Below the pieces are notes generated by a model. It saw only the letters and a program-made list of their open reading frames with translations, searched no databases and was not told the origin of the DNA. From positions 642-64,641 of the forward strand of contig NZ_JASKLR010000027.1 of the NCBI RefSeq assembly GCF_030124325.1: a DNA stretch of 64,000 bases, read 5' to 3'. Below are positions 1 to 64,000 of this stretch, piece by piece. This DNA comes from Sinorhizobium sp. 8-89. Lineage in GTDB: Bacteria > Pseudomonadota > Alphaproteobacteria > Rhizobiales > Rhizobiaceae. Numbering within the stretch: the first letter of the stretch is position 1; each line of letters opens with the position of its first letter. The translations under genes and the position numbers were made by a program.

Positions 1-101
1 AACCAGAAGAGCCAGGAAAGGAAGAAAGGCAGGCGGCCGATGCGGCCGGAAGGGCTGAAGAACAGCCAGGTCATGCTCGGCTGCTGCCCCTCCTCGGCCA
101 T
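1..101 (-). CDS. DUF805 family inner-membrane protein (5' end only)
   Basis: The complement of bases 99-101 is an ATG, and the frame stays open to the window edge. It contains MTWLFFSPSGRIGRLPFF, the typical start of DUF805 membrane proteins (aromatic residues, then GRIGR and a hydrophobic segment). A second ATG at 72-74 would begin exactly at MTWLFF and is an alternative start. The gene lies four bases downstream of the dapD stop on the same strand, so it is probably the next gene of a dapD operon. Only about 33 residues are visible. The family is small, multi-pass and functionally uncharacterised. Confidence 0.72.
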   Translation of the reverse strand, partial: MAEEGQQPSMTWLFFSPSGRIGRLPFFLSWLFW

Positions 102-105
102 GACG

Positions 106-963
106 TCAGTCTCTGAGCAATTCGTTGATGCCGGTCTTGGCGCGCGTCTTCTCGTCGACGCGCTTGACGATGACCGCGCAATAGAGGTTCGGGGCAGGCT
201 GGCCGTTTGCCATGGTCGAGCTCGACGGCATCGAGCCCGCAACGACGACGGAATAGGGCGGCACTTCGCCGTATGTCACTTCGCCCGTCGCGCGGTCGAC
301 GATCTTAGTCGACTTGCCGATGAAGACGCCCATGCCGAGGACCGAACCCTCGCGGACGATGCAGCCCTCGACAACCTCCGAGCGCGCGCCGATGAAGCAA
401 TTGTCCTCGATGATCGTCGGTCCCGCCTGCATCGGCTCCAGCACGCCGCCGATGCCGACGCCGCCTGAAAGGTGCACATTCTTGCCGATCTGGGCGCAGG
501 AACCGACGGTCGCCCAGGTGTCGACCATCGTGCCTTCGCCGACATAGGCGCCGAGATTGACGAATGACGGCATCAGGATAGCGTTCGGCGCGATATAGGC
601 CGAGCGGCGGACGACGCAGTTCGGCACGGCGCGGAACCCGGCCTTCTCGAATTCGTTGACGCTCCAGCCGTCGAACTTGGAGGCAACCTTGTCCCACCAG
701 ACCGACTCGCCGGGGCCGCCTCTGACGAGTTCCATCGGGTTCAGCCGGAAGGAGAGAAGAACGGCCTTCTTCAGCCATTGATTGACGGTCCAGGTGCCGT
801 CCTCGCCGCGCTCGGCGACGCGTACCTTGCCGCTGTCGAGCAGGTTCAGCGCCGCTTCGACGGCTTCGCGGACCGCTCCGCGGGTGCCGGTGCTGACGGC
901 TTCGCGATCGTCGAAGGCGGTCTCGATGGTCTGCGACAGGGAGGCGAGGTTGTGGGTCGTCAT
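106..963 (-). CDS. dapD: 2,3,4,5-tetrahydropyridine-2,6-dicarboxylate N-succinyltransferase
   Basis: DapD succinylates tetrahydrodipicolinate with succinyl-CoA, an early step of the succinylase branch of lysine and meso-diaminopimelate synthesis in the cytoplasm. The 285-residue length is normal for the family. The N-terminal third is the helical substrate domain. The middle (roughly 110-240) is the left-handed beta-helix, seen as hexapeptide repeats such as [19 protein letters not shown] and [10 protein letters not shown]. The start (MTTHNLASL) is an ATG at the 3' edge of a 300-base intergenic region. A DUF805 gene follows almost immediately downstream. Confidence 0.97.
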
Positions 964-999
964 CGGAATTCCTTAAGTTCGGCGGTTGTCGTGCAAGCT

Positions 1000-1104
1000 C
1001 TACTGCATAATTCCTTAAATCGGAACCGATTAAAGGACAAAGTCATGCAGCAATTCAAAGTGCCGCAGGGGTCTTTGCGCGTCTCGATGACGCGCTGCGC
1101 TGCG
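1000..1104 (+). repeat. RIME-like intergenic repeat, copy 1
   Basis: About 105 bases with two imperfect palindromes: one around ATCGGAACCGAT, the other around the GCGTCTCGATGACGCGC block. The linker reads CATGCAGCAATTCAAAGTG. The same layout recurs at 2828, 16385, 21204, 31805 and 41334. It fills much of the 307-base gap between dapD and the LOG-family gene. The arrangement fits the Rhizobium-specific intergenic mosaic elements (RIME) described in S. meliloti; that family assignment is from memory. Confidence 0.75.
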
Positions 1105-1270
1105 GCGCGTGATTCTGAAAAGTTGAAGCGCTTTTCGGCTCCGACCTCTCAGCAGGACTTGGCAAGCTTCGATGTTTCCGGCAGTAGGGACGCCTCTATG
1201 ACCGAGGAAACACGACAAGGCGCGTCCGGACGAGATGCCGTCTGTCCGAAACGCGACGGGAAGATGAAAT

Positions 1271-2170
1271 ATGGCACGTATGAAGAAGCGCAACCTGCGC
1301 CGTAAGGATGGGGTCTGGGATCCGCTGGCAGACAGCGCACAGAGCAGGCTGCGCGCCTCGACCGTGCCGCTGACGCCGCAGTCGGCTTCGCCGACCTATC
1401 GTCTTGCCTATGTCGATGATGATTTTCTCTGCCGCGAAGAATTGAGACCGGTGCGCCTGCAGCTCGAGCTCTTGAAGACGGAAATGATGCTCGAGGAGCG
1501 GGGAATCAATTCGACCGTGGTGATGTTCGGCGGCGCGCGCATTCCCGAGCCGGGCGGCGAGGCCTGGGCGGCCAAGAACGATACGCAGCGGAAGAACCTC
1601 GAAGCGGCATCGATCTATTACGACGAAGCACGCAAATTCGCGCGGATCTGTTCGGAGCAGTCCGCCAAGCTCGGCCACAAGGAATATGTCATTGTCACCG
1701 GCGGCGGCCCGGGGGTGATGGAGGCGGGAAACCGCGGCGCGGCGGATGCCGGCGCCCCTTCGATCGGCCTCAACATCGTCCTGCCGCACGAGCAGGCGCC
1801 GAACCGCTTCGTGACGCCGGACTTGTCGTTCAATTTCCACTATTTTGCGATCCGCAAGATGCACTTCCTGCTGCGCGCGAAGGCGGTGACGGTGTTTCCG
1901 GGTGGCTTCGGCACGCTCGACGAATTGTTCGAAACGCTGACCCTGATGCAGACGGGCCGTCTGGCCCTGGTGCCGCTTATCCTCTTCGGTGAAAAGTTCT
2001 GGCGCACCATCATCAATTTCGAGGCCTTGGCCGAGTTCGGCACGATTGCGCCGAACGATGTCGATCTCGTTCATTTCGTCGAGACCGCGGAAGAGGCCTG
2101 GGAGATCATTGCCGGCTTCTACGAAACGGTCGACCCGCGATCGATCCCGATGGCATCGGGCCGGCGCTAG
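1271..2170 (+). CDS. LOG-family (TIGR00730) protein, possible cytokinin riboside 5'-monophosphate phosphoribohydrolase
   Basis: The 299-residue protein carries both signature motifs of the 'lysine decarboxylase-like' LOG fold: GGGPGVMEAGNRGA near residue 145 and PGGFGTLDELFE near residue 210. The second motif supplies the catalytic Arg/Glu environment for cleaving N6-substituted AMP to a free base and ribose 5-phosphate. It has an N-terminal extension of about 70 residues relative to short LOG proteins, typical of the longer bacterial subgroup whose natural substrate may be ordinary nucleotides (PpnN-like). It is monocistronic and convergent with the EF-hand gene, with a strong hairpin between them. 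Confidence 0.88.
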   Translation: MARMKKRNLRRKDGVWDPLADSAQSRLRASTVPLTPQSASPTYRLAYVDDDFLCREELRPVRLQLELLKTEMMLEERGINSTVVMFGGARIPEPGGEAWAAKNDTQRKNLEAASIYYDEARKFARICSEQSAKLGHKEYVIVTGGGPGVMEAGNRGAADAGAPSIGLNIVLPHEQAPNRFVTPDLSFNFHYFAIRKMHFLLRAKAVTVFPGGFGTLDELFETLTLMQTGRLALVPLILFGEKFWRTIINFEALAEFGTIAPNDVDLVHFVETAEEAWEIIAGFYETVDPRSIPMASGRR

Positions 2171-2179
2171 CCTAGATGC

Positions 2180-2213
2180 GTCTCGCCCCTCCTCGGTCCG
2201 GAGAGGGCGAGAC
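2180..2213. terminator. Bidirectional terminator-like hairpin
   Basis: Nine-base arms GTCTCGCCC and GGGCGAGAC enclose a further CTCC/GGAG pairing, giving a long near-perfect stem. It lies ten bases after the LOG-family stop and eight bases after the end of the convergent EF-hand gene, so it can serve both transcripts. There is no clear U-tract. Confidence 0.7.
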
Positions 2214-2221
2214 GAGTCGCC

Positions 2222-2746
2222 TCACACTTTTCTGGTAAAATCGGCCGCGTCGATCAAGCCGTCGCCGTTCCGGTCTCGGCGCTTGAACATCCTCTCCGCG
2301 GCACCTGTCACTTCCGTTGCGCTCAGCGATCCATTGCCGTCTGCATCGACGCGGGCGAAAGCGCGCGGTCGCATGCCTGGCAGCATCGCGGGGCGCATCT
2401 CCCGGAGCTTGGCGATCGCCTCGCCGCGCTCGGCGCCGGTCTTGGCCCGGGCTTCGCGCCAGGTCTTGCGCGCCTCGCGGAATGCCTGGCGCTTTGCCTC
2501 GATCTCTTCGCGGCTGATCTCACCATTGCCATTGGCGTCGAAGCTCTTGAAATTGGCCGATATCCGCGCCTGAAGTTCCTGGAGCGAAACCTTGGAATCG
2601 CCGCTTGTGTCGAGACGCTTGATCATGCGCTCGGCGCGCTGTTCGGGCGTAAGCTTGGCCTTTGCGGCAAACGACGGTGCCGAAAGTCCGGTCGCTGCCA
2701 CCGCGAGGACGGTGGCGCCGAGAATGAAAGTCCTGTTGCGCATCAT
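2222..2746 (-). CDS. Exported EF-hand calcium-binding protein
   Basis: A 174-residue protein with a cleavable-looking signal peptide (MRNRTFILGATVLAVAATG, then a SFA-AKA junction). Four EF-hand loops follow: DTSGDSKVSLQE, DANGNGEISREE, DADGNGSLSATE and DRNGDGLIDAAD. All have Asp at loop position 1. The first three end with Glu at position 12, and the last ends with Asp. A Lys/Arg-rich helix (roughly 90-120) separates the two pairs. It probably acts as a periplasmic calcium buffer or sensor. The start may be either of two adjacent ATG codons (2746 or 2743). Confidence 0.88.
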   Translation of the reverse strand: MMRNRTFILGATVLAVAATGLSAPSFAAKAKLTPEQRAERMIKRLDTSGDSKVSLQELQARISANFKSFDANGNGEISREEIEAKRQAFREARKTWREARAKTGAERGEAIAKLREMRPAMLPGMRPRAFARVDADGNGSLSATEVTGAAERMFKRRDRNGDGLIDAADFTRKV

Positions 2747-2827
2747 GCTGCCTTTCGATCAGTAATCCCGACTGAAGGATAGGCACGCGCGACGCCGGCA
2801 CCAGTTAAACTTTGGTAATTTAAGTCT

Positions 2828-2934
2828 CTACAGCGCCGCGCGTCTTATCAGACGCGCAAAGGACGCTGTAGTACTTTGATAGCTGCATGTTTCCTTAGAT
2901 CCTACGATTTAAGCAGCATGCAGTAGCGGAAAAG
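2828..2934 (-). repeat. RIME-like intergenic repeat, copy 2 (reverse orientation)
   Basis: The same element as copy 1 on the opposite strand: CTACAGCGCCGCGCGTC followed by its mirror GACGCGC, then a second imperfect palindrome ending in GCATGCAGTAG. It lies between the promoter side of the EF-hand gene and the end of the nucleotidase gene. The palindrome arms CGCGTC/GACGCG are perfect here. Confidence 0.78.
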
Positions 2935-2963
2935 CGGTTTTTCCTTGGTTGAATTGTGTTGCG

Positions 2964-3677
2964 TCAGGCTGGCGCCACAACCCGCCGCAGGAACCCGGCC
3001 AGATTTTCGGTGACGTAGTCGATCTGTTCGTCCGCGTCGCTCGATGTCTCCCACGCTTCGGCGAACTCGTATTCGAGATTTTGCGGCACGAGCAGCACCG
3101 TCTTCATCCCGAGTGCCTTCGGGACCAGGAGATTGCGCGGCAGATCCTCGAACATCACCGCGTTGCGGGTGTCGACGCGGTGAAGGCTCATGAACTTGTC
3201 GTAGGTATCGCCCGCGGGCTTCGGGACGAAACTGGCGGCGACGATGTCGAAGATGTCGTCGAAATGGTCGAGAATACCGAGCGCGCGCGCCGTCATCTCT
3301 GCATGGTGGACGCTGCCATTGGTAAAGATGAACTTGCGGCCAGGCAGCGCCTTGATCGCCTCGCCGAGCGCGGGATCGGCTGGAACCACGCTGTAGTCGA
3401 TCGCATGCGCCCGCTGCAGGAAGTCGTTCGGATCGACGCCGTGATGGATCATCAGCCCCTGCAGGGTCGTGCCGTGATCGCGATAATATTCCTTCTGCAG
3501 CTTCTTCGCTTCCGCCGGCTCGAGCGACAGGAGCTCGGCGACATAGGCAGTCATGTTGCGGTCGATCTGTGCGAAGAGATTGACGTGATGCGGATAGAGC
3601 GTGTTGTCGAGGTCGAAGACCCAGTCTGTGACATGGGCGAACTCGGCATGGGTCGGGAGGCGGTCGAGCTTTTTCAT
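2964..3677 (-). CDS. HAD-superfamily pyrimidine 5'-nucleotidase
   Basis: The 237-residue protein has the HAD catalytic motif FDLDNTLYPH near its N-terminus (nucleophile Asp and general-acid Asp). Motif II is in KFIFTNGS, and a later KP and an acidic FEDLPRN motif complete the set. This combination is characteristic of the Sdt1/PPM-type pyrimidine 5'-nucleotidases, which dephosphorylate UMP/CMP or related metabolites. I chose ATG at 3677 (MKKLDRLPTHAEF) because the open frame upstream of it lacks family similarity and overlaps the divergent desaturase. Confidence 0.88.
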   Translation of the reverse strand: MKKLDRLPTHAEFAHVTDWVFDLDNTLYPHHVNLFAQIDRNMTAYVAELLSLEPAEAKKLQKEYYRDHGTTLQGLMIHHGVDPNDFLQRAHAIDYSVVPADPALGEAIKALPGRKFIFTNGSVHHAEMTARALGILDHFDDIFDIVAASFVPKPAGDTYDKFMSLHRVDTRNAVMFEDLPRNLLVPKALGMKTVLLVPQNLEYEFAEAWETSSDADEQIDYVTENLAGFLRRVVAPA

Positions 3678-3825
3678 GGCCGGGTTATGACACGGGTATG
3701 GGCGGCGGCAAACCAGAAAATGCGCCCCGGGCTGTCCTGCCGACGCACACATTTCCACTTTGACTTGCCAAAACGGCATGGCATCTTTCGGCTGGCGCGG
3801 TTTTGGCTCGGGGCTGCAGGTGCCA

Positions 3826-4617
3826 ATGTCGGACGAACTGTTCTATCTGCTGTTTCTGTTCGGATTCTACGCTACGACTGTCGTTACCTATTTCGCCCTT
3901 GGCCACGGCCTGACCTGGGTCAACGATCGCAATCCTGAGCGAAGGATTCAGAAGGGACGCGGTTCCGACAGGCGCCGCAAGGCAGAAATCCGCCAGAGCC
4001 TGGCCTCGATGTTCAGCGCCAGTCTGCCGCTGGCAATCGGCCTGTACGCCCAGCAGAAGGGCTGGGCGCCGGCGCCCTGGGCCTTCAACTGGTGGGCGGC
4101 GGTGCCGCTCTTTGTCCTGTGCCTGTTCCTCTACGATACCTGGTTCTATTTCATGCACCGGCTGCTGCACACCAAATGGCTCTACCCCCTGCACGCACTC
4201 CACCATAAAAGTATCGCACCGACGATCTGGAGCACCTATTCGGAGGATGTTTTCGACAACTTTCTATTGCAGGGTTTTTCAGCGGTGATCGTTTTCGCCG
4301 TCCCGTTTCCGCCGACGATTCTCATCGGCCAAAGACTGTTCGAACATTTCAACGGCATGTTCGGGCACTGTGGATTCGAGTATTTCGCCTCATCGACAGC
4401 ACGTTATCCGTCCCCCCTGTTGTGCACCACCTTCCATGATCAGCATCATTCGGGTTTCCGGTACAATTACGGCAACTATTTCTCGTTCTGGGATCGCGTG
4501 CTGGGCACACTCTCGCCGAACTACGACGATCGCGTGAAGACATTCGAGCAGGAGGGGCCGGCGCTCAAATTCAGTCGGGCCATTTACCCGGCGGAGGTTC
4601 AGGAAAAGTCGGATTGA
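3826..4617 (+). CDS. Sterol desaturase / fatty acid hydroxylase family membrane protein
   Basis: The protein has four to five hydrophobic segments and the histidine clusters that bind the di-iron centre of this family: HRLLH, HALHH and HDQHH (HxxxH and two HxxHH). The cytosolic C-terminus continues GFRYNYGNYFSFWDRVLGT, also typical. The substrate is not predictable; bacterial members modify hopanoids, carotenoids, ornithine lipids or alkyl chains. The start at MSDELFYLLF (263 residues) is preferred. ATG codons at 3760 and 3778 lie in frame upstream, but the upstream residues are not membrane-like and overlap the divergent promoter. Confidence 0.85.
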   Translation: MSDELFYLLFLFGFYATTVVTYFALGHGLTWVNDRNPERRIQKGRGSDRRRKAEIRQSLASMFSASLPLAIGLYAQQKGWAPAPWAFNWWAAVPLFVLCLFLYDTWFYFMHRLLHTKWLYPLHALHHKSIAPTIWSTYSEDVFDNFLLQGFSAVIVFAVPFPPTILIGQRLFEHFNGMFGHCGFEYFASSTARYPSPLLCTTFHDQHHSGFRYNYGNYFSFWDRVLGTLSPNYDDRVKTFEQEGPALKFSRAIYPAEVQEKSD

Positions 4618-4677
4618 AACACCGATGGCTGTACGGAGTTCTTGGCAATGTCTGGACCTGCGTGCTAGCTCGCAGCC

Positions 4678-5592
4678 ATGGAAACCTGGGTCCTTATCAC
4701 CGTCACGGCGGCCTTCCTTCAGAACGTCCGCTCCGCCATGCAGAAGCATCTGAAGGGTGTCATGGGCACCACCGGCGCGACCTTCGTGCGCTTTGGCTTC
4801 GGCCTGCCGTTCGCGCTCTTCTATCTCGTGGTCCTCTGGCGTTTCGCCGCGCATCCCTTGCCGGTTCCGAACGCCACGTTTTTTCAATGGGCAGTTATCG
4901 GCGGGCTGGCGCAGATCGCTGCGACCTTCCTGCTCGTCCACCTCTTCTCCTTTCGCAACTTTGCCGTCGGTACGGCCTATTCTCGCACCGAACCGGCGCA
5001 GGCAGCTCTCTTCGGCCTGATTTTCCTGGACGAGAAAGCGAGCCAGGGCGCGCTGGTCGCGATTGCCATTTCGGTGGTCGGCGTCATGCTTATTTCCGTT
5101 GCCCGCACCAAGCTCAGCGCGCGGTCTTTGCTGACCTCCGTTTTCAGCCGCACCGCCGCGATAGGCCTCATGTCCGGCACGTTCTTCGGTCTCTCGGCCG
5201 TTTCCTATCGATCCGCCTCGCTGGCGCTTGCGCCCAGCCTGCCTGCGCCGGATTACATGATGCAGGCGAGTTTCACGCTAGGCTTCGTCATCCTGCTGCA
5301 GACGGTCGTAATGCTCGTCTGGATCACCGTCCGCGAGCCGGAGGAGTTGCACCGCATCGGTGCGGCATGGAGGCCGGCCTTCGTCGTCGGCTTTGTCGGC
5401 GCCTCGGCGTCGTTCGGCTGGTTCATGGCGATGACCTTGCAGCAGGCGGCGATCGTCAAGGTGGTGGCGCAGGTCGAAATGCTCTTCACCTTCGCCTCGT
5501 CCTTCTTCGTCTTCCGCGAGTGGATCAACCGCCTCGAATTGCTCGGCTGCCTGTTGATCGTGCTCGGCGTCGTGATGCTGGTCGTTCTCTAG
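4678..5592 (+). CDS. DMT-superfamily (EamA) transporter
   Basis: A 304-residue protein of about ten transmembrane segments arranged as two EamA repeats (roughly 5-140 and 155-300), each beginning with a hydrophobic helix and a short basic loop. EamA members export amino acids, metabolites or drugs; the substrate here is unknown. It lies 60 bases after the desaturase-like gene on the same strand and could be cotranscribed with it. The very short C-terminus ends in VVMLVVL. Confidence 0.87.
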   Translation: METWVLITVTAAFLQNVRSAMQKHLKGVMGTTGATFVRFGFGLPFALFYLVVLWRFAAHPLPVPNATFFQWAVIGGLAQIAATFLLVHLFSFRNFAVGTAYSRTEPAQAALFGLIFLDEKASQGALVAIAISVVGVMLISVARTKLSARSLLTSVFSRTAAIGLMSGTFFGLSAVSYRSASLALAPSLPAPDYMMQASFTLGFVILLQTVVMLVWITVREPEELHRIGAAWRPAFVVGFVGASASFGWFMAMTLQQAAIVKVVAQVEMLFTFASSFFVFREWINRLELLGCLLIVLGVVMLVVL

Positions 5593-5656
5593 GGCGCCCG
5601 AAATAGACGCCCGAATTTCGGCGGACGAGTCGTCCGTCGAGTGCTACAACTGCGCC

Positions 5657-6736
5657 ATGCTTTTCGATCTGCCGAACGACGATATCCTTTACGACGCGCT
5701 TCTGGCCCGAAGCGCGGATTACGAGGGCCAGGCCTTCGTCTGCGTCAAGAGCACCGGCATCTTCTGCCGGCTCTCCTGTCCTGCCCGCAAGCCGAAGCGG
5801 GAAAACACGCTGTTTTTCGACAGCATCGCCGCTTGCATCAATTCCGGTTTTCGCCCCTGCGAGCGATGTCGCCCGCTGGGCCAGCCTTCTGAGAAGCAGC
5901 CGCTGGTCAACGACCTTCTTGAATTGCTCGATGGTTCTCCGGATCGTCGCTGGACGGAGGACGATCTCGTCCTGCACGGGTTCGATCCATCGACCGTGCG
6001 TCGCGCCTTCAAGCGGGCGTTTGGGGTTACCTTTCTCGACCTCGCCCGTCAGCGGCGGATGGGCGAGGCCGCCCGTCAGCTTTCGGCCGGCGCAAGCGTT
6101 ATTGAAGCACAGATCGATGCCGGTTATGACTCGCCGAGCGGCTTTCGTACCGCTTTCGCGAAGCTGATAGGGGAGGCGCCGGCCTTGTCGCAGGGTCGCC
6201 AGTTGCTATTTGCCGATACGATTGAAACGCCGCTCGGCCCAATGGTTGCGGTCGCCGACAAGACGCATCTTCATCTGCTCGAATTCCACGACCGCAAAGC
6301 CTTGCAAACCGAAATGGAAAGCCTCAAGCGCAAGACGCGGTCCGCGGTCGCACGGGGCAGGACGCCGCCGATCGACCAGATCGAGGCGGAACTGAAGGCC
6401 TATTTTTCCGGAGAATCAGGCGATTTCCGCACGCCTCTGGCGCTCGACGGGAGCGCCTTCGAGCGACAGGTCTGGGCAAAGCTTTTGGAAATACCGTTGG
6501 GCGAGACGCGATCCTACAGCGATATCGCGCGGGAGGTCGCCACCCTCCAGGCGGTGCGTGCAGTCGCCAAGGCAAATGGCGCCAACTGTATCGCGATCGT
6601 CATCCCTTGCCACCGTTGCATCGGCGCGGACGGATCGCTGACCGGCTACGGCGGCGGTCTTCGGCGAAAGCAATGGCTGCTGCGGCACGAAGGAAAAATG
6701 AAACCAGTTGGATTGTTTGCGGAGGATGTCGGATGA
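5657..6736 (+). CDS. ada: Bifunctional transcriptional activator / O6-alkylguanine-DNA alkyltransferase Ada
   Basis: Three Ada domains are visible in order. The N-terminal zinc domain has four cysteines (37, 41, 68, 71); Cys37 matches the methylphosphotriester acceptor of E. coli Ada. An AraC-type helix-turn-helix lies at roughly 90-185. The alkyltransferase domain carries the PCHRC active site, with acceptor Cys318, followed by GSLTGYGGGL. The 359-residue length is standard. It repairs O6-methylguanine and, once methylated, activates its own regulon. The stop overlaps the next start (ATGA), so the PEP-mutase-like gene is probably part of the same transcript. Confidence 0.96.
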   Translation: MLFDLPNDDILYDALLARSADYEGQAFVCVKSTGIFCRLSCPARKPKRENTLFFDSIAACINSGFRPCERCRPLGQPSEKQPLVNDLLELLDGSPDRRWTEDDLVLHGFDPSTVRRAFKRAFGVTFLDLARQRRMGEAARQLSAGASVIEAQIDAGYDSPSGFRTAFAKLIGEAPALSQGRQLLFADTIETPLGPMVAVADKTHLHLLEFHDRKALQTEMESLKRKTRSAVARGRTPPIDQIEAELKAYFSGESGDFRTPLALDGSAFERQVWAKLLEIPLGETRSYSDIAREVATLQAVRAVAKANGANCIAIVIPCHRCIGADGSLTGYGGGLRRKQWLLRHEGKMKPVGLFAEDVG

Positions 6737-7509
6737 ATCAACAGGAAAAGGCGCTTGCCTTTGCAGCGCTGCATCGCAAGGGCGACCCGGTCGTTCTGTA
6801 CAATATCTGGGATGCGGGCAGCGCCCGTTGCGTAGCCGAAGCCGGTGCAAAGGCGCTTGCCACCGGAAGCTGGTCGGTTGCGGCGGCGCAGGGCTTCGGC
6901 GACGGCGAAAAGATACCGCTCGCACTGCTGCTCGAAATCGTTCGGCTGATCGTCGGCGCGACGGATCTGCCTCTTTCGGTGGACTTCGAAGGCGCCTATG
7001 CGGAGGACGCGGCCCAGGGGGCGGCGAACGTCGCTCAGTTGCTCGATGCCGGCGCGATCGGCATCAATTTCGAGGACCAGGTGGTCGGCAAGGGCGGTGT
7101 CCATGCCATCGACAAGCAGGCCACACGCATCCGAGCTATCCGCGAGATGGCGGAGCGTCGCGGCACAGCGCTGTTCATCAATGCCCGTACCGATCTTTTC
7201 CTTCAGGAGAGCGATGCAGCACGCCATGCAGGGCTGCTCGACGAGGCAATCGCGCGCGGCAAAGCCTATGCCGAAGCCGGCGCCAGCGGCTTCTTCGTGC
7301 CGGGATTGGCCGATGCGGGCCTGATCGGCAGGATTTGTGCGGCCTCGCCGCTGCCGGTGAACGCGATGATGAAGCCGGGCGCGCCGGACCTCGCTACGCT
7401 CGCGGCGGCAGGTGTCGGCCGGGTCAGCTACGGACCGTTCCCCTATCGCGCCATGATCGAGCGGCTGCGTGGTGAGGCCGAGAAGATCTACAAGAACGCC
7501 GCCAGGTAA
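6733..7509 (+). CDS. Isocitrate lyase / phosphoenolpyruvate mutase family protein
   Basis: A 258-residue TIM-barrel enzyme of the ICL/PEPM superfamily. DFEGAYAED and GINFEDQ carry the conserved acidic Mg-binding residues, and RTD follows in the expected place. It lacks the KKCGH insertion of true isocitrate lyases. Members include carboxyphosphonoenolpyruvate mutases, 2-methylisocitrate lyases and oxaloacetate decarboxylases, so the reaction is open. The ATG overlaps the ada stop by four bases and is preceded by GGAGG. Coupling to ada is seen, but a functional reason is not known to me. Confidence 0.88.
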   Translation: MNQQEKALAFAALHRKGDPVVLYNIWDAGSARCVAEAGAKALATGSWSVAAAQGFGDGEKIPLALLLEIVRLIVGATDLPLSVDFEGAYAEDAAQGAANVAQLLDAGAIGINFEDQVVGKGGVHAIDKQATRIRAIREMAERRGTALFINARTDLFLQESDAARHAGLLDEAIARGKAYAEAGASGFFVPGLADAGLIGRICAASPLPVNAMMKPGAPDLATLAAAGVGRVSYGPFPYRAMIERLRGEAEKIYKNAAR

Positions 7510-7530
7510 CCACGGCACTCTTATGGCAGA

Positions 7531-8418
7531 TCACGGCACGATCAGCGTGCCCGCGCCGTGCTCGGTGAAGATCTCGAGCAGGACCGAATGGGCGGTCTTG
7601 CCGTTGAGAATGACCACGCCCTGCACACCGGCCTTGATCGCGTCGATGCAGGTCTCGACCTTCGGGATCATGCCGCCGGAAACCGTGCCGTCGGCGATCA
7701 GCGCGCGCGCCTGCGCCACCGACAGTTCCTTGATCAGTTCACCCTGCTTGTTGAGCACGCCCGGAACGTCGGTGAGGAAGAGCAGGCGGGTCGCGTTGAG
7801 CGCACCGGCAATGGCGCCGGCGAAGGTGTCGGCGTTGATATTGTAGGTGTGGCCGTCGCGGCCGGGCGCCACCGGTGCAATCACCGGAATCATCTCCGAG
7901 CGCGCGAGCAGGTCGATCAGGGTGCGGTCCACCTCGACCACGTCGCCGACGAAGCCGAGATCGAGAACGCGTTCGATGTTGGAGTCGGGGTCGCGAATGG
8001 TCTTCTTCGCCTTTTCGGCGAAGACCATGTTGCCGTCCTTGCCGCAAAGGCCGATCGCCCACTCGCCGGTCTGGTTGATGAGGGCGACGATTTCCTTGTT
8101 GATCGAGCCGGCAAGCACCATCTCGACGATCTCGACGGTCTTCTCGTCGGTGACGCGCAAGCCGCCTTCGAATTTCGATTCGATGCCCATCTTTGTCAGC
8201 ATGGCGCCGATCTGCGGCCCGCCCCCATGCACGACGATCGGGTTGACACCGGACTGTTTCAGAAGCGCGATATCGCTGGCGAACGCGCGCCCCAGTTCCG
8301 GATTGCCCATGGCATGGCCGCCATATTTGACGACGATCGTCTTGTTCTCGTAGCGCTGCATGTAGGGCAGCGCTTGTGTGAGCAGGCGTGCCTGGATTTC
8401 ACTTTCTGATGCGGACAT
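7531..8418 (-). CDS. argB: Acetylglutamate kinase
   Basis: ArgB phosphorylates N-acetylglutamate, the second step of arginine synthesis. The 295-residue amino-acid-kinase fold shows [10 protein letters not shown] (Lys for ATP), [12 protein letters not shown] (glycine-rich substrate loop), the GLCGKDGN segment and the C-terminal [11 protein letters not shown] motif. The N-terminal extension ([22 protein letters not shown]) is the helix that makes the hexameric arginine-inhibited type of enzyme, so feedback inhibition is likely. In many alphaproteobacteria argB directly follows engB; here a four-gene stress block plus a DUF1269 gene lies between them. Confidence 0.97.
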
Positions 8419-8591
8419 GGCGGATCCTCGAAAATATCGGGTGCTGTTTAGAGCCTTTCATGGCGAAAACGCAAGTTCCGAAAGGATGGAATGATCGGCG
8501 GGCAACATAAAGCCGTAATGACACTCCTGCTGGTTCTGGCGGTCTCTCTATCCTATGGTGATGCTTTGATGCCGTGAGGGGCGCAATCGTC

Positions 8592-9131
8592 ATGGCTGAT
8601 GAGGAGATCTCCGCGCTGCTTGGCCGCGTGGCCCTGAGAGACCGCGATGCCTTTGTGGCGCTCTATCGCCAGACGAGTCCCAAACTTTTCGGCGTTTGTC
8701 TTCGTATTCTCAAGGATCACAGCGAAGCGGAAGAAGCGCTACAGGAAATCTACGTCAAGGTATGGCAACGCGCCGACCGTTTCGCGACCGGGCAGGCGAG
8801 TCCGATGTCCTGGCTCACGGCAATCGCACGCAACCATGCGATCGACCACATCCGAGCGCGAAAACCCGTCGCAAACGCGATTGACGAGGCCTATGATTTG
8901 GCTGATCCTGCTCCAGATCCGGAACGATCGGCAGCAGTCCGGTCGGAAGGCAGGCGGATCGACGCCTGCATGGAGGAGCTCGAGAAGGATCGCGCCGAGG
9001 CGGTGCGCCGAGCCTATGTCGAAGGATTGAGCTACCAGGAACTGGCCGAGATGTTCGCGGTACCGCTCAATACGATGCGGACCTGGTTGAGACGCAGCCT
9101 CCTGAAGCTGAGAGAGTGCATGGAGCGATGA
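8592..9131 (+). CDS. ECF-type RNA polymerase sigma factor
   Basis: A 179-residue sigma-70 family factor with only regions 2 and 4. Region 2 (roughly 25-90) includes the EEALQEIYVKVWQRA helix and a WLTAIARNHAIDHIR region 2.4. Region 4 (roughly 125-175) includes YVEGLSYQELAEMF and TMRTWLRRSLLKLRECM. ATG at 8592 is preferred over a GTG at 8574 because the conserved part starts there. Its stop overlaps the start of an anti-sigma gene (ATGA), a normal translational coupling for such pairs. The following fasciclin and MsrB genes are likely targets. The arrangement resembles mycobacterial SigK/RskA with fasciclin proteins MPT70/83. Confidence 0.93.
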   Translation: MADEEISALLGRVALRDRDAFVALYRQTSPKLFGVCLRILKDHSEAEEALQEIYVKVWQRADRFATGQASPMSWLTAIARNHAIDHIRARKPVANAIDEAYDLADPAPDPERSAAVRSEGRRIDACMEELEKDRAEAVRRAYVEGLSYQELAEMFAVPLNTMRTWLRRSLLKLRECMER

Positions 9132-9841
9132 CGACGCAGAATCCCGAGAGCGGAGATTTTCGCCGCGATGAAGTGATCGCCGGGGAATATGTGCTCGGCG
9201 TTCTGTCGGCGGAGGACCGCCGCAAGGTCGAGGCGCGCATGGCATCGGACCGGAATTTCGCCGCCATGGTCGATCGCTGGCAGCACAATCTCGCCTCCTT
9301 CGATGATGCCTATGAAGCGGTTAGGCCGCCAGCCCATGTGCTTGCTGCCGTGGAGCGCAGCATTTTTCCGCCTGCTCCGGTGGCCGCTCCTCCGGTCGGC
9401 TTCTGGAACTCGCTTCTTCTCTGGCGCAGCCTCGCCATCGCTTCGCTTGCTGCCGTCGCGATCATGGGCGCGTCGATGGCTGGCCTCTTCAGCGAGCCGC
9501 AAAGTCAGCCGCTGGTGGCGGAGCTTTCCGGCGAAGGCAATACCATCAATCTGGTTGCCCGTTTCGACAGGACATCCGGCAGTCTGAAGCTGACGCCGGT
9601 GGCGGCGCGGCAGCCGGAGGAGAAGTCTCTCGAACTCTGGCTGATCGAGGGCAGCAATCCGGCGATCTCGCTGGGAGTACTGCCGCAGTCCGGCGAAGGC
9701 GAACTCCTGGTGCCGCCCGAAATGCGGACGAAGTTCATCGAGGACGCGACCCTTGCCGTCAGTGTCGAGCCGCTTGGCGGCTCGCCGACCGGCTTACCGA
9801 CGGGTCCCGTCATTGCCTCCGGCAAGGCTCGCCATCTCTAG
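9128..9841 (+). CDS. Anti-sigma factor, RskA-like, single-pass membrane protein
   Basis: The 237-residue protein has an N-terminal cytoplasmic anti-sigma region (EYVLGVLSAEDRRKVEARMA, then WQHNLASFDDAYEAVRPP), one transmembrane segment near residues 100-120 (LAIASLAAVAIMGASMAGLF) and a periplasmic RskA domain with the typical LELWLIEG...SLGVLP pattern. It should hold the upstream ECF sigma factor inactive until an envelope signal triggers release. No ZAS-type HxxxCxxC zinc motif is seen. ATG at 9128 overlaps the sigma stop. Confidence 0.9.
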   Translation: MTTQNPESGDFRRDEVIAGEYVLGVLSAEDRRKVEARMASDRNFAAMVDRWQHNLASFDDAYEAVRPPAHVLAAVERSIFPPAPVAAPPVGFWNSLLLWRSLAIASLAAVAIMGASMAGLFSEPQSQPLVAELSGEGNTINLVARFDRTSGSLKLTPVAARQPEEKSLELWLIEGSNPAISLGVLPQSGEGELLVPPEMRTKFIEDATLAVSVEPLGGSPTGLPTGPVIASGKARHL

Positions 9842-9952
9842 GCAGACGCTGGCGCCTGCAGCGCTTCCAGCAAAAAGACGTCGTCTTTCAGATGGATAGA
9901 AGCAGAGCGCGCCGCCTGAAACTCTTTCTCCGCGCCTCCCGTTGCTTGTCAA

Positions 9953-9970
9953 TGTTCCCTGGGAGGAACA
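9953..9970. promoter_or_regulatory. TGTTCC-N6-GGAACA inverted repeat upstream of the fasciclin gene
   Basis: Perfect six-base half-sites with a CTGGGA spacer, ending 67 bases before the fasciclin start. It lies within the 196-base gap that should hold the fasciclin promoter. It resembles a dimeric-regulator operator, but the spacer is two bases longer than in the Clr box found at 35309. The regulator is unknown. Confidence 0.4.
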
Positions 9971-10037
9971 GCAATCGCCCGAGCGGACCCTTTCAAGGTC
10001 GTCTCAGCGGGCAAGCGCAACAGGAAGGAAGAGAGAG

Positions 10038-10595
10038 ATGTTCAGGTTTGTGATCCGTTCGGCACTCGTCGCCTCCATGTTCACGACAGGTGCGGTCGCC
10101 GCCTACGCCGAGAACCCGATGGTGGGTGGCGCGCCGATGTATGCCGAGAAGAATATCGTCGAAAATGCCATCAACTCGAAGGACCACACGACGCTGGTTG
10201 CGGCCGTGAAGGCGGCCGGTCTCGTCGCGACCCTGCAGGGCAAGGGACCCTTTACCGTCTTCGCACCGACGAACGCGGCCTTCGAGGCGCTGCCGGCCGG
10301 CACGGTCGACACGCTGCTGAAGCCTGAGAACAAGGACAAGCTTACGACCGTTCTGACCTGCCATGTCGTCGCCGCCGACGCGATGTCGGCGACGATCGCG
10401 GCGATGATCAAGGACGACGGCGGGGAACACGACGTCAAGACGATCGGCGGTTGCATCCTGAAGGCCAAGACCGACGGCGGCAAGATCGGACTGACCGATG
10501 AAACTGGTGGCACGGCCTGGGTGACGATCGCCGATGTGAAACAGTCGAACGGCGTCATTCACGTCATCAACAAGGTACTGCTGCCGAAAGGTTGA
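10038..10595 (+). CDS. Secreted fasciclin (FAS1) domain protein
   Basis: A 185-residue protein with a signal peptide (MFRFVIRSALVASMFTTGAV, cleavage probably after YA) and one FAS1 domain. The two FAS1 motifs are visible: GPFTVFAPTNAAFEALP near residue 70 and NGVIHVINKVLLP at the end. A pair of cysteines (in LTCHVV and GGCILK) may form a disulfide. ATG at 10038 follows GGAAGGAAGAGAG. Nex18, a nodule-expressed S. meliloti protein, belongs to the same family. The position behind the ECF/anti-sigma pair suggests it is a regulon member. Confidence 0.92.
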   Translation: MFRFVIRSALVASMFTTGAVAAYAENPMVGGAPMYAEKNIVENAINSKDHTTLVAAVKAAGLVATLQGKGPFTVFAPTNAAFEALPAGTVDTLLKPENKDKLTTVLTCHVVAADAMSATIAAMIKDDGGEHDVKTIGGCILKAKTDGGKIGLTDETGGTAWVTIADVKQSNGVIHVINKVLLPKG

Positions 10596-10761
10596 CAATC
10601 GCAGGCGGCGGGCAACGACCCGCCGCCCGGGCGACTCGCGCTCTGCTGCCTGCGGCTCTCTCACGGCGGTTTGATGGACTTTGTTTTGTCCCGCTTCCGT
10701 CGGTCCGCTAGTCTCTAATACGAGCATCAACGGCAAATGCGTCTTTGGACGGGAGGTTCTC

Positions 10762-11256
10762 ATGACGAACCGTCGCAATTTCCTGGTGGCGGGCGCCGCA
10801 CTCGCCGCATCGACGGTCGCCCGTGGCTTTGCGCCTGCCGCGCGCGCGGCCAACAGTGAAACTTTCGAGGTCGTAAAGACGGACGAGGAGTGGCGGGCGA
10901 TCCTGACAGCGGAGCAATACAGCATCCTGCGGCAGGAGAACACGGAACGGCCCTTCACGAGCGCGCTGAATAACGAGAAACGCAAAGGGATTTTCCACTG
11001 CGCGGGATGTGACCTGGCGCTTTACTCCTCCGATGCCAAATATGACAGCGGTACCGGTTGGCCGAGCTTCTGGCAATCGCTCCCGGGCGCGGTCGGCACA
11101 CGCGAGGACAATTCCCTGTTCATGACAAGGACCGAATGCCACTGCCGCCGCTGCGGCGGGCATCTCGGCCACATTTTTGACGACGGTCCGCCGCCGACCG
11201 GCAAGCGGCACTGCATCAACGGACTGGCGCTCAAATTTGCGCCGGCCGCCGCGTGA
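10762..11256 (+). CDS. msrB: Exported peptide-methionine (R)-S-oxide reductase MsrB
   Basis: The 164-residue protein begins with NRRNFLVAG and a hydrophobic stretch ending ARA, a Tat-type signal, so the enzyme should work in the periplasm. The MsrB domain (roughly 45-160) has two CxxC zinc pairs (CAGC and CRRC), the GTGWPSF substrate segment and the catalytic Cys in RHCINGLALKF. MsrB repairs oxidised methionine in proteins. Its own upstream gap of 166 bases suggests a separate promoter, possibly recognised by the neighbouring ECF sigma factor. Confidence 0.93.
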   Translation: MTNRRNFLVAGAALAASTVARGFAPAARAANSETFEVVKTDEEWRAILTAEQYSILRQENTERPFTSALNNEKRKGIFHCAGCDLALYSSDAKYDSGTGWPSFWQSLPGAVGTREDNSLFMTRTECHCRRCGGHLGHIFDDGPPPTGKRHCINGLALKFAPAAA

Positions 11257-11336
11257 CCAGCGGCCGGTGCGCGTGACCGTGACGCGCAGGGCCGATGCGT
11301 ATGAGGCGCCGCTAGGGAACGACGAAGAGCAAACGC

Positions 11337-11876
11337 TTAAAACGTGCCCGCCTGCGGCGAGGGTGTCTGCACGTCGGAGAGTGCGGCCTGGAGCTTTTGC
11401 TCCTGCTCGGGCGAGAGCGACGTTTTCAGCACACGGCCGCGCAGGCCCGAAAATTCGGCCAGCACCTTCTCCGGTTGCACCTTGCGCACCAGAATGAAGA
11501 GCGCCGAGGAACTGTTCGGGATCGTGCTGCCGAGCGACTTGATGAAGTCGTCGTCGATGCCGTAGTCGGTGAGCGAGCCGGAAAGCGCCCCGGCGCCAGC
11601 ACCGAGTGCGCCACCGATCGCGAAGCCTGCGAGCGGATTGAGGAAAAGCAGGCCGACGAGGCCACCCCAGAGCGAACCGGAAAGAAGGCCCGAGGTCGCA
11701 CCGACGGCAGTGAGATTTAGGCTCTGCTTCAGATGCACCTTGCCTTCGCCATCGCGCACGACGACGACAGCATCTTCGAGATCGACCAGATATTCCTTGC
11801 TCAGGCTGTTCAGCTTCAAGAGAACCCTGTCGGCCTCTTCCATCGAATCGAAACCCACGACAATCAGATCGGACAT
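11337..11876 (-). CDS. DUF1269 family protein with glycine-zipper membrane segment
   Basis: The 179-residue protein starts MSDLIVVGFDSMEEADRVL, the standard DUF1269 opening, and has a central glycine-rich hydrophobic pair (residues 62-100: GATSGLLSGSLWGGLVGLLF, then GGALGAGAGALSGSL). Such proteins are induced by envelope or osmotic stress in several bacteria, but their mechanism is unknown. It is convergent with msrB and near, but not clearly part of, the sigma-factor block. Confidence 0.82.
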   Translation of the reverse strand: MSDLIVVGFDSMEEADRVLLKLNSLSKEYLVDLEDAVVVVRDGEGKVHLKQSLNLTAVGATSGLLSGSLWGGLVGLLFLNPLAGFAIGGALGAGAGALSGSLTDYGIDDDFIKSLGSTIPNSSSALFILVRKVQPEKVLAEFSGLRGRVLKTSLSPEQEQKLQAALSDVQTPSPQAGTF

Positions 11877-12016
11877 GTCTCTCTCCTGGATCTTGGCCCG
11901 GCCGGCGAAAAGGATGCCGCCGCTCGCAAAGATAGAGCGCTTTGCCTGTCGGGGTAGTGACGAAGATCAAGGACTTTGTCGTGGGATATGCTGGTCCGCG
12001 GGTAGATGCGCCGGTC

Positions 12017-12673
12017 TCAGCGCGTGACCGCGAGATCGATCGCGGCGCGCAGTTCCTCGATGCCGACACCCTTTTCCGACGAGGTCGATAGCACCTCCGG
12101 AAAGGCGGCCGGACGTTTCTTGATCTTCTCGATTGTTTCGGCGATCAGCCGAGGCACGCCCGCCGCCTTGATCTTGTCGGTCTTGGTGAGCACGATCTGA
12201 TAGGAAACGGCGGCCTTGTCGAGCAGCGCGAGCACTTCTTCGTCGTTCTTCTTGATGCCGTGACGGGCGTCGATCAGCACGTAGACACGCTTCAGCGTCG
12301 AACGGCCGCGCAGATAGTCGAAGACGAGTTTGGTCCAGGCATCGACCTGTTCCTTGGGTGCCTGGGCGTAGCCGTACCCGGGCATGTCGACGAGCGCCAT
12401 CGGGGGCAGGTCGCCGGCCTCGCCGGAATAGCCGTCGGGCACGAAATAGTTGAGCTCTTGGGTGCGGCCCGGCGTGTTCGATGTGCGCGCGAGGCCCTTC
12501 TGTCCGACAAGGGCGTTGATCAGTGACGATTTGCCGACGTTCGAGCGGCCGGCAAAGGCGATCTCCAGCGGACCCTCGGGCGGCAGGAACTTCATGGCAG
12601 GAACGCCGCGAATAAAGATCCATGGGCGGCCGAAAGCGGAGGAATCGTTCCGGTTTTTCTTCTTCTCGGTCAT
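12017..12673 (-). CDS. engB: Ribosome biogenesis GTP-binding protein EngB (YihA/YsxC)
   Basis: A 218-residue TrmE/Era-like GTPase needed for assembly of the 50S subunit. The G motifs are clear: [10 protein letters not shown] (G1), the NTPGRTQ switch, DMPGYG (G3) and TKTDK (G4). I chose ATG at 12673 ([15 protein letters not shown]); the longer open frame upstream overlaps the neighbouring transporter gene and has no family similarity. Confidence 0.96.
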
Positions 12674-12773
12674 CGCTCGATTTTTCCTCGTTGCCCGGTC
12701 GGCTTCAATGTTTTGGTCCGACTTGTCAAGCGTTGGCCGGCTTTGCACTGGCTTCACGGCCATATGGAAAGCC

Positions 12774-13688
12774 TCAGCGCAACAACCGGCGCTGCCGCCA
12801 GAGTTCGATAGCGAGATAGGCAAAAAGGGCAAATAGCGCGATCGACCCGCCGACGATGGTGCTCGCGCGGGGAATTTCGTCGTAGATGACGGCGACCCAG
12901 AGAGGCGCGAGCACGGTTTCGACCGTCCCAAGCAATGCCGCGAGTGCCGAAGGAAGCAACCTCGCACCAGTGACGAAAAGGGCGAGGCCGAGGCCGAAAT
13001 TCAAGGCCCCGAAAGCGATGAGGATTCCGAATTCGGCTGCAGTGACGGCAAAGCCCGAGGCCTGCGTTGCCGCGATCGTGGCGGCAATGAGTGTGCCAAG
13101 ACAGGCCGCCGGCGTCATGCGGACATCGGCATAGCGGCGGGTGATGACCGTTGCGCAGGCGAAGGCGAATGCGATCAGCAGGGCAAGCGCATCCCCGACC
13201 GGCGAGACCGCGCCGCTAATCGAATCCGAAACCATCACCAGGACGCCGGCGATGACCGCGGCGATTGCGAGCCAGGTGAGTGATGAGACAGTTTCGCGGA
13301 ACACGACCCGGCCGATGAGGGCCGCAATAAGCGGAACGCCCGCTTGAATGAGCAGGATATTGGCGACGGTCGTGTAGGCAAGTGCGAGCACGAAACTCGT
13401 GGATGCCGTCGCGAAGCAGCAACCGACGGCGACGCCCGGCCAGCCCATGTCGCGGAAGAGCCGCGTCATGTTCGAAGCGCCGTCGCGGACAAGCATGAAG
13501 CCGAGCAGAAATAACGCGGCGAAGATCGACCGCCAGAAGACGATAATCCAACTGTCGTCGATTGCGAGAAAACGCGCGAGCGTGCCGCCGAAGCTCCACA
13601 CGATCGCCGAGCCGAGAACGAGCGCGATGCCGGTTGCGCGGCCTTGCACCGGCATGGCGGATTTCGGCAGTACGGTCGGTTGCGACAT
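12774..13688 (-). CDS. DMT-superfamily (EamA) transporter
   Basis: A 304-residue, ten-helix protein with two EamA repeats (roughly 20-150 and 165-295), ending in basic residues LWRQRRLLR. It starts at [16 protein letters not shown]. It sits between yidC, from which it is separated by a terminator, and engB, 100 bases downstream, so engB may be transcribed from this promoter. Its substrate is unknown. It is an extra gene relative to the compact rnpA-yidC-engB order common in the class. Confidence 0.87.
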
Positions 13689-13788
13689 GAACGGAATCCG
13701 GATCGGAACTGGCAGACGATAGATTGCTTGCCGGTTGCAGGCGCGGGCGTTCGCGACAGGCGGTTGTCGCAAAGCGGAAATGAGGAAA

Positions 13789-13822
13789 GAAAAAGCCCCG
13801 GATCGTTCGACCCAGGGCTTTG
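13789..13822 (-). terminator. Rho-independent terminator after yidC
   Basis: Read on the minus strand: AAAGCCCTGGGTCGAACG, then ATCCGGGGCTTTTTCTTT. This is a GC-rich stem (AAGCCC/GGGCTT with inner pairing) directly followed by a U-tract. It starts 22 bases past the yidC stop and closes the rpmH-rnpA-yidC transcript. Confidence 0.85.
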
Positions 13823-13843
13823 AAGCGGTGTGACGTCCAACGG

Positions 13844-15622
13844 CTATTCCGCCGGTTTGGGTTTCTTCGTGAACAGGGATTTGAGGTTCTCGATGAGCTC
13901 GATCTTCACGCCCTGACGCTTCATGATGATCGACTGCTGGATGATCGACAGCGTGTTGTTCCAAGCCCAGTAGATGACGAGGCCGGCCGGGAACGACGCC
14001 AGCATGAAGGTGAAAACCACCGGCATCCAGGTGAACAGCATTGCCTGCGTCGGATCCGGCGGTGTCGGGTTCATCCGCATCTGCAGGAACATGGTGATGC
14101 CCATGATGATCGGCCAGACGCCGAGATGCAGGAAGAGAGGGACGTCGAAAGGCAGCAGTCCGAACAGGTTGAAGATCGTTGTCGGATCGGGTGCCGACAG
14201 GTCCTGGATCCAGCCGAAGAACGGCGCATGGCGCATCTCGATGGTGACGTAGATCACCTTGTAGAGCGCGAAGAACACCGGGATCTGCAGGAGAATCGGC
14301 CAGCAGCCAGCCAGCGGATTGATCTTCTCTTCCTTGTAGAGCTGCATCATCGCCTGCTGCAGGCCCATGCGGTCGTCACCGAATTTCTTCTTCAGTTCCT
14401 CCATTTTCGGTTGAACTTTCTTCATGTTCGCCATCGACGCATACTGCTTGTTGGCGAGCGGGAAGAAGAGAAGCTTGACGACGATCGTGGTGATCAGGAT
14501 CGCTATGCCGAAGTTGCCGAACAGCCGATAGAAGTAGTCCATCATTTTGAACATCGGCTTGGTGATGAAATAGAACCAGCCCCAGTCGATCATCAGATCG
14601 AATTGCGGGATGGAATAGGCAGCCTCGTAATTGTCGATGACCGGCACTTCCTTGGCGCCCGCAAAGACCAGGTTCTTCACCTCTGAAGTCTGGCCCGGAG
14701 CGATCGTCACCGCATCCGCCTTGTAGTCGCTCTGGTAGCGCGCGCGGCCATCGGTGAAGTGGGAGAAACGGGTGTCGAAGGCCGTTGCCTGCGGCGGAAC
14801 GATCGCCGCCGCCCAGTACTTGTCGGTGATGCCGAGCCAGCCGCCGATGGCCTTGCCGGGCTCGACCGACTTCTCGTCCTCGATCTTCGAATAGCCGTAT
14901 TCCTGCAGGCCGTTGTCGCCGGCCACGCCGATGAAACCCTCATGCAGCACGTAGATGCTCGGGGTCGTCGGCTTGTTGAAGCGCGTAACGCGGCCGTAGG
15001 CGGAGAGCGAAACCGGCTCTGCGGCGCCGTTCTTGATGCTGTCGACGACCTGGAACATGTAACGGTCGTCGACGGAAATCGTCCGGGTGAAGGTGATGCC
15101 CTTGTCGTTGGTGTAGGTCAGCGTCACCGGCGTGGATGCGGTCAGCTTGTCGCCGCCGGAAAGCGTCCACACGGTCTGCGGACCGGGCATGGTTCCGGTC
15201 GTGTCGTTGCCGACATAACCGAGCTCGGTGAAATAGCCGTCGGCGGTTTCCGCCGGGCTGAAGAGGGTAATGACCGGGCTCTGCGGATTGACCGTCTCAT
15301 GGTAGCCCTTGAGCTTCAGATCGTCGAAACGCGCGCCGGTCAGGTTGATGGATCCCGCAAGCGCCGGCGTGTCGATTTCCACGCGTGCAGACTTGGCGAC
15401 GGCCTGGTCGCGGCTTTCGCCCGGAACGGCGCCGCTGGGCAGCGCCTGCCCCGGGGTCGCCTGCTGCGTGCCGCCCTGTGGTTGAGCCTGTTGCGTCTGC
15501 TGGGCTTGTTCCGCAGCGATGCGGTCCTTTTCGATCCTCGGATTGACATAGAAAAATTGCCAAGCGACGAGGATCAGCACGGACAGTGCAATCGCGACGA
15601 AATAATTGCGGTTGTTTTCCAT
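13844..15622 (-). CDS. yidC: Membrane protein insertase YidC
   Basis: YidC inserts and folds inner-membrane proteins, alone or with SecYEG. The protein starts [17 protein letters not shown] (592 residues; an ATG one codon upstream is equally possible and would overlap the rnpA stop as ATGA). It shows the N-terminal anchor helix, a Gln-rich linker (QQTQQAQPQGG), the large periplasmic P1 domain (roughly 70-360) and the C-terminal five-helix core (roughly 370-575) with the basic KKFGDDRMGLQQAMMQLYK loop. The tail ends KPKPAE. Confidence 0.97.
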   Translation of the reverse strand: MENNRNYFVAIALSVLILVAWQFFYVNPRIEKDRIAAEQAQQTQQAQPQGGTQQATPGQALPSGAVPGESRDQAVAKSARVEIDTPALAGSINLTGARFDDLKLKGYHETVNPQSPVITLFSPAETADGYFTELGYVGNDTTGTMPGPQTVWTLSGGDKLTASTPVTLTYTNDKGITFTRTISVDDRYMFQVVDSIKNGAAEPVSLSAYGRVTRFNKPTTPSIYVLHEGFIGVAGDNGLQEYGYSKIEDEKSVEPGKAIGGWLGITDKYWAAAIVPPQATAFDTRFSHFTDGRARYQSDYKADAVTIAPGQTSEVKNLVFAGAKEVPVIDNYEAAYSIPQFDLMIDWGWFYFITKPMFKMMDYFYRLFGNFGIAILITTIVVKLLFFPLANKQYASMANMKKVQPKMEELKKKFGDDRMGLQQAMMQLYKEEKINPLAGCWPILLQIPVFFALYKVIYVTIEMRHAPFFGWIQDLSAPDPTTIFNLFGLLPFDVPLFLHLGVWPIIMGITMFLQMRMNPTPPDPTQAMLFTWMPVVFTFMLASFPAGLVIYWAWNNTLSIIQQSIIMKRQGVKIELIENLKSLFTKKPKPAE

Positions 15623-16008
15623 CATGGTTTCCTGGAACCGGCCGAAGGCCGCTTCTGTTTCGGCTTGTTTTCGATGCGATCGCAAAGCGCCCGGGCCAAT
15701 GCGTCGAAGGGGGCATGCAGCAGATCGCGTCGGGCGACAATCACATAGTCGTGTCCGGGTTTCATTGCAAACCCGGCTGAAAGCCGCACTGCTTCTTTGA
15801 GGCGTCGGCGCATTCGGTTGCGCTCTACGGCATTGCCGTGCTTCTTGGTAACGGTGAAGCCGACGCGGGCGTCACCTTCCATATCCTTGCGGTCGAGCAC
15901 TTCGAGGAGAAATAGCGGGCCTTTGCGGCTTTCTCCAGCTCTGACGGCCAAGAACTGCGGACGGCTTTTCAGCCGCCCGACAGTCGTTTTGTCTTTATCT
16001 GACGTCAT
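15622..16008 (-). CDS. rnpA: Ribonuclease P protein component
   Basis: RnpA is the protein cofactor that lets RNase P mature tRNA 5' ends. The 128-residue sequence has the conserved RNR motif in [16 protein letters not shown], preceded by [13 protein letters not shown] chose [11 protein letters not shown] at 16008; an ATG at 16020 gives four more residues. The stop overlaps the yidC start, and the gene lies 33 bases after rpmH, so the three form one transcript. Confidence 0.94.
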
Positions 16009-16041
16009 ATGCCCGGACATGAGGTTTCGGGCAAACTCGGC

Positions 16042-16176
16042 TTACGCCGAGAGACGCTTGCGGCCACGAGCCCGGCGGGCTGCGAGGACCTTCTGGCCAC
16101 CCTTGGTGGACATGCGTGCACGGAAGCCGTGACGGCGCTTGCGAACAAGCTTGGACGGTTGGTAGGTACGCTTCAT
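16042..16176 (-). CDS. rpmH: Large ribosomal subunit protein bL34
   Basis: A 44-residue, highly basic protein starting [19 protein letters not shown] and ending RGRKRLSA, an unmistakable bL34 sequence. It is read from the complement of 16174-16176 to a TAA at 16042-16044. It is the first gene of the rpmH-rnpA-yidC operon. The upstream 130 bases are the likely promoter region. Confidence 0.97.
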
Positions 16177-16641
16177 TTATTTAAATACCGCGGTGTGCGG
16201 CCCTTCTTGGGTTTGCAAAGTGCAAGAGCGTTTACGTAACCGGGCACAGCTCCGCCTTGCGGGCAGGATGGTTTGACCGGACGTGCGCGGCTTATAAGGA
16301 CAAATGTCCGGCAAAGTCAATTCCCGATCCCCGCGATCATCCGACGCCAGGCCTGACAGCGGTTCCTTTGGCGCGCTGAGCTTGTTGCATGATCCCTCAA
16401 ACCGGTCGATCTAAGGACGAAATCATGCAGCAACTCACAATTGTGCAGCAACCTTTGCGCGTCGGATAAGCCGCGGGGCGCTGTAGTGCAGATCTGTGAA
16501 CAAAAACCTAATTCAGCCTCGCCAGATGTTGGCCGGACCGGTGATGGTTTTCGTTAACCACGCGCATTTTAGCATTCCCTTTGTGTGTGCAGCGAGCACC
16601 GTGCACCAAGGGGGCGACGTCTGCGGGCGTTGGGGACAGGA
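16177..16641. other. Intergenic region between divergent rpmH and chemoreceptor genes
   Basis: The left part should hold the rpmH promoter. A RIME-like repeat occupies 16385-16486. The right part, with the AT-rich stretch around 16555-16580 and GGGACAGGA just before the start, precedes the chemoreceptor gene. I see no additional coding sequence and no convincing RNA gene. Confidence 0.6.
16385..16486 (+). repeat. RIME-like intergenic repeat, copy 3
   Basis: GTTGCATGATCCCTCAAACC starts the element, ATCATGCAGCAACTCACAA is the linker, and TTGCGCGTCGGATAAGCCGC with GGCGCTGTAG closes it. This copy is more diverged in both palindromes than copies 2, 5 and 6. Confidence 0.7.
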
Positions 16642-18633
16642 ATGAAAATTCGCGGGAAAATATACTTGATCGTCGGCATCATGAGTCTGCTGGCGATCGC
16701 CATTACCGGCATGTCTTTGCTGATCGTGTCGCAATACAACGACAAGCTTCATCAATTCCAGAACGCATCTGACCGGGCGTTCAAGGGCGAGCGGCTCAAT
16801 CGTCTGGTGACCGGCGTCGTCATGGAATCGCGCGGCATCTACGCCGCACCGACAATCGAAAAAGCAAAGCCCTTCGCGGAGGGCCTCCTCAAGAATCTCG
16901 ACAAGATCGACGCGCTGCTCCAAGACTGGCGTCCGCTGGTTCCCGCCGACAACCTTTCTTCCTTCGATGCACTGGCGGAGCGCGCTGACGAGTTCAAGAC
17001 CTTCCGCATCGAGACGGCCCGTCTCGGCCGAGAGGTTTCGCCGCAGGCTGCCAACGAGCAGGGCAACAACGACGCCAATCGCGCCAACCGCAAGGCTTTC
17101 CAGGCCGAGATAGACGTGGTCGTGGATGCCAATCTGGAATCGCTTCAGGCCATCACGGACGAGATCGCAGCTTTTGAACGCTCGGTTGTTCTGATCGTGC
17201 TCGGGATCGCCGGCCTCGGGCTGATCGCCGGCATCGGTACGGCCTTCTACATCGGCACCAATCAGCTCAGCCGGCCGATCCTCGACCTGACGGGCACCAT
17301 GAAGCAGCTTGCCGGGGGTGATCTGTCGGCGGATGTGCCCTTCGCCGGACGCAAGGACGAGATCGGCGACATGGCCGCCGCCGTCGCCATCTTCAAGCAG
17401 AATGGGCTCGCGGTGCGTGAACTCAACGCGCAGGAAGCGGCGTTGCGGGAAAAGAGCGCCGATCTCCAGTCGAGCATCGGCATCGTCGTCTCAGCGGCCG
17501 CCGCGGGCGATTTCACCAAACGCATCAGCAAGGACTACGGCAACGACGACCTCAACCGTTTTGCTGCGAGCGTCAATGAACTCGTCGGCGGCGTCGACAG
17601 CGGGATTTCCGAAACGCGGCGGGTCATCGCAAGCCTTGCAGCCGGCGACTTGACGCAGAGCATGAACGGCCAGTTCCAGGGCGCCTTCGCGGAACTGCAA
17701 AGGAACGTCAACGACACGCTCACCACCTTGCAGAAAACCTTGCGCGAGGTTCGCACCACGACGGACTCGATCAATGGCAACGCATCCGAACTGCGCTCGG
17801 CGGCGGACGACCTGTCGAAGCGCACGGAGCAGCAGGCCGCCTCGCTCGAGGAGACCTCGGCGGCGCTCGACGAGATCACCGCCGCCGTTCGCAGCTCGAC
17901 CGAGAGGGCGCAGGAAGCGTCGGTCATGGTCACTGAGGCAAAGGAAAGCGCGGCCGAATCCGCCTCCGTCGTCCGTAGTGCGGTCGAGGCCATGGGCCGC
18001 ATCGAGCAGGCTTCAAGCGAGATCGGCCAGATCACCAACGTCATCGATGAAATCGCCTTCCAGACCAACCTTCTGGCGCTCAATGCGGGCGTCGAGGCGG
18101 CGCGTGCGGGTGACGCCGGCAAGGGCTTCGCAGTCGTTGCACAGGAGGTCCGCGAACTCGCCCAGCGGGCGGCCAGCGCAGCCAAGGACATCAAGACGCT
18201 CATTTCCAAGTCGGGCAGCGAAGTGGCGACCGGAGTCAAGCTCGTGCAGGCGACCGGGTCCGCGCTCGGCGAGATCGAAACGCGCGTTCTGAAGATTAAC
18301 GACCATATCCATTCGATCGCGACGGCCGCGCGCGAGCAGTCGACAGGGCTTGCCGAGGTTAGCACTGCCGTCAACCAGATGGACCAGGTCACGCAGCGCA
18401 ACGCCGCGATGGTCGAAGAGGCGAACGCGGCGACGCACAAGCTTTCGGCCGAAACCGGCAACCTTGCGAACCTGATCGCCTACTTCAAGGTCGACCGGGA
18501 TGCCGGTGTGATTGCACCTGCAAGGGAAACAAGTCGTCCCGTCGCATCGCCCGCCCGGCGGATGATGGGCAGCGTCGCCCGAGCCTTCGGCGGCAGTTCC
18601 GCCGCTGCACGGGACGATTGGGAGGAGTTTTGA
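16642..18633 (+). CDS. Methyl-accepting chemotaxis protein
   Basis: A 663-residue transmembrane chemoreceptor. TM1 lies at about residues 10-31 and TM2 at about 190-215, enclosing a periplasmic four-helix-type sensor of about 160 residues. HAMP segments follow (around 216-268 and 305-355), then the signalling domain with the hairpin tip EIAFQTNLLALNAGVEAARA. The protein ends DDWEEF, which resembles the NWETF pentapeptide that tethers CheR/CheB, so it may be a full-strength receptor that helps methylate others. The ligand is unknown. ATG at 16642 follows GGGACAGGA; an upstream ATG at 16585 would add residues ahead of TM1 that do not look natural. Confidence 0.93.
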   Translation: MKIRGKIYLIVGIMSLLAIAITGMSLLIVSQYNDKLHQFQNASDRAFKGERLNRLVTGVVMESRGIYAAPTIEKAKPFAEGLLKNLDKIDALLQDWRPLVPADNLSSFDALAERADEFKTFRIETARLGREVSPQAANEQGNNDANRANRKAFQAEIDVVVDANLESLQAITDEIAAFERSVVLIVLGIAGLGLIAGIGTAFYIGTNQLSRPILDLTGTMKQLAGGDLSADVPFAGRKDEIGDMAAAVAIFKQNGLAVRELNAQEAALREKSADLQSSIGIVVSAAAAGDFTKRISKDYGNDDLNRFAASVNELVGGVDSGISETRRVIASLAAGDLTQSMNGQFQGAFAELQRNVNDTLTTLQKTLREVRTTTDSINGNASELRSAADDLSKRTEQQAASLEETSAALDEITAAVRSSTERAQEASVMVTEAKESAAESASVVRSAVEAMGRIEQASSEIGQITNVIDEIAFQTNLLALNAGVEAARAGDAGKGFAVVAQEVRELAQRAASAAKDIKTLISKSGSEVATGVKLVQATGSALGEIETRVLKINDHIHSIATAAREQSTGLAEVSTAVNQMDQVTQRNAAMVEEANAATHKLSAETGNLANLIAYFKVDRDAGVIAPARETSRPVASPARRMMGSVARAFGGSSAAARDDWEEF

Positions 18634-18659
18634 GCTTCTCGCATCCGATGTCATGATAT

Positions 18660-18692
18660 TCTCGCGGGAAAGCCTCGGCGTTTTCCGCGAGA
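18660..18692. terminator. Hairpin downstream of the chemoreceptor gene
   Basis: Twelve-base arms TCTCGCGGGAAA and TTTTCCGCGAGA (one mismatch) with a nine-base loop, 26 bases after the chemoreceptor stop. It is probably the transcript end, although no U-tract follows. Confidence 0.5.
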
Positions 18693-18863
18693 AACAGTCT
18701 TTGGTGCAACGGGCCTCGCCGGATCGTGCTATCCACTTTCACGGCAACGTGAGTTGTCAGGGCGAACCGTTCACGTTGACGTTTGACGGCGCGACCATTC
18801 GTTATTGGTTCCGGGTCCGGATTCCCTCTAACTCAAGGGTAGATCTCGCCGAAAGCAAGCCGC

Positions 18864-19661
18864 ATGAGCCATGGTGCCAGAAACGGGGCAGAAGATGCAG
18901 CCCTGAACCCTTCGTCGGGGCGGAGCGACGCTGGACATGCGGCGCGTCGTTCGCCATGGCGGTTCGTGCCATTCGCTCTTCTGCTCGTCGGTGGTGCCGC
19001 TTGTTACGCGTTTGGCCTGCCGCAATATCTTTCGTTGACGGCGCTGGTCCACCACCGCGAGACCCTCAGCGCCTATGTCGATGCCTACCCGCTTCGAGCG
19101 GGCGCGGCTTTCTTTGCGGTCTATGTCGCAGTGGTCGTCTTTTCGATCCCGGCTGCGTCGGTGCTGACCATATTCTCCGGATTCCTGTTCGGCTGTATCA
19201 CCGGCGCAGCCATGGCGATCGTGGCGGCGACGCTCGGATCGTGCCTTCTGTTCCTTGCCGCGCGCGGGGTCCTCGGGGACCTCCTGCGGCCGCGCGCCGG
19301 TCGCTTCCTGGACCGGCTCGCGGATGGGTTCCGGCGCAATGCGTTCCTTTATCTCCTGATCTTGCGGCTGGCGCCGATTTTTCCCTTCTTCATCGTCAAC
19401 ATTGCGCCTGCGTTCTTTGATGTGAGGCTGCGCACTTTCGCGGCAGCAACGCTGATCGGCATCGTGCCGGGCACGCTCGCCTATGCTTGGCTCGGCCGCA
19501 GCCTCGATGACGTGATCGCCCGCTCGGCGGCGTCCGGAGGCGAGCTTACGCTTTCGGATTTTGCGACGAGGGATATTTCGCTCGGGCTCGCGGCGCTTGC
19601 GCTCATCGCGGCATTGCCTCTGGTGTTCAAGCTAATACAGTCACGCCGCAAGACGGTGTGA
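18864..19661 (+). CDS. TVP38/TMEM64 (DedA-related VTT domain) membrane protein
   Basis: A 265-residue multi-pass membrane protein with the VTT-domain pattern: PAASVLTIFSGFLFG, a glycine-rich re-entrant segment, then LRLAPIFPFFIVNIAPA and the GIVPGTLAYAWLG motif. The first 35 residues are hydrophilic. Family members handle lipid scrambling or envelope homeostasis. It is followed 16 bases later by a flavin disulfide reductase gene. The two families are frequently found as neighbours, which supports a shared but undefined role. Confidence 0.88.
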   Translation: MSHGARNGAEDAALNPSSGRSDAGHAARRSPWRFVPFALLLVGGAACYAFGLPQYLSLTALVHHRETLSAYVDAYPLRAGAAFFAVYVAVVVFSIPAASVLTIFSGFLFGCITGAAMAIVAATLGSCLLFLAARGVLGDLLRPRAGRFLDRLADGFRRNAFLYLLILRLAPIFPFFIVNIAPAFFDVRLRTFAAATLIGIVPGTLAYAWLGRSLDDVIARSAASGGELTLSDFATRDISLGLAALALIAALPLVFKLIQSRRKTV

Positions 19662-19677
19662 CGGGGCGGAAGACAGC

Positions 19678-21102
19678 GTGGCGAAAATCCTCAATCCGGA
19701 TATCTGCGTGGTCGGCGGCGGTGCGGCAGGCCTGTCCGTGGCTGCGGGTGCCGCGGCCTTCGGCGTGCCGGTCGTCCTTGTCGAGCGCGGCCGAATGGGT
19801 GGGGATTGCCTGAACTTTGGCTGCGTGCCGTCGAAGGCGCTGATTGCGGCCGGGAAACATGCACAGGCGATCCGAGCAGCGGGAGAATTCGGCATCGCAG
19901 CAGGCGAGCCGGTCGTCGACTACGAGCGACTGCAGGCGCGGGTCCACGCGGTCATCGGCGCAATCGCGCCGCATGATTCCGCCGAGCGTTTCGAGAGCCT
20001 CGGCGTGAAGGTCATCGCCGACACGGCCCGGTTCGTCGACGACAGAACGGTCGCGGCCGGCGACCTTCTCATCCGGGCGCGGCGCTTCGTGATCGCCACC
20101 GGCTCGTCGCCGGCCATTCCCGCAATCCCAGGGCTGGTGGAGGCGCCGTACCTTACCAATGAGACACTCTTCGATCTGAAGCGGCTGCCGGAACACCTCG
20201 TCATTGTCGGCGCCGGAGCGGTCGGCATGGAGATGGCGCAGGCATATCGCAGGATCGGGGCACGCGTGACGGTCGTCGAGGCCGGCAAGGCGCTTTCGAG
20301 CAGCGATCCGGAACTGGCAGCGATCGTCCTGGAGGCGGTCCGCGCCGAGGACACCGTGCTACACGAGCAAACCGCCATCCTGTCGGTCGAGCGGCAGGCG
20401 GGCGGCGTCCGGCTGCTTTGCGAGAATGCGAAAGGGCGGTTCGCGGTCGATGGCAGCGATCTTTTGCTGGCCGCGGGCCGTGTCCCCAACCATGCTTCTC
20501 TCGACCTCGGCGCCGCCGGTATTCGCCACGACGCGAAGGGGATTGCCGTTGGCACGGGCATGCGTACAAGCAATCGCCGCGTCTATGCGATCGGCGATGC
20601 CGCAGGCGGCCTGCAGTTCACCCATGTTGCGAGCTACCATGCGCGGCTCGTGCTGCAGCAGATCCTGTTCCGAATGCCGGCGCGCGAAGACCGCGACATT
20701 GTTCCGAGGGTGACGTTTACCGATCCGGAGCTTGCGCAGGTCGGCCCTGGCGAGGCAGAGGCGCGGGAAAAGTTCGGCCGGGTCGACGTCGTCCGCTGGG
20801 ATTTTTCCGCAAATGATCGCGCCCGCACCGACGGTCTCGACCGAGGGCTGATCAAGATCACGGTCGGCCGGCGCGGACGGATCATCGGGGCGGCGATCGC
20901 CGGTCCCGGCGCCGGAGAGATGATCAACGGCTTTGCGTTTGCCATCGCCAATCGGCTGACACTCAAGCATTTTCGCGGCTATGTGGCTCCGTATCCGACC
21001 TTGTCCGAGATTGGAAAACAGGCATCGATCTCCTATTATGCCCCCATGGCGCGAAGTCCGCTCGTCCGGTCGGTAATCGGAATGCTGCGGTATTTCGGCT
21101 AG
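19678..21102 (+). CDS. FAD-dependent pyridine nucleotide-disulfide oxidoreductase (dihydrolipoyl dehydrogenase/mercuric reductase-like)
   Basis: A 474-residue class I flavoprotein. An N-terminal FAD Rossmann motif (VVGGGAAGLSVAAGAA) is followed by the redox-active pair in GGDCLNFGCVPSKAL, the NAD(P) motif VIVGAGAVGMEMAQ and a GDAAGG second FAD motif. The C-terminus has PYPTLSEIGK, but the usual HxHPTLSE histidine pair is replaced by VAPYPTLSE, so this is neither a standard E3 subunit nor a mercuric reductase with a C-terminal Cys pair. The start is a GTG. It is cotranscribed with the TVP38 gene. Confidence 0.88.
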   Translation: MAKILNPDICVVGGGAAGLSVAAGAAAFGVPVVLVERGRMGGDCLNFGCVPSKALIAAGKHAQAIRAAGEFGIAAGEPVVDYERLQARVHAVIGAIAPHDSAERFESLGVKVIADTARFVDDRTVAAGDLLIRARRFVIATGSSPAIPAIPGLVEAPYLTNETLFDLKRLPEHLVIVGAGAVGMEMAQAYRRIGARVTVVEAGKALSSSDPELAAIVLEAVRAEDTVLHEQTAILSVERQAGGVRLLCENAKGRFAVDGSDLLLAAGRVPNHASLDLGAAGIRHDAKGIAVGTGMRTSNRRVYAIGDAAGGLQFTHVASYHARLVLQQILFRMPAREDRDIVPRVTFTDPELAQVGPGEAEAREKFGRVDVVRWDFSANDRARTDGLDRGLIKITVGRRGRIIGAAIAGPGAGEMINGFAFAIANRLTLKHFRGYVAPYPTLSEIGKQASISYYAPMARSPLVRSVIGMLRYFG

Positions 21103-21203
21103 ACCACGATGGTTGGGTCGAATCGACCCAAGTCATCGTGGCCTATTCTATTGAGTTGGAGCGGAATGGGGGCGAAAAACCGCGCACAGTTTTCCTCATC
21201 CGC

Positions 21204-21308
21204 TCTACTGCATGATTCCTTGAATCGGAATCGATCAAGGAGAAAACCATGCAGCAGTTCAAAGTGTTCAGCGAGCTTAGCGCGTCCAATTGGACGCGCG
21301 GCGCTGTA
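21204..21308 (+). repeat. RIME-like intergenic repeat, copy 4
   Basis: CTACTGCATGATTCCTTGAA, with an ATCGGAATCGAT palindrome, opens the element, and GCGCGTCCAATTGGACGCGC forms a perfect ten-base-arm palindrome near its right end. It ends 24 bases upstream of the histidine kinase start, so its hairpin may lie in the 5' leader of that mRNA. Confidence 0.78.
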
Positions 21309-21332
21309 AGTTGCAGGGAATGTTCTAGAGTT

Positions 21333-22814
21333 ATGGTGGAAGACGCGCGTCCGGCCAATGCGAGTGCGATGCCCCGAGCGGCCGTCGGGTTTCTTCGCGG
21401 GCTCTCCGGCAAGTTGCTGCTTTTGACGGTGGCTTTCGTCATGCTCGCGGAAGTGCTGATCTTTGTGCCGTCGGTCGCCAATATGCGGATCCGTTGGCTT
21501 CAGGATCGGCTGAATACCGTGGCCGCCGCGGCCGTCGCCGTGGACGGGCTGCAGAATGTCGAGCTTCCGCGTGCCGTGCAACGCGACACGCTGATGGCGA
21601 CGGGAACCAAGGCCATCGTCATTCGCCGCAAGGATGCGTCGCGGATGATCGCCAGCGTCGACATGCCCCCGGCGATCGACGGGGAATACGACATCGCCAA
21701 CTTTACCCCTGTCGGCGCGATACGCGATGCATTCGATACGCTGCTGTTCGGCGGCAGCCGGATCGTGCGGGTTTATGGTCCGCTCGGCGAAAGCGATGCG
21801 ACGATCGAGCTGGTGATGAAGGATGCCGGCTTGCGCAAGGCGATGCTCGTTTATTCGCGCAACGTCTTCCTTCTGTCGATCGTGATTTCGCTGATCACGG
21901 CGGCACTGATCTTTCTCGCCATCAATCGCATGCTGATCGTGCCGATCAGGCGGATGACGACGAGCATGCAGGAGTTCGCCGACGAGCCGTCCAACCCGGA
22001 GCGCCTCCTCGTTTCGCCGGAAGGCAGGGATGAACTGGCGGTCGCCGGTCAGCATCTCGCGAGCATGCAGCGCGAACTGCAGAAAACCCTGAAGCAACAG
22101 AAAAGCCTCGCCGAACTCGGCCTCGCCGTTTCGAAGATCAACCATGACATGCGCAACATTCTCTCGTCCGCGCAGCTCATTTCCGACCGGCTCGCCGACG
22201 TTGATGATCCGGTGGTCAAACGTTTCGCGCCGACGCTCCTGAGAACGATCGATCGCGCCGTCGGCTATACGCAGGAGGTGCTCTCCTACGGGCGCACGGC
22301 CGAGGCAGAGCCGCACCGTCGCTTTGTCGCCCTGCGACCACTCGTCGAGGATGTTGCCGAGCTCCTGGCGATCGACCGCCAGAGCGGTATCGATTTCGAG
22401 ATCCAGATTCGGGACGACGTCGTCGTCGATGCGGACAGCGAGCAGCTTTTTCGCGTCGTGCACAATCTCTGCCGCAATGCCGTGCAGGCGTTGACGCAAC
22501 ACGAGCCGGAGGACGGCCGCGCCAAGATGGTTTCCGTTTCCGCCATCCGCACGGGAAGCGTGGTTGCGATCTCGGTGGACGATACCGGGCCGGGCATGCC
22601 AGCCAAGGCACGCGAAAACCTCTTTGCCGCCTTCCGCGGCTCGGCGCGCTCCGGCGGCACGGGGCTTGGCCTTGCCATTGCCCGCGAACTGGTGCTCGCC
22701 CATGGCGGGACGATAGCGCTCGTGGAAAAGCCGACGCCCGGCACGCTGTTCCGCATCGAACTGCCCGATCGCCCGGTGCCGTTGGACGCCTTCCGTTCGA
22801 AGGCGCGGCCCTGA
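21333..22814 (+). CDS. Membrane sensor histidine kinase (orphan)
   Basis: A 493-residue kinase. TM1 lies near residues 30-50, a periplasmic sensor of about 130 residues follows, TM2 lies near 180-200, then a HAMP-like segment. The dimerisation helix has the phospho-acceptor in KINHDMRN (His271), and the ATPase domain has the N box NLCRNAVQAL, G1 DDTGPGMP and G2 GGTGLGLAIA. No response regulator gene lies beside it, so its partner must be encoded elsewhere. ATG at 21333 avoids running the protein through the repeat; an upstream in-frame ATG at 21249 lies inside the RIME-like element and is not believed. Confidence 0.92.
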   Translation: MVEDARPANASAMPRAAVGFLRGLSGKLLLLTVAFVMLAEVLIFVPSVANMRIRWLQDRLNTVAAAAVAVDGLQNVELPRAVQRDTLMATGTKAIVIRRKDASRMIASVDMPPAIDGEYDIANFTPVGAIRDAFDTLLFGGSRIVRVYGPLGESDATIELVMKDAGLRKAMLVYSRNVFLLSIVISLITAALIFLAINRMLIVPIRRMTTSMQEFADEPSNPERLLVSPEGRDELAVAGQHLASMQRELQKTLKQQKSLAELGLAVSKINHDMRNILSSAQLISDRLADVDDPVVKRFAPTLLRTIDRAVGYTQEVLSYGRTAEAEPHRRFVALRPLVEDVAELLAIDRQSGIDFEIQIRDDVVVDADSEQLFRVVHNLCRNAVQALTQHEPEDGRAKMVSVSAIRTGSVVAISVDDTGPGMPAKARENLFAAFRGSARSGGTGLGLAIARELVLAHGGTIALVEKPTPGTLFRIELPDRPVPLDAFRSKARP

Positions 22815-22972
22815 TATTCCGCCCTTAGGTCCTCGCCGCGCCCTGATAGCTCTCTCCAGCGCATCATCCACGGTTGTCGCAAAAATGAAATTTTTTCCCG
22901 AAAGGCGCTTGCAATCGCCGAAAGGACCCAGTAGAGGATCGCCACGCAAGCGGTTCTCACCGCTTCAGGCAA

Positions 22973-23049
22973 GCACCCGTAGCTCAGCTGGATAGAGCAC
23001 CAGACTACGAATCTGGGGGTCAGGAGTTCGAATCTCTTCGGGTGCGCCA
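22973..23049 (+). tRNA. tRNA-Arg(ACG), CCA encoded
   Basis: A complete 77-base cloverleaf. The acceptor stem GCACCCG pairs with CGGGTGC, the D arm is AGCTCAGCTGGATAGAGC, and the anticodon stem CCAGA/TCTGG encloses loop CTACGAA with anticodon ACG at 23007-23009. A T arm with TTCGAAT, discriminator G and encoded CCA complete it. The A34 should be edited to inosine to read CGU, CGC and CGA. Sequence downstream is gene-poor, as expected beside an old integration site. Confidence 0.97.
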
Positions 23050-23532
23050 AGTCTTTCATTTCCGTTACATTAACGCCGAAAATTGCCGCGATCCCAGTCA
23101 GGGCTACGCTCCCGCGAAGCGCGGTAGATGGCCAAGAGGCGAAAAATCGTGGGAGCGACGGCGTTTCGGCGGTGAAAAGTTCGAATCGCTCACGCTCGAA
23201 TATCGTGTCTTTGCGCAAGGCAGAGCGCGAGATTCGTCATTTGGGCGATAGCTTTGCGCCTCCAAGCGGCGATTTCCGGCCAAGACGTCAGGCAAGCTCA
23301 CCGAGATCCTGGCGAACCCATTTGCCCTCTTCCGGCGCGATACGCCTAGCGAAGGCGGTCACGCCCTCCCGATGCCGCGATGCCGGCCGTCTTCAAGGCA
23401 TGGTGATATTTGCCGAGCGCGAGTATCTGGATCGCGATGTGAGGGAATGCGCGACCACAGCGAGATCGGCACTCCCCATTGACGGTCGATCATCGGTGTT
23501 GAACGGCGTCGCCGCATCTCTGCCCGCCCACA
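23050..23532. other. Gene-poor region after tRNA-Arg
   Basis: About 480 bases with no open frame that has recognisable protein character. Short frames exist, including a 142-codon one from 23172, but they are compositionally odd and lack motifs. On the minus strand a short stretch near 23330-23420 reads ALKTAGIAASGGRDR, possibly a decayed coding remnant. The region may be leftover from an old tRNA-associated insertion. Confidence 0.5.
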
Positions 23533-24048
23533 TCATTCAGCCGACCCCTCGGCTGGCGAGACGAATGCCGCGAGCTTGCCTTGCTTGCGCAAATGGATGA
23601 TCTGGGCTGTCAAGCCAACGATGAGAATGACAAGCAGACTGGCTTGTGACCCAAGGAGAAGGGGCGAGTTCAGATCGGCAACTAAGGGGTGACCGTCTGG
23701 AACACGGCGCAGGGTTTCGGAAACGGTCGGCACCATCAGCAGAAACGTCGTCAGGCTGAGGAGGATTGTTTCGAGGTACTTGCCCGCACGCCCAACGCTC
23801 GAAACACGGTCGATGCCGTATCCGGCGAGCAGCAGCAGGATTGTTGCCGCACCAATGCCGTAGCTCGCGGGCTGATGCGCGACGAGGAACGCCGATGCCC
23901 CGCCAATCAGCATTGAGACGAAATAAGCGACGCCGGGCGCTGACCGAGGCACAATCCGTCCGTAGCGAGCAAACATATAGATAGCCAGTGGGATGGCGGG
24001 CAAGCTGCCGAGCGTGTGCACCCAACCGATCGGTGAGATTCCAAACAT
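23533..24048 (-). CDS. Small integral membrane protein, unknown function
   Basis: The frame beginning MFGISPIGWVHTLGSLPAIP encodes 171 residues with about four to five hydrophobic helices and a short basic C-terminus (HLRKQGKLAAFVSPAEGSAE). Helix and loop spacing is regular, suggesting a DUF2306-like or similar four-to-five-helix protein, but I do not recognise it with certainty. The open frame runs further upstream into the remains of a methyltransferase; this is read-through of a pseudogene, so the ATG at 24048 is the sensible start. Confidence 0.7.
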   Translation of the reverse strand: MFGISPIGWVHTLGSLPAIPLAIYMFARYGRIVPRSAPGVAYFVSMLIGGASAFLVAHQPASYGIGAATILLLLAGYGIDRVSSVGRAGKYLETILLSLTTFLLMVPTVSETLRRVPDGHPLVADLNSPLLLGSQASLLVILIVGLTAQIIHLRKQGKLAAFVSPAEGSAE

Positions 24049-24084
24049 TTCAGTGTCCCTTGTCGTTAAATTTCTTCCGACTAG

Positions 24085-24478
24085 TAGATAGCCTAAGGAG
24101 GCAAAGTCCACGCCGGAAGTCGAGAGCACCTTGTCGAAGTGTTCATCCGCGAGGGGCAGGTTCTCGCGTCGCCGACTTGGCAATCGATCGGCGGCTCGAC
24201 GCCGGTCCACAATCCGCGCGCCGCATCGATCAAATCCGTTGAAATGTCGATCGCCGTCACCTTTGCGCCGAAGCTTGGCGCATGGCGCGCGCTCCATCCG
24301 GTGCCGGTCGCAATGTCGAGCACTTCGTCGCCGGGCTTCGGGCTCAATCGCTGGGCGGCGGCGCCAACGCGCCCGAAATCGCGAGGCTGACAAGGTCGTA
24401 GTGTCGGCCTCCTGCTCCCCAGATTGCCGACGCTTCGCGGTTGTGCTGCAGGATCCCGTCGTTAGCAGAGTCCGACAT
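24085..24478 (-). pseudogene. Decayed class I SAM-dependent methyltransferase
   Basis: Three pieces of one methyltransferase lie in different frames. The N-terminus starts at 24478 (MSDSANDGILQHNREASA, then WGAGGRHYDLVSLAISGALA) and meets a stop. The core frame (about 24347-24170) is GDEVLDIATGTGWSARHAP with motif I, then VTAIDISTDLIDAARG. A third frame continues ENLPLADEHFDKVLSTSGV. Two frameshifts and loss of the C-terminal half make an active enzyme impossible. This decay, beside tRNA-Arg and a gene-poor stretch, fits an eroding insertion. Confidence 0.8.
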
Positions 24479-24512
24479 GACATCCTCCGGTAGCGCCTGA
24501 TTGAGGCGCAGG

Positions 24513-25190
24513 CTACCAGACATAGGGGATCAGGCGATAGCGCACGCGCGCTGCATAGGCGTCGTATCCCGCAAGACCGGTCCGGAGCTCCTTTTCTTCG
24601 ATGCCGATGCGCATGGCCAGCAAAGCGATGAGCACGAGCACCGCCCCCAGCCCCCACCAGGAGCCGAGGAGCAGCGAGGTGCCCGTGATGAAGATGAGGG
24701 CGCCGGCGTAGAGGGGATGGCGGACGTAGCGGTATGGTCCCGTAGTAACCACCCTTTGCGCTCGTTCCCTCTGGATCTTCACGACAGGTGCCGCGAAGCT
24801 GTTTTCCCTGAACGTCCGGTAGTCGAACCAGATCGAGAACAGGAGCGCCGAGCCGCCGACGACCTGTACCCACTCGGGAACCGACGACCAACCGAACCGT
24901 ACGGCGTCGAGTGCCATGAATGCAAACGCGCCGAGCAGGAACAGAAGGATGACGGTGGTCAGCACCTTGTCCGCGAAAGGCTGCCCTTTCTGAATAGGTG
25001 CCGACAGTCTTTCCTTGAGCAGTGCGGGATCATGCCGGGCGAGCGACAGTCCGGCGATCAGGGAGAGCGCCAGCATCGCCGCGAGAAAGACCCACGCGGC
25101 CGGCCACTCAAGCGTTCCGGCGGAGGCAAAGAGCACCACTCCAATGATTGCAAACCAAATGAGGGTCTGCAGGGTCAGCCTGGCGATCAT
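24513..25190 (-). CDS. Isoprenylcysteine carboxylmethyltransferase-like membrane methyltransferase
   Basis: A 225-residue protein with five to six hydrophobic helices and the C-terminal ICMT/NnrU-type signature TTGPYRYVRHPLYAGALI, followed later by IEEKELRTGLAGYDAYAARVRYRLIP. Bacterial members are SAM-dependent methyltransferases of membrane substrates; the target here is unknown. ATG at 25190 follows GGAG at good spacing; a GTG at 25205 is an alternative start. Confidence 0.85.
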   Translation of the reverse strand: MIARLTLQTLIWFAIIGVVLFASAGTLEWPAAWVFLAAMLALSLIAGLSLARHDPALLKERLSAPIQKGQPFADKVLTTVILLFLLGAFAFMALDAVRFGWSSVPEWVQVVGGSALLFSIWFDYRTFRENSFAAPVVKIQRERAQRVVTTGPYRYVRHPLYAGALIFITGTSLLLGSWWGLGAVLVLIALLAMRIGIEEKELRTGLAGYDAYAARVRYRLIPYVW

Positions 25191-25466
25191 GGGCAAGCTC
25201 CACACGACCTGACGAGGATAATTATACAGATAGTAATTCCACCACCGATCGCAACCTCTCCGTCGCTGCGCGTTTTTTCTGATTGTGCAAGCGATCGAAG
25301 CTCGTCTTCGCGCGTTTAGCTTGGCAGCGTGACCATTTGTCGATCTTGGAAGGCACGCAGCCGCGGCCGCATTTCACGGTGTTGTGTGCGGGCGCGCCTT
25401 CAAGTTCGGTGATCCGGATCCCATATGAAGTTGCATGCTTCCCGACGTCATCCGTGGGAGGATTTT

Positions 25467-25574
25467 ATGTATCGCTATATGATGAAGGAACTGATGCTGA
25501 TCATTGTCGGGCTGGCAGCCTTTGCGACATTGCTCCTGTTTGTTCTTTCCCAGATGCCGGTCACGTCTCTGTAG
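25467..25574 (+). CDS. Small single-pass membrane protein (35 aa)
   Basis: MYRYMMKELMLIIVGLAAFA begins the protein, followed by a hydrophobic run (TLLLFVLSQ) and MPVTSL before TAG. It is preceded by GGGAGGA at six-base spacing, an excellent ribosome binding site. One transmembrane helix spans about residues 10-28, with a positively charged N-terminus. Length and structure fit a bacterial small membrane protein that modulates a larger partner. No homologue is known to me. The 275 bases to its left, from the start of the methyltransferase gene, hold no other gene. Confidence 0.6.
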   Translation: MYRYMMKELMLIIVGLAAFATLLLFVLSQMPVTSL

Positions 25575-25589
25575 TGACGGGTTAGGAAT

Positions 25590-26018
25590 TCAGTCCCGGT
25601 TGAGGATTTGGAGCGTCCTCGGATCTCTCAGGCCGTCGAAATAGCGCTCGAGCGCCCGTGCGAAGGCGCCGACCGTCGGGGCGGCTCTCTCGAAGAGCGT
25701 CATGGACGAGCGAAACTTGAGATCGTCCGGTCGGCCGAAAATCTCGAGTGCGGATCGCCCCTGAACAGAGTTCACCGCTTCCGTGCATTCGAGGATGCGG
25801 TGACCAAGCAGCGGGTGCCGCAGATAGGCACGCGCCTCATCGAGGTTGGCAAGGGCATAATATTGCGCCGTCGGCGATTGGCCGAGGCCTGCAATCTGCG
25901 GAAAGATGAACCACATCCAATGGGTTCGCTTGGCGCCGGCGGCGAGTTCCGCCAGTGCGGCACGGTACGTGCTTTCCTGCGCTTTCACGAAGCGCTCCAG
26001 ATCGAAGGCCTCTTGCAT
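25590..26018 (-). CDS. DUF1810 family protein
   Basis: A 142-residue soluble protein with the family pattern: DLERFVKAQ, THWMWFIFPQIAGLG near residue 35, YYALANLDEARAYLRHPLLG and KFRSSMTLFERAAP. DUF1810 proteins (YbiA/calpastatin-like in older annotation) have no established activity. The start at 26018 (MQEAFDLERF) agrees with the beginning of conservation; the frame is open for 18 residues upstream. Confidence 0.87.
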   Translation of the reverse strand: MQEAFDLERFVKAQESTYRAALAELAAGAKRTHWMWFIFPQIAGLGQSPTAQYYALANLDEARAYLRHPLLGHRILECTEAVNSVQGRSALEIFGRPDDLKFRSSMTLFERAAPTVGAFARALERYFDGLRDPRTLQILNRD

Positions 26019-26065
26019 CGGTGCCTTCCTTCCGAGACCCCGCATCTTCTGCGGAGCGCCGTTTC

Positions 26066-27052
26066 CTACCATCTGTGATGAACATGAACCTTGATCAGCC
26101 GCTCGTAAAGCGCGGCGATCGCGGCCATGGTCTTATCGTCAAGCGCGGGCAGCGCGCTCGCCGCGGCGTTCGACTGCGCCTGCGCCTCGTTGCGGGCACC
26201 GGGAATGACGACGGAAACGGCCGCCTGCTCCAGGATCCAGCGAAGGGCAAACTGGGCCATCGGCACATTTTCCGGCACCAGCGCGCGCAGTTCATCCACC
26301 GCTTCGAGCGCGACGTCGAAAGGCACGCCGGCGAAGGTTTCTCCGACATCGAAGGCTTCTCCGTGGCGGTTGAAATTGCGGTGGTCGTCAGCGGCGAAGA
26401 CCGTGTCCTTGCCGATCTTCCCCGTTAGCAGGCCGGAGGCGAGCGGAACACGCACGATGACGCCGACATTCTTCTTCCGCGCCTGGGCGAAGAAGAGTTC
26501 CTGCGGACGCTGCCGGAAGATGTTGTAAATGATCTGAACCGTGGCGACGCCCGAATATTCGATCGCCTTCAGCGCCTCCTCGACCTTTTCGACGGAGACA
26601 CCATAGTGGCGGATCTTGCCCTTGACCATCAACTGGTCGAGCGCGCCGAAGACGTCGGGGCGGTAGTAGACATCCGTCGGTGGACAATGCAGTTGCACGA
26701 GATCGAGCGTATCGACACCGAGATTCGTCAGGCTGCGGTCGATGAAGGCCTCGATATTGGCGGCCGTATAGCCGTCGGCGACATGGGGATTGAGCCGGCG
26801 GCCGGCCTTGGTGGCAACGAAGGGCTTTTCACCGCCGCACTCCTTCAGCACCGCAGAGATGATCTTTTCCGAACGCCCGTCGCCATAGACGTCCGCCGTG
26901 TCGATGAAGGTGACGCCGCTATCGAGCGCGGCGTGAAGCGCGCGCTTGCCGTCGTCTTCGCTGACGTCGCCCCAGGCACCGCCGATCTGCCAGGCGCCAA
27001 AGCCGATTTCCGAGATCGTTGCACCCGTTCGTCCCAAAACTCGCGTTTTCAT
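26066..27052 (-). CDS. Aldo/keto reductase
   Basis: A 328-residue AKR TIM barrel. The start MKTRVLGRTGATISEIGFG is typical. The catalytic tetrad is recognisable: Asp in FIDTADVYGDGRSE with Tyr four residues on, Lys in KAGRRL, and His in DLVQLHCPPT. The C-terminal NADPH pocket includes VVIPGARNEAQ. It resembles the AKR11/AKR13-like general reductases; the substrate is unknown. It lies 65 bases after the start of the IMPACT-family gene's 3' end, on the same strand. Confidence 0.9.
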   Translation of the reverse strand: MKTRVLGRTGATISEIGFGAWQIGGAWGDVSEDDGKRALHAALDSGVTFIDTADVYGDGRSEKIISAVLKECGGEKPFVATKAGRRLNPHVADGYTAANIEAFIDRSLTNLGVDTLDLVQLHCPPTDVYYRPDVFGALDQLMVKGKIRHYGVSVEKVEEALKAIEYSGVATVQIIYNIFRQRPQELFFAQARKKNVGVIVRVPLASGLLTGKIGKDTVFAADDHRNFNRHGEAFDVGETFAGVPFDVALEAVDELRALVPENVPMAQFALRWILEQAAVSVVIPGARNEAQAQSNAAASALPALDDKTMAAIAALYERLIKVHVHHRW

Positions 27053-27117
27053 TTCGATGTCCTCGTCGTGTTCTGCGTCGGCGTGACTTCTATGCTGGTT
27101 GTGTTTCGCATGGAAGT

Positions 27118-27702
27118 TCAGTCGTCGAGCGAGACGGTCGCCTTGCCGCGACTGAGATCGGTGACGAGTGCAACGACCTCCGTCGCGACGTCCCGCCGCA
27201 CCTCGGCCGTCAGGACCGCCCCTGTATCCGTGAATGTTTCTCCGGCGAGCATTACGCCGCGGGCCGTTAGCCGTGCTTTGATCAGGGCAAGATCCGCAAA
27301 GTCGCAGACGATCGTGGCGCACTGCGTGTCGACGAGTTCGACTTTTTCAGCAGACCGAAGGCAGAGTGCCGCAGTGCCGCCATAAGCGCGGATCAGCCCG
27401 CCGCTTCCAAGCAGGACGCCGCCGAACCAGCGGATGACGACGATCGCGACGCGGTCGAGCGACTGGCCGTCGATCGCCGCGAGGATCGGCTTGCCCGCCG
27501 CGCCGCTCGGCTCGCCGTCGTCATTGAAGCGATAGGTCTGGCCGATGCGCCAGGCCCAGCAATTGTGATTGGCGGTGGGGTCGGAATGGGCGGCGAGAAA
27601 GGCCTTTGCCGATTGTTCATCCTCGATCGGACCGGCGATCGCCAGGAACCGGCTTTTCTTGATGTCCTGTGTCGAGGTCTCGATGCGATGGAGAGTGAAC
27701 AT
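27118..27702 (-). CDS. IMPACT/YigZ family protein
   Basis: A 194-residue protein with the UPF0029 N-terminal signature: KKSRFLAIAGPI, the ANHNCWAWR segment, FNDDGEPSGAAGKPIL and VVIRWFGGVLLGSGGLIRAYGG. A C-terminal ferredoxin-like DUF1949 domain follows. The family is linked to translation control in eukaryotes; the bacterial role is unknown. Confidence 0.92.
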   Translation of the reverse strand: MFTLHRIETSTQDIKKSRFLAIAGPIEDEQSAKAFLAAHSDPTANHNCWAWRIGQTYRFNDDGEPSGAAGKPILAAIDGQSLDRVAIVVIRWFGGVLLGSGGLIRAYGGTAALCLRSAEKVELVDTQCATIVCDFADLALIKARLTARGVMLAGETFTDTGAVLTAEVRRDVATEVVALVTDLSRGKATVSLDD

Positions 27703-27885
27703 CCGCTTCTTCCGTTTTGGGGACGCTGATAGCGGATCGGCGGTGTTTCGTCATCTATCTGGATTGCCGCAAACCCCTCCCCACAACGGGCAGGGGCTTT
27801 GGCGCGCGCTGCGGTGGAATGTCATGCCCAAACACTTGATCCTGCCACGGCGATCAAAGCGAGCGGATTGGGTGCGGCAGATCGA

Positions 27886-27906
27886 CCCCTCCCTTGTGGG
27901 GAGGGG
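27886..27906. terminator. Hairpin downstream of putA
   Basis: Perfect eight-base arms CCCCTCCC and GGGAGGGG with a five-base loop, nine bases past the putA stop on the minus strand. A second C/G-rich palindromic stretch lies at about 27775-27800. No U-tract is present. Confidence 0.55.
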
Positions 27907-27914
27907 CCACAGGC

Positions 27915-30900
27915 TCAGCCGATCGCCATAAGGCTGGCATTGCCGCCGGCGGCAGCAGTGTTGATCGAGGTCGAAACCTCTTCGAGCAGCCAGTTCAGGC
28001 AATAGGCGTCTGGATTGCGGGCGATCTCCTCGCTCGACGCGGCCTGGACGAGCACCAGCGGACCCGGGAGCGCGGCGATCGCCTTGTTGACGTCGCGGAT
28101 GCGCTCGGCGTCTCCCTCAACAAGGGCGCCGGCGAAGGGGCCGTCGGCCGCCCAGTCCTTCGACCAGGAGACGCGGAGGGAGACACTCTGCGGAAGGCTC
28201 TTAAGCGAGGGCTGCAGCCCGGAGGCGGCGTCGATGACGACGCTGTTGCCGGTCGCGAGCGCCGTGGCGAGCTGATGGTAGAGACCCGCCTCGGTTTCCG
28301 GCACGAGCAGGATCCGGCCGCGCGGGTGCAGCGCGTAGAGATTGCGCTCGCCGACGGGACCTGGCAGCTCGAGCTCCAGCCCGAGGGCCGAACTGCTGCC
28401 TGCGTTGCGTGCCGCTTCCGCTCCGGTCCTCGCGCCGCGGCCGTCGAGCCACTTGGCGAAGTCGAAGAGGGCGGGGTCCGTGTGCACCGAGCTGTGCTGC
28501 GGCGGCACCGGTGCGGTCGTCACCAGCCGGCCGAGGTAGAGCGGGCCGCCAGCCTTCGGACCGGTGCCCGAAAGGCCGCGTCCGCCGAAGGGCTGCACGC
28601 CGACGACGGCGCCGATGATGTTGCGGTTCACATAGAGGTTGCCGGCTTTCACACGGCTGGTCACATGCGCGATCGTCTCGTCGAGACGGGTGTGGAGGCC
28701 GAAGGTCAGGCCGTAGCCGGTCGCGTTGATGTCATCGACCAGCCGATCGAGATCATCACGGTGGTAACGGATGACGTGCAGCACCGGTCCGAAGACCTCA
28801 CGCTTGAGATCGGAGAGTTTCTGAAGCTCGATGATCGTCGGCGGCACGAAGGTGCCCAGATCCGTTTCGCTCGCAAGACCGATCTGTTCAACCTTGCGGC
28901 CAAGCCCGCGCATCGCGTCGATGTGCTTTTCGATGATGCCCTTCGCCTCGGCCGTTATGACTGGGCCGACGTCGACGGCAAGACGGTCGGTGCGGCCGAT
29001 GTTCAGTTCATGCAGGGCTCCCTTCAGCATGGCGAGCGTGCGATCGGCGATGTCCTCCTGCAGGCAGAGCACACGCAGCGCCGAGCAGCGCTGGCCGGCG
29101 CTGTCGAAGGCCGAGGCGATCACGTCTGCGACGACCTGCTCGGCAAGGGCGGAGGAATCGACGATCATCGCGTTCTGGCCGCCGGTCTCGGCGATCAGCG
29201 GGATCGGCCGTCCTGCAGGCGAAAGCCGGTCGGCGAGTTGCGCCTGAATGAGCCGTGCGACTTCGGTCGAGCCGGTGAACATTACGCCGGCGATCTCCGG
29301 TGCGGCGACCAGCGCGGCACCGACGCGGCCGTCACCGGGCAGGAGCTGCAGCACATTGGCAGGAATGCCCCCCTCGTGCAGGAGACGCACACCTTCTGCC
29401 GCGATCAACGACGTTTCCTCGGCCGGTTTGGCAAGCACCGGATTGCCCGCGACGAGCGCGGCGGCGATCTGACCGGTGAAGATCGCCAGCGGGAAGTTCC
29501 ATGGACTGATGCAGACGATCGGGCCGAGCGGCCTGTGGGCCGGGCCGAGCGTGCGGCGGGTCTGTTCGGCGTAGTAACGCAGGAAATCGATTGCCTCGCG
29601 CACCTCGGCGATCGAATTCGGCAGGGACTTGCCGGCCTCGCGGGCGATCAGCCCAAGCAGTGTCGGCATGCGCGCCTGCATCAGATCGGCTGCGCGGTCA
29701 AGGCAGGCGGCCCTTTCGGTTGGGGGAACGGCGGCCCACGCTTCGGCGGCCTCGCGAGCGAGACGCGCCGCGCGCTTGGCATCGTCGTACGACGTTTCCG
29801 TCACCGAACCGACGATGTCGCGATGGTCACCGGGATTGACGACGGGGCGCGTTTCGCCCGAGGCTGCGCCGGTCGCGAGCTGCGGCACGGAGGTCCAGGC
29901 GGTTGCCGCGCTCGCCTTCAATGCCTCGGTCAGCGATGCGAGATTGGCCTCATTCGAGAGATCGACGCCGGCGGAATTGGTGCGAGCCTCTCCGAAGAGC
30001 TTGGCCGGCAACGCGATCTGGTCGTGTTTCGCTCCCATGACCGGCATGGAACGAACGATCTCGACCGGATCGGCAATGAGCTCGTCGACAGAGACCTCCG
30101 GATCGGCAATGCGGTTGACGAAGGAGGAGTTTGCGCCGTTTTCGAGCAGGCGGCGGACGAGATAGGCAAGCAGCGTTTCATGCGTGCCGACCGGCGCATA
30201 GATGCGGCATGGGCGGTCGAGATTGTTGCGGCCGACAACCTCGTCGTAGAGCGGCTCGCCCATGCCATGCAGGCACTGGAACTCGTATTTGCCAACCTGA
30301 AAATCCTTGCCGGCCATGTGGTAGATGGTGGCGAGCGTCTGTGCGTTGTGGGTGGCGAACTGCGGAAAGATCACGTCGGTTGCCGAAAGCAGCTTGCGGG
30401 CGCAGGCGACATAGGAAACGTCGGTGTGGATCTTGCGCGTGAAGACCGGGAAATCCTCAAGCCCGTCGAGCTGCGCGCGCTTGATTTCGGCGTCCCAATA
30501 GGCGCCCTTGACCAGTCGAACCATGATGCGTCGGCCCGAGCGGCGTGCCACATCGATGATGAAATCCAGGACGAAGGGGCAGCGCTTGCCATAGGCCTGC
30601 ACGACGAAGCCCATGCCGTTCCAGCTGGAGAGATCGGAGTCGAGGCAAAGCTCTTCGAGGAGGTCGAGTGACAGCTCCAGCCGGTCGGCTTCCTCAGCGT
30701 CGATGTTGAGGCCGATGTCGTATTTCTTGGCGATGAGCGCGAGCGCCTTCACCTTCGGCAACAGTTCGCCCATGACGCGCGCGGCCTGGGCGCGCGAATA
30801 GCGCGGATGGAGTGCCGACAGCTTGATCGAAATGCCGGGGCCTTCATAGATGCCGCGCCCCGCGGCAGCCCTGCCGATCGCATGGATCGCGGCTTCGTAG

Positions 30901-31622
30901 TCCTTGTAATAGCGTTCCGCGTCGGCGGCCGTCGTCGCCGCCTCGCCAAGCATGTCGTAGGAATAACGGAAGCCCTTCTGTTCGAGCGCGCGCGAGCGGC
31001 GCAGCGCCTCGTCGATCGTCTCGCCGGTGACGAACTGCTCGCCCATCATCCGCATCGCCATGTCGACGCCGCGGCGGATCACCGGTTCGCCGCAACGGGC
31101 GATGAGCCGCGTCAGCGCCGCGGCAAGGCTGCGGTCGTTGACGGTCGAGGTCAGCTTGCCGGTGACGACGAGACCCCAGGTCGCGGCGTTGACGAAGAGC
31201 GAGCGGCCGCCGCCCAGATGCGACTTCCAGTCGCCATCGGAGATCTTGTCGCGGATCAGCGCGTCTCGGGTTGCCGTATCGGGAATGCGCAGCAGCGCCT
31301 CCGCAAGGCACATCAGCGCAACGCCCTCCTGACTCGACAGCGAATATTCGTGCACGAGCCCTTCCACGCCCGAGCCTTTGTGCTTGGCGCGGAGTGCTTC
31401 GATCAGCTTGCGGGCGGTTTTGGCGGCGGCGTCGCGGGTTTCCTTGGGCAGCGTCGCCGCCTCGATCAGCGCCGGCAGGCACTCCGTTTCCGGGCGACGA
31501 TAGGCAGCCGTGATTGCCTGACGGAGCTTGCTTTGCGGCCGGACCGGCGGCGCGAAGTCGGCAAAGGGCGCCGGTGCTGCATCGGCAGATGGGGGGGATT
31601 TTTGAGGCTTGGTCTGGCTCAT
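27915..31622 (-). CDS. putA: Bifunctional proline dehydrogenase / delta-1-pyrroline-5-carboxylate dehydrogenase
   Basis: PutA oxidises proline to glutamate using FAD and NAD+ and channels the intermediate. The 1,235-residue protein starts MSQTKPQKSPPSADAAPAPF. It has a helical arm, a proline dehydrogenase barrel (roughly 180-490; RLVKGAYWDAEI, GRNNLDRPCRIYAPVG) and an aldehyde dehydrogenase domain (roughly 560-1000; SPWNFPLAIFTGQ, ETGGQN with the catalytic Glu, GQRCSALR with the catalytic Cys). A C-terminal ALDH-like extension follows. It lacks the N-terminal ribbon-helix-helix of E. coli PutA, so it should not repress its own gene. No PutR-type Lrp regulator is adjacent in this window. Confidence 0.97.
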   Translation of the reverse strand: MSQTKPQKSPPSADAAPAPFADFAPPVRPQSKLRQAITAAYRRPETECLPALIEAATLPKETRDAAAKTARKLIEALRAKHKGSGVEGLVHEYSLSSQEGVALMCLAEALLRIPDTATRDALIRDKISDGDWKSHLGGGRSLFVNAATWGLVVTGKLTSTVNDRSLAAALTRLIARCGEPVIRRGVDMAMRMMGEQFVTGETIDEALRRSRALEQKGFRYSYDMLGEAATTAADAERYYKDYEAAIHAIGRAAAGRGIYEGPGISIKLSALHPRYSRAQAARVMGELLPKVKALALIAKKYDIGLNIDAEEADRLELSLDLLEELCLDSDLSSWNGMGFVVQAYGKRCPFVLDFIIDVARRSGRRIMVRLVKGAYWDAEIKRAQLDGLEDFPVFTRKIHTDVSYVACARKLLSATDVIFPQFATHNAQTLATIYHMAGKDFQVGKYEFQCLHGMGEPLYDEVVGRNNLDRPCRIYAPVGTHETLLAYLVRRLLENGANSSFVNRIADPEVSVDELIADPVEIVRSMPVMGAKHDQIALPAKLFGEARTNSAGVDLSNEANLASLTEALKASAATAWTSVPQLATGAASGETRPVVNPGDHRDIVGSVTETSYDDAKRAARLAREAAEAWAAVPPTERAACLDRAADLMQARMPTLLGLIAREAGKSLPNSIAEVREAIDFLRYYAEQTRRTLGPAHRPLGPIVCISPWNFPLAIFTGQIAAALVAGNPVLAKPAEETSLIAAEGVRLLHEGGIPANVLQLLPGDGRVGAALVAAPEIAGVMFTGSTEVARLIQAQLADRLSPAGRPIPLIAETGGQNAMIVDSSALAEQVVADVIASAFDSAGQRCSALRVLCLQEDIADRTLAMLKGALHELNIGRTDRLAVDVGPVITAEAKGIIEKHIDAMRGLGRKVEQIGLASETDLGTFVPPTIIELQKLSDLKREVFGPVLHVIRYHRDDLDRLVDDINATGYGLTFGLHTRLDETIAHVTSRVKAGNLYVNRNIIGAVVGVQPFGGRGLSGTGPKAGGPLYLGRLVTTAPVPPQHSSVHTDPALFDFAKWLDGRGARTGAEAARNAGSSSALGLELELPGPVGERNLYALHPRGRILLVPETEAGLYHQLATALATGNSVVIDAASGLQPSLKSLPQSVSLRVSWSKDWAADGPFAGALVEGDAERIRDVNKAIAALPGPLVLVQAASSEEIARNPDAYCLNWLLEEVSTSINTAAAGGNASLMAIG

Positions 31623-31804
31623 CGAACGCGGTCCTCCACGGAGCGGTAACAGGCGCCCTGGCGCCTCTGATTTCGTGGCAGAAAATACGCTTGATACGGC
31701 CGAACATCCATCCGGCAAATTCCGGCATCATCGGAATGTTTCGCTACCTGGCCGCCACGAAACGGAGGAACATGCGGAGTGTCGCAGCGAGTACCGGATG
31801 ATCC

Positions 31805-31912
31805 CTACTGCATGTTCTCCCTAAATCGTAGCCGATTTAAGAAAAAAACACGCAGCAATGCAAAGCGCTACAGCGTCCTTTGCGCGTCTGATAAGACGCG
31901 CGGCGCTGTAGT
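31805..31912 (+). repeat. RIME-like intergenic repeat, copy 5
   Basis: CTACTGCATGTTCTCCCTAA, then the AATCGTAGCCGATT palindrome, a linker, TTGCGCGTCTGATAAGACGC and GCGGCGCTGTAG. The CGCGTC/GACGCG arms are perfect. It occupies the 289-base gap between the putA start and the end of the YkgJ-family gene, where the putA promoter must also lie. Confidence 0.8.
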
Positions 31913-32226
31913 CAGGCGGCAGCGCCGAAATGCCGTGCGCGCGCCATCAGGCATTCGTCATCACCGGGCATGCAGGTCCGGCACACGATCGGTCGCACAG
32001 CGTAGATCTTGCAGGCGACGTAACGTCCAAGCGTGCCGTCAAGCGCCGTGCAGCGATCGTTCTCGCAACGCATGCCGCCGAGGTCGGCAGCGACATATTC
32101 CGCCGGAATGCGGTCGAGCTCTTCGTCGGTTTCCAGCGAAAAGCGCGGCCAATCGGCCGAATAGGCACAACAGGCGCCGCAACTCTGGCAGTCGAAATCC
32201 TGGCTGGATGAAACGAAATGGCTCAT
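31912..32226 (-). CDS. YkgJ family cysteine-cluster protein
   Basis: A 104-residue protein rich in conserved cysteines: FDCQSCGACC near the N-terminus, CENDRCTAL, then YVACKIYAVRPIVCRTCMPG. The spacing matches the YkgJ/UPF0153 family, which is thought to bind zinc or an iron-sulfur cluster. Its biochemical role is unsettled. The start MSHFVSSSQD at 32226 is just downstream of the phosphodiesterase gene on the same strand, so the two are probably cotranscribed. Confidence 0.88.
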   Translation of the reverse strand: MSHFVSSSQDFDCQSCGACCAYSADWPRFSLETDEELDRIPAEYVAADLGGMRCENDRCTALDGTLGRYVACKIYAVRPIVCRTCMPGDDECLMARARHFGAAA

Positions 32227-32266
32227 GGCCCAGCCTAACACGAAGGCGGTGGCGTCGAAATGGCTG

Positions 32267-33073
32267 TTACGCCATCGCCGCATCGCGCCGGGCAATTTCG
32301 TAGTCCTCTGTGTGGACGAGGACGCCGTCATCCGTAACGAGAACGATGCCATAGGCCGCCGGTTCGTCGACGGAGAGCGAAGCGTCCGGCGTATCGAAGG
32401 GCATAGGCTGCTGATGAACCGGGCTCTTGAAGATCGAGAACGGAATGCCGCGGCTCGAGCCGCTGATGGTGCGATGAACATGGCCGGCGATGATGTGGCG
32501 CACATTGCCGTGGCGCTCCGCGAGGGCATAGAATTCCTGCCCGTTGATCAGGCGGATCATGTCGATGCCGGTGAAGCCGGTTACATGCGGGGGATGGTGC
32601 ATGAAGATCAGCACCGGCCGGTCGCCGGCCCCGCCGAGTTGCCGATCGAGCCACGCAAGGCGTCGTTCGCAAAGGTGGCCAGCATGGCTCACGGGGTAGT
32701 CGTAGGGCGGCGCAAACAGCGTGTCGAGCAGAACGGCGCGGCAATCGGTGAAATCGATCGCCTGCTGGACGAAGCCGTTCTCGTCTGTTGCTGCGTCGGA
32801 AAAAACATCCAGGAAAACCTCGCGCCGGTCGTGATTGCCAATCATCATCGCCGCCGGCGGGACGAGTTCGCCAACGAGCGCCTTCAGCCGTTCGTAGGAC
32901 GGGCGGTCGGCCCAGTGCGTAAGGTCCCCTGCAAAAATCACGCAGTCCGTATCGGCATGATAGCGGTTGACGTGAGCGATCCCGTTGGCGAGCCGCCGGT
33001 AGGGATCGAGCCCGATGATCGTCATGCCTTCGGGAACCATGTGCAGGTCGGTGAAGATGATGAACTTCGTCAT
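32267..33073 (-). CDS. spdA: Class III cyclic nucleotide phosphodiesterase (SpdA-like)
   Basis: A 268-residue calcineurin-fold metallophosphoesterase. The metal ligands are visible in order: FTDLH, FAGDLTHW, MIGNHDRR, FMHHPPH and GHVHR. Length and motifs match CpdA/SpdA-type class III enzymes. In S. meliloti, SpdA is encoded beside the clr/cya cluster and hydrolyses 2',3'-cyclic nucleotides; the similar neighbourhood here supports the same name. It starts at MTKFIIFTDLH (33073). I see no Clr-type box immediately upstream. Confidence 0.85.
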   Translation of the reverse strand: MTKFIIFTDLHMVPEGMTIIGLDPYRRLANGIAHVNRYHADTDCVIFAGDLTHWADRPSYERLKALVGELVPPAAMMIGNHDRREVFLDVFSDAATDENGFVQQAIDFTDCRAVLLDTLFAPPYDYPVSHAGHLCERRLAWLDRQLGGAGDRPVLIFMHHPPHVTGFTGIDMIRLINGQEFYALAERHGNVRHIIAGHVHRTISGSSRGIPFSIFKSPVHQQPMPFDTPDASLSVDEPAAYGIVLVTDDGVLVHTEDYEIARRDAAMA

Positions 33074-33235
33074 GCGCGTTCCAGTGATGCTCCCGGTTTT
33101 CACGCTCCCGCGCGGGGGCACTGCCGTCAAGCGGCATCTTTGGGTGAATTAACAGCGGGCGACGCGGGGCTGCAATCCGGCCGCGTCGTCGCCCGTCTTG
33201 CGGTCGAAACGCGGAGGCTGTATGCATCGTCACCG

Positions 33236-33251
33236 GTCTGATATATCAGAC
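33236..33251. promoter_or_regulatory. Perfect 16-base palindrome, candidate operator
   Basis: GTCTGATATATCAGAC, perfectly symmetrical with no spacer, centred 70 bases before the start of the proline racemase family gene. Its AT-rich core (TGATATATCA) is typical of GntR-type (FadR/FCD subfamily) sites. No GntR gene is nearby in the window, so the regulator is inferred, not seen. Confidence 0.55.
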
Positions 33252-33312
33252 GAGCGTTGCCACCGGATTGAATGCGGTAAGCGGCGGCAAGAGCGATATC
33301 CGGAGATACGTC

Positions 33313-34347
33313 ATGAGATGGAAGCGCACGATCCAGTTGCTGGACGTTCATTGCGAGGGCGAGATCGGCAAGGTGGCGATCGGCGGCGTGCCGAAGATCC
33401 CGGGAAACACGGTCGCCGAACAGCTGAACCACATCAATACGGTCGACGACAGCCTGCGCCGGTTCCTCTGCCTCGAGCCGCGTTCCGGATCGATCGGCTC
33501 GGTCAACCTGCTCGTGCCATCGAAGCGGCCGGAAGCGGATGCCGGCTTCATCATCCTCCAGGCGGATCAGGCCCATGCCATGTCCGGATCCAATTCGATC
33601 TGCGTGACGACCGCGCTGCTCGAATCCGGCATGATAGAGATGAAGGAGCCGGAAACGGTCGTGATGCTCGACACTGCAGCGGGCCTCGTCAAGGCGACCG
33701 CCACCTGCCGCGACGGACGGTGCGAAAGGGTGAAGCTCACCATGGTGCCCTCCTTCGTGCAGGAGTTGGACGTCGAGATCGAGACGCCGGAATGGGGCCG
33801 CATCAAACTGGACCTCTGTTTCGGCGGCGTTTTCTACGCGCTGGTCGACGTCCGCCAGATCGGCACGACGATCGAAAAGGCGAACGCGCGGCGGATCGTT
33901 GAAGCCGGCATGCTGCTCAAGGACCTCGTCAACCGTACGATCCCGGTCGTCCACCCGGAAATCCCCGAAATCAGTGGCGTCGCCTATGTGATGTTCCGGG
34001 ATACCGAGGCGGGTGGAACGGTCCGCACCTGCACGACGATGTGGCCGGGCCGTGTCGATCGCTCTCCTTGCGGCACCGGCAGTTCGGCAAATCTTGCGAC
34101 GCTGCATGCGCGCGGCCAAGTGAAGCCCGGCGACGTCCTGAGATCACGTTCGATCATCGGCTCGGAATTCGAGGTGGGGCTCGAAGGCGTCACGACGGTC
34201 GCCGGCAGACCGGCAATCATTCCGACCATCTCGGGCCGGGGCTGGACGTTCGGTCTGCATCAGGTGGCGCTCGATCCGTTCGATCCGCTCGCCGAAGGTT
34301 TTGCGCTGACCGATACCTGGGGGCCGCAGGCGGGCGAGATCCGTTGA
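33313..34347 (+). CDS. Proline racemase superfamily protein (hydroxyproline epimerase-like) with Ser/Cys active-site pair
   Basis: A 344-residue proline racemase fold. The second catalytic site is conserved: DRSPCGTGSSAN, Cys253. At the first site, where racemases and 4-hydroxyproline 2-epimerases have MCGHG, this protein has MSGSNSIC, placing Ser91 at the catalytic position. Family members with Ser/Cys pairs are known and can act on 3- or 4-hydroxyprolines, so inactivation is not implied. The nearby putA makes imino-acid catabolism plausible. ATG at 33313 is chosen; an ATG at 33268 is also in frame. Confidence 0.88.
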   Translation: MRWKRTIQLLDVHCEGEIGKVAIGGVPKIPGNTVAEQLNHINTVDDSLRRFLCLEPRSGSIGSVNLLVPSKRPEADAGFIILQADQAHAMSGSNSICVTTALLESGMIEMKEPETVVMLDTAAGLVKATATCRDGRCERVKLTMVPSFVQELDVEIETPEWGRIKLDLCFGGVFYALVDVRQIGTTIEKANARRIVEAGMLLKDLVNRTIPVVHPEIPEISGVAYVMFRDTEAGGTVRTCTTMWPGRVDRSPCGTGSSANLATLHARGQVKPGDVLRSRSIIGSEFEVGLEGVTTVAGRPAIIPTISGRGWTFGLHQVALDPFDPLAEGFALTDTWGPQAGEIR

Positions 34348-34395
34348 GACCTGATCGCGCGGTGGATTCCAACGAGCCGCGCAGAGATCGTGTCG

Positions 34396-35259
34396 TCATT
34401 TGGGCCGGTCCATCTTTGCGACCATGGCGGCGTGAATGACGCTGCCCGTGGCGATCGGGTCGAGCTTTTGCTGACCAAGCGGATCGCCGCGGTCGGCTGC
34501 CTGCCTGAACAGTTCCTGTGCAGCGGCGGGATTGCGCCGCACGCCTTCACCGCTTTCGAACATCAGGCCCAGATTGACCATCGCATCGACATTGCCGCGC
34601 TGGGCGGCGAGACCGTAGAATTTTGCCGCCCCAAGATTGTCTTCCGGCACGACCGTGCCTTCATCCAGCATTACCGCCAGGTTGAACGCGGCGACGTCGT
34701 CGCCGGCCAGCGACGCTCGTTCGAACCAGCGGATTGCCAGTGCGCCGTCGGCGACGGTGCCGACGCCATCGCGATAGGCGACACCGAGATTGTAGGCGGC
34801 GAGGATGTTCCCGGCCGCCGCCGCCTGCTGATAGAGGTTGAATGCCGTCTCCGCTTCCCCGGCCTCGGCGAGCAGGGCGCCGTAATTCACCCTGGCCAGT
34901 GCATGGCCGTTATGCGCGGCTTCCTCCAGAATTCGGCGCGACTGTATCTTCTGCCCAGCCCTGTCGAGAACGCGCGCGAGCTGGAACTGCACCCGCGCGT
35001 TGCCATTCTGGTTATAGGCCTCGCGGCAAGCAGAAAGCGCGATGCCGATCCGGATGTCCTCCGTGTCGACTGCCGGGAACGATCTGTTTCGTTCCAGGTC
35101 GAATTCGCTGCCCGCTTCCCGGTCGCATTGTTCGGCGGCAGTCAGACCGGCGGCACGCGCCGCAGGAAGCGCGATAGTAGCAAATGAAAGAAGCGCGATG
35201 ACCGCCAGCTGAAGAACATTGGCGATGCAAACGCTCTGATTGATCCGGTTGTCCATCAT
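34396..35259 (-). CDS. Exported Sel1-repeat (SLR/TPR-like) protein
   Basis: A 287-residue protein with a signal peptide (VLQLAVIALLSFATIALPAA, then RA) and a solenoid of Sel1-like repeats from about residue 75 to 265, for example AAYNLGVAYRDGVGTVADGA, AAFNLAVMLDEGTVVPEDNL and AMVNLGLMFESGEGVRRNPA. Such proteins act as periplasmic adaptors. It is divergent from the FecR gene, and a Clr box lies 50 bases upstream of its start, so cAMP control is plausible. The start is one of two adjacent ATGs (35259 or 35256). Confidence 0.87.
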   Translation of the reverse strand: MMDNRINQSVCIANVLQLAVIALLSFATIALPAARAAGLTAAEQCDREAGSEFDLERNRSFPAVDTEDIRIGIALSACREAYNQNGNARVQFQLARVLDRAGQKIQSRRILEEAAHNGHALARVNYGALLAEAGEAETAFNLYQQAAAAGNILAAYNLGVAYRDGVGTVADGALAIRWFERASLAGDDVAAFNLAVMLDEGTVVPEDNLGAAKFYGLAAQRGNVDAMVNLGLMFESGEGVRRNPAAAQELFRQAADRGDPLGQQKLDPIATGSVIHAAMVAKMDRPK

Positions 35260-35308
35260 GGTCTCCCTCGTATTGCGGTGATCTTAAGGGCCGTCGCGAT
35301 GCGACACC

Positions 35309-35324
35309 TGTTCCTCGGGAAACA
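35309..35324. promoter_or_regulatory. Predicted Clr (cAMP-dependent Crp-like regulator) binding site
   Basis: TGTTCCTCGGGAAACA fits the Clr consensus HGTYHCNNNNGRWACA, as I recall it from S. meliloti, at every position. It lies in the 215-base gap between the divergent Sel1-repeat and FecR genes, 150 bases before the FecR start. The S. meliloti Clr target SMc02178 occupies the corresponding location near clr/cya, and from memory it also encodes a FecR-domain protein. Confidence 0.75.
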
Positions 35325-35474
35325 GCGATGATCCGGTCCTGACGGCGAGTGTGTGGGTGAGCATCCGCGCCGGCCAAAGAAGAGATGCGTCTTGCATCGC
35401 CGATGCGTGCGGTTATCCTCGGAGGCGCCGGAGGCTCGAACAGGGAGCGTTGCGAGAGGCAGCGGGTAAGGCCG

Positions 35475-36092
35475 ATGCGGCAGATACATGTGAAAAGGCG
35501 AGTTTTTGTCGGCTGCCTGATGCTGGCGGCCATTGTCGGCCAATTGGGGAATGCGGCCACCAATTCGGTGGTCGGCAAGGCCGAGAAGATTCGCGGCAAC
35601 GTTCGCCGTCGCCAGGGAGAGGACGAGGCGCGGTTGGCCGTCGGCGCCTCGGTTCTCGACAACGACTATGTCCTGACGAGCACCAACAGCTTTGCCGATC
35701 TCGCGCTCAGTGAAACGCGCATCCTGCTCGGCCCGCAGACGGAACTCCTGATCGACAGTTTCATCGCCGAGCAGGGCGGCACGCTGGAGCTCGGTCTCGG
35801 CCGGATGGTCTTCGATCGGCCGGAAGGGCTTTCCAAGATGGACGTGGCGGTGCGCACGGCTTTCGGGATGATCGGCGTGCGCGGCACGAAGTTCTTTTGC
35901 GGCCCGAGCCGGGCGGCCTTCGCCGTCTTCGTGGAGCGCGGTGCCGTGTCCGTCGAGGGTGGTGGTGTGACGCGCACGGTTAGGGCCGGCCAGGGCGTCG
36001 ACTTCGACCGGCCCGGTGCCGCACCCTCGGAACCGACGAATTGGGGGCAGGCCCGCATCCGGCAAGCCTATGCGAGCGTCGGGTTGACGTAA
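35475..36092 (+). CDS. Secreted FecR-domain protein, probable Clr target
   Basis: A 205-residue protein. A signal peptide (RRVFVGCLMLAAIVGQLGNA) is followed by a FecR domain (roughly 35-185): VVGKAEKIRGNVRRRQ, LLGPQTELLIDSF, AFGMIGVRGTKFFCGPS and VFVERGAVSVEGGGV. It lacks the transmembrane anti-sigma part of true FecR, so it is a free periplasmic or surface protein. The Clr box upstream and the convergent cyclase gene tie it to cAMP signalling. ATG at 35475 is preferred over upstream starts because the signal peptide begins there. Confidence 0.86.
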   Translation: MRQIHVKRRVFVGCLMLAAIVGQLGNAATNSVVGKAEKIRGNVRRRQGEDEARLAVGASVLDNDYVLTSTNSFADLALSETRILLGPQTELLIDSFIAEQGGTLELGLGRMVFDRPEGLSKMDVAVRTAFGMIGVRGTKFFCGPSRAAFAVFVERGAVSVEGGGVTRTVRAGQGVDFDRPGAAPSEPTNWGQARIRQAYASVGLT

Positions 36093-36095
36093 AGT

Positions 36096-36190
36096 AATTC
36101 CAGGAAAGGTGTGGAACGGTTTTCCGTCCGGATTGCATGGTTTCAAGGAGTTAGAGGATTTCACTGGTTCAAAGAAGCTATGAAATGCTC
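36096..36190. repeat. Second family of intergenic repeat, copy 1
   Basis: AATTCCAGGAAAGGTGTGGA leads into ACGGTTTTCCGTCCGGA. The same core occurs at 39576. The unit sits between the convergent FecR and cyclase genes and could form a hairpin from TTCC/GGAA elements, so it may double as a transcript end. Confidence 0.6.
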
Positions 36191-36204
36191 TTAACGGCCG
36201 GCTC

Positions 36205-38082
36205 TCATTCTGCTTGGGACGGCAGGTCAGCGACCGTGAAAAGCTCCATCGGCCCGAAGCCGCGGATATCGTGGCGTCCAAGCGCCCGAAGAAGCGTGCC
36301 CGTTTGCGCCGCGGCTGCCGGTCCGATGCAGATTGCCGTTCCAAGGAATTTGTTCGCGTCCTGAAGCCTGGCGGCCAGGTTCACAGCGTTGCCATGCGCG
36401 GTGTAGTCGAGCTTGCCTCCGGCGCCCACCTCGCCGAGGATCGCGGGCCCGGTTTCGACGCCGATCCGAGTCCTGCCGAAACCGTTTTCCGCAAATTGCG
36501 GCCGCTGACGCATCTCTTCGGTTAATGCGTGGATCGCCACGGCGCATTCGATGGCCTTGTTGACGTGATCGTCGAGGTCCTCCGGCGCGTTGAAAAGCGC
36601 ATGCACCGCGTCGCCGACCACCTTGTCAACCATGCCGCCATGGCCTGCGACAAGCGCGTTCACTTCCGCGAAATAGATGTCGAGCAGAGCCACGAGTTCG
36701 CGAGGGCCGAGCTTGTGGGCCAGCGTCGAGAACCCCTCGATATCGGTGAAGAGCGCGGTGACGATGCGCTCCTCGCCGGCGACGCGTCCGGCATTCGGCT
36801 GGTCTATGTAGCGCGCCACGACGGACTGCGGCAGATATTGCGAAAATTTCTGCCGGGCGATCGCCTCCGCGCGGCGTACGTGGGCAAGTTGCAGCGCACT
36901 CGTTACGACGAGCACTGAAACCAGCGCTGCCCCGATGCCGACTGCATCGACGAGCCAGCCCGTTGCCGCGTAAATCGCGCCGGCGCTGGCAACGACGAAG
37001 AGCAGCGCGAGGAGACCGAGGGCGAGTGTCGCTTGCGGCCGAAGTCGGATCGCGCCAAAGGCTGCGATCGTGCCGGCTGCCAGGCTGAACAAGGCTTCGG
37101 CGAATGGCAGCCCGTCATGCCGATAAGGAACGAAGCCGGTCATAACGGCATTGGCGATGTCGGCGTGGATCTGTACCGAAGGCTCGAGCGGCATCGAGGC
37201 GCTGGGTCTAAGCCCGCCGAGACTTGGCATGCTGCTGCCGATAAAGACCAGTTTGCCCGCGAGACGGCTTCTGCCGACCGTGTTTGGCATGACGTCGGCG
37301 GCCGAGATCGTGCGCGCGGCAATCGCACCTTCCGAGCTTGCCACGAAACGCAGGTTGCCGGCCCGGTCGAGGGGGATGATTGCATGATCGAGCCGCAGCC
37401 AGGCAGGCTCGCCGCCGAGCACCGGGGTGCTGCTCCCGGCCGCGAGCCTTCCCGCTTCGATGCCGAGCGCCGGATATGCGTCGTTGCCGAGAATCGCAAA
37501 AGCCTGCGCCCGTCGCACGCGAGCGTCTTCGTCGCCGACGAGAAAGCCGGCAGTGGCCGCCCTGGACCGGTCCATGAATTCCGGGCAGGACGTTTCCGCC
37601 CCCGCGATAAACCACAGGTCGGGAACGGCAAGCCTGCGTCGCAGGGCGAGCGGAGGAACGGGGCGTGGATGCTCCAGAGCACGGTCGGCGGCGAGAAAGC
37701 CCAGAACGACGGGTGCATTTGCAATCGCGGAAGCAAGCGCGACATTGCCGGCGGAGTCGGGCTCGCATTCGGTACTGAAGACGAAGTCGACCGCAATCAC
37801 CTTTGCTCCCGCCGTGGAGAGCCGCGATATCAGAGCGGCCGTGGCCGCCCGGTCCCAGTTTCCAGAGCCGAGCGCTTCATGGGCCTTGCGATCGATATCG
37901 ACCACGATGATGTCCGGCGACCGCGGCGAGGTCACCCATTGCGTGAGATTGTCGAAGAAAAGTTCGCGTGGGGTTTTGAAAACGGTTTCGCCGTAGAGAT
38001 AGAGAAGCAGCGCCGCCGCCAGGCTTGCGATGATCCCGCCGAAGAGCGGGGTGACGCGATAGTGGCGGCGTTGCGCGCTCAA
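36205..38082 (-). CDS. CHASE2-domain transmembrane adenylate cyclase
   Basis: A 625-residue class III cyclase. TM1 (about 13-30) and an extracytoplasmic CHASE2 sensor (about 35-310) are followed by three closely spaced helices (about 325-400) and a cyclase catalytic domain (about 435-615). The catalytic domain has both metal Asp residues (FTDIEGF; VVGDAVH), the adenine-selecting Lys (MVDKVVGD) and the Asp of KLDYTAHG, indicating ATP as substrate. It lies five bases after clr, forming an operon in which the cyclase makes the ligand for the regulator. It corresponds to the CyaD-type receptor cyclases of S. meliloti; which paralogue cannot be told here. Confidence 0.92.
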   Translation of the reverse strand: MSAQRRHYRVTPLFGGIIASLAAALLLYLYGETVFKTPRELFFDNLTQWVTSPRSPDIIVVDIDRKAHEALGSGNWDRAATAALISRLSTAGAKVIAVDFVFSTECEPDSAGNVALASAIANAPVVLGFLAADRALEHPRPVPPLALRRRLAVPDLWFIAGAETSCPEFMDRSRAATAGFLVGDEDARVRRAQAFAILGNDAYPALGIEAGRLAAGSSTPVLGGEPAWLRLDHAIIPLDRAGNLRFVASSEGAIAARTISAADVMPNTVGRSRLAGKLVFIGSSMPSLGGLRPSASMPLEPSVQIHADIANAVMTGFVPYRHDGLPFAEALFSLAAGTIAAFGAIRLRPQATLALGLLALLFVVASAGAIYAATGWLVDAVGIGAALVSVLVVTSALQLAHVRRAEAIARQKFSQYLPQSVVARYIDQPNAGRVAGEERIVTALFTDIEGFSTLAHKLGPRELVALLDIYFAEVNALVAGHGGMVDKVVGDAVHALFNAPEDLDDHVNKAIECAVAIHALTEEMRQRPQFAENGFGRTRIGVETGPAILGEVGAGGKLDYTAHGNAVNLAARLQDANKFLGTAICIGPAAAAQTGTLLRALGRHDIRGFGPMELFTVADLPSQAE

Positions 38083-38087
38083 CCGAC

Positions 38088-38792
38088 CTAGCCCTCCTCG
38101 GGATCGGCGACGCTCAGCAGTTTATCTACATTACAGCAAATGATGCCGTCCGCGCGTTTCAGCGCACCGCATTCCTCGAGCGACAGAATAGCGCGATTCA
38201 CCTTTGGCCGGCTCGCACCGAGAATGGCGGCGATATCGGTCTGGCTCAAGGTCAGGCGCAGATTGGCGCTGCTCGGAAGCTCTTGACCGTGGATCTGTTT
38301 GAGCGTTGCAAGAAAGAAGCGGGCAACGCGGGCATGGAGGTCATAGAGCGCAATCGTTTCCAGCCGCTCCGTCGTATCGCGAAGCTGCGCGCAGAGAAAG
38401 CGGATCACCGCTTCGGCGATCTGTGGCCTATGGGTGATGAGATCGAGAAAGGCTTTCTTGCCGATCACATAGCCTTCGGCTGCGGTGACCGCCGTCGCAT
38501 CGGCCGACCGCGGCTGTCCGTCGAGCAAGGCCATTTCTCCGAAGAGCGAACCGGCTTCATGCTGGCGCAGCATCAGTTCGCGGCCCTGCGGCGTGAACAG
38601 CGAAAGCTTGATGCGGCCGGACACCACGACGACCATGTAGTTGCCGTCGTCGCCGCGCTGGAAGATGACCGTGCCCGCAGGCCATTTCCGGTACGTGGCG
38701 ATGCCGGCGAGTTCCGTCAGCGTCTCCTTGTCGAACTCCTCGAAAATCGGAAAGGATCGCCAGAAGGCGGGACTCCTGTTGACTTCGGTCAT
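38088..38792 (-). CDS. clr: Crp/Fnr-family cyclic-nucleotide-dependent regulator Clr
   Basis: A 234-residue protein with a cyclic-nucleotide-binding domain (about 12-130), including the phosphate-binding cassette FGEMALLDGQPRSADA (84-99, with Arg95 and Ser96), a dimerisation helix, and a Crp-type helix-turn-helix at about 182-203 (SQTDIAAILGASRPKVNRAI). In S. meliloti, Clr activates symbiosis genes when bound to cAMP. A downstream receptor cyclase and a nearby perfect Clr box support orthology. ATG at 38792 follows GGGGGAGA; an upstream frame from 38864 is open but lacks a comparable ribosome site. Confidence 0.9.
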   Translation of the reverse strand: MTEVNRSPAFWRSFPIFEEFDKETLTELAGIATYRKWPAGTVIFQRGDDGNYMVVVVSGRIKLSLFTPQGRELMLRQHEAGSLFGEMALLDGQPRSADATAVTAAEGYVIGKKAFLDLITHRPQIAEAVIRFLCAQLRDTTERLETIALYDLHARVARFFLATLKQIHGQELPSSANLRLTLSQTDIAAILGASRPKVNRAILSLEECGALKRADGIICCNVDKLLSVADPEEG

Positions 38793-39055
38793 GAGATCTC
38801 CCCCGTACGCGTCCCCTTGCAACGCGTTGAAATTCTTCGCCCAGTCCTTCCGTCGTTGCAACATAAAAAGAGCTGTATGGAAGGGGTCGGCGGCCGTGGG
38901 AAGCGGCGGCAGAGGCGTGATTTCAAAGCATCGGTTGACGATAAATCGTGTCTGTCACTGCATTGTGAACGATCTGTCGCCGGTTGTGCAGCTAGATGTT
39001 TTTGAAAATGCTGATATTTCTCCCTCTAACAGATTTCCAATCAGGAGCCTCGCGC

Positions 39056-39496
39056 ATGTCTCAGAATGTCATCGTCCTTATTGGGCGCATCCTCCTTTCG
39101 ATCATCTTCATCATGTCGGGTTTCGGCAAGCTGACCGATCCCACGGCAACCGCCGGCATGATCACCGGCGCCGGATGGCCGGCGGCAACCGCGCTCGCCT
39201 ATCTCGCCGGCCTGTTTGAACTCGTTGCCGGTCTCGCCATCGTCGTCGGCTTTCAGACGCGCATTGCGTCCTATCTGCTCGCCGCATTCTGCCTGGTCAC
39301 CGCTTTCGTCTTCCATGGCGGCGCCATCAACGTTCCGGACTTTCCGCCGGCTGCCAACGGCCTGCTGACCGTCTTCAACCAGATCATGATGATGAAGAAC
39401 ATCACGATCGCCGGTGCTTTCCTCGTACTCGCCGCCTTCGGTCCGGGCGCCCTTTCGCTCGACGCCCGCACTGGAAAGGTCCTCGCCACCGCGTAA
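39056..39496 (+). CDS. DoxX family membrane protein
   Basis: A 146-residue, four-helix protein with the DoxX pattern: GRILLSIIFIMSGFGKLTDP at the N-terminus, the AYLAGLFELVAGLAIVVG helix and FVFHGGAI with a conserved His. DoxX proteins are linked to thiol and oxidative-stress handling, but this branch is uncharacterised. ATG at 39056 (MSQNVIVLIG) is preferred to the longer frame from 38996, and a terminator follows 30 bases after the stop. Confidence 0.88.
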   Translation: MSQNVIVLIGRILLSIIFIMSGFGKLTDPTATAGMITGAGWPAATALAYLAGLFELVAGLAIVVGFQTRIASYLLAAFCLVTAFVFHGGAINVPDFPPAANGLLTVFNQIMMMKNITIAGAFLVLAAFGPGALSLDARTGKVLATA

Positions 39497-39527
39497 GGCG
39501 TGAGGGAACGTTTCCGACAAACGCGAA

Positions 39528-39557
39528 GAACCCGCCGGCCGCTCCGGCGGGTTCTTT
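39528..39557 (+). terminator. Rho-independent terminator of the DoxX gene
   Basis: Eleven-base perfect arms GAACCCGCCGG and CCGGCGGGTTC with loop CCGCT, followed by TTTGCGTTG. This is the cleanest terminator in the window. Confidence 0.9.
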
Positions 39558-39575
39558 GCGTTGTGGCGTGTCGTT

Positions 39576-39650
39576 AGAGCAATTCCAGAAAAAGTGCGTA
39601 ACGGCTTTCCGTCCGGAACTGTGTCTTTCAATGACACGATGAAATGAACC
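39576..39650. repeat. Second family of intergenic repeat, copy 2
   Basis: AATTCCAGAAAAAGTGCGTA, then ACGGCTTTCCGTCCGGA, matching the unit at 36096 across about 40 bases. It ends beside the fucU stop codon. Confidence 0.6.
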
Positions 39651-40078
39651 TAGGGGTAAATGACGCCCTTGCGCAGAATGACGTTGCCGTAGAGGCGCGG
39701 CTCGCTGGTCTGCACCACCGTGTGTGCCGCCTTTACGCGCGGATAGAAATCGGCGCCTAACAGCGGCACGACGTTGCGCGCCGGCTCATGCTTGCCGCAG
39801 CATTCGATGATTTCACGATGCACCGGGTCGAGCGCGTGCTTGTCCTGTTTGACGGTGGCGCGGAAGATCGCCTCGGGTACGAAATCGTCGATCGGCAGAA
39901 CACTCAGGATCGCATCGAGCACCGGGATGAGGCCATGTCCGTCGAGGCGGACCAGGCGACGCGCGTGTTCCTGGCCAGGATAATTTCCGTCGACGAGCGC
40001 GATCTCGTCGCCGTGACCCATTGCTCTCAACGCCGAGAGAAGTTCCGGGCCGAGCAGCGGGTTTATTCCTTTCAGCAT
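39650..40078 (-). CDS. fucU: RbsD/FucU-family sugar mutarotase
   Basis: A 142-residue protein with the RbsD/FucU decamer-type motifs: MLKGINPLLGPELLSALRAM, HGDEIALVDGNYPG with the conserved Asp/His region, and the C-terminal YGNVILRKGV. FucU interconverts sugar anomers. Its start overlaps the stop of the ROK regulator gene (TAATG), so the two are translated from one mRNA. The preferred sugar is not predictable from sequence. Association with the fructose cluster suggests it prepares an uptake substrate. Confidence 0.9.
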   Translation of the reverse strand: MLKGINPLLGPELLSALRAMGHGDEIALVDGNYPGQEHARRLVRLDGHGLIPVLDAILSVLPIDDFVPEAIFRATVKQDKHALDPVHREIIECCGKHEPARNVVPLLGADFYPRVKAAHTVVQTSEPRLYGNVILRKGVIYP

Positions 40079-41310
40079 TAACTAAGCTCCTTGAAGAGGA
40101 CATTAGTGTCCAAGAGATAACGGGAAAACAACGGGAGGCTTGCACCGCCGATCGCCCGGGCGTGGCTTCCGACGGCGCCTTCCACAAGATCCGGAACCGT
40201 CACGCCCTGCAGGTCGAGCGTTTGCAGCGCCCGGCGCGTCGCCGTAAGGATGCGTGCCCGAACCCAGGGCGGGAAACCACCATCGATGACTGCCGCCGAG
40301 AAATCGATGATCGAGGCGGCGGAGACCACGGCTTGGGCAAGCGCCGCGGCCGTGTCCTGGATCCAGATCTCCAGCGGTTCGCCGAAGTCGATCCAGTCAT
40401 CTGCGGAATACCAGAGCGGCTGCGGATCGATGCCGCGCTCGCGCAGCAGGTTTTCAAGCACGAAGACCGAAGCGATCTTCAGCAATTGCGTGGATTTGCC
40501 ATCCTTGCCCGAGACCGGCAACGGGCCGACCGCTCCGGCGGTCCCGGTCCGTCCGGAAAAGAGGGCGGAGTTGAGGACGATACCGCCGCCGATGAACGAG
40601 CCGATGTAGAAATAGACGAAGTCGGGATAGCTGGAGCCGACGCCAAAGGCGAGTTCCGCTCCACAGGCGCTCGTTCCGTCGTTCTGGAGAAAGACCGCAT
40701 GGGGTACCCGCGCGGCAACGGCCGCCTGCAGGTTCGTATCACGCCACCGATCCATTTCCTCCCGCGGCGCGCCGACTTCCTCGGCCCAGTTCCAGAGCTC
40801 GAAGGGGGTCGCAATGCCGACGCCGGCGATGCGCGCGCGCTGCTCGGGCGCGAGTTGCCGCTCGAGCTTCTCGATGCCGCCGATGATGAAGGCGACGAGG
40901 TCCTCGGGCAGCGGATAGGTGTGGATCTGGTGCAGATGCAGCCGGATATTGCCGACGAAATCCATCAGCACCAAGTCGGCGCTGCGGCGGCCGATCTTCA
41001 CGCCGAACGAATAGACCGCATCCGGATTGAGGCGCATCGGGATCGAGGGCTGGCCGACGCGGCCACGTACCGGAGCGCCGCGGATCAAGAGGCCATCGCG
41101 TTCCAGCGCGCGCATGATGACGGAGACGGTCTGCGCGGAGAGGCCGGAGCGTCGGGCGATATCCGCTTTCGAGAGGCTGCCGTGGCGGCGGACCAGCGAC
41201 ATGACGAGCCGTTCGTTATAGGCGCGCACGCGTGTCTGGTTCGCTCCTCCGCTTGGGTCGACCACATCCGGTTGCGTCGATCCCCCGCGGGAATCGTGTG
41301 TTATCGACAT
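40078..41310 (-). CDS. frcR: ROK-family transcriptional regulator of the fructose cluster
   Basis: A 410-residue protein with an N-terminal winged helix (about 30-90; LVMSLVRRHGSLSKADIARR, then SGLSAQTVSVIMRALERDGL) and a ROK sugar-kinase-like domain. The usual ROK zinc-binding CxCGxxGC is absent: the corresponding part reads FSGRTGTAGAVGPLPV. It is divergent from frcB, the position of frcR in S. meliloti. It should repress or activate frcBCAK in response to sugar. It starts at 41310 (MSITHDSRGGS). Confidence 0.9.
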   Translation of the reverse strand: MSITHDSRGGSTQPDVVDPSGGANQTRVRAYNERLVMSLVRRHGSLSKADIARRSGLSAQTVSVIMRALERDGLLIRGAPVRGRVGQPSIPMRLNPDAVYSFGVKIGRRSADLVLMDFVGNIRLHLHQIHTYPLPEDLVAFIIGGIEKLERQLAPEQRARIAGVGIATPFELWNWAEEVGAPREEMDRWRDTNLQAAVAARVPHAVFLQNDGTSACGAELAFGVGSSYPDFVYFYIGSFIGGGIVLNSALFSGRTGTAGAVGPLPVSGKDGKSTQLLKIASVFVLENLLRERGIDPQPLWYSADDWIDFGEPLEIWIQDTAAALAQAVVSAASIIDFSAAVIDGGFPPWVRARILTATRRALQTLDLQGVTVPDLVEGAVGSHARAIGGASLPLFSRYLLDTNVLFKELS

Positions 41311-41333
41311 GCCACCGTCTCCTCCCGTTGGCA

Positions 41334-41440
41334 CATTGCATGATTCCTTAAATCGGGAACCGATTTGAGGGCAAATCACGCTACAAATTCAAAGTTCTAC
41401 AGCGACCCTTGCGCGTCTGATCGGATGCGAGGCGCTGTAG
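41334..41440 (+). repeat. RIME-like intergenic repeat, copy 6
   Basis: GCATGATTCCTTAAATCGGG with AACCGATTT palindrome arms, then TTGCGCGTCTGATCGGATGC and GAGGCGCTGTAG. It occupies the first third of the 385-base divergent gap between frcR and frcB. Confidence 0.78.
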
Positions 41441-41539
41441 ATGCTCGCTCGGCGCGAGTCTGTTGTTTCCACTTCAGGTCGATCTGTCAATTTGCCGGAC
41501 GGTCCGGGGTTCCTCCAAGCTCGTCCCGAGCCTAAGAAT

Positions 41540-41640
41540 GCCACAACGGAATAATAATTCAATTTGATTTATTTATTGACACCCAGAAAGTTTGGTGTTT
41601 GACTTACCTTCGGAAGCGCCGTCCGCAGGAGGAGAATGCT
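41540..41640 (+). promoter_or_regulatory. AT-rich control region of frcB
   Basis: Against a GC-rich background, 41551-41580 is strongly AT-rich (AATAATAATTCAATTTGATT, then TATTTATTGAC). TTGACA at 41576-41581 could be a -35 element; the match at -10 spacing is poor. A second TTGACT lies at 41599. The A/T tract resembles NagC/Mlc-type ROK operators, so FrcR may bind here. Confidence 0.45.
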
Positions 41641-41695
41641 GCGGCGACGATGCCTGTGCCGGTCCACCGGCGTTTTTCATCCTTGGGAGGGTTTT

Positions 41696-42721
41696 ATGAA
41701 GAAAACAGTTCTTTCTGCCGCATTCGGTGCGCTCGCACTTGGCGTGGTCTTCGCTTCGCCGTCGCAAGCCGCCGACGTTTCCGCCTGCCTCATCACCAAG
41801 ACCGACACCAATCCCTTTTTCGTGAAGATGAAGGAAGGTGCCACCGCCAAGGCCCAGGAACTCGGCATGACGCTGAAATCCTATGCCGGCAAGATCGACG
41901 GTGATTCGGAAAGCCAGGTCGCAGCAATCGAGACCTGCATTGCCGATGGTGCCAAGGGCATCCTGCTGACGGCGTCCGACACCAAGGGCATCGTGCCACA
42001 GGTGCAGAAGGCTCGTGAGGCCGGCTTGCTGGTCATCGCGCTCGACACCCCACTCGAGCCGCTCGATGCCGCTGACGCGACCTTCGCGACGGACAACCTG
42101 CTCGCCGGCAAGCTGATCGGCCAGTGGGCGGCCGCGACGCTGGGTGACGCCGCCAAGGATGCCAAGGTCGCCTTCCTCGACCTGACGCCGTCGCAGCCGA
42201 CGGTCGACGTGTTGCGCGACCAGGGCTTCATGATCGGCTTCGGCATCGATCCGAAGGATCCGAACAAGATCGGTGACGAGGACGACCCGCGCATCGTTGG
42301 CCACGACGTCACCAACGGCAACGAAGAGGGTGGTCGTACGGCTATGGAGAACCTCCTGCAGAAGGATCCGACCATCAACGTCGTGCACACGATCAACGAG
42401 CCGGCCGCCGCTGGTGCCTATGAGGCGCTGAAAGCCGTCGGCCGCGAAAAGGACGTGCTGATCGTTTCCGTCGATGGTGGCTGACCGGGCGTCAAGAACG
42501 TGGCCGACGGCGTCATCGGCGCGACGTCGCAGCAATATCCGCTGATGATGGCCGCGCTCGGCATCGAGGCGATCAAGAAATTCGCAGACACCGGCGAAAA
42601 GCCGAAGCCGACCGAGGGCAAGGACTTCGTCGACACCGGCGTTTCGCTCGTCACCGACAAGCCGGTTTCAGGCGTCGAGTCGATCGACACCAAGGTCGGT
42701 ACGGAAAAGTGCTGGGGTTAA
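41696..42721 (+). pseudogene. frcB: Fructose ABC transporter periplasmic binding protein, interrupted by an in-frame TGA
   Basis: The frame from 41696 encodes a signal peptide ([20 protein letters not shown]) and a type I sugar-binding protein closely resembling S. meliloti FrcB, 341 residues to the TAA at 42719-42721. Codon 263 (42482-42484) is TGA where the family has Cys (DGG-Cys-PGVK). The frame before and after is intact and in register, with no frameshift. Translation as written gives 262 residues, missing the last helix-strand elements and part of the second lobe. A single-base change from TGC, or a base-call error, explains it most simply. Ribosome site GGGAGGG precedes the ATG. Confidence 0.88.
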
Positions 42722-42751
42722 TCGCCCGGCGATCCGGTGACCATGTACAGG

Positions 42752-42775
42752 GAAGGGCGGCCCCGGCCGCCCTTC
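42752..42775 (+). promoter_or_regulatory. Intercistronic stem-loop between frcB and frcC
   Basis: Arms GAAGGGCGGCC and GGCCGCCCTTC pair perfectly over 11 bases with a two-base loop (four bases in practice). It lies 30 bases after the frcB stop and has no U-tract. Hairpins in this place typically protect the binding-protein message and lower downstream expression; partial termination is the alternative. Confidence 0.75.
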
Positions 42776-42917
42776 GCATAAGCGCCGAGATCTTTGACAT
42801 GGCGCGGAAAACCTGCACAGTTTTTAGAGGTTGCTGAAACTCGCCGAAATCATCGGCGGGGCCGCATACGACAGCAATGCACCCCCCTTGGGAGTGGGGT
42901 TCACGGGAGGAGTCTCC

Positions 42918-44000
42918 ATGGGCGAGCCAAACACAGCCGCACAATCATCCCAGGAATTCGAAAAGGTCCTGGTCAACAGTTCGACGGAGGTGGCGTCCTT
43001 CGATACGCACGACAAGACGCCGCTTCAGAAGCTGCAGCATTTCCTTCATTCAAGCCCGGCCGCCGTTCCCCTGATCGTGCTGGTCCTGTCGCTGATTACC
43101 TTTGGCGCGATCCTTGGCGGCAAGTTCTTTTCCGCCTTTACGCTGACGCTTATCCTGCAGCAGGTGGCGATCGTCGGTATCGTCGGCGCCGCGCAGACGC
43201 TTGTCATCCTGACGGCCGGCATCGATCTCTCGGTCGGCGCCATGATGGTGCTGTCGTCGGTGGTCATGGGTCAGTTCACCTTCCGTTACGGCCTGCCGCC
43301 CACGCTGTCCGTCCTCTGCGGCCTCGGTGTCGGAGCGCTCTGTGGCTTCATCAACGGCACGCTTGTTGCACGCATGAAGCTGCCGCCGTTCATCGTAACG
43401 CTCGGCATGTGGCAGATCGTGCTCGCCTCCAACTTCCTCTATTCCGCCAACGAGACGATCCGCGCCCAGGATATCTCCGCCAACGCGCCGATCCTGCAGT
43501 TCTTCGGTCAGAACTTCCGCATCGGCAACGCCGTCTTCACCTATGGCGTCATCGTCATGGTACTTCTCGTCGGCCTGCTCTGGTACGTTCTGAACCGCAC
43601 GGCCTGGGGACGCTATGTCTATGCAGTCGGTGACGACCCGGAAGCGGCGAAGCTGGCCGGCGTCAACGTCAAGCAGATGCTCGTCACCATCTACACCCTG
43701 TCCGGCCTCATCTGCGCGCTTGCAGGCTGGGCGCTGATCGGCCGCATCGGCTCCGTCTCGCCGACGGCGGGTCAGTTCGCGAATATCGAATCGATTACCG
43801 CCGTGGTGATCGGCGGCATCTCGCTGTTCGGCGGCCGTGGCTCCATTCTTGGCATGCTCTTCGGCGCATTGATTGTCGGTGTTTTCTCCTTGGGGCTTCG
43901 CCTCATGGGCACGGATCCGCAATGGACCTATCTCTTGATCGGCTTGCTGATCATCATCGCCGTCGCAATCGACCAGTGGATCAGAAAGGTAGCAGCCTGA
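42918..44000 (+). CDS. frcC: Fructose ABC transporter permease
   Basis: A 360-residue inner-membrane permease of the ribose/fructose (BPD_transp_2) family with about ten helices. The N-terminal 50 residues are soluble. AAQTLVILTAGIDLSVGAMM is the conserved family segment, and VIGGISLFGGRGSILGMLFG is the C-terminal motif. The start MGEPNTAAQ follows GGGAGGAG. Its stop overlaps the frcA start (TGATG). Confidence 0.94.
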   Translation: MGEPNTAAQSSQEFEKVLVNSSTEVASFDTHDKTPLQKLQHFLHSSPAAVPLIVLVLSLITFGAILGGKFFSAFTLTLILQQVAIVGIVGAAQTLVILTAGIDLSVGAMMVLSSVVMGQFTFRYGLPPTLSVLCGLGVGALCGFINGTLVARMKLPPFIVTLGMWQIVLASNFLYSANETIRAQDISANAPILQFFGQNFRIGNAVFTYGVIVMVLLVGLLWYVLNRTAWGRYVYAVGDDPEAAKLAGVNVKQMLVTIYTLSGLICALAGWALIGRIGSVSPTAGQFANIESITAVVIGGISLFGGRGSILGMLFGALIVGVFSLGLRLMGTDPQWTYLLIGLLIIIAVAIDQWIRKVAA

Positions 44001-44782
44001 TGGCACAGGAACCCATTCTCACCGCTCGCGGTCTCGTCAAGCGCTACGGTCGCGTGACCGCTCTCGACCACGCCGATTTCGATCTCTACCCGGGTGAAAT
44101 CCTGGCTGTGATCGGCGATAACGGCGCCGGCAAGTCCTCGATGATCAAGGCGATCTCCGGCGCCGTCACGCCCGACGAGGGCGAGATCCGCCTCGAAGGC
44201 CAGCCCGTGCATTTTCGCTCGCCGATGGAAGCCAGGAAAGCCGGCATCGAAACCGTCTATCAGAACCTCGCCTTGTCGCCGGCGCTCTCGATCGCCGACA
44301 ACATGTTTCTCGGCCGCGAGATTCGTAAACCGGGCATCATGGGCAAGTGGTTCCGCTCGCTGGACCGCGCGGCCATGGAAAAACAAGCGCGGGCAAAGCT
44401 CTCCGAACTCGGCCTGATGACGATCCAGAACATCAACCAGGCGGTGGAGACCCTGTCGGGTGGCCAGCGCCAGGGGGTCGCCGTCGCCCGCGCCGCAGCC
44501 TTCGGTTCCAAAGTGGTGATCATGGACGAACCGACGGCGGCGCTCGGCGTCAAGGAAAGCCGGCGGGTGCTGGAACTGATCCTCGACGTTCGCCGCCGCG
44601 GTCTGCCGATCGTGTTGATCTCGCATAACATGCCGCACGTCTTCGAGGTGGCGGACCGGATCCACATCCACCGCCTCGGCCGGCGACTCTGCGTCATCAA
44701 TCCGAAGGACTATACCATGTCGGATGCGGTGGCCTTCATGACCGGTGCCAAGGCGCCGCCAGGCGAGGCCCTTGCCGCATGA
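44000..44782 (+). CDS. frcA: Fructose ABC transporter ATP-binding protein
   Basis: A 260-residue single ATPase domain. It shows the Walker A GDNGAGKSSMIK, Q-loop YQNLALSP, signature LSGGQRQGVAVARAAA, Walker B KVVIMDEPTAALGV and switch His in LISHNMPHVF. Most sugar importers of the ribose class have two fused ATPase domains; this single-domain form is the FrcA type and presumably dimerises. It overlaps frcC at its start and frcK at its end. Confidence 0.95.
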   Translation: MAQEPILTARGLVKRYGRVTALDHADFDLYPGEILAVIGDNGAGKSSMIKAISGAVTPDEGEIRLEGQPVHFRSPMEARKAGIETVYQNLALSPALSIADNMFLGREIRKPGIMGKWFRSLDRAAMEKQARAKLSELGLMTIQNINQAVETLSGGQRQGVAVARAAAFGSKVVIMDEPTAALGVKESRRVLELILDVRRRGLPIVLISHNMPHVFEVADRIHIHRLGRRLCVINPKDYTMSDAVAFMTGAKAPPGEALAA

Positions 44783-45399
44783 ACATGCATGCCCTGCGGG
44801 ATGAGATCCTCAAGCGGGCGGCCGGCGCCGCCCGTTTCATCGTTGCCATAGCCGGTCCACCGGGCGCCGGCAAATCGACGCTCGCTGAAGCGCTTGCCGA
44901 GGTTCTCGTGGAAGTCGGCGAGAAGGCGGCGGTACTGCCGATGGACGGCTTCCACATGGACAATGCCGTTCTCGAAGAAAAGGGACTGCTTGCCCGCAAG
45001 GGCGCGCCCGAAACCTTCGACTTCAGGTCGTTTCTTTCGACGCTCGCTGCCGTTGGCGCCAATGACGGCGAAGTCCTCGTGCCGATCTTCGACCGCTCGC
45101 GCGAGCTGGCAATCGCCTCTGCGCGGGTGATCGCGCCGGAAACGCGCATCGTTCTCGTCGAAGGCAACTATCTTATGCTCGACGAAGCGCCGTGGAACAG
45201 ACTCGAAGGGGCCTTCGACCTTTCGATTTTCATCGATCCCGGCCTCGATGTGGTCGAGCAGCGATTGCTGAAACGCTGGTTCGATCACGGCTACGACGAC
45301 GAGACGGCGAGGGTGAAGGCGTTCGGCAACGACATCCCGAATGCCCGGCGCGTTATAGGCAGCCGCCGGTCGGCCGACCTCGTCATCCAGGATTTCTGA
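44779..45399 (+). CDS. frcK: P-loop kinase FrcK, uridine/pantothenate kinase-like
   Basis: A 206-residue protein with Walker A AGPPGAGKSTLAEAL and a PMDGFHMDN motif typical of the YggC/uridine-kinase-like family, then VLVEGNYLMLDE. In S. meliloti, frcK is the last gene of the fructose operon and is not needed for transport as measured, so it may phosphorylate an internalised sugar or nucleoside. ATG overlaps the frcA stop (ATGA). Confidence 0.9.
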   Translation: MNMHALRDEILKRAAGAARFIVAIAGPPGAGKSTLAEALAEVLVEVGEKAAVLPMDGFHMDNAVLEEKGLLARKGAPETFDFRSFLSTLAAVGANDGEVLVPIFDRSRELAIASARVIAPETRIVLVEGNYLMLDEAPWNRLEGAFDLSIFIDPGLDVVEQRLLKRWFDHGYDDETARVKAFGNDIPNARRVIGSRRSADLVIQDF

Positions 45400-45548
45400 G
45401 GGATGGGCCTCGTGCACCATTGTGTTTTGCGGCGCAATGATGATATCGAGGCGCGGTTTCACCACATGAAGTCCCGTTCATCGAGTGCATCGACCGGCCA
45501 GCGCGCCGCTCGCGCCGATCGGACGCGAGCATCGGGAGAACGCTGACC

Positions 45549-46586
45549 ATGCAAGACCTCGTTATCCGCCGCCCGGACGATTGGCACCTTCACCTGCGCG
45601 ACGGCGGCATGCTGCGCGGCGTGATAGCGGACACGAGCCGCCACTTTGCCCGCGCCATCATCATGCCCAATCTGGTGCCGCCGGTCGTGACCACCGCCGA
45701 TGCGGCCGCCTATCGCGAACGCATTCTCGCCGCCGTTCCCACGGAGGATCGATTCGAACCTTTGATGACGCTCTATCTGACTGAGGGCACCGACCCGGAC
45801 GACGTCGAGGCCGGCCACAGGCGTGGCCTCGTCAAGGCGGTCAAGCTCTATCCGGCAGGAGCGACGACCAACTCGCACAGCGGCGTTCGCGACATCGAGA
45901 AAGCCATGCCGGTGCTGGAGCGCATGGCCGAGATCGGTTTGCCGCTCTGCGTCCATGGCGAGGTGACGACCGCCGACGTCGACATCTTCGACCGCGAAGC
46001 GGTGTTCATCGAAACCGTGCTCGACCCGCTCCGCCGGCGCCTGCCCGAGCTTCGGGTCACTATGGAGCACGTAACGACCAAGGATGGTGTCGACTACATC
46101 AACGCGTCGAAAGCCAATCTCGCCGGCTCGATCACGACCCACCACCTGATCATCAATCGCAACGCCATCCTCGTCGGCGGTATCAAGCCGCATTACTACT
46201 GCCTGCCGGTCGCCAAGCGCGAGAAGCACCGCCTGGCGCTGCGTGCGGCGGCGACGTCCGGAGATGCACGCTTTTTCCTCGGCACCGATTCCGCGCCCCA
46301 TGTCGATCCGCTGAAGGAGTGCGCCTGCGGTTGCGCCGGCATCTATACGGCGATCAACACCATGAGCTGCCTTGCCCATGTCTTCGAAGAGGAGGGGGCG
46401 CTCGATCGTCTGGAGGCCTTCGCATCCTTGAATGGTCCCGCTTGGTACGGCCTGCCGGTGAACGAGGAAACGATCACGCTGCGCAAGCAGGAACAGCCGG
46501 TCCGCTATCCGGCCAAGGTTGAGACCGAGGCCGGCCCGGTCACCGTTTTCGATCCGATGTTCCCGCTTTATTGGGCCGTCGTCTGA
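45549..46586 (+). CDS. pyrC: Dihydroorotase
   Basis: Class II (E. coli-type) dihydroorotase, 345 residues, the third step of pyrimidine synthesis. The zinc ligands are in [16 protein letters not shown] (HxH), the carboxylated Lys in [20 protein letters not shown], His in LCVHGEVT, His in MEHVTTK and Asp in [11 protein letters not shown]. The start [15 protein letters not shown] is preceded by GGGAGAACGC. An unrelated repeat and then pyrE follow on the same strand. Confidence 0.96.
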
Positions 46587-46609
46587 TTAACGAGGGGTTG
46601 TTTTGCCGT

Positions 46610-46650
46610 GTGACTGAGTCCGAAAACCGGTTCCCGCTTTTCGGGGTCAC
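46610..46650 (+). repeat. Short intergenic hairpin repeat before pyrE
   Basis: Arms CCGAAAA and TTTTCGG enclose CCGGTTCCCGC, with an outer GTGAC/GTCAC pairing. This is a third repeat type here and is common in rhizobial intergenic DNA. It ends 18 bases before the pyrE start, so its hairpin could affect pyrE expression. Confidence 0.6.
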
Positions 46651-46668
46651 GCCAGGAAGGAGAGATTG

Positions 46669-47367
46669 ATGTTTTCCAACGCGTTCACCGACAAGGCGGT
46701 GATGGCCGAGCTGGTCGCGAAAATGCTCTGGGAGATTAAGGCGGTGCATTTTCGTGCCGACGAGCCCTACAAGCTGTCCTCCGGCATGGCGAGCCCCGTC
46801 TATATCGACTGCCGCAAGCTGATCTCCTATCCGCGTATCCGCTCCGCGGTGATGGATTTCGCCGCCGCGACGATCCTCCGCGAGGCCGGCTTCGAGCAGT
46901 TCGACGTGGTCGCCGGCGGCGAGACGGCCGGCATCCCCTTCGCCGCCATGCTTGCCGAGCGCCTCGGTCTGCCGATGATCTATGTGCGCAAGGCGCCGAA
47001 GGGCCATGGCCGCAATGCCCAGATCGAAGGTCATATGCCGGAAGGGGCGCGTGTTCTGGTCATCGAGGATCTGACGACCGCCGGCGGTTCGATGTTCAAG
47101 TTCATCGATGCGATCCGCGCGGCCGGCGGCGTGGTCAACCACGGCATCGCGCTCTTCTACTACGACATCTTCCCGGAAGCGCGCGGCAACATGAAGTCCA
47201 AGGGCGTCGACCTGCACTTCATTGCCACCTGGCGCAATGTGCTCGCGGTTGCCCGCGAGCAGGCGCTGTTCGACGAGAAGACGCTGAACGAAGTCGAAGC
47301 GTTTCTCGATGCTCCGCTCGCCTGGTCCGGCCGCAACGGCGGCGCCAGCACGCTCGCAGCCCAGTGA
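46669..47367 (+). CDS. pyrE: Orotate phosphoribosyltransferase
   Basis: The 232-residue PyrE has the PRPP motif [20 protein letters not shown] (here [11 protein letters not shown]) and the catalytic loop [16 protein letters not shown]. It makes orotidine 5'-phosphate. Ribosome site AAGGAGAGA precedes the ATG at 46669. The N-terminus ([20 protein letters not shown]) matches the alphaproteobacterial form. It follows pyrC and may share its transcript. Confidence 0.95.
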
Positions 47368-47448
47368 GCTTTCCACTGGCATTGGTCGGAAATCTGATTT
47401 AAATCGATTGAATAGCCGTCAAGAAAAAAGCTCAGGGGAGGAACGCCG

Positions 47449-48375
47449 ATGATCGTTTGCTGCGGGGAAGCCTTGATCGACATGCTGCCGCGCGACACGG
47501 CGGCCGGGGAGGGCGCCTTTGCGCCCTATGCCGGCGGAGCGATCTTCAATACCGCCATTGCGCTCGGGCGGCTCGGCATCCCGACCGGCTTCTTCACCGG
47601 CCTTTCCGACGACATGTTCGGCGATATCCTGCGCGCGACCCTCAAGGCCGCGAACGTCGATTTCGGCCCTTGCGCGACCCTGCCGCTGCATACGACGCTT
47701 GCCTTCGTGAAGCTTGTCAACGGTCACGCGAGCTACGCCTTCTTCGACGAGAACACCGCCGGACGGATGATCACCAAGGATCATCTCCCGGCGCTCGGTG
47801 ATTTCTGCGAAGCACTGCATTTCGGTGCGATCAGCCTCATTCCGGAACCGTGCGGCTCGACTTACGAAGCCTTGATGATGCGCGAGCACGAAAAGCGCGT
47901 GATCTCCTTCGACCCGAACATCCGCCCCGGCTTCATCAAGGATCGCGAGGCGCATCTCGGCCGCATGAACCGCCTGGCGGCAATGTCGGACATCATCAAG
48001 TTTTCCGACGAGGACCTCGCTTGGTTCGGCATGGAAGGCAGCCATGACGAGCTTGCTGCCGAATGGCTGAAGCGCGGCCCCAAGCTGGTGCTGATCACCA
48101 AGGGCGCCGATGGCGCGGTTGGTTATACCAGGAACCATAAGGTCGAGGTCGCCGGTGAACGGGTGACGGTCGTCGATACGGTCGGTGCCGGAGACACGTT
48201 CGATGCCGGCGTGCTGGCGTCGTTGAAGCTCAACAACCTGCTGACCAAGCACAGCGTGGCAAATCTCAGCGACGCGGCAGTCCGTCAGGCTCTGGCGCTC
48301 GGCGCCAAGGCCGCGGCCGTTACCGTTTCGCGCGCCGGCGCAAATCCGCCATGGCGGCATGAGCTCGGGCTTTGA
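47449..48375 (+). CDS. frk: Fructokinase, PfkB family
   Basis: A 308-residue ribokinase-fold enzyme with the N-terminal GGAIFNTAIALGRLG motif and C-terminal DTVGAGDTFDAG anion-hole/catalytic Asp. It phosphorylates fructose taken up by the Frc transporter, giving fructose 6-phosphate, and pgi, convergent next door, converts this to glucose 6-phosphate. Ribosome site AGGGGAGG precedes the ATG at 47449. Confidence 0.93.
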   Translation: MIVCCGEALIDMLPRDTAAGEGAFAPYAGGAIFNTAIALGRLGIPTGFFTGLSDDMFGDILRATLKAANVDFGPCATLPLHTTLAFVKLVNGHASYAFFDENTAGRMITKDHLPALGDFCEALHFGAISLIPEPCGSTYEALMMREHEKRVISFDPNIRPGFIKDREAHLGRMNRLAAMSDIIKFSDEDLAWFGMEGSHDELAAEWLKRGPKLVLITKGADGAVGYTRNHKVEVAGERVTVVDTVGAGDTFDAGVLASLKLNNLLTKHSVANLSDAAVRQALALGAKAAAVTVSRAGANPPWRHELGL

Positions 48376-48456
48376 CGTTGATACCTGCGGCGCTGTGCTA
48401 TCAGCCGATATGATCGGCGTTTGATTGCAGCACGGAAAATCGGGACCGGAATCGTC

Positions 48457-48492
48457 GCTACCCCCTCTGCCCGGCAGGGCAGAGGGGGTAGC
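48457..48492. terminator. Perfect 16-base-pair inverted repeat between convergent frk and pgi
   Basis: Arms GCTACCCCCTCTGCCC and GGGCAGAGGGGGTAGC are exact complements with the loop GGCA. The site is 82 bases after frk and 16 bases after the pgi stop. It can act as a terminator for both genes, but such length and perfection without a U-tract also suggest an insertion repeat or RNA processing site. Confidence 0.7.
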
Positions 48493-48507
48493 GTTCGCCG
48501 CTTTCGC

Positions 48508-50133
48508 TCAGCGTACCGCCTTCAACAGCGCGGCAACAAGGCCGGCGGTCGATGAATCATGGCCTTCGGCGCTTTCCCTGCCTTCGACCACCGGCAGCAA
48601 TCCGGTGGCCAATTCCTTACCGAGCTCGACGCCCCATTGGTCGAAGGAATTGATGTTGAAGAGCGCACCTTCGACGAAGACGCGATGTTCGTAGAGCGCG
48701 ATCAGGCGGCCGAGCGCGAAGGGATCGAGCCGGTCGTAGACGAAGGTGAGAGACGGCCGGTTTCCGGTGAAGACCCGGTGCGGGGCGATCTTGTCGGCCT
48801 TGGCGTCATCCATTCCCTTCGACGCGAGCTGCGCCTTGGCTTCGGCAAGCGTGCGGCCCTTCATCAAGGCTTCCGACTGCGCCAGGCAGTTTGCCATCAG
48901 CAGCTGATGCTGGTGCCGCAGCTCCTTCTCATGGCCGTTAGCCGCGATCATGAACTCGGCGGGGATGATGTCGGTGCCTTGGTGAATGAGCTGGTAGAAG
49001 GCGTGCTGGCCGTTGGTGCCCGGTTCGCCCCAGACCACAGGCCCCGTCGAGAACTCGACCGGCGTGCTGTCCATCGTGACGCCCTTGCCGTTCGATTCCA
49101 TGTCGAGCTGCTGCAGATAGGCCGGGAAACGCGCAAGGCGCTGATCGTAGGGCAGGATCGCGCGCGATGGATAGCCGAGCACGATGCGATGATAGAAGCC
49201 GACCAGGCCGAGCAGCATCGGAATGTTCTGGCGCAGCGGCGCGTCGCGGAAATGCTCGTCGATGGCATGGCCGCCATCGAGGAAGCGGCCGAAATTTTCC
49301 TTGCCGATCGCGATCATCAGCGGCAGGCCGATCGCGGACCAGATCGAATAGCGCCCGCCGACCCAGTCCCAGAAGCCGAAGACGCGTGCCTGATCGATGC
49401 CGAAAGCGGCGACCTTGTCGAGCGCGGTGGAGACGGCGGCGAAGTGATGCCCGACCGCCGCTTCGCCGAGCTTGTCGGCGATGAAGGCGCGGGCAGTTGC
49501 CGCGTTGGTCATTGTCTCGATGGTGGTGAAGGTCTTCGAGGCAACGATGAAGAGCGCGGTTTCCGGATTGACGAGCTTCAGCGTGTCGGCGATATGCGCG
49601 CCGTCAATATTGGAAACGAAATGCAGCCGCGGACCATCGTGGAAGGGGCCGAGCGCCAGCGTCGCCATCACTGGGCCGAGGTCGGAGCCGCCGATGCCGA
49701 TATTGATGACGTCGGTGATCTCCTTGCCGGTGGCGCCCTTCAAAGCACCCGAACGGATGCCATCGGCAAAGGCACCCATCGCGTCGAGTACCGCGTTGAC
49801 GTCGGGCATCACGTCCTTGCCGTCAACGAGGACCGGTCGGTTGCTGCGGTTCCTGAGCGCCGTGTGCAGCACGGCGCGGCCCTCGGTAATGTTGATGATG
49901 TCGCCGCGAAACATGGCGTCCCGCTTCTCTTCGACCTTCGCCACCTTGGCGAGCGTTTCGAGGCCGTCGAGAATCTGGTCGTTCACCGCGCATTTCGAAT
50001 AGTCGAAGAGTAGGTCGTCGAGCGTCGTGCTGAAGCGGGAGAAGCGGTTCGGGTCGGCCGCGAAGGCGGCGCGAATGTCGGTTGCATTGGTCTCGCGTGC
50101 AGTGGCTTTCAGGTGTTCGACAAGCGCTTTCAT
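48508..50133 (-). CDS. pgi: Glucose-6-phosphate isomerase
   Basis: A 541-residue PGI. The signatures [11 protein letters not shown] and [13 protein letters not shown] are present, with [16 protein letters not shown]-like sequence ([20 protein letters not shown]) and the catalytic Glu/His segment HPEG-type replaced by the family's [15 protein letters not shown]. It interconverts glucose and fructose 6-phosphates, feeding Entner-Doudoroff and pentose phosphate flux in rhizobia. ATG at 50133 begins [17 protein letters not shown]. Confidence 0.97.
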
Positions 50134-50286
50134 CGCAGGCTCCTTGCATCGGAAATTGGCTGCGATAGCTAGTCGGTTTGTTTGCGGTAAATCAAGGGCA
50201 TGTGTGCGCTGCAGCGAAAAAAGGCCGTGCGCGAGAGCCTTCGCTGCGTCACGCGCGATGAGGCCCGTTGCCGCTTGCCGGCACCT

Positions 50287-50306
50287 TCTCCCCGCGAGCG
50301 GGGAGA
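50287..50306. terminator. Hairpin downstream of fadD
   Basis: Arms TCTCCCCG and CGGGGAGA with loop CGAG, 36 bases past the fadD stop on the minus strand and 153 bases before the pgi promoter side. Similar CTCCCCG-CGAG-CGGGGAG hairpins are frequent in rhizobial genomes and may be repeats as well as terminators. Confidence 0.55.
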
Positions 50307-50342
50307 GGTCAGGAGGAGGCGCAATCAGAGCCGACGCTGCTG

Positions 50343-52043
50343 CTAGCCGCGCAAATCCTTGCGCAGGATCTTGCCGACATTCGACTTCGGCAACTCGGTG
50401 CGGAATTCCACATGCCTCGGCCGCTTGTAGTTTGTGAGGTTGGCGGCGCAGTGGCGCTTCACTTCCTCTTCGGTGAGGTTTGGGTCCTTGCGCACGACGA
50501 AAAGCTTCACGGCCTCGCCGGAATGTGGGTCGGCGACGCCGATGGCCGCGCATTCGAGGATGCCGGGGTGGGTTACCGCGACTTCCTCGATCTCGTTCGG
50601 GAAGACGTTGAAGCCGGAAACGAGAATCATGTCCTTCTTGCGGTCGACGATTTTCGTCAGCCCCTCGGAGTTTATGAAACCGATGTCGCCGGTGCGGAAA
50701 AAGCCGTCCGGCGAGATCGCCCTGGCCGTCTCGTCCGGCCGTTGCCAGTAACCGGCCATGACCTGTGGGCCGCGGATGCAGATTTCGCCGATGTCGCCGA
50801 CGGGCAGCGTGTTGCCGTCCTCGTCCCGAATTTCGACCTCGGTGGAGGGGAGCGGCATGCCGATCGTGCCGGTGAAATCGCCTGTATCGAGCCGGTTCGC
50901 GGTGGCGACCGGAGAGGTCTCGGAAAGGCCGTAGCCTTCATGGATCGGGCAGCCGGTCATCGCCAGCCAACGCTCGGCGACCGGTCGCTGCACGGCCATG
51001 CCGCCACCAAAGGTCAGCACCAGCGACGAAAAGTCGAGCTTCTTGAATTCGGCGTTGTTCATCAGCGCGTTGAACAGCGTGTTGAGGCCGGGGAAGATGT
51101 TCGTCCGGTACTTGCCGAGTTCCTTGACGAAGGCGGGAATGTCACGCGGGTTGGGGATGAGAATGTTGTTGCCGCCCGTCGAGAGACCCATCAGCGAATT
51201 CACCGTCAGCGCGAAAATATGATAGAGCGGCAGCGCGCACATGAAGGTGAGATTTTCCGGGCGCGCCTTGCGCCGGAAGGCGGTTTCCAGCCACAGCTCC
51301 ATTTGCGCCATGTTGGACAGCAGGTTGGAATGAGTGAGGGTGGCGCCCTTGGAGACGCCGGTGGTGCCGCCGGTATATTGCAGGAAGGCGACATCGGAGG
51401 GCGCCAGATGGGGTTTCGTGAGGCTCAGTTTTGCACCCTTTGCAAGTGCGGTCTTGAACGAGATATGTCCCGGGATCGACCAGTCGGGCACGAGTTTCTT
51501 GACGCGCCGCACGACGAGATTGACGACTGCTCCCTTGACGCCGAGCATGTCGCCCATGCTGGCGACCACCACATGTTTTACCGCCGTACGGGCGACGACC
51601 TGCTCGACCGTGTGCGCGAAGTTCTCCAGTACGAAGATCGCCTTGGCGCCGGCATCGACGAGCTGGTGCTCGAGCTCGCGCGGCGTATAGAGCGGATTGA
51701 CGTTGACCACCGTCAGGCCCGCACGAAGGATGCCGTAGACGATGACCGGATTCTGCAGGATGTTCGGCAGCATCACTGCGACGCGATCACCCTTGGCCAG
51801 GCCGAGCGATTGCAGCCATGCGCCGACCGCGGCCGAATGCGTGTTGAGAGCGGCGAAGGTGAGCGACTTGCCCATGCAGGTGAAGGCCGGGCGCCAGGAA
51901 TATTGCGCCACCGCATGATCGAAGAATTCGCCGATCGAGCGGTAGGGCAACGGGCCGATTTCGGCCGGCACGCCTGGCGGATAGGACTTGAGCCAGATTT
52001 TCCCTGTATTGGAGCCCGCCTGCTGCGTGCTTGCTTCCGCCAT
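50343..52043 (-). CDS. fadD: Long-chain fatty acid-CoA ligase
   Basis: A 566-residue adenylate-forming enzyme with [12 protein letters not shown] (ATP P-loop), GYGLSETSP and the hinge/FACS region [20 protein letters not shown], ending with the [15 protein letters not shown] lysine motif. It activates fatty acids to acyl-CoA for beta-oxidation. In S. meliloti, fadD loss causes swarming and nodulation defects. Its start at 52043 ([10 protein letters not shown]) is 131 bases from a MerR-type palindrome in the divergent promoter region shared with an MFS gene. Confidence 0.95.
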
Positions 52044-52392
52044 GATCTCTCTCCCTCTGGTCGCCATTGACCGGCCGTGCTCACGGCGAAGAAAAATCCC
52101 TCCCGATCTTCCTCTCCGTCGAAGATGAAGCTTTTACAGCGTCTCTTCAAGCCGTGAATCCGCTTATATGACTTTGACGTAAACGTCAACAATGGCAACG
52201 GCTTCATGCACCGGCAGAAGGCGCGAGATTTTGATATGCGCCGCAGCATAAATCCTTGCGGCAGCTGGCAAACAATTTATATTGCACCGCAATAAACACC
52301 TCCCTGCGGCATCGTCGGTGCCGACGCCGTTCGCGGCATTTCCAGATATCGATTTTCGAGCAGCGGTTGAAGTGCCGCAGCAAGGCTGTTCC
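52044..52392. other. Divergent promoter region between fadD and the MFS transporter
   Basis: No gene is visible in these 349 bases. It contains the palindrome at 52174-52189 and an AT-rich stretch (CAATTTATATTGCACCGCAAT) near 52270-52291 that may belong to the MFS promoter. A frame open from 52282 joins the transporter but starts before any believable ribosome site. Confidence 0.6.
52174..52189. promoter_or_regulatory. MerR-type palindrome, candidate fatty-acid/branched-chain catabolism operator
   Basis: TTGACGTAAACGTCAA has perfect seven-base half-sites separated by AA. This ACGTnnACGT core matches the sites of LiuR/PsrA-like regulators that control acyl-CoA and branched-chain amino-acid catabolism in proteobacteria. 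It lies 131 bases upstream of fadD, whose product makes the acyl-CoA ligands sensed by such regulators. Confidence 0.65.
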
Positions 52393-53595
52393 ATGTCCGA
52401 CGACGTCCTCCCCTCCACCGTTGTCACGCATCGCGGCAGGGTGTCGGCGGCAGAAATCGCGCTTGCAGTCGGCGGGTTCGGTATCGGTACCGGTGAATTT
52501 GCGATCATGGGTCTGCTGCCTCAGGTCGCCGAAGATGTTGTCGTTTCGGTACCGAAAGCCGGCGCCGTGATCAGCGCCTATGCGTTGGGTGTGGTGGTCG
52601 GTGCGCCGTTGATTGCCGTTCTTGCCGCCCGCTTCGCCCGCTTTCACGTTCTTCTCGTCCTGATGGCACTGTTCGCTCTTGGCAACTTTGCAAGCGCCGC
52701 GGCGCCGGATTTTCACACGCTGGTCGCGGCGCGGTTCCTCGCCGGGCTGCCGCACGGCGCCTATTTCGGTGTTGCGGCGCTCGTCGCCGCCGGCCTCGCC
52801 GCGCCTAACCAGCGGGCGCGGGCGATCGGCCGGGTGATGATGGGGCTGACGATCGCCACGCTCTTCGGCACGCCGCTCGCCGCGTGGTTTGGCCAGGCGC
52901 TTGGCTGGAGGACCGCCTTTGCCATCGTCGGCGGCATCAGCCTGCTGACCATGGTCCTGAGCTGGCTCCACGTGCCGCGGGACAAGGGTGACCCGCAGGC
53001 AACGCCGCTTCGGGAACTCGGCGCGCTCGGAAAGTTGCAGGTCTGGCTGCTGCTCGGCATTTGCGCCATCGGCTGCGGCGGCATGTTCGCGGTCTTCAGC
53101 TACATCACCCCGGCGCTGACGGAAGTCGCAGGCGTCTCCCTTGGGAATGTGCCGATCATGCTGTCCGTTTTCGGGGCGGGCATGATCCTCGGCAACATCG
53201 TCGGCTCGCGGCTCGCCGACTGGTCGTTGCTGCCGGCGATCGGCATTGCAATCGCCTTCAACATCTTCGCCTACATCCTGTTCTATTTCACCATGACGAA
53301 CCCGTGGATGGCGATCGTCAACGTGCTGTTCATCGGCGGAGGTTTCGCCGTCGTGCCCGGCGTGCAGACGCGTTTGCTGGACGTGGCGGGCAAGGCGCAG
53401 ACGTTGGCCGCAGCCCTCAGCCACTCCGCCTTCAACCTCGCCAATGCGCTCGGCGCCTGGCTCGGCGGTGTGTCGATCGCTGCAGGCTACGGCTGGACCT
53501 CGACGGGGCTGGTCGGTGCTGTTCTCGGTCTTGCCGGTTTTGCCATCTTCTTCGTCTCGGTTCTTGTCGACGGCAGGGCGCGGCAGGCAGCATGA
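52393..53595 (+). CDS. MFS transporter of the DHA1 (sugar/drug efflux) family
   Basis: A 400-residue, 12-helix major facilitator. The first helix AEIALAVGGFGIGTGEFAIM and the AARFLAGLPHGAYFGVAALV motif in helix 4 are typical of AraJ/YdhP-type DHA1 exporters. The substrate is unknown. The start at 52393 (MSDDVLPSTVV) is 21 bases downstream of the local AG-rich stretch; a far-upstream start at 52282 adds a 37-residue tail of doubtful character. Confidence 0.88.
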   Translation: MSDDVLPSTVVTHRGRVSAAEIALAVGGFGIGTGEFAIMGLLPQVAEDVVVSVPKAGAVISAYALGVVVGAPLIAVLAARFARFHVLLVLMALFALGNFASAAAPDFHTLVAARFLAGLPHGAYFGVAALVAAGLAAPNQRARAIGRVMMGLTIATLFGTPLAAWFGQALGWRTAFAIVGGISLLTMVLSWLHVPRDKGDPQATPLRELGALGKLQVWLLLGICAIGCGGMFAVFSYITPALTEVAGVSLGNVPIMLSVFGAGMILGNIVGSRLADWSLLPAIGIAIAFNIFAYILFYFTMTNPWMAIVNVLFIGGGFAVVPGVQTRLLDVAGKAQTLAAALSHSAFNLANALGAWLGGVSIAAGYGWTSTGLVGAVLGLAGFAIFFVSVLVDGRARQAA

Positions 53596-53775
53596 GTTTG
53601 CGAAGAGACCCGAATTTTCGCGCGACGATCTTGAGTACGCCTAAATTTATCTGTCATGTCCCGCCGCTAACGTCCGCGGCCATCGCCACCCATCGGAAAC
53701 TGAGCGTCGACGCAGCAGATGGGCTGGCAAGGTCCGGGGTTTGATGTAAGGTCTCTAAAAGACGGAGGATGACAG

Positions 53776-54954
53776 GTGCAATTGGGCAATCGTGAGCGAG
53801 AAAACCTTCCCGCGGAGCCGAGGCTCTTCGGGCAGCCGGCCCATTCACGCTCTGCCCTCGTCCTGCCGATCTCGGCTGCCCGCTGGCTGCTCGTCCTCGT
53901 TCTGCTGGCAGGCGTCTATTTCTTCCATGGCTTCGTGGTGCCGGTGCTCGCCGCCGTCGTCATAGGCTTCGCGAGCTGGCCGATTTACCGTCGGCTGCTC
54001 CAGGCGGTCGACGGCAACCGCACGCTGGCGGCAACGATCGCCATCGTCGCCGTGGTTGCCTTCATCGTGGTGCCGATTTCGATCGCCGCGGTCTATGCGG
54101 TGGACGAAGTGCGCGATTGGCTCGTCTGGGCGGTCGAAACCAATGCCAACGGGGCGCCGGTGCCCGCCTGGCTGACGACCATACCGGCCGCTGGCAGCTG
54201 GCTCGGAGAGCAATGGGTCAAATATGTCGGTCATCCGGGTGCGCTGGGCGAACTGGTGCAACTCGTCAGCGGCTCCAACATCGGCAATATCTATCGCGGC
54301 GTGCTGGTGATCGGCGCTTCCGCCTTCCAGTCCTTCCTGACGCTGCTCTTCATGCTGATCACGCTGTTCTTCGTCTATCGCGACGGCCAGTCCTTTTCGA
54401 AGCAGCTCGACCATTTCGGCGAGCGGATTTTTCCGATGCGCTGGGAGCGTCTGTCCCGAGTCGTGCCGTTGACCATCAGTTCGACGGTAACCGGCATGGG
54501 CATCATTGCAATCGGCGAAGGTATCGTTCTCGGCGTCGCTTACTGGCTGGCCGGCGTCCCGTCGCCGGTGACGCTCGGTATCATCACCGGCATCATGGCG
54601 ATGGTGCCCGGTGGCGCGCCTCTCTGCTTCACGCTGGTGTCAATCTATCTCGTGGCGAGCGGTTCGCCGGTGCAGGGGGTCGCGCTCTTCGCCTGGGGCA
54701 CGACAGAGCTGTTCATCGTCGACAAGACGCTCAGGCCGAAACTCGTCGGCGGACCGATCAAGTTGCCTTTCCTGCCTACCTTCTTCGGTCTGATCGGCGG
54801 CGTGAAGACAATGGGCTTCCTCGGCCTGTTCGTCGGCCCCGTGCTCATGGCGCTGCTCGTCGCCATCTGGCGGGAATGGCTGCACGAAGTGACCACGCAG
54901 CCCGACCCTCCGGCCGTCAACCAAATCTCGCGGGGCGACGTGTCGGTGAAGTGA
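53776..54954 (+). CDS. AI-2E family transporter
   Basis: A 392-residue, eight-helix membrane protein of the AI-2E/PerM family: hydrophobic pairs at about 35-95, a central soluble region of about 80 residues, then helices around 185-370, including MGIIAIGEGIVLGVAYWLAG and VPGGAPLCFTLVSIYLVASG. Members include TqsA and PerM, with transport or antiporter roles. It uses GTG at 53776, with GGAGG seven bases upstream; no nearer ATG fits. Confidence 0.85.
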   Translation: MQLGNRERENLPAEPRLFGQPAHSRSALVLPISAARWLLVLVLLAGVYFFHGFVVPVLAAVVIGFASWPIYRRLLQAVDGNRTLAATIAIVAVVAFIVVPISIAAVYAVDEVRDWLVWAVETNANGAPVPAWLTTIPAAGSWLGEQWVKYVGHPGALGELVQLVSGSNIGNIYRGVLVIGASAFQSFLTLLFMLITLFFVYRDGQSFSKQLDHFGERIFPMRWERLSRVVPLTISSTVTGMGIIAIGEGIVLGVAYWLAGVPSPVTLGIITGIMAMVPGGAPLCFTLVSIYLVASGSPVQGVALFAWGTTELFIVDKTLRPKLVGGPIKLPFLPTFFGLIGGVKTMGFLGLFVGPVLMALLVAIWREWLHEVTTQPDPPAVNQISRGDVSVK

Positions 54955-55133
54955 CCGTTACCGGCCGGTTGCGAGCCAGACGAACGATCGGCAATCAGCC
55001 GAGCGAAATACCGACAGTCGTTCTCGTCCACGCAGTACGTTGTCGGAGCGGCCCGGCGGGCGTCGCCAAGGGCCGAGGGACCGCAGCGATGGCGCCTTCG
55101 GCGCGGGGGTGACGATCGGCCGTTGCTACTTGC

Positions 55134-55799
55134 TCAAGCCTCGCCTTCGCGAGCCTCTTCGAGAAGCCGGATGACCTCGTCGTCCGATGTCTGGTCGAAG
55201 TCGATATAGTGGATGCCGACAGCCCGGAACGGATCCGGTGTTTGCAGACAGACGACTTCGTCGGCCTCCGCTTCGAGTTGTTCGAGGGCGTCGCCGGCTG
55301 CCACGGGAACAGCAAGAATGATCTTGCCGGTTCCCGCTTTGCGCAACGCCTTCAGTGCGACCTTGACAGTGCCGCCCGTCGCGACGCCATCGTCCACGAC
55401 GATCACCGTGCGGTCCTCGGTTGGTGTCGGAGGCCGATTTCCTTGATAGACCTCGCGTCGCCGCTCGATCTCGGCGAGTTGGCGGCGGCTCTCGGCCTCG
55501 ATGTAGCCAGCCGGAGGATTGACGATGCGGATCGCGTCCTCGTTGTAGACGAATTGCGGATCATTGCCGTCCACCACAGCGCCTATGCCATATTCGGAGT
55601 GTCCGGGCGCGCCGATTTTGCGCACCAGAACCAATTCGAGCGGTGCATGCAAGGCTTTGGCTATCTCGAAAGCCACGGGCACGCCGCCGCGCGGCAATGC
55701 CAGGATCAACGGCTCCGATTGGGCATATTTCGCCAGAACGTCTGCGAGTTGCCGTCCCGCATCCCGGCGATCTACAAATTTCCGCGGGGGATAATCCAT
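55134..55799 (-). CDS. Phosphoribosyltransferase family protein
   Basis: A 221-residue type I PRTase. The PRPP-binding motif TVIVVDDGVATGGTVKVAL is clear, preceded by LPRGGVPVAFEIA, as in the 'phosphoribosyltransferase-like' proteins often fused or adjacent to a dienelactone-hydrolase-type protein. Purine/pyrimidine salvage is not implied. It starts at MDYPPRKFVDRRDAG, four bases after the hydrolase gene's end, so the two form an operon. Confidence 0.9.
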   Translation of the reverse strand: MDYPPRKFVDRRDAGRQLADVLAKYAQSEPLILALPRGGVPVAFEIAKALHAPLELVLVRKIGAPGHSEYGIGAVVDGNDPQFVYNEDAIRIVNPPAGYIEAESRRQLAEIERRREVYQGNRPPTPTEDRTVIVVDDGVATGGTVKVALKALRKAGTGKIILAVPVAAGDALEQLEAEADEVVCLQTPDPFRAVGIHYIDFDQTSDDEVIRLLEEAREGEA

Positions 55800-55803
55800 G
55801 ATC

Positions 55804-56463
55804 TCATGTCCTTCCTGGAGTGCTGCCGAGATGGATCAGGAACCAGTCTGTTGCATGCCGGATCACCTGATCCATAGTGCCAGGCTCGTCGAACAGGTGG
55901 CCGGCACCATCGACAATGATGAGCCGCTTCTCGCACGTCAGTACCTCAAAGGCGCGTTCGTTCATGTCGATCACCGGCCCGTCGAGGCTTCCGACGAGAA
56001 GGAGTGTGGGAGCGCGGACTCCTGCTAGCATCTGGATGGCAAGATCAGGGCGCCCGCCGCGTGATACGACCGCGCCTACATCCGGTTCGGCGGAAGCTGC
56101 CTGCAGCGCCGCGCCGGCCCCAGTGCTCGCGCCGAAGTAGCCGACCGCCAAGTGCACCGTATCGGGAAGTTCGGCGGCCCAACGCTTGGTCGCCACGAGC
56201 CGATCGGCGAGGAGGTCGATGTCGAAGACGTTCCGCCGGTCCTGTTCTTCGTCCGGTCGCAGGAGGTCAACGAGAAGTGTCGCCAGTCCCGCTTCCCGCA
56301 GTGCGGCCGCAACGCGATTGTTGCGAGGGCTGAAGCGCCCGCTGCCACTGCCATGGGCAAAGATCACGAGGCCGCTCGCGCCGGAAGGGACGCCGAGGAA
56401 GCCTTCGATGCCCGGGGGCTCGATTCTTACGGATTGTACGTCATCAGGTGTCGAGAAGGCCAT
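55804..56463 (-). CDS. Alpha/beta hydrolase, dienelactone-hydrolase-like
   Basis: A 219-residue hydrolase. The nucleophile elbow GYFGASTGAGAAL gives Ser in GASTG, with Asp in LLVGSLDGPVID and His in IVDGAGHLFDEP, completing a Ser/Asp/His triad. An oxyanion-type FAHGSGSGRFSPRN motif lies near residue 35. It is the first gene of a two-gene operon with a phosphoribosyltransferase. In several bacteria the two are fused in one protein, implying a shared pathway that is still undefined. Confidence 0.9.
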   Translation of the reverse strand: MAFSTPDDVQSVRIEPPGIEGFLGVPSGASGLVIFAHGSGSGRFSPRNNRVAAALREAGLATLLVDLLRPDEEQDRRNVFDIDLLADRLVATKRWAAELPDTVHLAVGYFGASTGAGAALQAASAEPDVGAVVSRGGRPDLAIQMLAGVRAPTLLLVGSLDGPVIDMNERAFEVLTCEKRLIIVDGAGHLFDEPGTMDQVIRHATDWFLIHLGSTPGRT

Positions 56464-57070
56464 TTGCTCACCCTCGCAGCCGGAGCACGCGTTCTGCTGC
56501 CGTTTCGTCGCTAAATCCCGTTCGACCGCCCCGATGTCCCCGCCAGAGCATCCCGTTTTTCAAGTGAAATCACTGAAGCGGGCAAACGCTTTAGAATCAA
56601 AGTGCTACCGCCCTTTGTCCGTTCATTTGAACGCACGGCGCTCTCGGGGCATCGTTCGGGCCTCTCTCAGGAGTTGGCGCACGTCCCCTGGTCGAATCCC
56701 GCGCCTCTCCAACCGCCACCGTCTCGTGCTCCACTCCCCGCAGAAGTCGATTGTTCCCCACTTCGATCCGTCTCATGAACGGCTGGCTGACGCTCGCCAA
56801 CTCTGCCGAACTGCGCCGGTCCCGAGACGACCGCCCGGAACACTTTTCCTGAGCAGGTGTTTGGCATGTGAGCGCGGCGCGGCGGCATGATGGACAAAGG
56901 CGCAAATTCATGGACCCGAAGACTGAGATAGTGTTGCACACCGCCTGTTCTGGGGCTCGGCACATGGCAACTGATGGCCTGAACGAGCGCTACTCGTCGC
57001 TGGGGACGCTTCCCTATAGCTGAGCATCAAGTCCCGGCCGTGATGGACAGAGCATCAGGAGCAACAACCG
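56464..57070. other. 607-base intergenic region without a credible gene
   Basis: Holds a diverged repeat at 56547-56645. The rest shows only frames of low quality on both strands. Ribosome site CAGGAG near 57056 belongs to the truncated gene at 57071. Confidence 0.6.
56547..56645 (+). repeat. Diverged RIME-like repeat, copy 7
   Basis: AGAGCATCCCGTTTTTCAAG, with AGCGGGCAAACGCTTTAGAA, then AATCAAAGTGCTACCGCCCT and CGTTCATTTGAACG before GCACGGCGCTCTC. The right half follows the order of copies 1-6 (AAAGTGCTAC..CCTTTG..GCGCT), but the palindromes are degenerate. A related but separate subfamily is possible. Confidence 0.5.
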
Positions 57071-57262
57071 ATGGCTGAATCCAGGCAGGAGCGCGAAACG
57101 GTCGTTCTGGAAGAGGGCGATATCTTCTTTCTGTATCGACCTCGGGTGGAGGAAGAGCGTCCCTCAAAGATCGGCGACGTGCAACGGTTCGAGATGGTGC
57201 TCCGTGCGCGCTTACTCGCTAGACGCAATCGCGGGCATTTCATGCTAAATATTTGGAATTAA
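57071..57262 (+). CDS. Conserved hypothetical protein, apparently truncated
   Basis: A 63-residue frame. MAESRQERETVVLEEGDIFF through GDVQRFEMVLR reads like the conserved start of a longer rhizobial protein of unknown function. After residue 45 it continues ARLLARRNRGHFMLNIWN, which looks unrelated. The stop falls immediately before the tRNA-Thr fragment. The loss is on the chromosomal side of the tRNA 3' end, so the integration itself need not have cut it; an earlier deletion is more likely. Ribosome site CAGGAG, nine bases upstream, is still present. Confidence 0.5.
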   Translation: MAESRQERETVVLEEGDIFFLYRPRVEEERPSKIGDVQRFEMVLRARLLARRNRGHFMLNIWN

Positions 57263-57314
57263 TGGTGCCGCTTACGTGACTCGAACACGTGACCCCATCA
57301 TTACGAATGATGTG
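57263..57314 (-). other. att site: displaced 3' end of tRNA-Thr(CGT)
   Basis: The reverse strand reads the anticodon stem-loop CATCATTCGTAATGATG, a T arm with GTTCGAGTC and the 3' acceptor AAGCGGCACCA, all matching tRNA-Thr(CGT). The D arm and 5' acceptor strand are missing: sequence beyond 57314 does not continue the tRNA. Because the tRNA runs right to left, the intact gene should be restored at the far right end of the element, outside the window. Confidence 0.88.
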
Positions 57315-57472
57315 AAACGGCCTTTCACGGGCATTCAGGACATACCAGGAAGCTTTTCTGGGGGCCTTGAGAATCAAGGGCTTGGCTGCATGTGATGGGG
57401 CGTGATAACACCACTGCCTATCACTACCAGTCACCATTTTCTGTTACCCCTTGTTACCCCGGAAATTCCTTA

Positions 57473-58786
57473 GTGGCAAAGTCGGTCCTGAATCAGAAAA
57501 AACTCGAAGCAATCGCGAAGTCGGCCGCGGCCGGGGGCTATACCGTCAGGACGGAAATTCCCGATGCGGGCCAGCCGGGCCTGTATCTTGTTGTCCAGCC
57601 CAGCGGATCGATGAGTTGGGCATTCCGATACCGTCACGCCGGCCGGCCTCGGAAGATGACCATTGGTCCCTTCGTCCTGGGGGAGGATGCAAGCTTCACG
57701 CTGGCAAAGGCTAGGGAGGCGGCTCAGGAAGCTTCTCGGATCGTGTCGGATGGCAGAGACCTCGCCGAGGTCCGCGACCAGGAGAAGGCTCAGGAGCCAG
57801 AACCTGAGCCGGCCAAGGCGGATCTTGTAGGCGATGTCCTGGACGAGTTCGTGAAGCGTCACGTCAAGAAGAAGAACCGCGAGAGCACCCAAACGAACAC
57901 CATATCCTTCATAGACAAGCGCATCCGGCCGGAGTGGAAGGACAGGGATATTCGGAGCATCACCAAGCGTGATGTCGTGAAGCTGCTAGACGACATTGCC
58001 GATGATGGGGCGCCAGAGTCGGCGGCCCGCGTACGTGCCATCCTGAGCAAGTTTTTCAATTGGGCGGTTGATCGCGACATTGTTGACGCGTCGCCCGTCC
58101 CGAAGGGCTCGACAGCCAAGCAGGGCGCTAGCCGGGAACGCGTTCTGACGGACCAGGAGGTCAGGCTTGTATGGCTCGCCTGCGAGAACGTTGGGTGGCC
58201 TTTCGGTCCACTCGTCAAACTCCTGCTCTTGACAGCGCAGCGCCGCAACGAGGTCGCACATGCAGAGCTTAAGGAACTCGCGCTGTCCGGCAATGATCAG
58301 CAGTGGGTCATTCCAGAGGAGCGGACAAAGAACGGAAAGGAGCACGTCATCCCGCTTTCCGCGCTAGTGCTGCAGATCATTGAGGCGCTTCCGAGGGTGG
58401 GCAAGAAGTTCCTGCTCTCCACGACGGGGGAAACGCCGGTCAGCGGCTTCTCCAGAGCGAAGAAGATAATCGCCGCTGAAATGCTGGCGCTCGCCAAGAA
58501 GGAAGCGGCTGAGCGTGGACTAGATCCGGAAGAGGTGAAATTGGAGGCGTGGACCTTCCACGACTTGCGGAGGACGGCTGCAAGCGGAATGGCGCGGCTT
58601 GGCTTTCCGGTTCATGTGGTCGAGGCAGTGCTGAATCACCAGAGCGGGTCCATTAAGGGCGTCGCGAAGATCTACAACCGATATCAGTATCTGGATGAAA
58701 AGCGGGAGGCGTTGACGTCTTGGGCTGAGTATGTGCAGCGGATCACGGCAGTAGGTGAGGAAGCCAACCGTCAATCTGCTGCCTGA
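57473..58786 (+). CDS. int: Tyrosine-type site-specific integrase (P4-like)
   Basis: From GTG at 57473 the protein has 437 residues. An N-terminal arm-binding domain (GYTVRTEIPDAGQPGLYLVV, DUF4102-like, about 15-95) is followed by a core-binding domain (about 115-215) and the catalytic domain with Arg257 (TAQRRNE), His363 and Arg366 (HDLRR), His389 (LNHQ) and the nucleophile Tyr401 (KIYNRYQY). It faces away from the adjacent att site. A start at ATG 57392 would add 27 residues but has no better ribosome site. Together with the tRNA fragment it defines the element. Confidence 0.93.
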   Translation: MAKSVLNQKKLEAIAKSAAAGGYTVRTEIPDAGQPGLYLVVQPSGSMSWAFRYRHAGRPRKMTIGPFVLGEDASFTLAKAREAAQEASRIVSDGRDLAEVRDQEKAQEPEPEPAKADLVGDVLDEFVKRHVKKKNRESTQTNTISFIDKRIRPEWKDRDIRSITKRDVVKLLDDIADDGAPESAARVRAILSKFFNWAVDRDIVDASPVPKGSTAKQGASRERVLTDQEVRLVWLACENVGWPFGPLVKLLLLTAQRRNEVAHAELKELALSGNDQQWVIPEERTKNGKEHVIPLSALVLQIIEALPRVGKKFLLSTTGETPVSGFSRAKKIIAAEMLALAKKEAAERGLDPEEVKLEAWTFHDLRRTAASGMARLGFPVHVVEAVLNHQSGSIKGVAKIYNRYQYLDEKREALTSWAEYVQRITAVGEEANRQSAA

Positions 58787-59502
58787 TCATTACTCTTGTC
58801 CCTAGCCGCGGCCCGGGCTTTCCGGGCTTCTTCTCGTCTGGTTTCTAGCTCTGCATCCTCTTGCTCGCGCTGCGCCTTTCGCGTTTTTGTCTCTTCGATC
58901 CATTGCTTGATGGCATCAAAAATAACGTCCTCGGCCTCGTCTATCCGCGTTTCAGACGCCTTCATGGCTTCCTCGATGCGCTTCCCGGCACCCTGAAAAT
59001 CAACGTAACGCAGTCGTTCTCTTTCTGCGCGCGCTCGCTCTCGTTCGGCTGCTAGGGATTCAGTGACCGCCTGGATGGCTTGCCGGTTCTGCCGGAGCTT
59101 CTCAGTAGCCTCCTCAATCGAGGACGCCGTACGCATCGCGAGGACGGCTCCCAGAACGACATCTAGGTCGAGAGTCAGATCCGCTACCTGTTCCGAGACC
59201 CGGTCCAAGAACACTCTGGCGCCCTCTGCTATCCGTTCATTGGTGAGCGCTGCGGTCCTCGTGTTCTCGGTGACCGCCTTCACCTTCTGGGCAAAGCGCC
59301 CAGTCGCTGAATCGACGCGGCCCAGGTTGAAATCAATCCTGTTCGCTCTGCTGTCCAATTCCAACGCTGCCGCACAAAGGCGGCGGATTGCTTCGGCTCT
59401 CGATCGAATGCGGTTCTCAAACCCCCAGTCATCGATGGCCTTGGCTTCGGCCTCGCTCAGCATGAGTTGAAACTTGATGGTTTTCGGCTCGTCCGCCGCC
59501 AT
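58771..59502 (-). CDS. Ribbon-helix-helix / coiled-coil protein on the opposite strand
   Basis: A 243-residue protein. The N-terminus (FQLMLSEAEAKAIDDWGFEN, then RSRAEAIRRLC) looks like a ribbon-helix-helix DNA-binding unit, as in mobilisation accessory proteins. The remainder (about 55-240) is alpha-helical with long coiled-coil stretches, rich in Glu/Arg (AAERERARAERERLRYVD; REQEDAELETRREEARKAR). It is convergent with int, overlapping its end by 16 bases. ATG at 59502 follows GGGGA at good spacing; 59517 adds five residues. Its function, perhaps segregation, repression or mobilisation, is open. Confidence 0.72.
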   Translation of the reverse strand: MAADEPKTIKFQLMLSEAEAKAIDDWGFENRIRSRAEAIRRLCAAALELDSRANRIDFNLGRVDSATGRFAQKVKAVTENTRTAALTNERIAEGARVFLDRVSEQVADLTLDLDVVLGAVLAMRTASSIEEATEKLRQNRQAIQAVTESLAAERERARAERERLRYVDFQGAGKRIEEAMKASETRIDEAEDVIFDAIKQWIEETKTRKAQREQEDAELETRREEARKARAAARDKSNDQAAD

Positions 59503-59670
59503 GTGAGTTTTCCCCATTTTCCCCCGCTGCGTAGGCCAGAATAACCTCGATAACAAGGGAATTCTCCATCGTTCGCTTGGTTTTGAGGCGAATTTATGCC
59601 ATCACTGGTTAACATCCATCATGTGCTCGTATATGGATGTATTTTGAGACTCGATGATGGAAGGAGAACA

Positions 59671-59859
59671 ATGCAGCAACATTTTTTAAGCAGCGCTCAA
59701 GTGATGAAGCGCTACGGCATTTCCGAGATGACGCTCTATCGCTGGCAGAAGGACGAGAAGCTCTCCTTCCCGCAGCCGATGGTGGTCAACAGGCGGAAGT
59801 TTTTCAGCGAAAACGAGATTGCGGCATGGGAGCGCGAGCGCGCCAGAGTGTCGGCATGA
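59671..59859 (+). CDS. AlpA-family excisionase/regulator
   Basis: A 62-residue MerR-like helix-turn-helix protein: FLSSAQVMKRYGISEMTLYR, WQKDEKLSFPQPMVVNRRKF and a C-terminal ENEIAAWERER. This is the AlpA/Xis type that controls integrase direction and early transcription in P4-like satellites and integrative elements. Ribosome site GGAAGGAG precedes the ATG at 59671. It is divergent from the coiled-coil gene. Confidence 0.88.
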   Translation: MQQHFLSSAQVMKRYGISEMTLYRWQKDEKLSFPQPMVVNRRKFFSENEIAAWERERARVSA

Positions 59860-59876
59860 TCAAACCTGACAGAAAA

Positions 59877-59917
59877 GCGGCGAGGGCAGGTCGCCAAACC
59901 CACAACGCCCTCGCCGC
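59877..59917 (+). terminator. Hairpin downstream of the AlpA gene
   Basis: Arms GCGGCGAGGGC and GCCCTCGCCGC are perfect complements over 11 bases with a 19-base loop. It starts 18 bases after the AlpA stop and lies before the winged-helix gene; it may end the short AlpA message or act as an attenuator. It has no U-tract. Confidence 0.6.
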
Positions 59918-59975
59918 CTCGATTGGAATACCGCTCCGCAAGCGGCTCCCCCTTCATCAACGATAAGGACCGTCG

Positions 59976-60293
59976 ATGACGACACAAGGTAAAGCACACT
60001 ATCGCATGCGCGTCCAGATTTTGGACAAAGGTGAGCCGCTAGGCCTGCCCATAGCTGTGGAAGGACGCCTTTGCTGGGCGCTACGCAACCTCATCAATGC
60101 CGGCGCTGCTGGCTGCACCCCGATCAACCATCCAGGGCCACGTTGGAGTCATTACACGTGGCGCCTCCGCGGCATGGGCTTTGCGATCGAAACTATCCAC
60201 GAGAAACATGGCGGGCCGTTCGCCGGCACACATGCACGATACGTCCTTCATTCTGAGGTCTCTGTGCTCGAAGACGTGAGGGTGGCGGCATGA
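59976..60293 (+). CDS. Winged-helix domain protein of phage origin
   Basis: A 105-residue protein with the pattern of a family frequent in alphaproteobacterial phages: CWALRNLINAGAAGCTPINH, then PGPRWSHYTWRLRGMGFAIE, TIHEKHGGPFAGTHARYVL. The fold should be a winged helix; a DNA-binding or replication-initiation role is inferred. The last codons overlap the start of the next small gene (ATGATG). Confidence 0.75.
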   Translation: MTTQGKAHYRMRVQILDKGEPLGLPIAVEGRLCWALRNLINAGAAGCTPINHPGPRWSHYTWRLRGMGFAIETIHEKHGGPFAGTHARYVLHSEVSVLEDVRVAA

Positions 60294-60472
60294 TGGAGGC
60301 GGTTGGCGAAGATAAGGTGAGGGCCGCCGCAAGGTGGCTCTCCGAACAAGACCCCGTTCCGCCATATGTCGTGAACGTCCTGAAGGCGAAATTCGACCTG
60401 AGGGCACTGCAGGCCTGTGAGGCTTGCAGGCTGGCGCAAGAGTATCGCGTTGAGCGGAGGGCAGCCAACTGA
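60290..60472 (+). CDS. Small phage-type hypothetical protein (60 aa)
   Basis: MMEAVGEDKVRAAARWLSEQ, then DPVPPYVVNVLKAKFDLRAL and a short basic end. It overlaps the stop of the winged-helix gene and its own stop overlaps the primase start, so it belongs to a tightly coupled replication cluster. Two cysteines are present near residues 43 and 46. I do not recognise the family. Confidence 0.62.
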   Translation: MMEAVGEDKVRAAARWLSEQDPVPPYVVNVLKAKFDLRALQACEACRLAQEYRVERRAAN

Positions 60473-61497
60473 TGGGAGCGTTCGCGGAGTGGCAACCCCG
60501 ATACGCTGAACATGGCATCGCTACATTCCCCGTCGACATTCTTGATGACGGTCGGAAAAAGCCAGCCGTTGGCGGCTATCTCAAGTTGGGGGCTCAGTAC
60601 AGCTCCCAACTCACTTTGAAATTCGGCGGACACCAAGCTCTCGGGCTTGCCTGCCGCCGAAACAAAATCACCGTGCTCGATGTGGATACGCCCGATGAAC
60701 GTATCCTGGCAGATGCAATAAGCAGGCATGGGCACACGCCCTTCATCGTCCGCAGCGGCTCCGGCAACTGGCAGGCATGGTATCGCAACAATGGTGAGGG
60801 GCGGCGCATTCGCCCTGATCCAAGCTTACCGATCGATATCCTCGGCGATGGTTATGTGGTCGCGCCGCCCTCTAGGGCGAAGAAAGGGACCTATGAGCTG
60901 GTCCAGGGCGCGATGCACGACCTCGACACGCTCCCAAAGATGAGAGGGGTAGCCAATCGCAACGAGCGGTCTCCCAAGCCGACAAAAGAAGTTGAACAGG
61001 TCAGCAAGGTCCTCGCGAACACCATGCGCGAAGGCAGCGGTCGCAACGATTCCCTATTCAGACGCGCTCTCCGCAATGCCCACCACGCCAGAACACAAGA
61101 GGAGCTCATCCAGATGGTCGCTCATGCCAACCAACAGTTTGCGGAGCCGCTGCCCTATGAAGAGGTTCTTAGCTGCGCCCGATCCGCTTGGAAATACAAA
61201 ATGGAAGGTCGATTGATGGTGCCCGGTGGCGAGGCAACCGCAGTCATCTTCAAGAGTGACGTGGATCACCTATGGGACGCGCCGCTAGCTCTCACTCTCC
61301 TGACAAGGCTGCGCCTCGCGCATGGCTACAGGAACGGTTCTCCGTTTCCGCTGTCGCAGGAAGTAGCAAAGAGCATGAGCGTCAGCACACCGACTTACCG
61401 GGCTGCCCGTGACGTTCTGGCGCAGCGCAACTTTATTGAAATCCTGCACCCTGGCGGGAAGGGGAAAAACGATCCCCCGATTGTCAGGCTGCTTTGA
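60472..61497 (+). CDS. Bifunctional primase-polymerase (Prim-Pol)
   Basis: A 341-residue archaeo-eukaryotic primase-type protein. The catalytic acidic pair is in TVLDVDTPDE (Asp70, Asp72) and the third acidic residue in IDILGDGYVVAPPS (Asp122). The usual serine-x-histidine motif reads SGSGNWQAWY, with Asn99/Gln101 instead of His, which is notable. A PriCT-like region (about 180-240) and a C-terminal winged-helix region (about 255-341) follow. No helicase domain is fused, so a separate helicase or host DnaB would be needed. It is the main replication protein visible in the element. Confidence 0.83.
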   Translation: MGAFAEWQPRYAEHGIATFPVDILDDGRKKPAVGGYLKLGAQYSSQLTLKFGGHQALGLACRRNKITVLDVDTPDERILADAISRHGHTPFIVRSGSGNWQAWYRNNGEGRRIRPDPSLPIDILGDGYVVAPPSRAKKGTYELVQGAMHDLDTLPKMRGVANRNERSPKPTKEVEQVSKVLANTMREGSGRNDSLFRRALRNAHHARTQEELIQMVAHANQQFAEPLPYEEVLSCARSAWKYKMEGRLMVPGGEATAVIFKSDVDHLWDAPLALTLLTRLRLAHGYRNGSPFPLSQEVAKSMSVSTPTYRAARDVLAQRNFIEILHPGGKGKNDPPIVRLL

Positions 61498-61661
61498 TGG
61501 AGTGCTTTAGGTGCAAAATTCTTACAACAATATAATTAGACACTCTCTCCTCTCCTCTCTCTCCCTCTCTTGGGAGTTAGTCCCTTTCTGCTCTTCTCAG
61601 CCGAAAAATGGGCTGGAAAGCAGGTCGGCAAAAAATTTCGGCGCTGCCGAAGGGGGATGTC
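61498..61661 (+). promoter_or_regulatory. Intergenic leader with TATAAT and a pyrimidine-rich tract
   Basis: TATAAT at 61531-61536 is a consensus -10 box, though no clear -35 precedes it. From 61542 to 61571 the strand is almost pure C/T (ACTCTCTCCTCTCCTCTCTC and onward). A leader then runs to the ATG at 61662. It may be the promoter of the right-hand gene block; the pyrimidine tract would lie in the 5' leader. Confidence 0.5.
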
Positions 61662-62720
61662 ATGGCTGAAACAAGACACTTCCCCATCTTCGACCAGAAA
61701 CCGAGCGAGGACTTTGTGAACGCTTGGCGCGAGCACACGGACGCGACCGGTTACCCGGAGCTTTTTGACAAGGTGTCGACGGCGAAGCCTCATAACCTCG
61801 CCGACGTTTACCTGCTGTCCGGTGAGATACAGGTGAAAACTCACTTGCGAGAGGGAGGGAGCTGGGTGCCGTGCCCGCTCTGCCAGCCGAACAGCCCCAA
61901 GTTCAAGTTGGGGCGGCTGGCTTGGTTCCCCCACGAGCTGACTGTACTTTTCATCGGGAACGACTGCGCCAAGAACCACATCGGCGAGGATTATCGCAGA
62001 GCCGAAGAGCGGTTTAGCCAAGAGTCGAAGTGCCGCCGCTACATCAAGCAGTGGGACCAGCTGCAGGAACGGCTCCCGGCGCTGCACTATCTGGTGAAGG
62101 AACTTCTCCCCATCGCCTCCGCTCTGGAAACCTGCCGCTACCAGCTGGACAAGGACGCCTCCGGCTTCGCCAGCTTTCTCTACCGAGAGCTCCGCTGGAG
62201 CGCGGGCGTCATAACCGTTACGGAAGATAGCGGCCTAAGGGACCAGCACGGCCGCGGCATTCTCGAGAAACGAGACCTCGGTAAGGTGCAGGGGCTGGAG
62301 TTTCTTGATGGTGACGGTCGCCCGGCCGCGGCACTCAAGAAGCACCTAGAGACCTTGGAAGACATAGCGCGGCCTCTGCCGGAATGGCGCGCGGATTCGG
62401 ATGATGATCCCGCCACCACCGACGATATCCTGAAGCGTGGCTCAAAAGGGGTATCGGTCTTAAAGAAGCTGAGGCAGGCCCGAGAATCGATCGCCAGCGC
62501 TCGGCGCTTCCTCGACGCCCCAAACCTGACGCTGCTGGAGCGCTGGGCCCAATACGGAGAATCTCCCTTCGCGTCTCTTGAGTTTCGGCGGGAAGGGAAC
62601 CGTGTGTTCCTTCGCTCGGAAACGTTCGAGGCTCGGCATTATTCTAACATCACCATCCCCAAGGAGCTCGATGCCTCATTACCGGACGACGGCAGTCTTG
62701 AGCCTCTGGAAGAATATTAA
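61662..62720 (+). CDS. Unrecognised 352-aa protein with a possible zinc site
   Basis: No family is recognised with confidence. The N-terminal region (about 1-60) leads into VPCPLCQPNSPKFKLGRLAW, with a CPLC pair and a later FIGNDCAKNHIG, which together may bind zinc. The rest is mostly helical, with charged coiled segments (for example AALKKHLETLEDIARPLPEW). It has no transmembrane segment. It follows a likely promoter and is cotranscribed with RNase HI. ATG at 61662 (MAETRHFPIF) is used; ATG at 61608 is in frame but precedes a poor sequence. Confidence 0.7.
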   Translation: MAETRHFPIFDQKPSEDFVNAWREHTDATGYPELFDKVSTAKPHNLADVYLLSGEIQVKTHLREGGSWVPCPLCQPNSPKFKLGRLAWFPHELTVLFIGNDCAKNHIGEDYRRAEERFSQESKCRRYIKQWDQLQERLPALHYLVKELLPIASALETCRYQLDKDASGFASFLYRELRWSAGVITVTEDSGLRDQHGRGILEKRDLGKVQGLEFLDGDGRPAAALKKHLETLEDIARPLPEWRADSDDDPATTDDILKRGSKGVSVLKKLRQARESIASARRFLDAPNLTLLERWAQYGESPFASLEFRREGNRVFLRSETFEARHYSNITIPKELDASLPDDGSLEPLEEY

Positions 62721-62731
62721 GGAGCGCAGCC

Positions 62732-63325
62732 GTGGCTAAGTGGCGGAAATTCAAAACCAAGCCGGCCGGCGCGGTGCGCTACGAAATCGATCATGCGGCC
62801 TTCGAAACCGGGCTGCATGTGTTCGCGGATGGTGCATGTGAGCCCAACCCCGGCCCTGGCGGCTGGGGCGTCGCTGTGTACCGCGACGGCGTAGAAATCG
62901 CTTCCGATCATGGTGGCGACGCCGATACCACGAATAACCGCATGGAACTTACGGGCCTCCTGAAGGGCATCGAGGCCGCGAAGGCGCTTCGCGCGCCTGT
63001 CACGGTGTGGTGCGACAGCCAGTATGCCGTGAAGGGCGCCAACGAGTGGCGACACGGCTGGAAGAAAAACGGCTGGCAACGGGGCGGGGCGAATGCGGAC
63101 CCCAAGAACCGCATCCTCCTCAATGCCGAATTGTGGCAGGCGATCGACGCTGCTCTTGCTGGTGTCGATCAGATTACCATTCTCTGGTGCAAGGGGCATG
63201 CCGGCATTGTCGGGAACGAACGAGCGGACGAATTGTCCAATCTCGGCATTGCGACCGTGATCAAAAGCTATGTGACCCAAGAGGAGGAAACGGGGGATTA
63301 CCTCACGGCGCAATACCGGGGATAG
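62732..63325 (+). CDS. rnhA: RNase HI
   Basis: A 197-residue RNase H. The catalytic residues are in place: Asp33 (FADGACEPNPGPGGWGV), Glu72 (NNRMELTG), Asp95 (VWCDSQYAV), His156 (WCKGHAG) and Asp166 (NERADEL). The basic handle GWKKNGWQRGG is present. The N-terminal 25 residues precede the core. It uses GTG at 62732, with GGAGCG upstream. Phage and satellite genomes carry such enzymes for primer removal, consistent with the primase nearby. Confidence 0.93.
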   Translation: MAKWRKFKTKPAGAVRYEIDHAAFETGLHVFADGACEPNPGPGGWGVAVYRDGVEIASDHGGDADTTNNRMELTGLLKGIEAAKALRAPVTVWCDSQYAVKGANEWRHGWKKNGWQRGGANADPKNRILLNAELWQAIDAALAGVDQITILWCKGHAGIVGNERADELSNLGIATVIKSYVTQEEETGDYLTAQYRG

Positions 63326-63380
63326 TGCAGTAGAATCAACAATTTGCTATTCTCCATCATCTGCAACAGGAGCGCTTCGC

Positions 63381-63899
63381 ATGGTGCAATCTGGTGATTG
63401 GTACGTGGTAAGAACGCGGGCAGGGCAGCAACAAAAGGCTGTCCAAGAAATGCAAGAAAAGGGCATTGAAGCATATTGCCCGACGATGCGGCGCGAAACC
63501 CGGCACCATCAAACCAAGAAGTGGATCATGCGGGAGTTCCCGCTATTCACTGGCTATGCCTTCGCTCCGCTTACTCCGTGGGACTTTGCCACGCTGCGCG
63601 ATATCCGGAACGTGGTTTCCGTCCTCGGCGATGCTGACGGCAATCCTGCTCCCGTCAGTTGGTCGGTGATCGAGCAAATCAAGGATGCTCAGGAGCGGGG
63701 AGACTTCGACGTCCTCCGGCCGCCAGTCCGACGCCTGAAGGCGGGCGACAGCGTGCAGATCAAGGACGGGCCGCTGTCAGGTCATTACGCTGCAGTAACG
63801 AATGTAGTAGGACGGCGTGCGATCAAAGCTTTTGTGGAAATGTTCGGGTCTCTTCGCGAAGTCGAGATTGCGCTTGAAAGTATCAGGCGAGTAGCTTAG
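63381..63899 (+). CDS. Phage-encoded NusG-family transcription antiterminator
   Basis: A 172-residue protein with an N-terminal NGN domain (about 5-105): SGDWYVVRTRAGQQQKAVQE, EAYCPTMRRETRHH, REFPLFTGYAFAPL and IRNVVSVLG. A KOW domain (about 118-165) follows: LKAGDSVQIKDGPLSGHYAA, then V. It is a second copy of NusG, independent of the housekeeping gene, so it probably acts as an RfaH/LoaP-like specialised factor controlling the late region to the right. Ribosome site AACAGGAG precedes the ATG. A strong hairpin lies 50 bases downstream. Confidence 0.85.
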   Translation: MVQSGDWYVVRTRAGQQQKAVQEMQEKGIEAYCPTMRRETRHHQTKKWIMREFPLFTGYAFAPLTPWDFATLRDIRNVVSVLGDADGNPAPVSWSVIEQIKDAQERGDFDVLRPPVRRLKAGDSVQIKDGPLSGHYAAVTNVVGRRAIKAFVEMFGSLREVEIALESIRRVA

Positions 63900-63951
63900 A
63901 TTGTCGGCAGCGATTTGCAGCCTGTTCTGCTGGGCGCCATAGAGTGACCCA

Positions 63952-63986
63952 CGAGGCTTAGGGGAGGTTTCGCGCTCCCCGCCTCG
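63952..63986 (+). terminator. Terminator-like hairpin after the NusG paralogue
   Basis: CGAGGC pairs with GCCTCG and GGGGAG with CTCCCC, leaving a TTA bulge and loop GTTTCGCG; GCTTTACTTT follows. It is 52 bases after the NusG-like stop and may be either a plain terminator or a site where the factor allows read-through. Confidence 0.7.
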
Positions 63987-64000
63987 GCTTTACTTTGCCA

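Follow-up and report, generated by a model that had tools for sequence, protein, structure and literature searches.

The window, a stretch of 64,000 nucleotides from a draft genome of Sinorhizobium sp. 8-89, contains a fructose ABC transporter locus in the order annotated in S. meliloti Ak57, frcBCAK with divergent frcRS, and the gene order given in the available part of PMC10433430 agrees with it. On the forward strand, frcB (41696..42721) is followed by the genes for the permease FrcC (42918..44000; order compared with that of Ak57), the ATPase FrcA (44000..44782) and the kinase FrcK (44779..45399). These three neighbors of frcB, which the first-pass annotation had described as intact, all have open frames, and each was identified by family search. 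The reverse strand carries frcR (40078..41379), an intact, divergent gene for a ROK-family regulator with the same kind of support, and a putative frcS (39650..40078), an open frame for an RbsD/FucU-type mutarotase that is named by position only, after the Ak57 order and the portion of PMC10433430 at hand.

The gene that occupies the frcB position within the frcRS-frcBCAK locus encodes a periplasmic sugar-binding protein of the same class as that of S. meliloti and shares 88.1% DNA identity with frcB of strain Ak57, from which it differs by a stop at codon 263. Its translation proceeds for 262 residues to VSVDGG, reaches a TGA (42482..42484), and continues with PGVKNVADG... to a normal TAA end. 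Under the standard code, frcB has no complete open reading frame, and the interruption is confined to codon 263. As the first-pass annotation had proposed, the frame is open on both sides of the TGA to its usual end, giving 341 residues if the TGA is read through; as written, translation stops after residue 262, and residues 263-341 are orphaned. By translation and comparison with relatives, the 78-codon tail (42485..42718) keeps the old frame and has diverged little. With the TGA taken as Cys, residues 32-301 match the Pfam family Peripla_BP_4 (6.8e-42), while no NCBIfam model reached its cut-off on FrcB. No second copy of frcB was found in the genome, the next-best match to FrcB having 33% identity. 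In some relatives, an additional frcB-like gene occurs with an identity of 63-66% (G009:C411:4070-5092 and G035:C8:120612-121613); none was found in this genome.

Conservation of Codon 263 and Age of the Stop

A search of other genomes listed 33 frcB orthologues at 88-99% identity, covering all 32 same-genus genomes and one genome of the same family, and none of them has an internal stop. The 29 loci returned out of these 33 (at least 88% identity), the window's own being left out, all have TGC, a Cys codon, at position 263, and so do all 80 named loci taken as the best 80 of 579 relatives. TGA at this codon was thus found in 0/29 orthologues and 0/80 named loci. These counts bear out that the TGA stands where relatives have Cys, a claim that homologues with another residue here could have overturned. 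Cys263 is invariant across a 34-row alignment in which the window is represented by its TGA-as-Cys translation, and none of the other three cysteines of FrcB (31, 81 and 339) varies within the 30-sequence set. Among the relatives read, which do not include another genome of the species and from which some searches left out near copies of this genome, the stop is private to this genome and lies in an otherwise conserved gene.

That the TGA falls on a Cys codon is not surprising in itself, judging from the codons of the nearest relative's frcB, since TGA can arise in that gene by 9 single-base substitutions, 4 of which strike its 4 Cys codons (4 of 84 when all one-base nonsense changes are counted).

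The same nearest relative (L010) differs from the window's frcB at 47/1026 bases. With the stop set aside, the differences amount to 42 synonymous and 3 non-synonymous codons; 43 of 46 base differences lie before the stop, and 3 after it. When changes were assigned to branches with nine other relatives as outgroup, the window branch received 8 synonymous and 1 non-synonymous changes and the sister branch 19 and 2, with 36 and 24 codons, respectively, left unassigned. Neither the synonymous and non-synonymous counts nor the tail, which has not drifted, gave any sign of relaxed selection on frcB, and therefore the stop is either very young or not real. To judge from these substitutions, the gene looks to have been under selection until very recently. 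The undrifted tail fits a very young mutation and an assembly error equally.

Real Mutation or Assembly Error

The best reading of the locus, and a moderately probable one, is a recent C-to-A nonsense allele at base 42484 that would inactivate frcB. Its main competitor is an error of consensus or assembly, with the frcB of the living strain intact and Cys263 in place; we regard it as a possible explanation, if a rather doubtful one. In its favor, frcB otherwise looks fully selected, and the genome is a draft assembly (103 contigs totaling 7,059,251 bases, 99.97% complete) in which 400 kb of contig C1 hold three 10-N gaps and a single-base deletion, and a contig break interrupts the formate dehydrogenase gene fdoG.

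In the window, 54 ORF rows (ORFs of at least 150 aa) matched the relative G019 with an identity of at least 85%, none of them beyond position 56,475. Stops were present in 12 of the 54 rows, and ten were located. Apart from that of frcB, the located stops lie upstream of the start of the window ORF, at the ORF's own end, or in ORFs that overlap a longer gene; the two remaining rows, 9313-9837 and 30967-31500, overlap longer ORFs on the opposite strand. No likely gene other than frcB among these 54 matches has an interior stop. Because no further such gene was found among these matches, a changed genetic code or a general UGA suppressor is, as far as tested, not indicated.

On contig C1, the comparison with genome G014 covered 400 kb, in which 289 ORFs of at least 120 aa (98,214 codons) passed the filter. 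The listing is noisy, with many stops in ORFs of 120-250 aa, which were taken as antisense shadow ORFs and not resolved singly. For ORFs of at least 250 aa, six stops were listed, all within the first 33 codons of the stop-to-stop ORF (one of them read at the sequence level), and these six may precede the true start. Four frameshift rows were listed in the same size class; the three that were read comprise two at gene borders and one single-base deletion with respect to G014, at about base 254,290 in a 958-codon ORF, presumably of the EAL type from its motif. This confirmed lesion is either real or an assembly error. The reverse comparison, of this genome's ORFs against G014, gave a similar mix with six frameshift rows. 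The assembly has rare lesions, each real or an error, and errors are not rife, since one clear lesion was confirmed among the 289 ORFs of C1. This low count, in which the one lesion is itself possibly a real mutation, weighs against an error at base 42484. Furthermore, a substitution is an unusual kind of error in a short-read consensus, and nonsense alleles of this kind are common in strains; for these two reasons, a real mutation is favored over an error.

Predicted Consequences for the Receptor and Fructose Uptake

If the C-to-A change at base 42484 is real, it would recently have turned the conserved Cys263 codon into a stop, and translation would end after 262 residues, so that this two-lobed sugar-binding protein would lose its C-terminal part. 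The read-through protein was modeled from an alignment with a mean pLDDT of 88.2, the mean being at least 91 in every block of ten residues between 261 and 340, and the closest solved folds are ribose-binding-type proteins. In the model, residues 263-341 contain the end of a helix (262-270), a strand (276-279), a second helix (282-299) and a C-terminal stretch. Because this part is missing, the second lobe of the truncated FrcB should be incomplete, and we infer that the protein would fail to fold or to function. With FrcB inactive, FrcC and FrcA, though intact, would lack their receptor, and the strain would then take up fructose poorly. A real base at this position thus comes with a simple predicted phenotype, weak growth on fructose.

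Such a loss need not be lethal. According to the available part of PMC10433430, S. meliloti mutants in frcA or frcC grow to an intermediate extent on fructose, sorbitol and mannitol; when smoK is lost as well, they do not grow on these substrates. Since mutants in frcA or frcC alone still grow in part on fructose, the loss of frcB would, by analogy with S. meliloti, be tolerated if the Smo transporter is present.

Some working receptor could still be made if the stop were leaky, through a near-cognate tRNA at the UGA-C found here, or if translation reinitiated in the tail. In bacteria, UGA stops are leaky when C follows, and in-frame restart codons occur at 42500 (GTG) and at 42545 and 42548 (ATG). 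However, stop-codon read-through usually amounts to a few percent, no Shine-Dalgarno-like stretch was seen by eye in the 20 bases before the restart codons, and a reinitiated fragment of 57-73 residues, having no signal peptide, would be expected to stay in the cytoplasm. Partial rescue by either route is improbable.

Selenocysteine Machinery and SECIS Tests

TGA is also the selenocysteine (Sec) codon, and the first-pass annotation had considered Sec at position 263 formally possible, with a search for selA, selB and selC as a check. All three genes were found, as was selD. Judged by curated cut-offs, every one of the four exceeds its own: 75.1 bits against 47 for selC, 425 against 242 for selB, 598 against 268 for selA, and 425 against 125 for selD. 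A tRNA-SeC with anticodon tca was also called by ARAGORN. In addition, the genome encodes a Sec-type formate dehydrogenase, FdoG, with an in-frame TGA at the Sec site of its gene. This gene is split by contig ends (G000:C18:77038-78438 and G000:C28:54935-56536), and for this reason neither half reaches the family cut-off. One of the two contigs carries selD, and the other selA, selB and selC; the two halves and the sel genes are probably a single locus broken in the assembly. Within the genus, the Sec-type formate dehydrogenase is patchy: it was found in 19/33 genomes, this one included (E up to 1e-100), with one TGA each. Since the draft genome encodes the four sel genes and an enzyme of this type, a test of Sec decoding at frcB was warranted. 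In that case, UGA 263 would be decoded by the Sec machinery of the genome to give a Sec-containing FrcB. The position of the TGA on a conserved Cys adds to what favors this explanation, and substrate-binding selenoproteins are known from other families (SaoB, SaoX and BtuF, in the available part of PMC13188914).

A GCCGA/UCGGC stem downstream of the TGA had also been pointed out, and it is present: bases 42503-42507 pair with 42516-42520 to form a 5 bp hairpin (42503..42520) with an 8-nt loop that starts 23 nt after the TGA. The loose bSECIS model, as given in the accessible text of PMC13188914, calls for a stem of 4-16 bp, a loop of 3-9 nt with G in its first two positions, a spacing of 16-37 and an energy of -7.5 or lower. 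In our own implementation of these rules, with a contiguous stem, the frcB hairpin passes (energy -10.9, spacing 23, loop CGGCGUCA, 5 bp). However, the same rules are satisfied after 1039 of 3178 codons in ten window ORFs, including 9 of their 27 Cys codons, and in 22/29 of the Cys-coding frcB orthologues, 20/29 of which have a stem of at least 6 bp and 11/29 an energy below that of the window. Because the rules are met so widely in background codons and Cys-coding orthologues, the hairpin is best regarded as ordinary inherited coding sequence, in keeping with what the first-pass annotation had said of it.

A stricter comparison was possible with fdoG. The stretch after the fdoG TGA is nearly invariant and forms a hairpin that has a GUU loop and whose stem contains a bulged U, and the motif (bulged U, G-first loop) is present in 19/19 fdoG loci and absent at frcB. 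A covariance model of the fdoG SECIS, built from these 19 loci, scored three fdoG loci at 73-81 bits. It found no match at the frcB TGA up to E = 10, either in the locus with filters off or over the window with default filters, a result that bears on the fdoG type only, the sequences behind the model being almost identical. The best window match to the model (20019-20057, forward strand, 16.7 bits, E 0.066) is probably due to chance. Rfam returned no score near the gathering threshold at the end of frcB, and one tRNA in the whole window.

With an ordinary hairpin and no TGA in the 29 and 80 relatives read, Sec at this codon is unlikely. We know of no redox chemistry in a FrcB-type sugar receptor. 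Altogether, of the earlier suggestion the machinery was found, while the comparative support and the fdoG-type element were not, and we consider decoding of UGA 263 as Sec extremely improbable. A newly arisen selenoprotein, in which the pre-existing hairpin would be weakly used by SelB to yield a little full-length Sec-FrcB, is no more credible than that.

Comparison with Known Systems

The interrupted frcB reflects an ordinary nonsense change of one base, either real or introduced in base calling, and very probably no new selenoprotein is involved. The simplest reading put forward earlier, a point mutation from TGC to TGA or an error in base calling, is the best supported: the relatives read have TGC, and the SECIS and comparative tests speak against Sec. 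The case is a warning. Even in a genome with a full Sec system, a TGA that replaces an invariant Cys codon and is followed by a hairpin passing the loose rules can still look like ordinary nonsense, and here it does so after comparison with Cys-coding relatives and with a background count.

Two further known systems resemble the locus. Bacterial selenoproteins of the FdoG-like Cys/Sec-pair type, which have a bSECIS, share with frcB an in-frame TGA at a conserved Cys, and the genome that carries frcB has the Sec machinery. Unlike them, frcB has no TGA in the relatives read and no SECIS of the fdoG type, and its hairpin is not associated with TGA. The second system is that of young pseudogenes, single-site nonsense alleles of which are known in bacterial sugar-uptake genes. 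Like frcB, these carry a single changed base while the rest of the gene and its operon is intact and conserved, and no difference between them and frcB was recognized.
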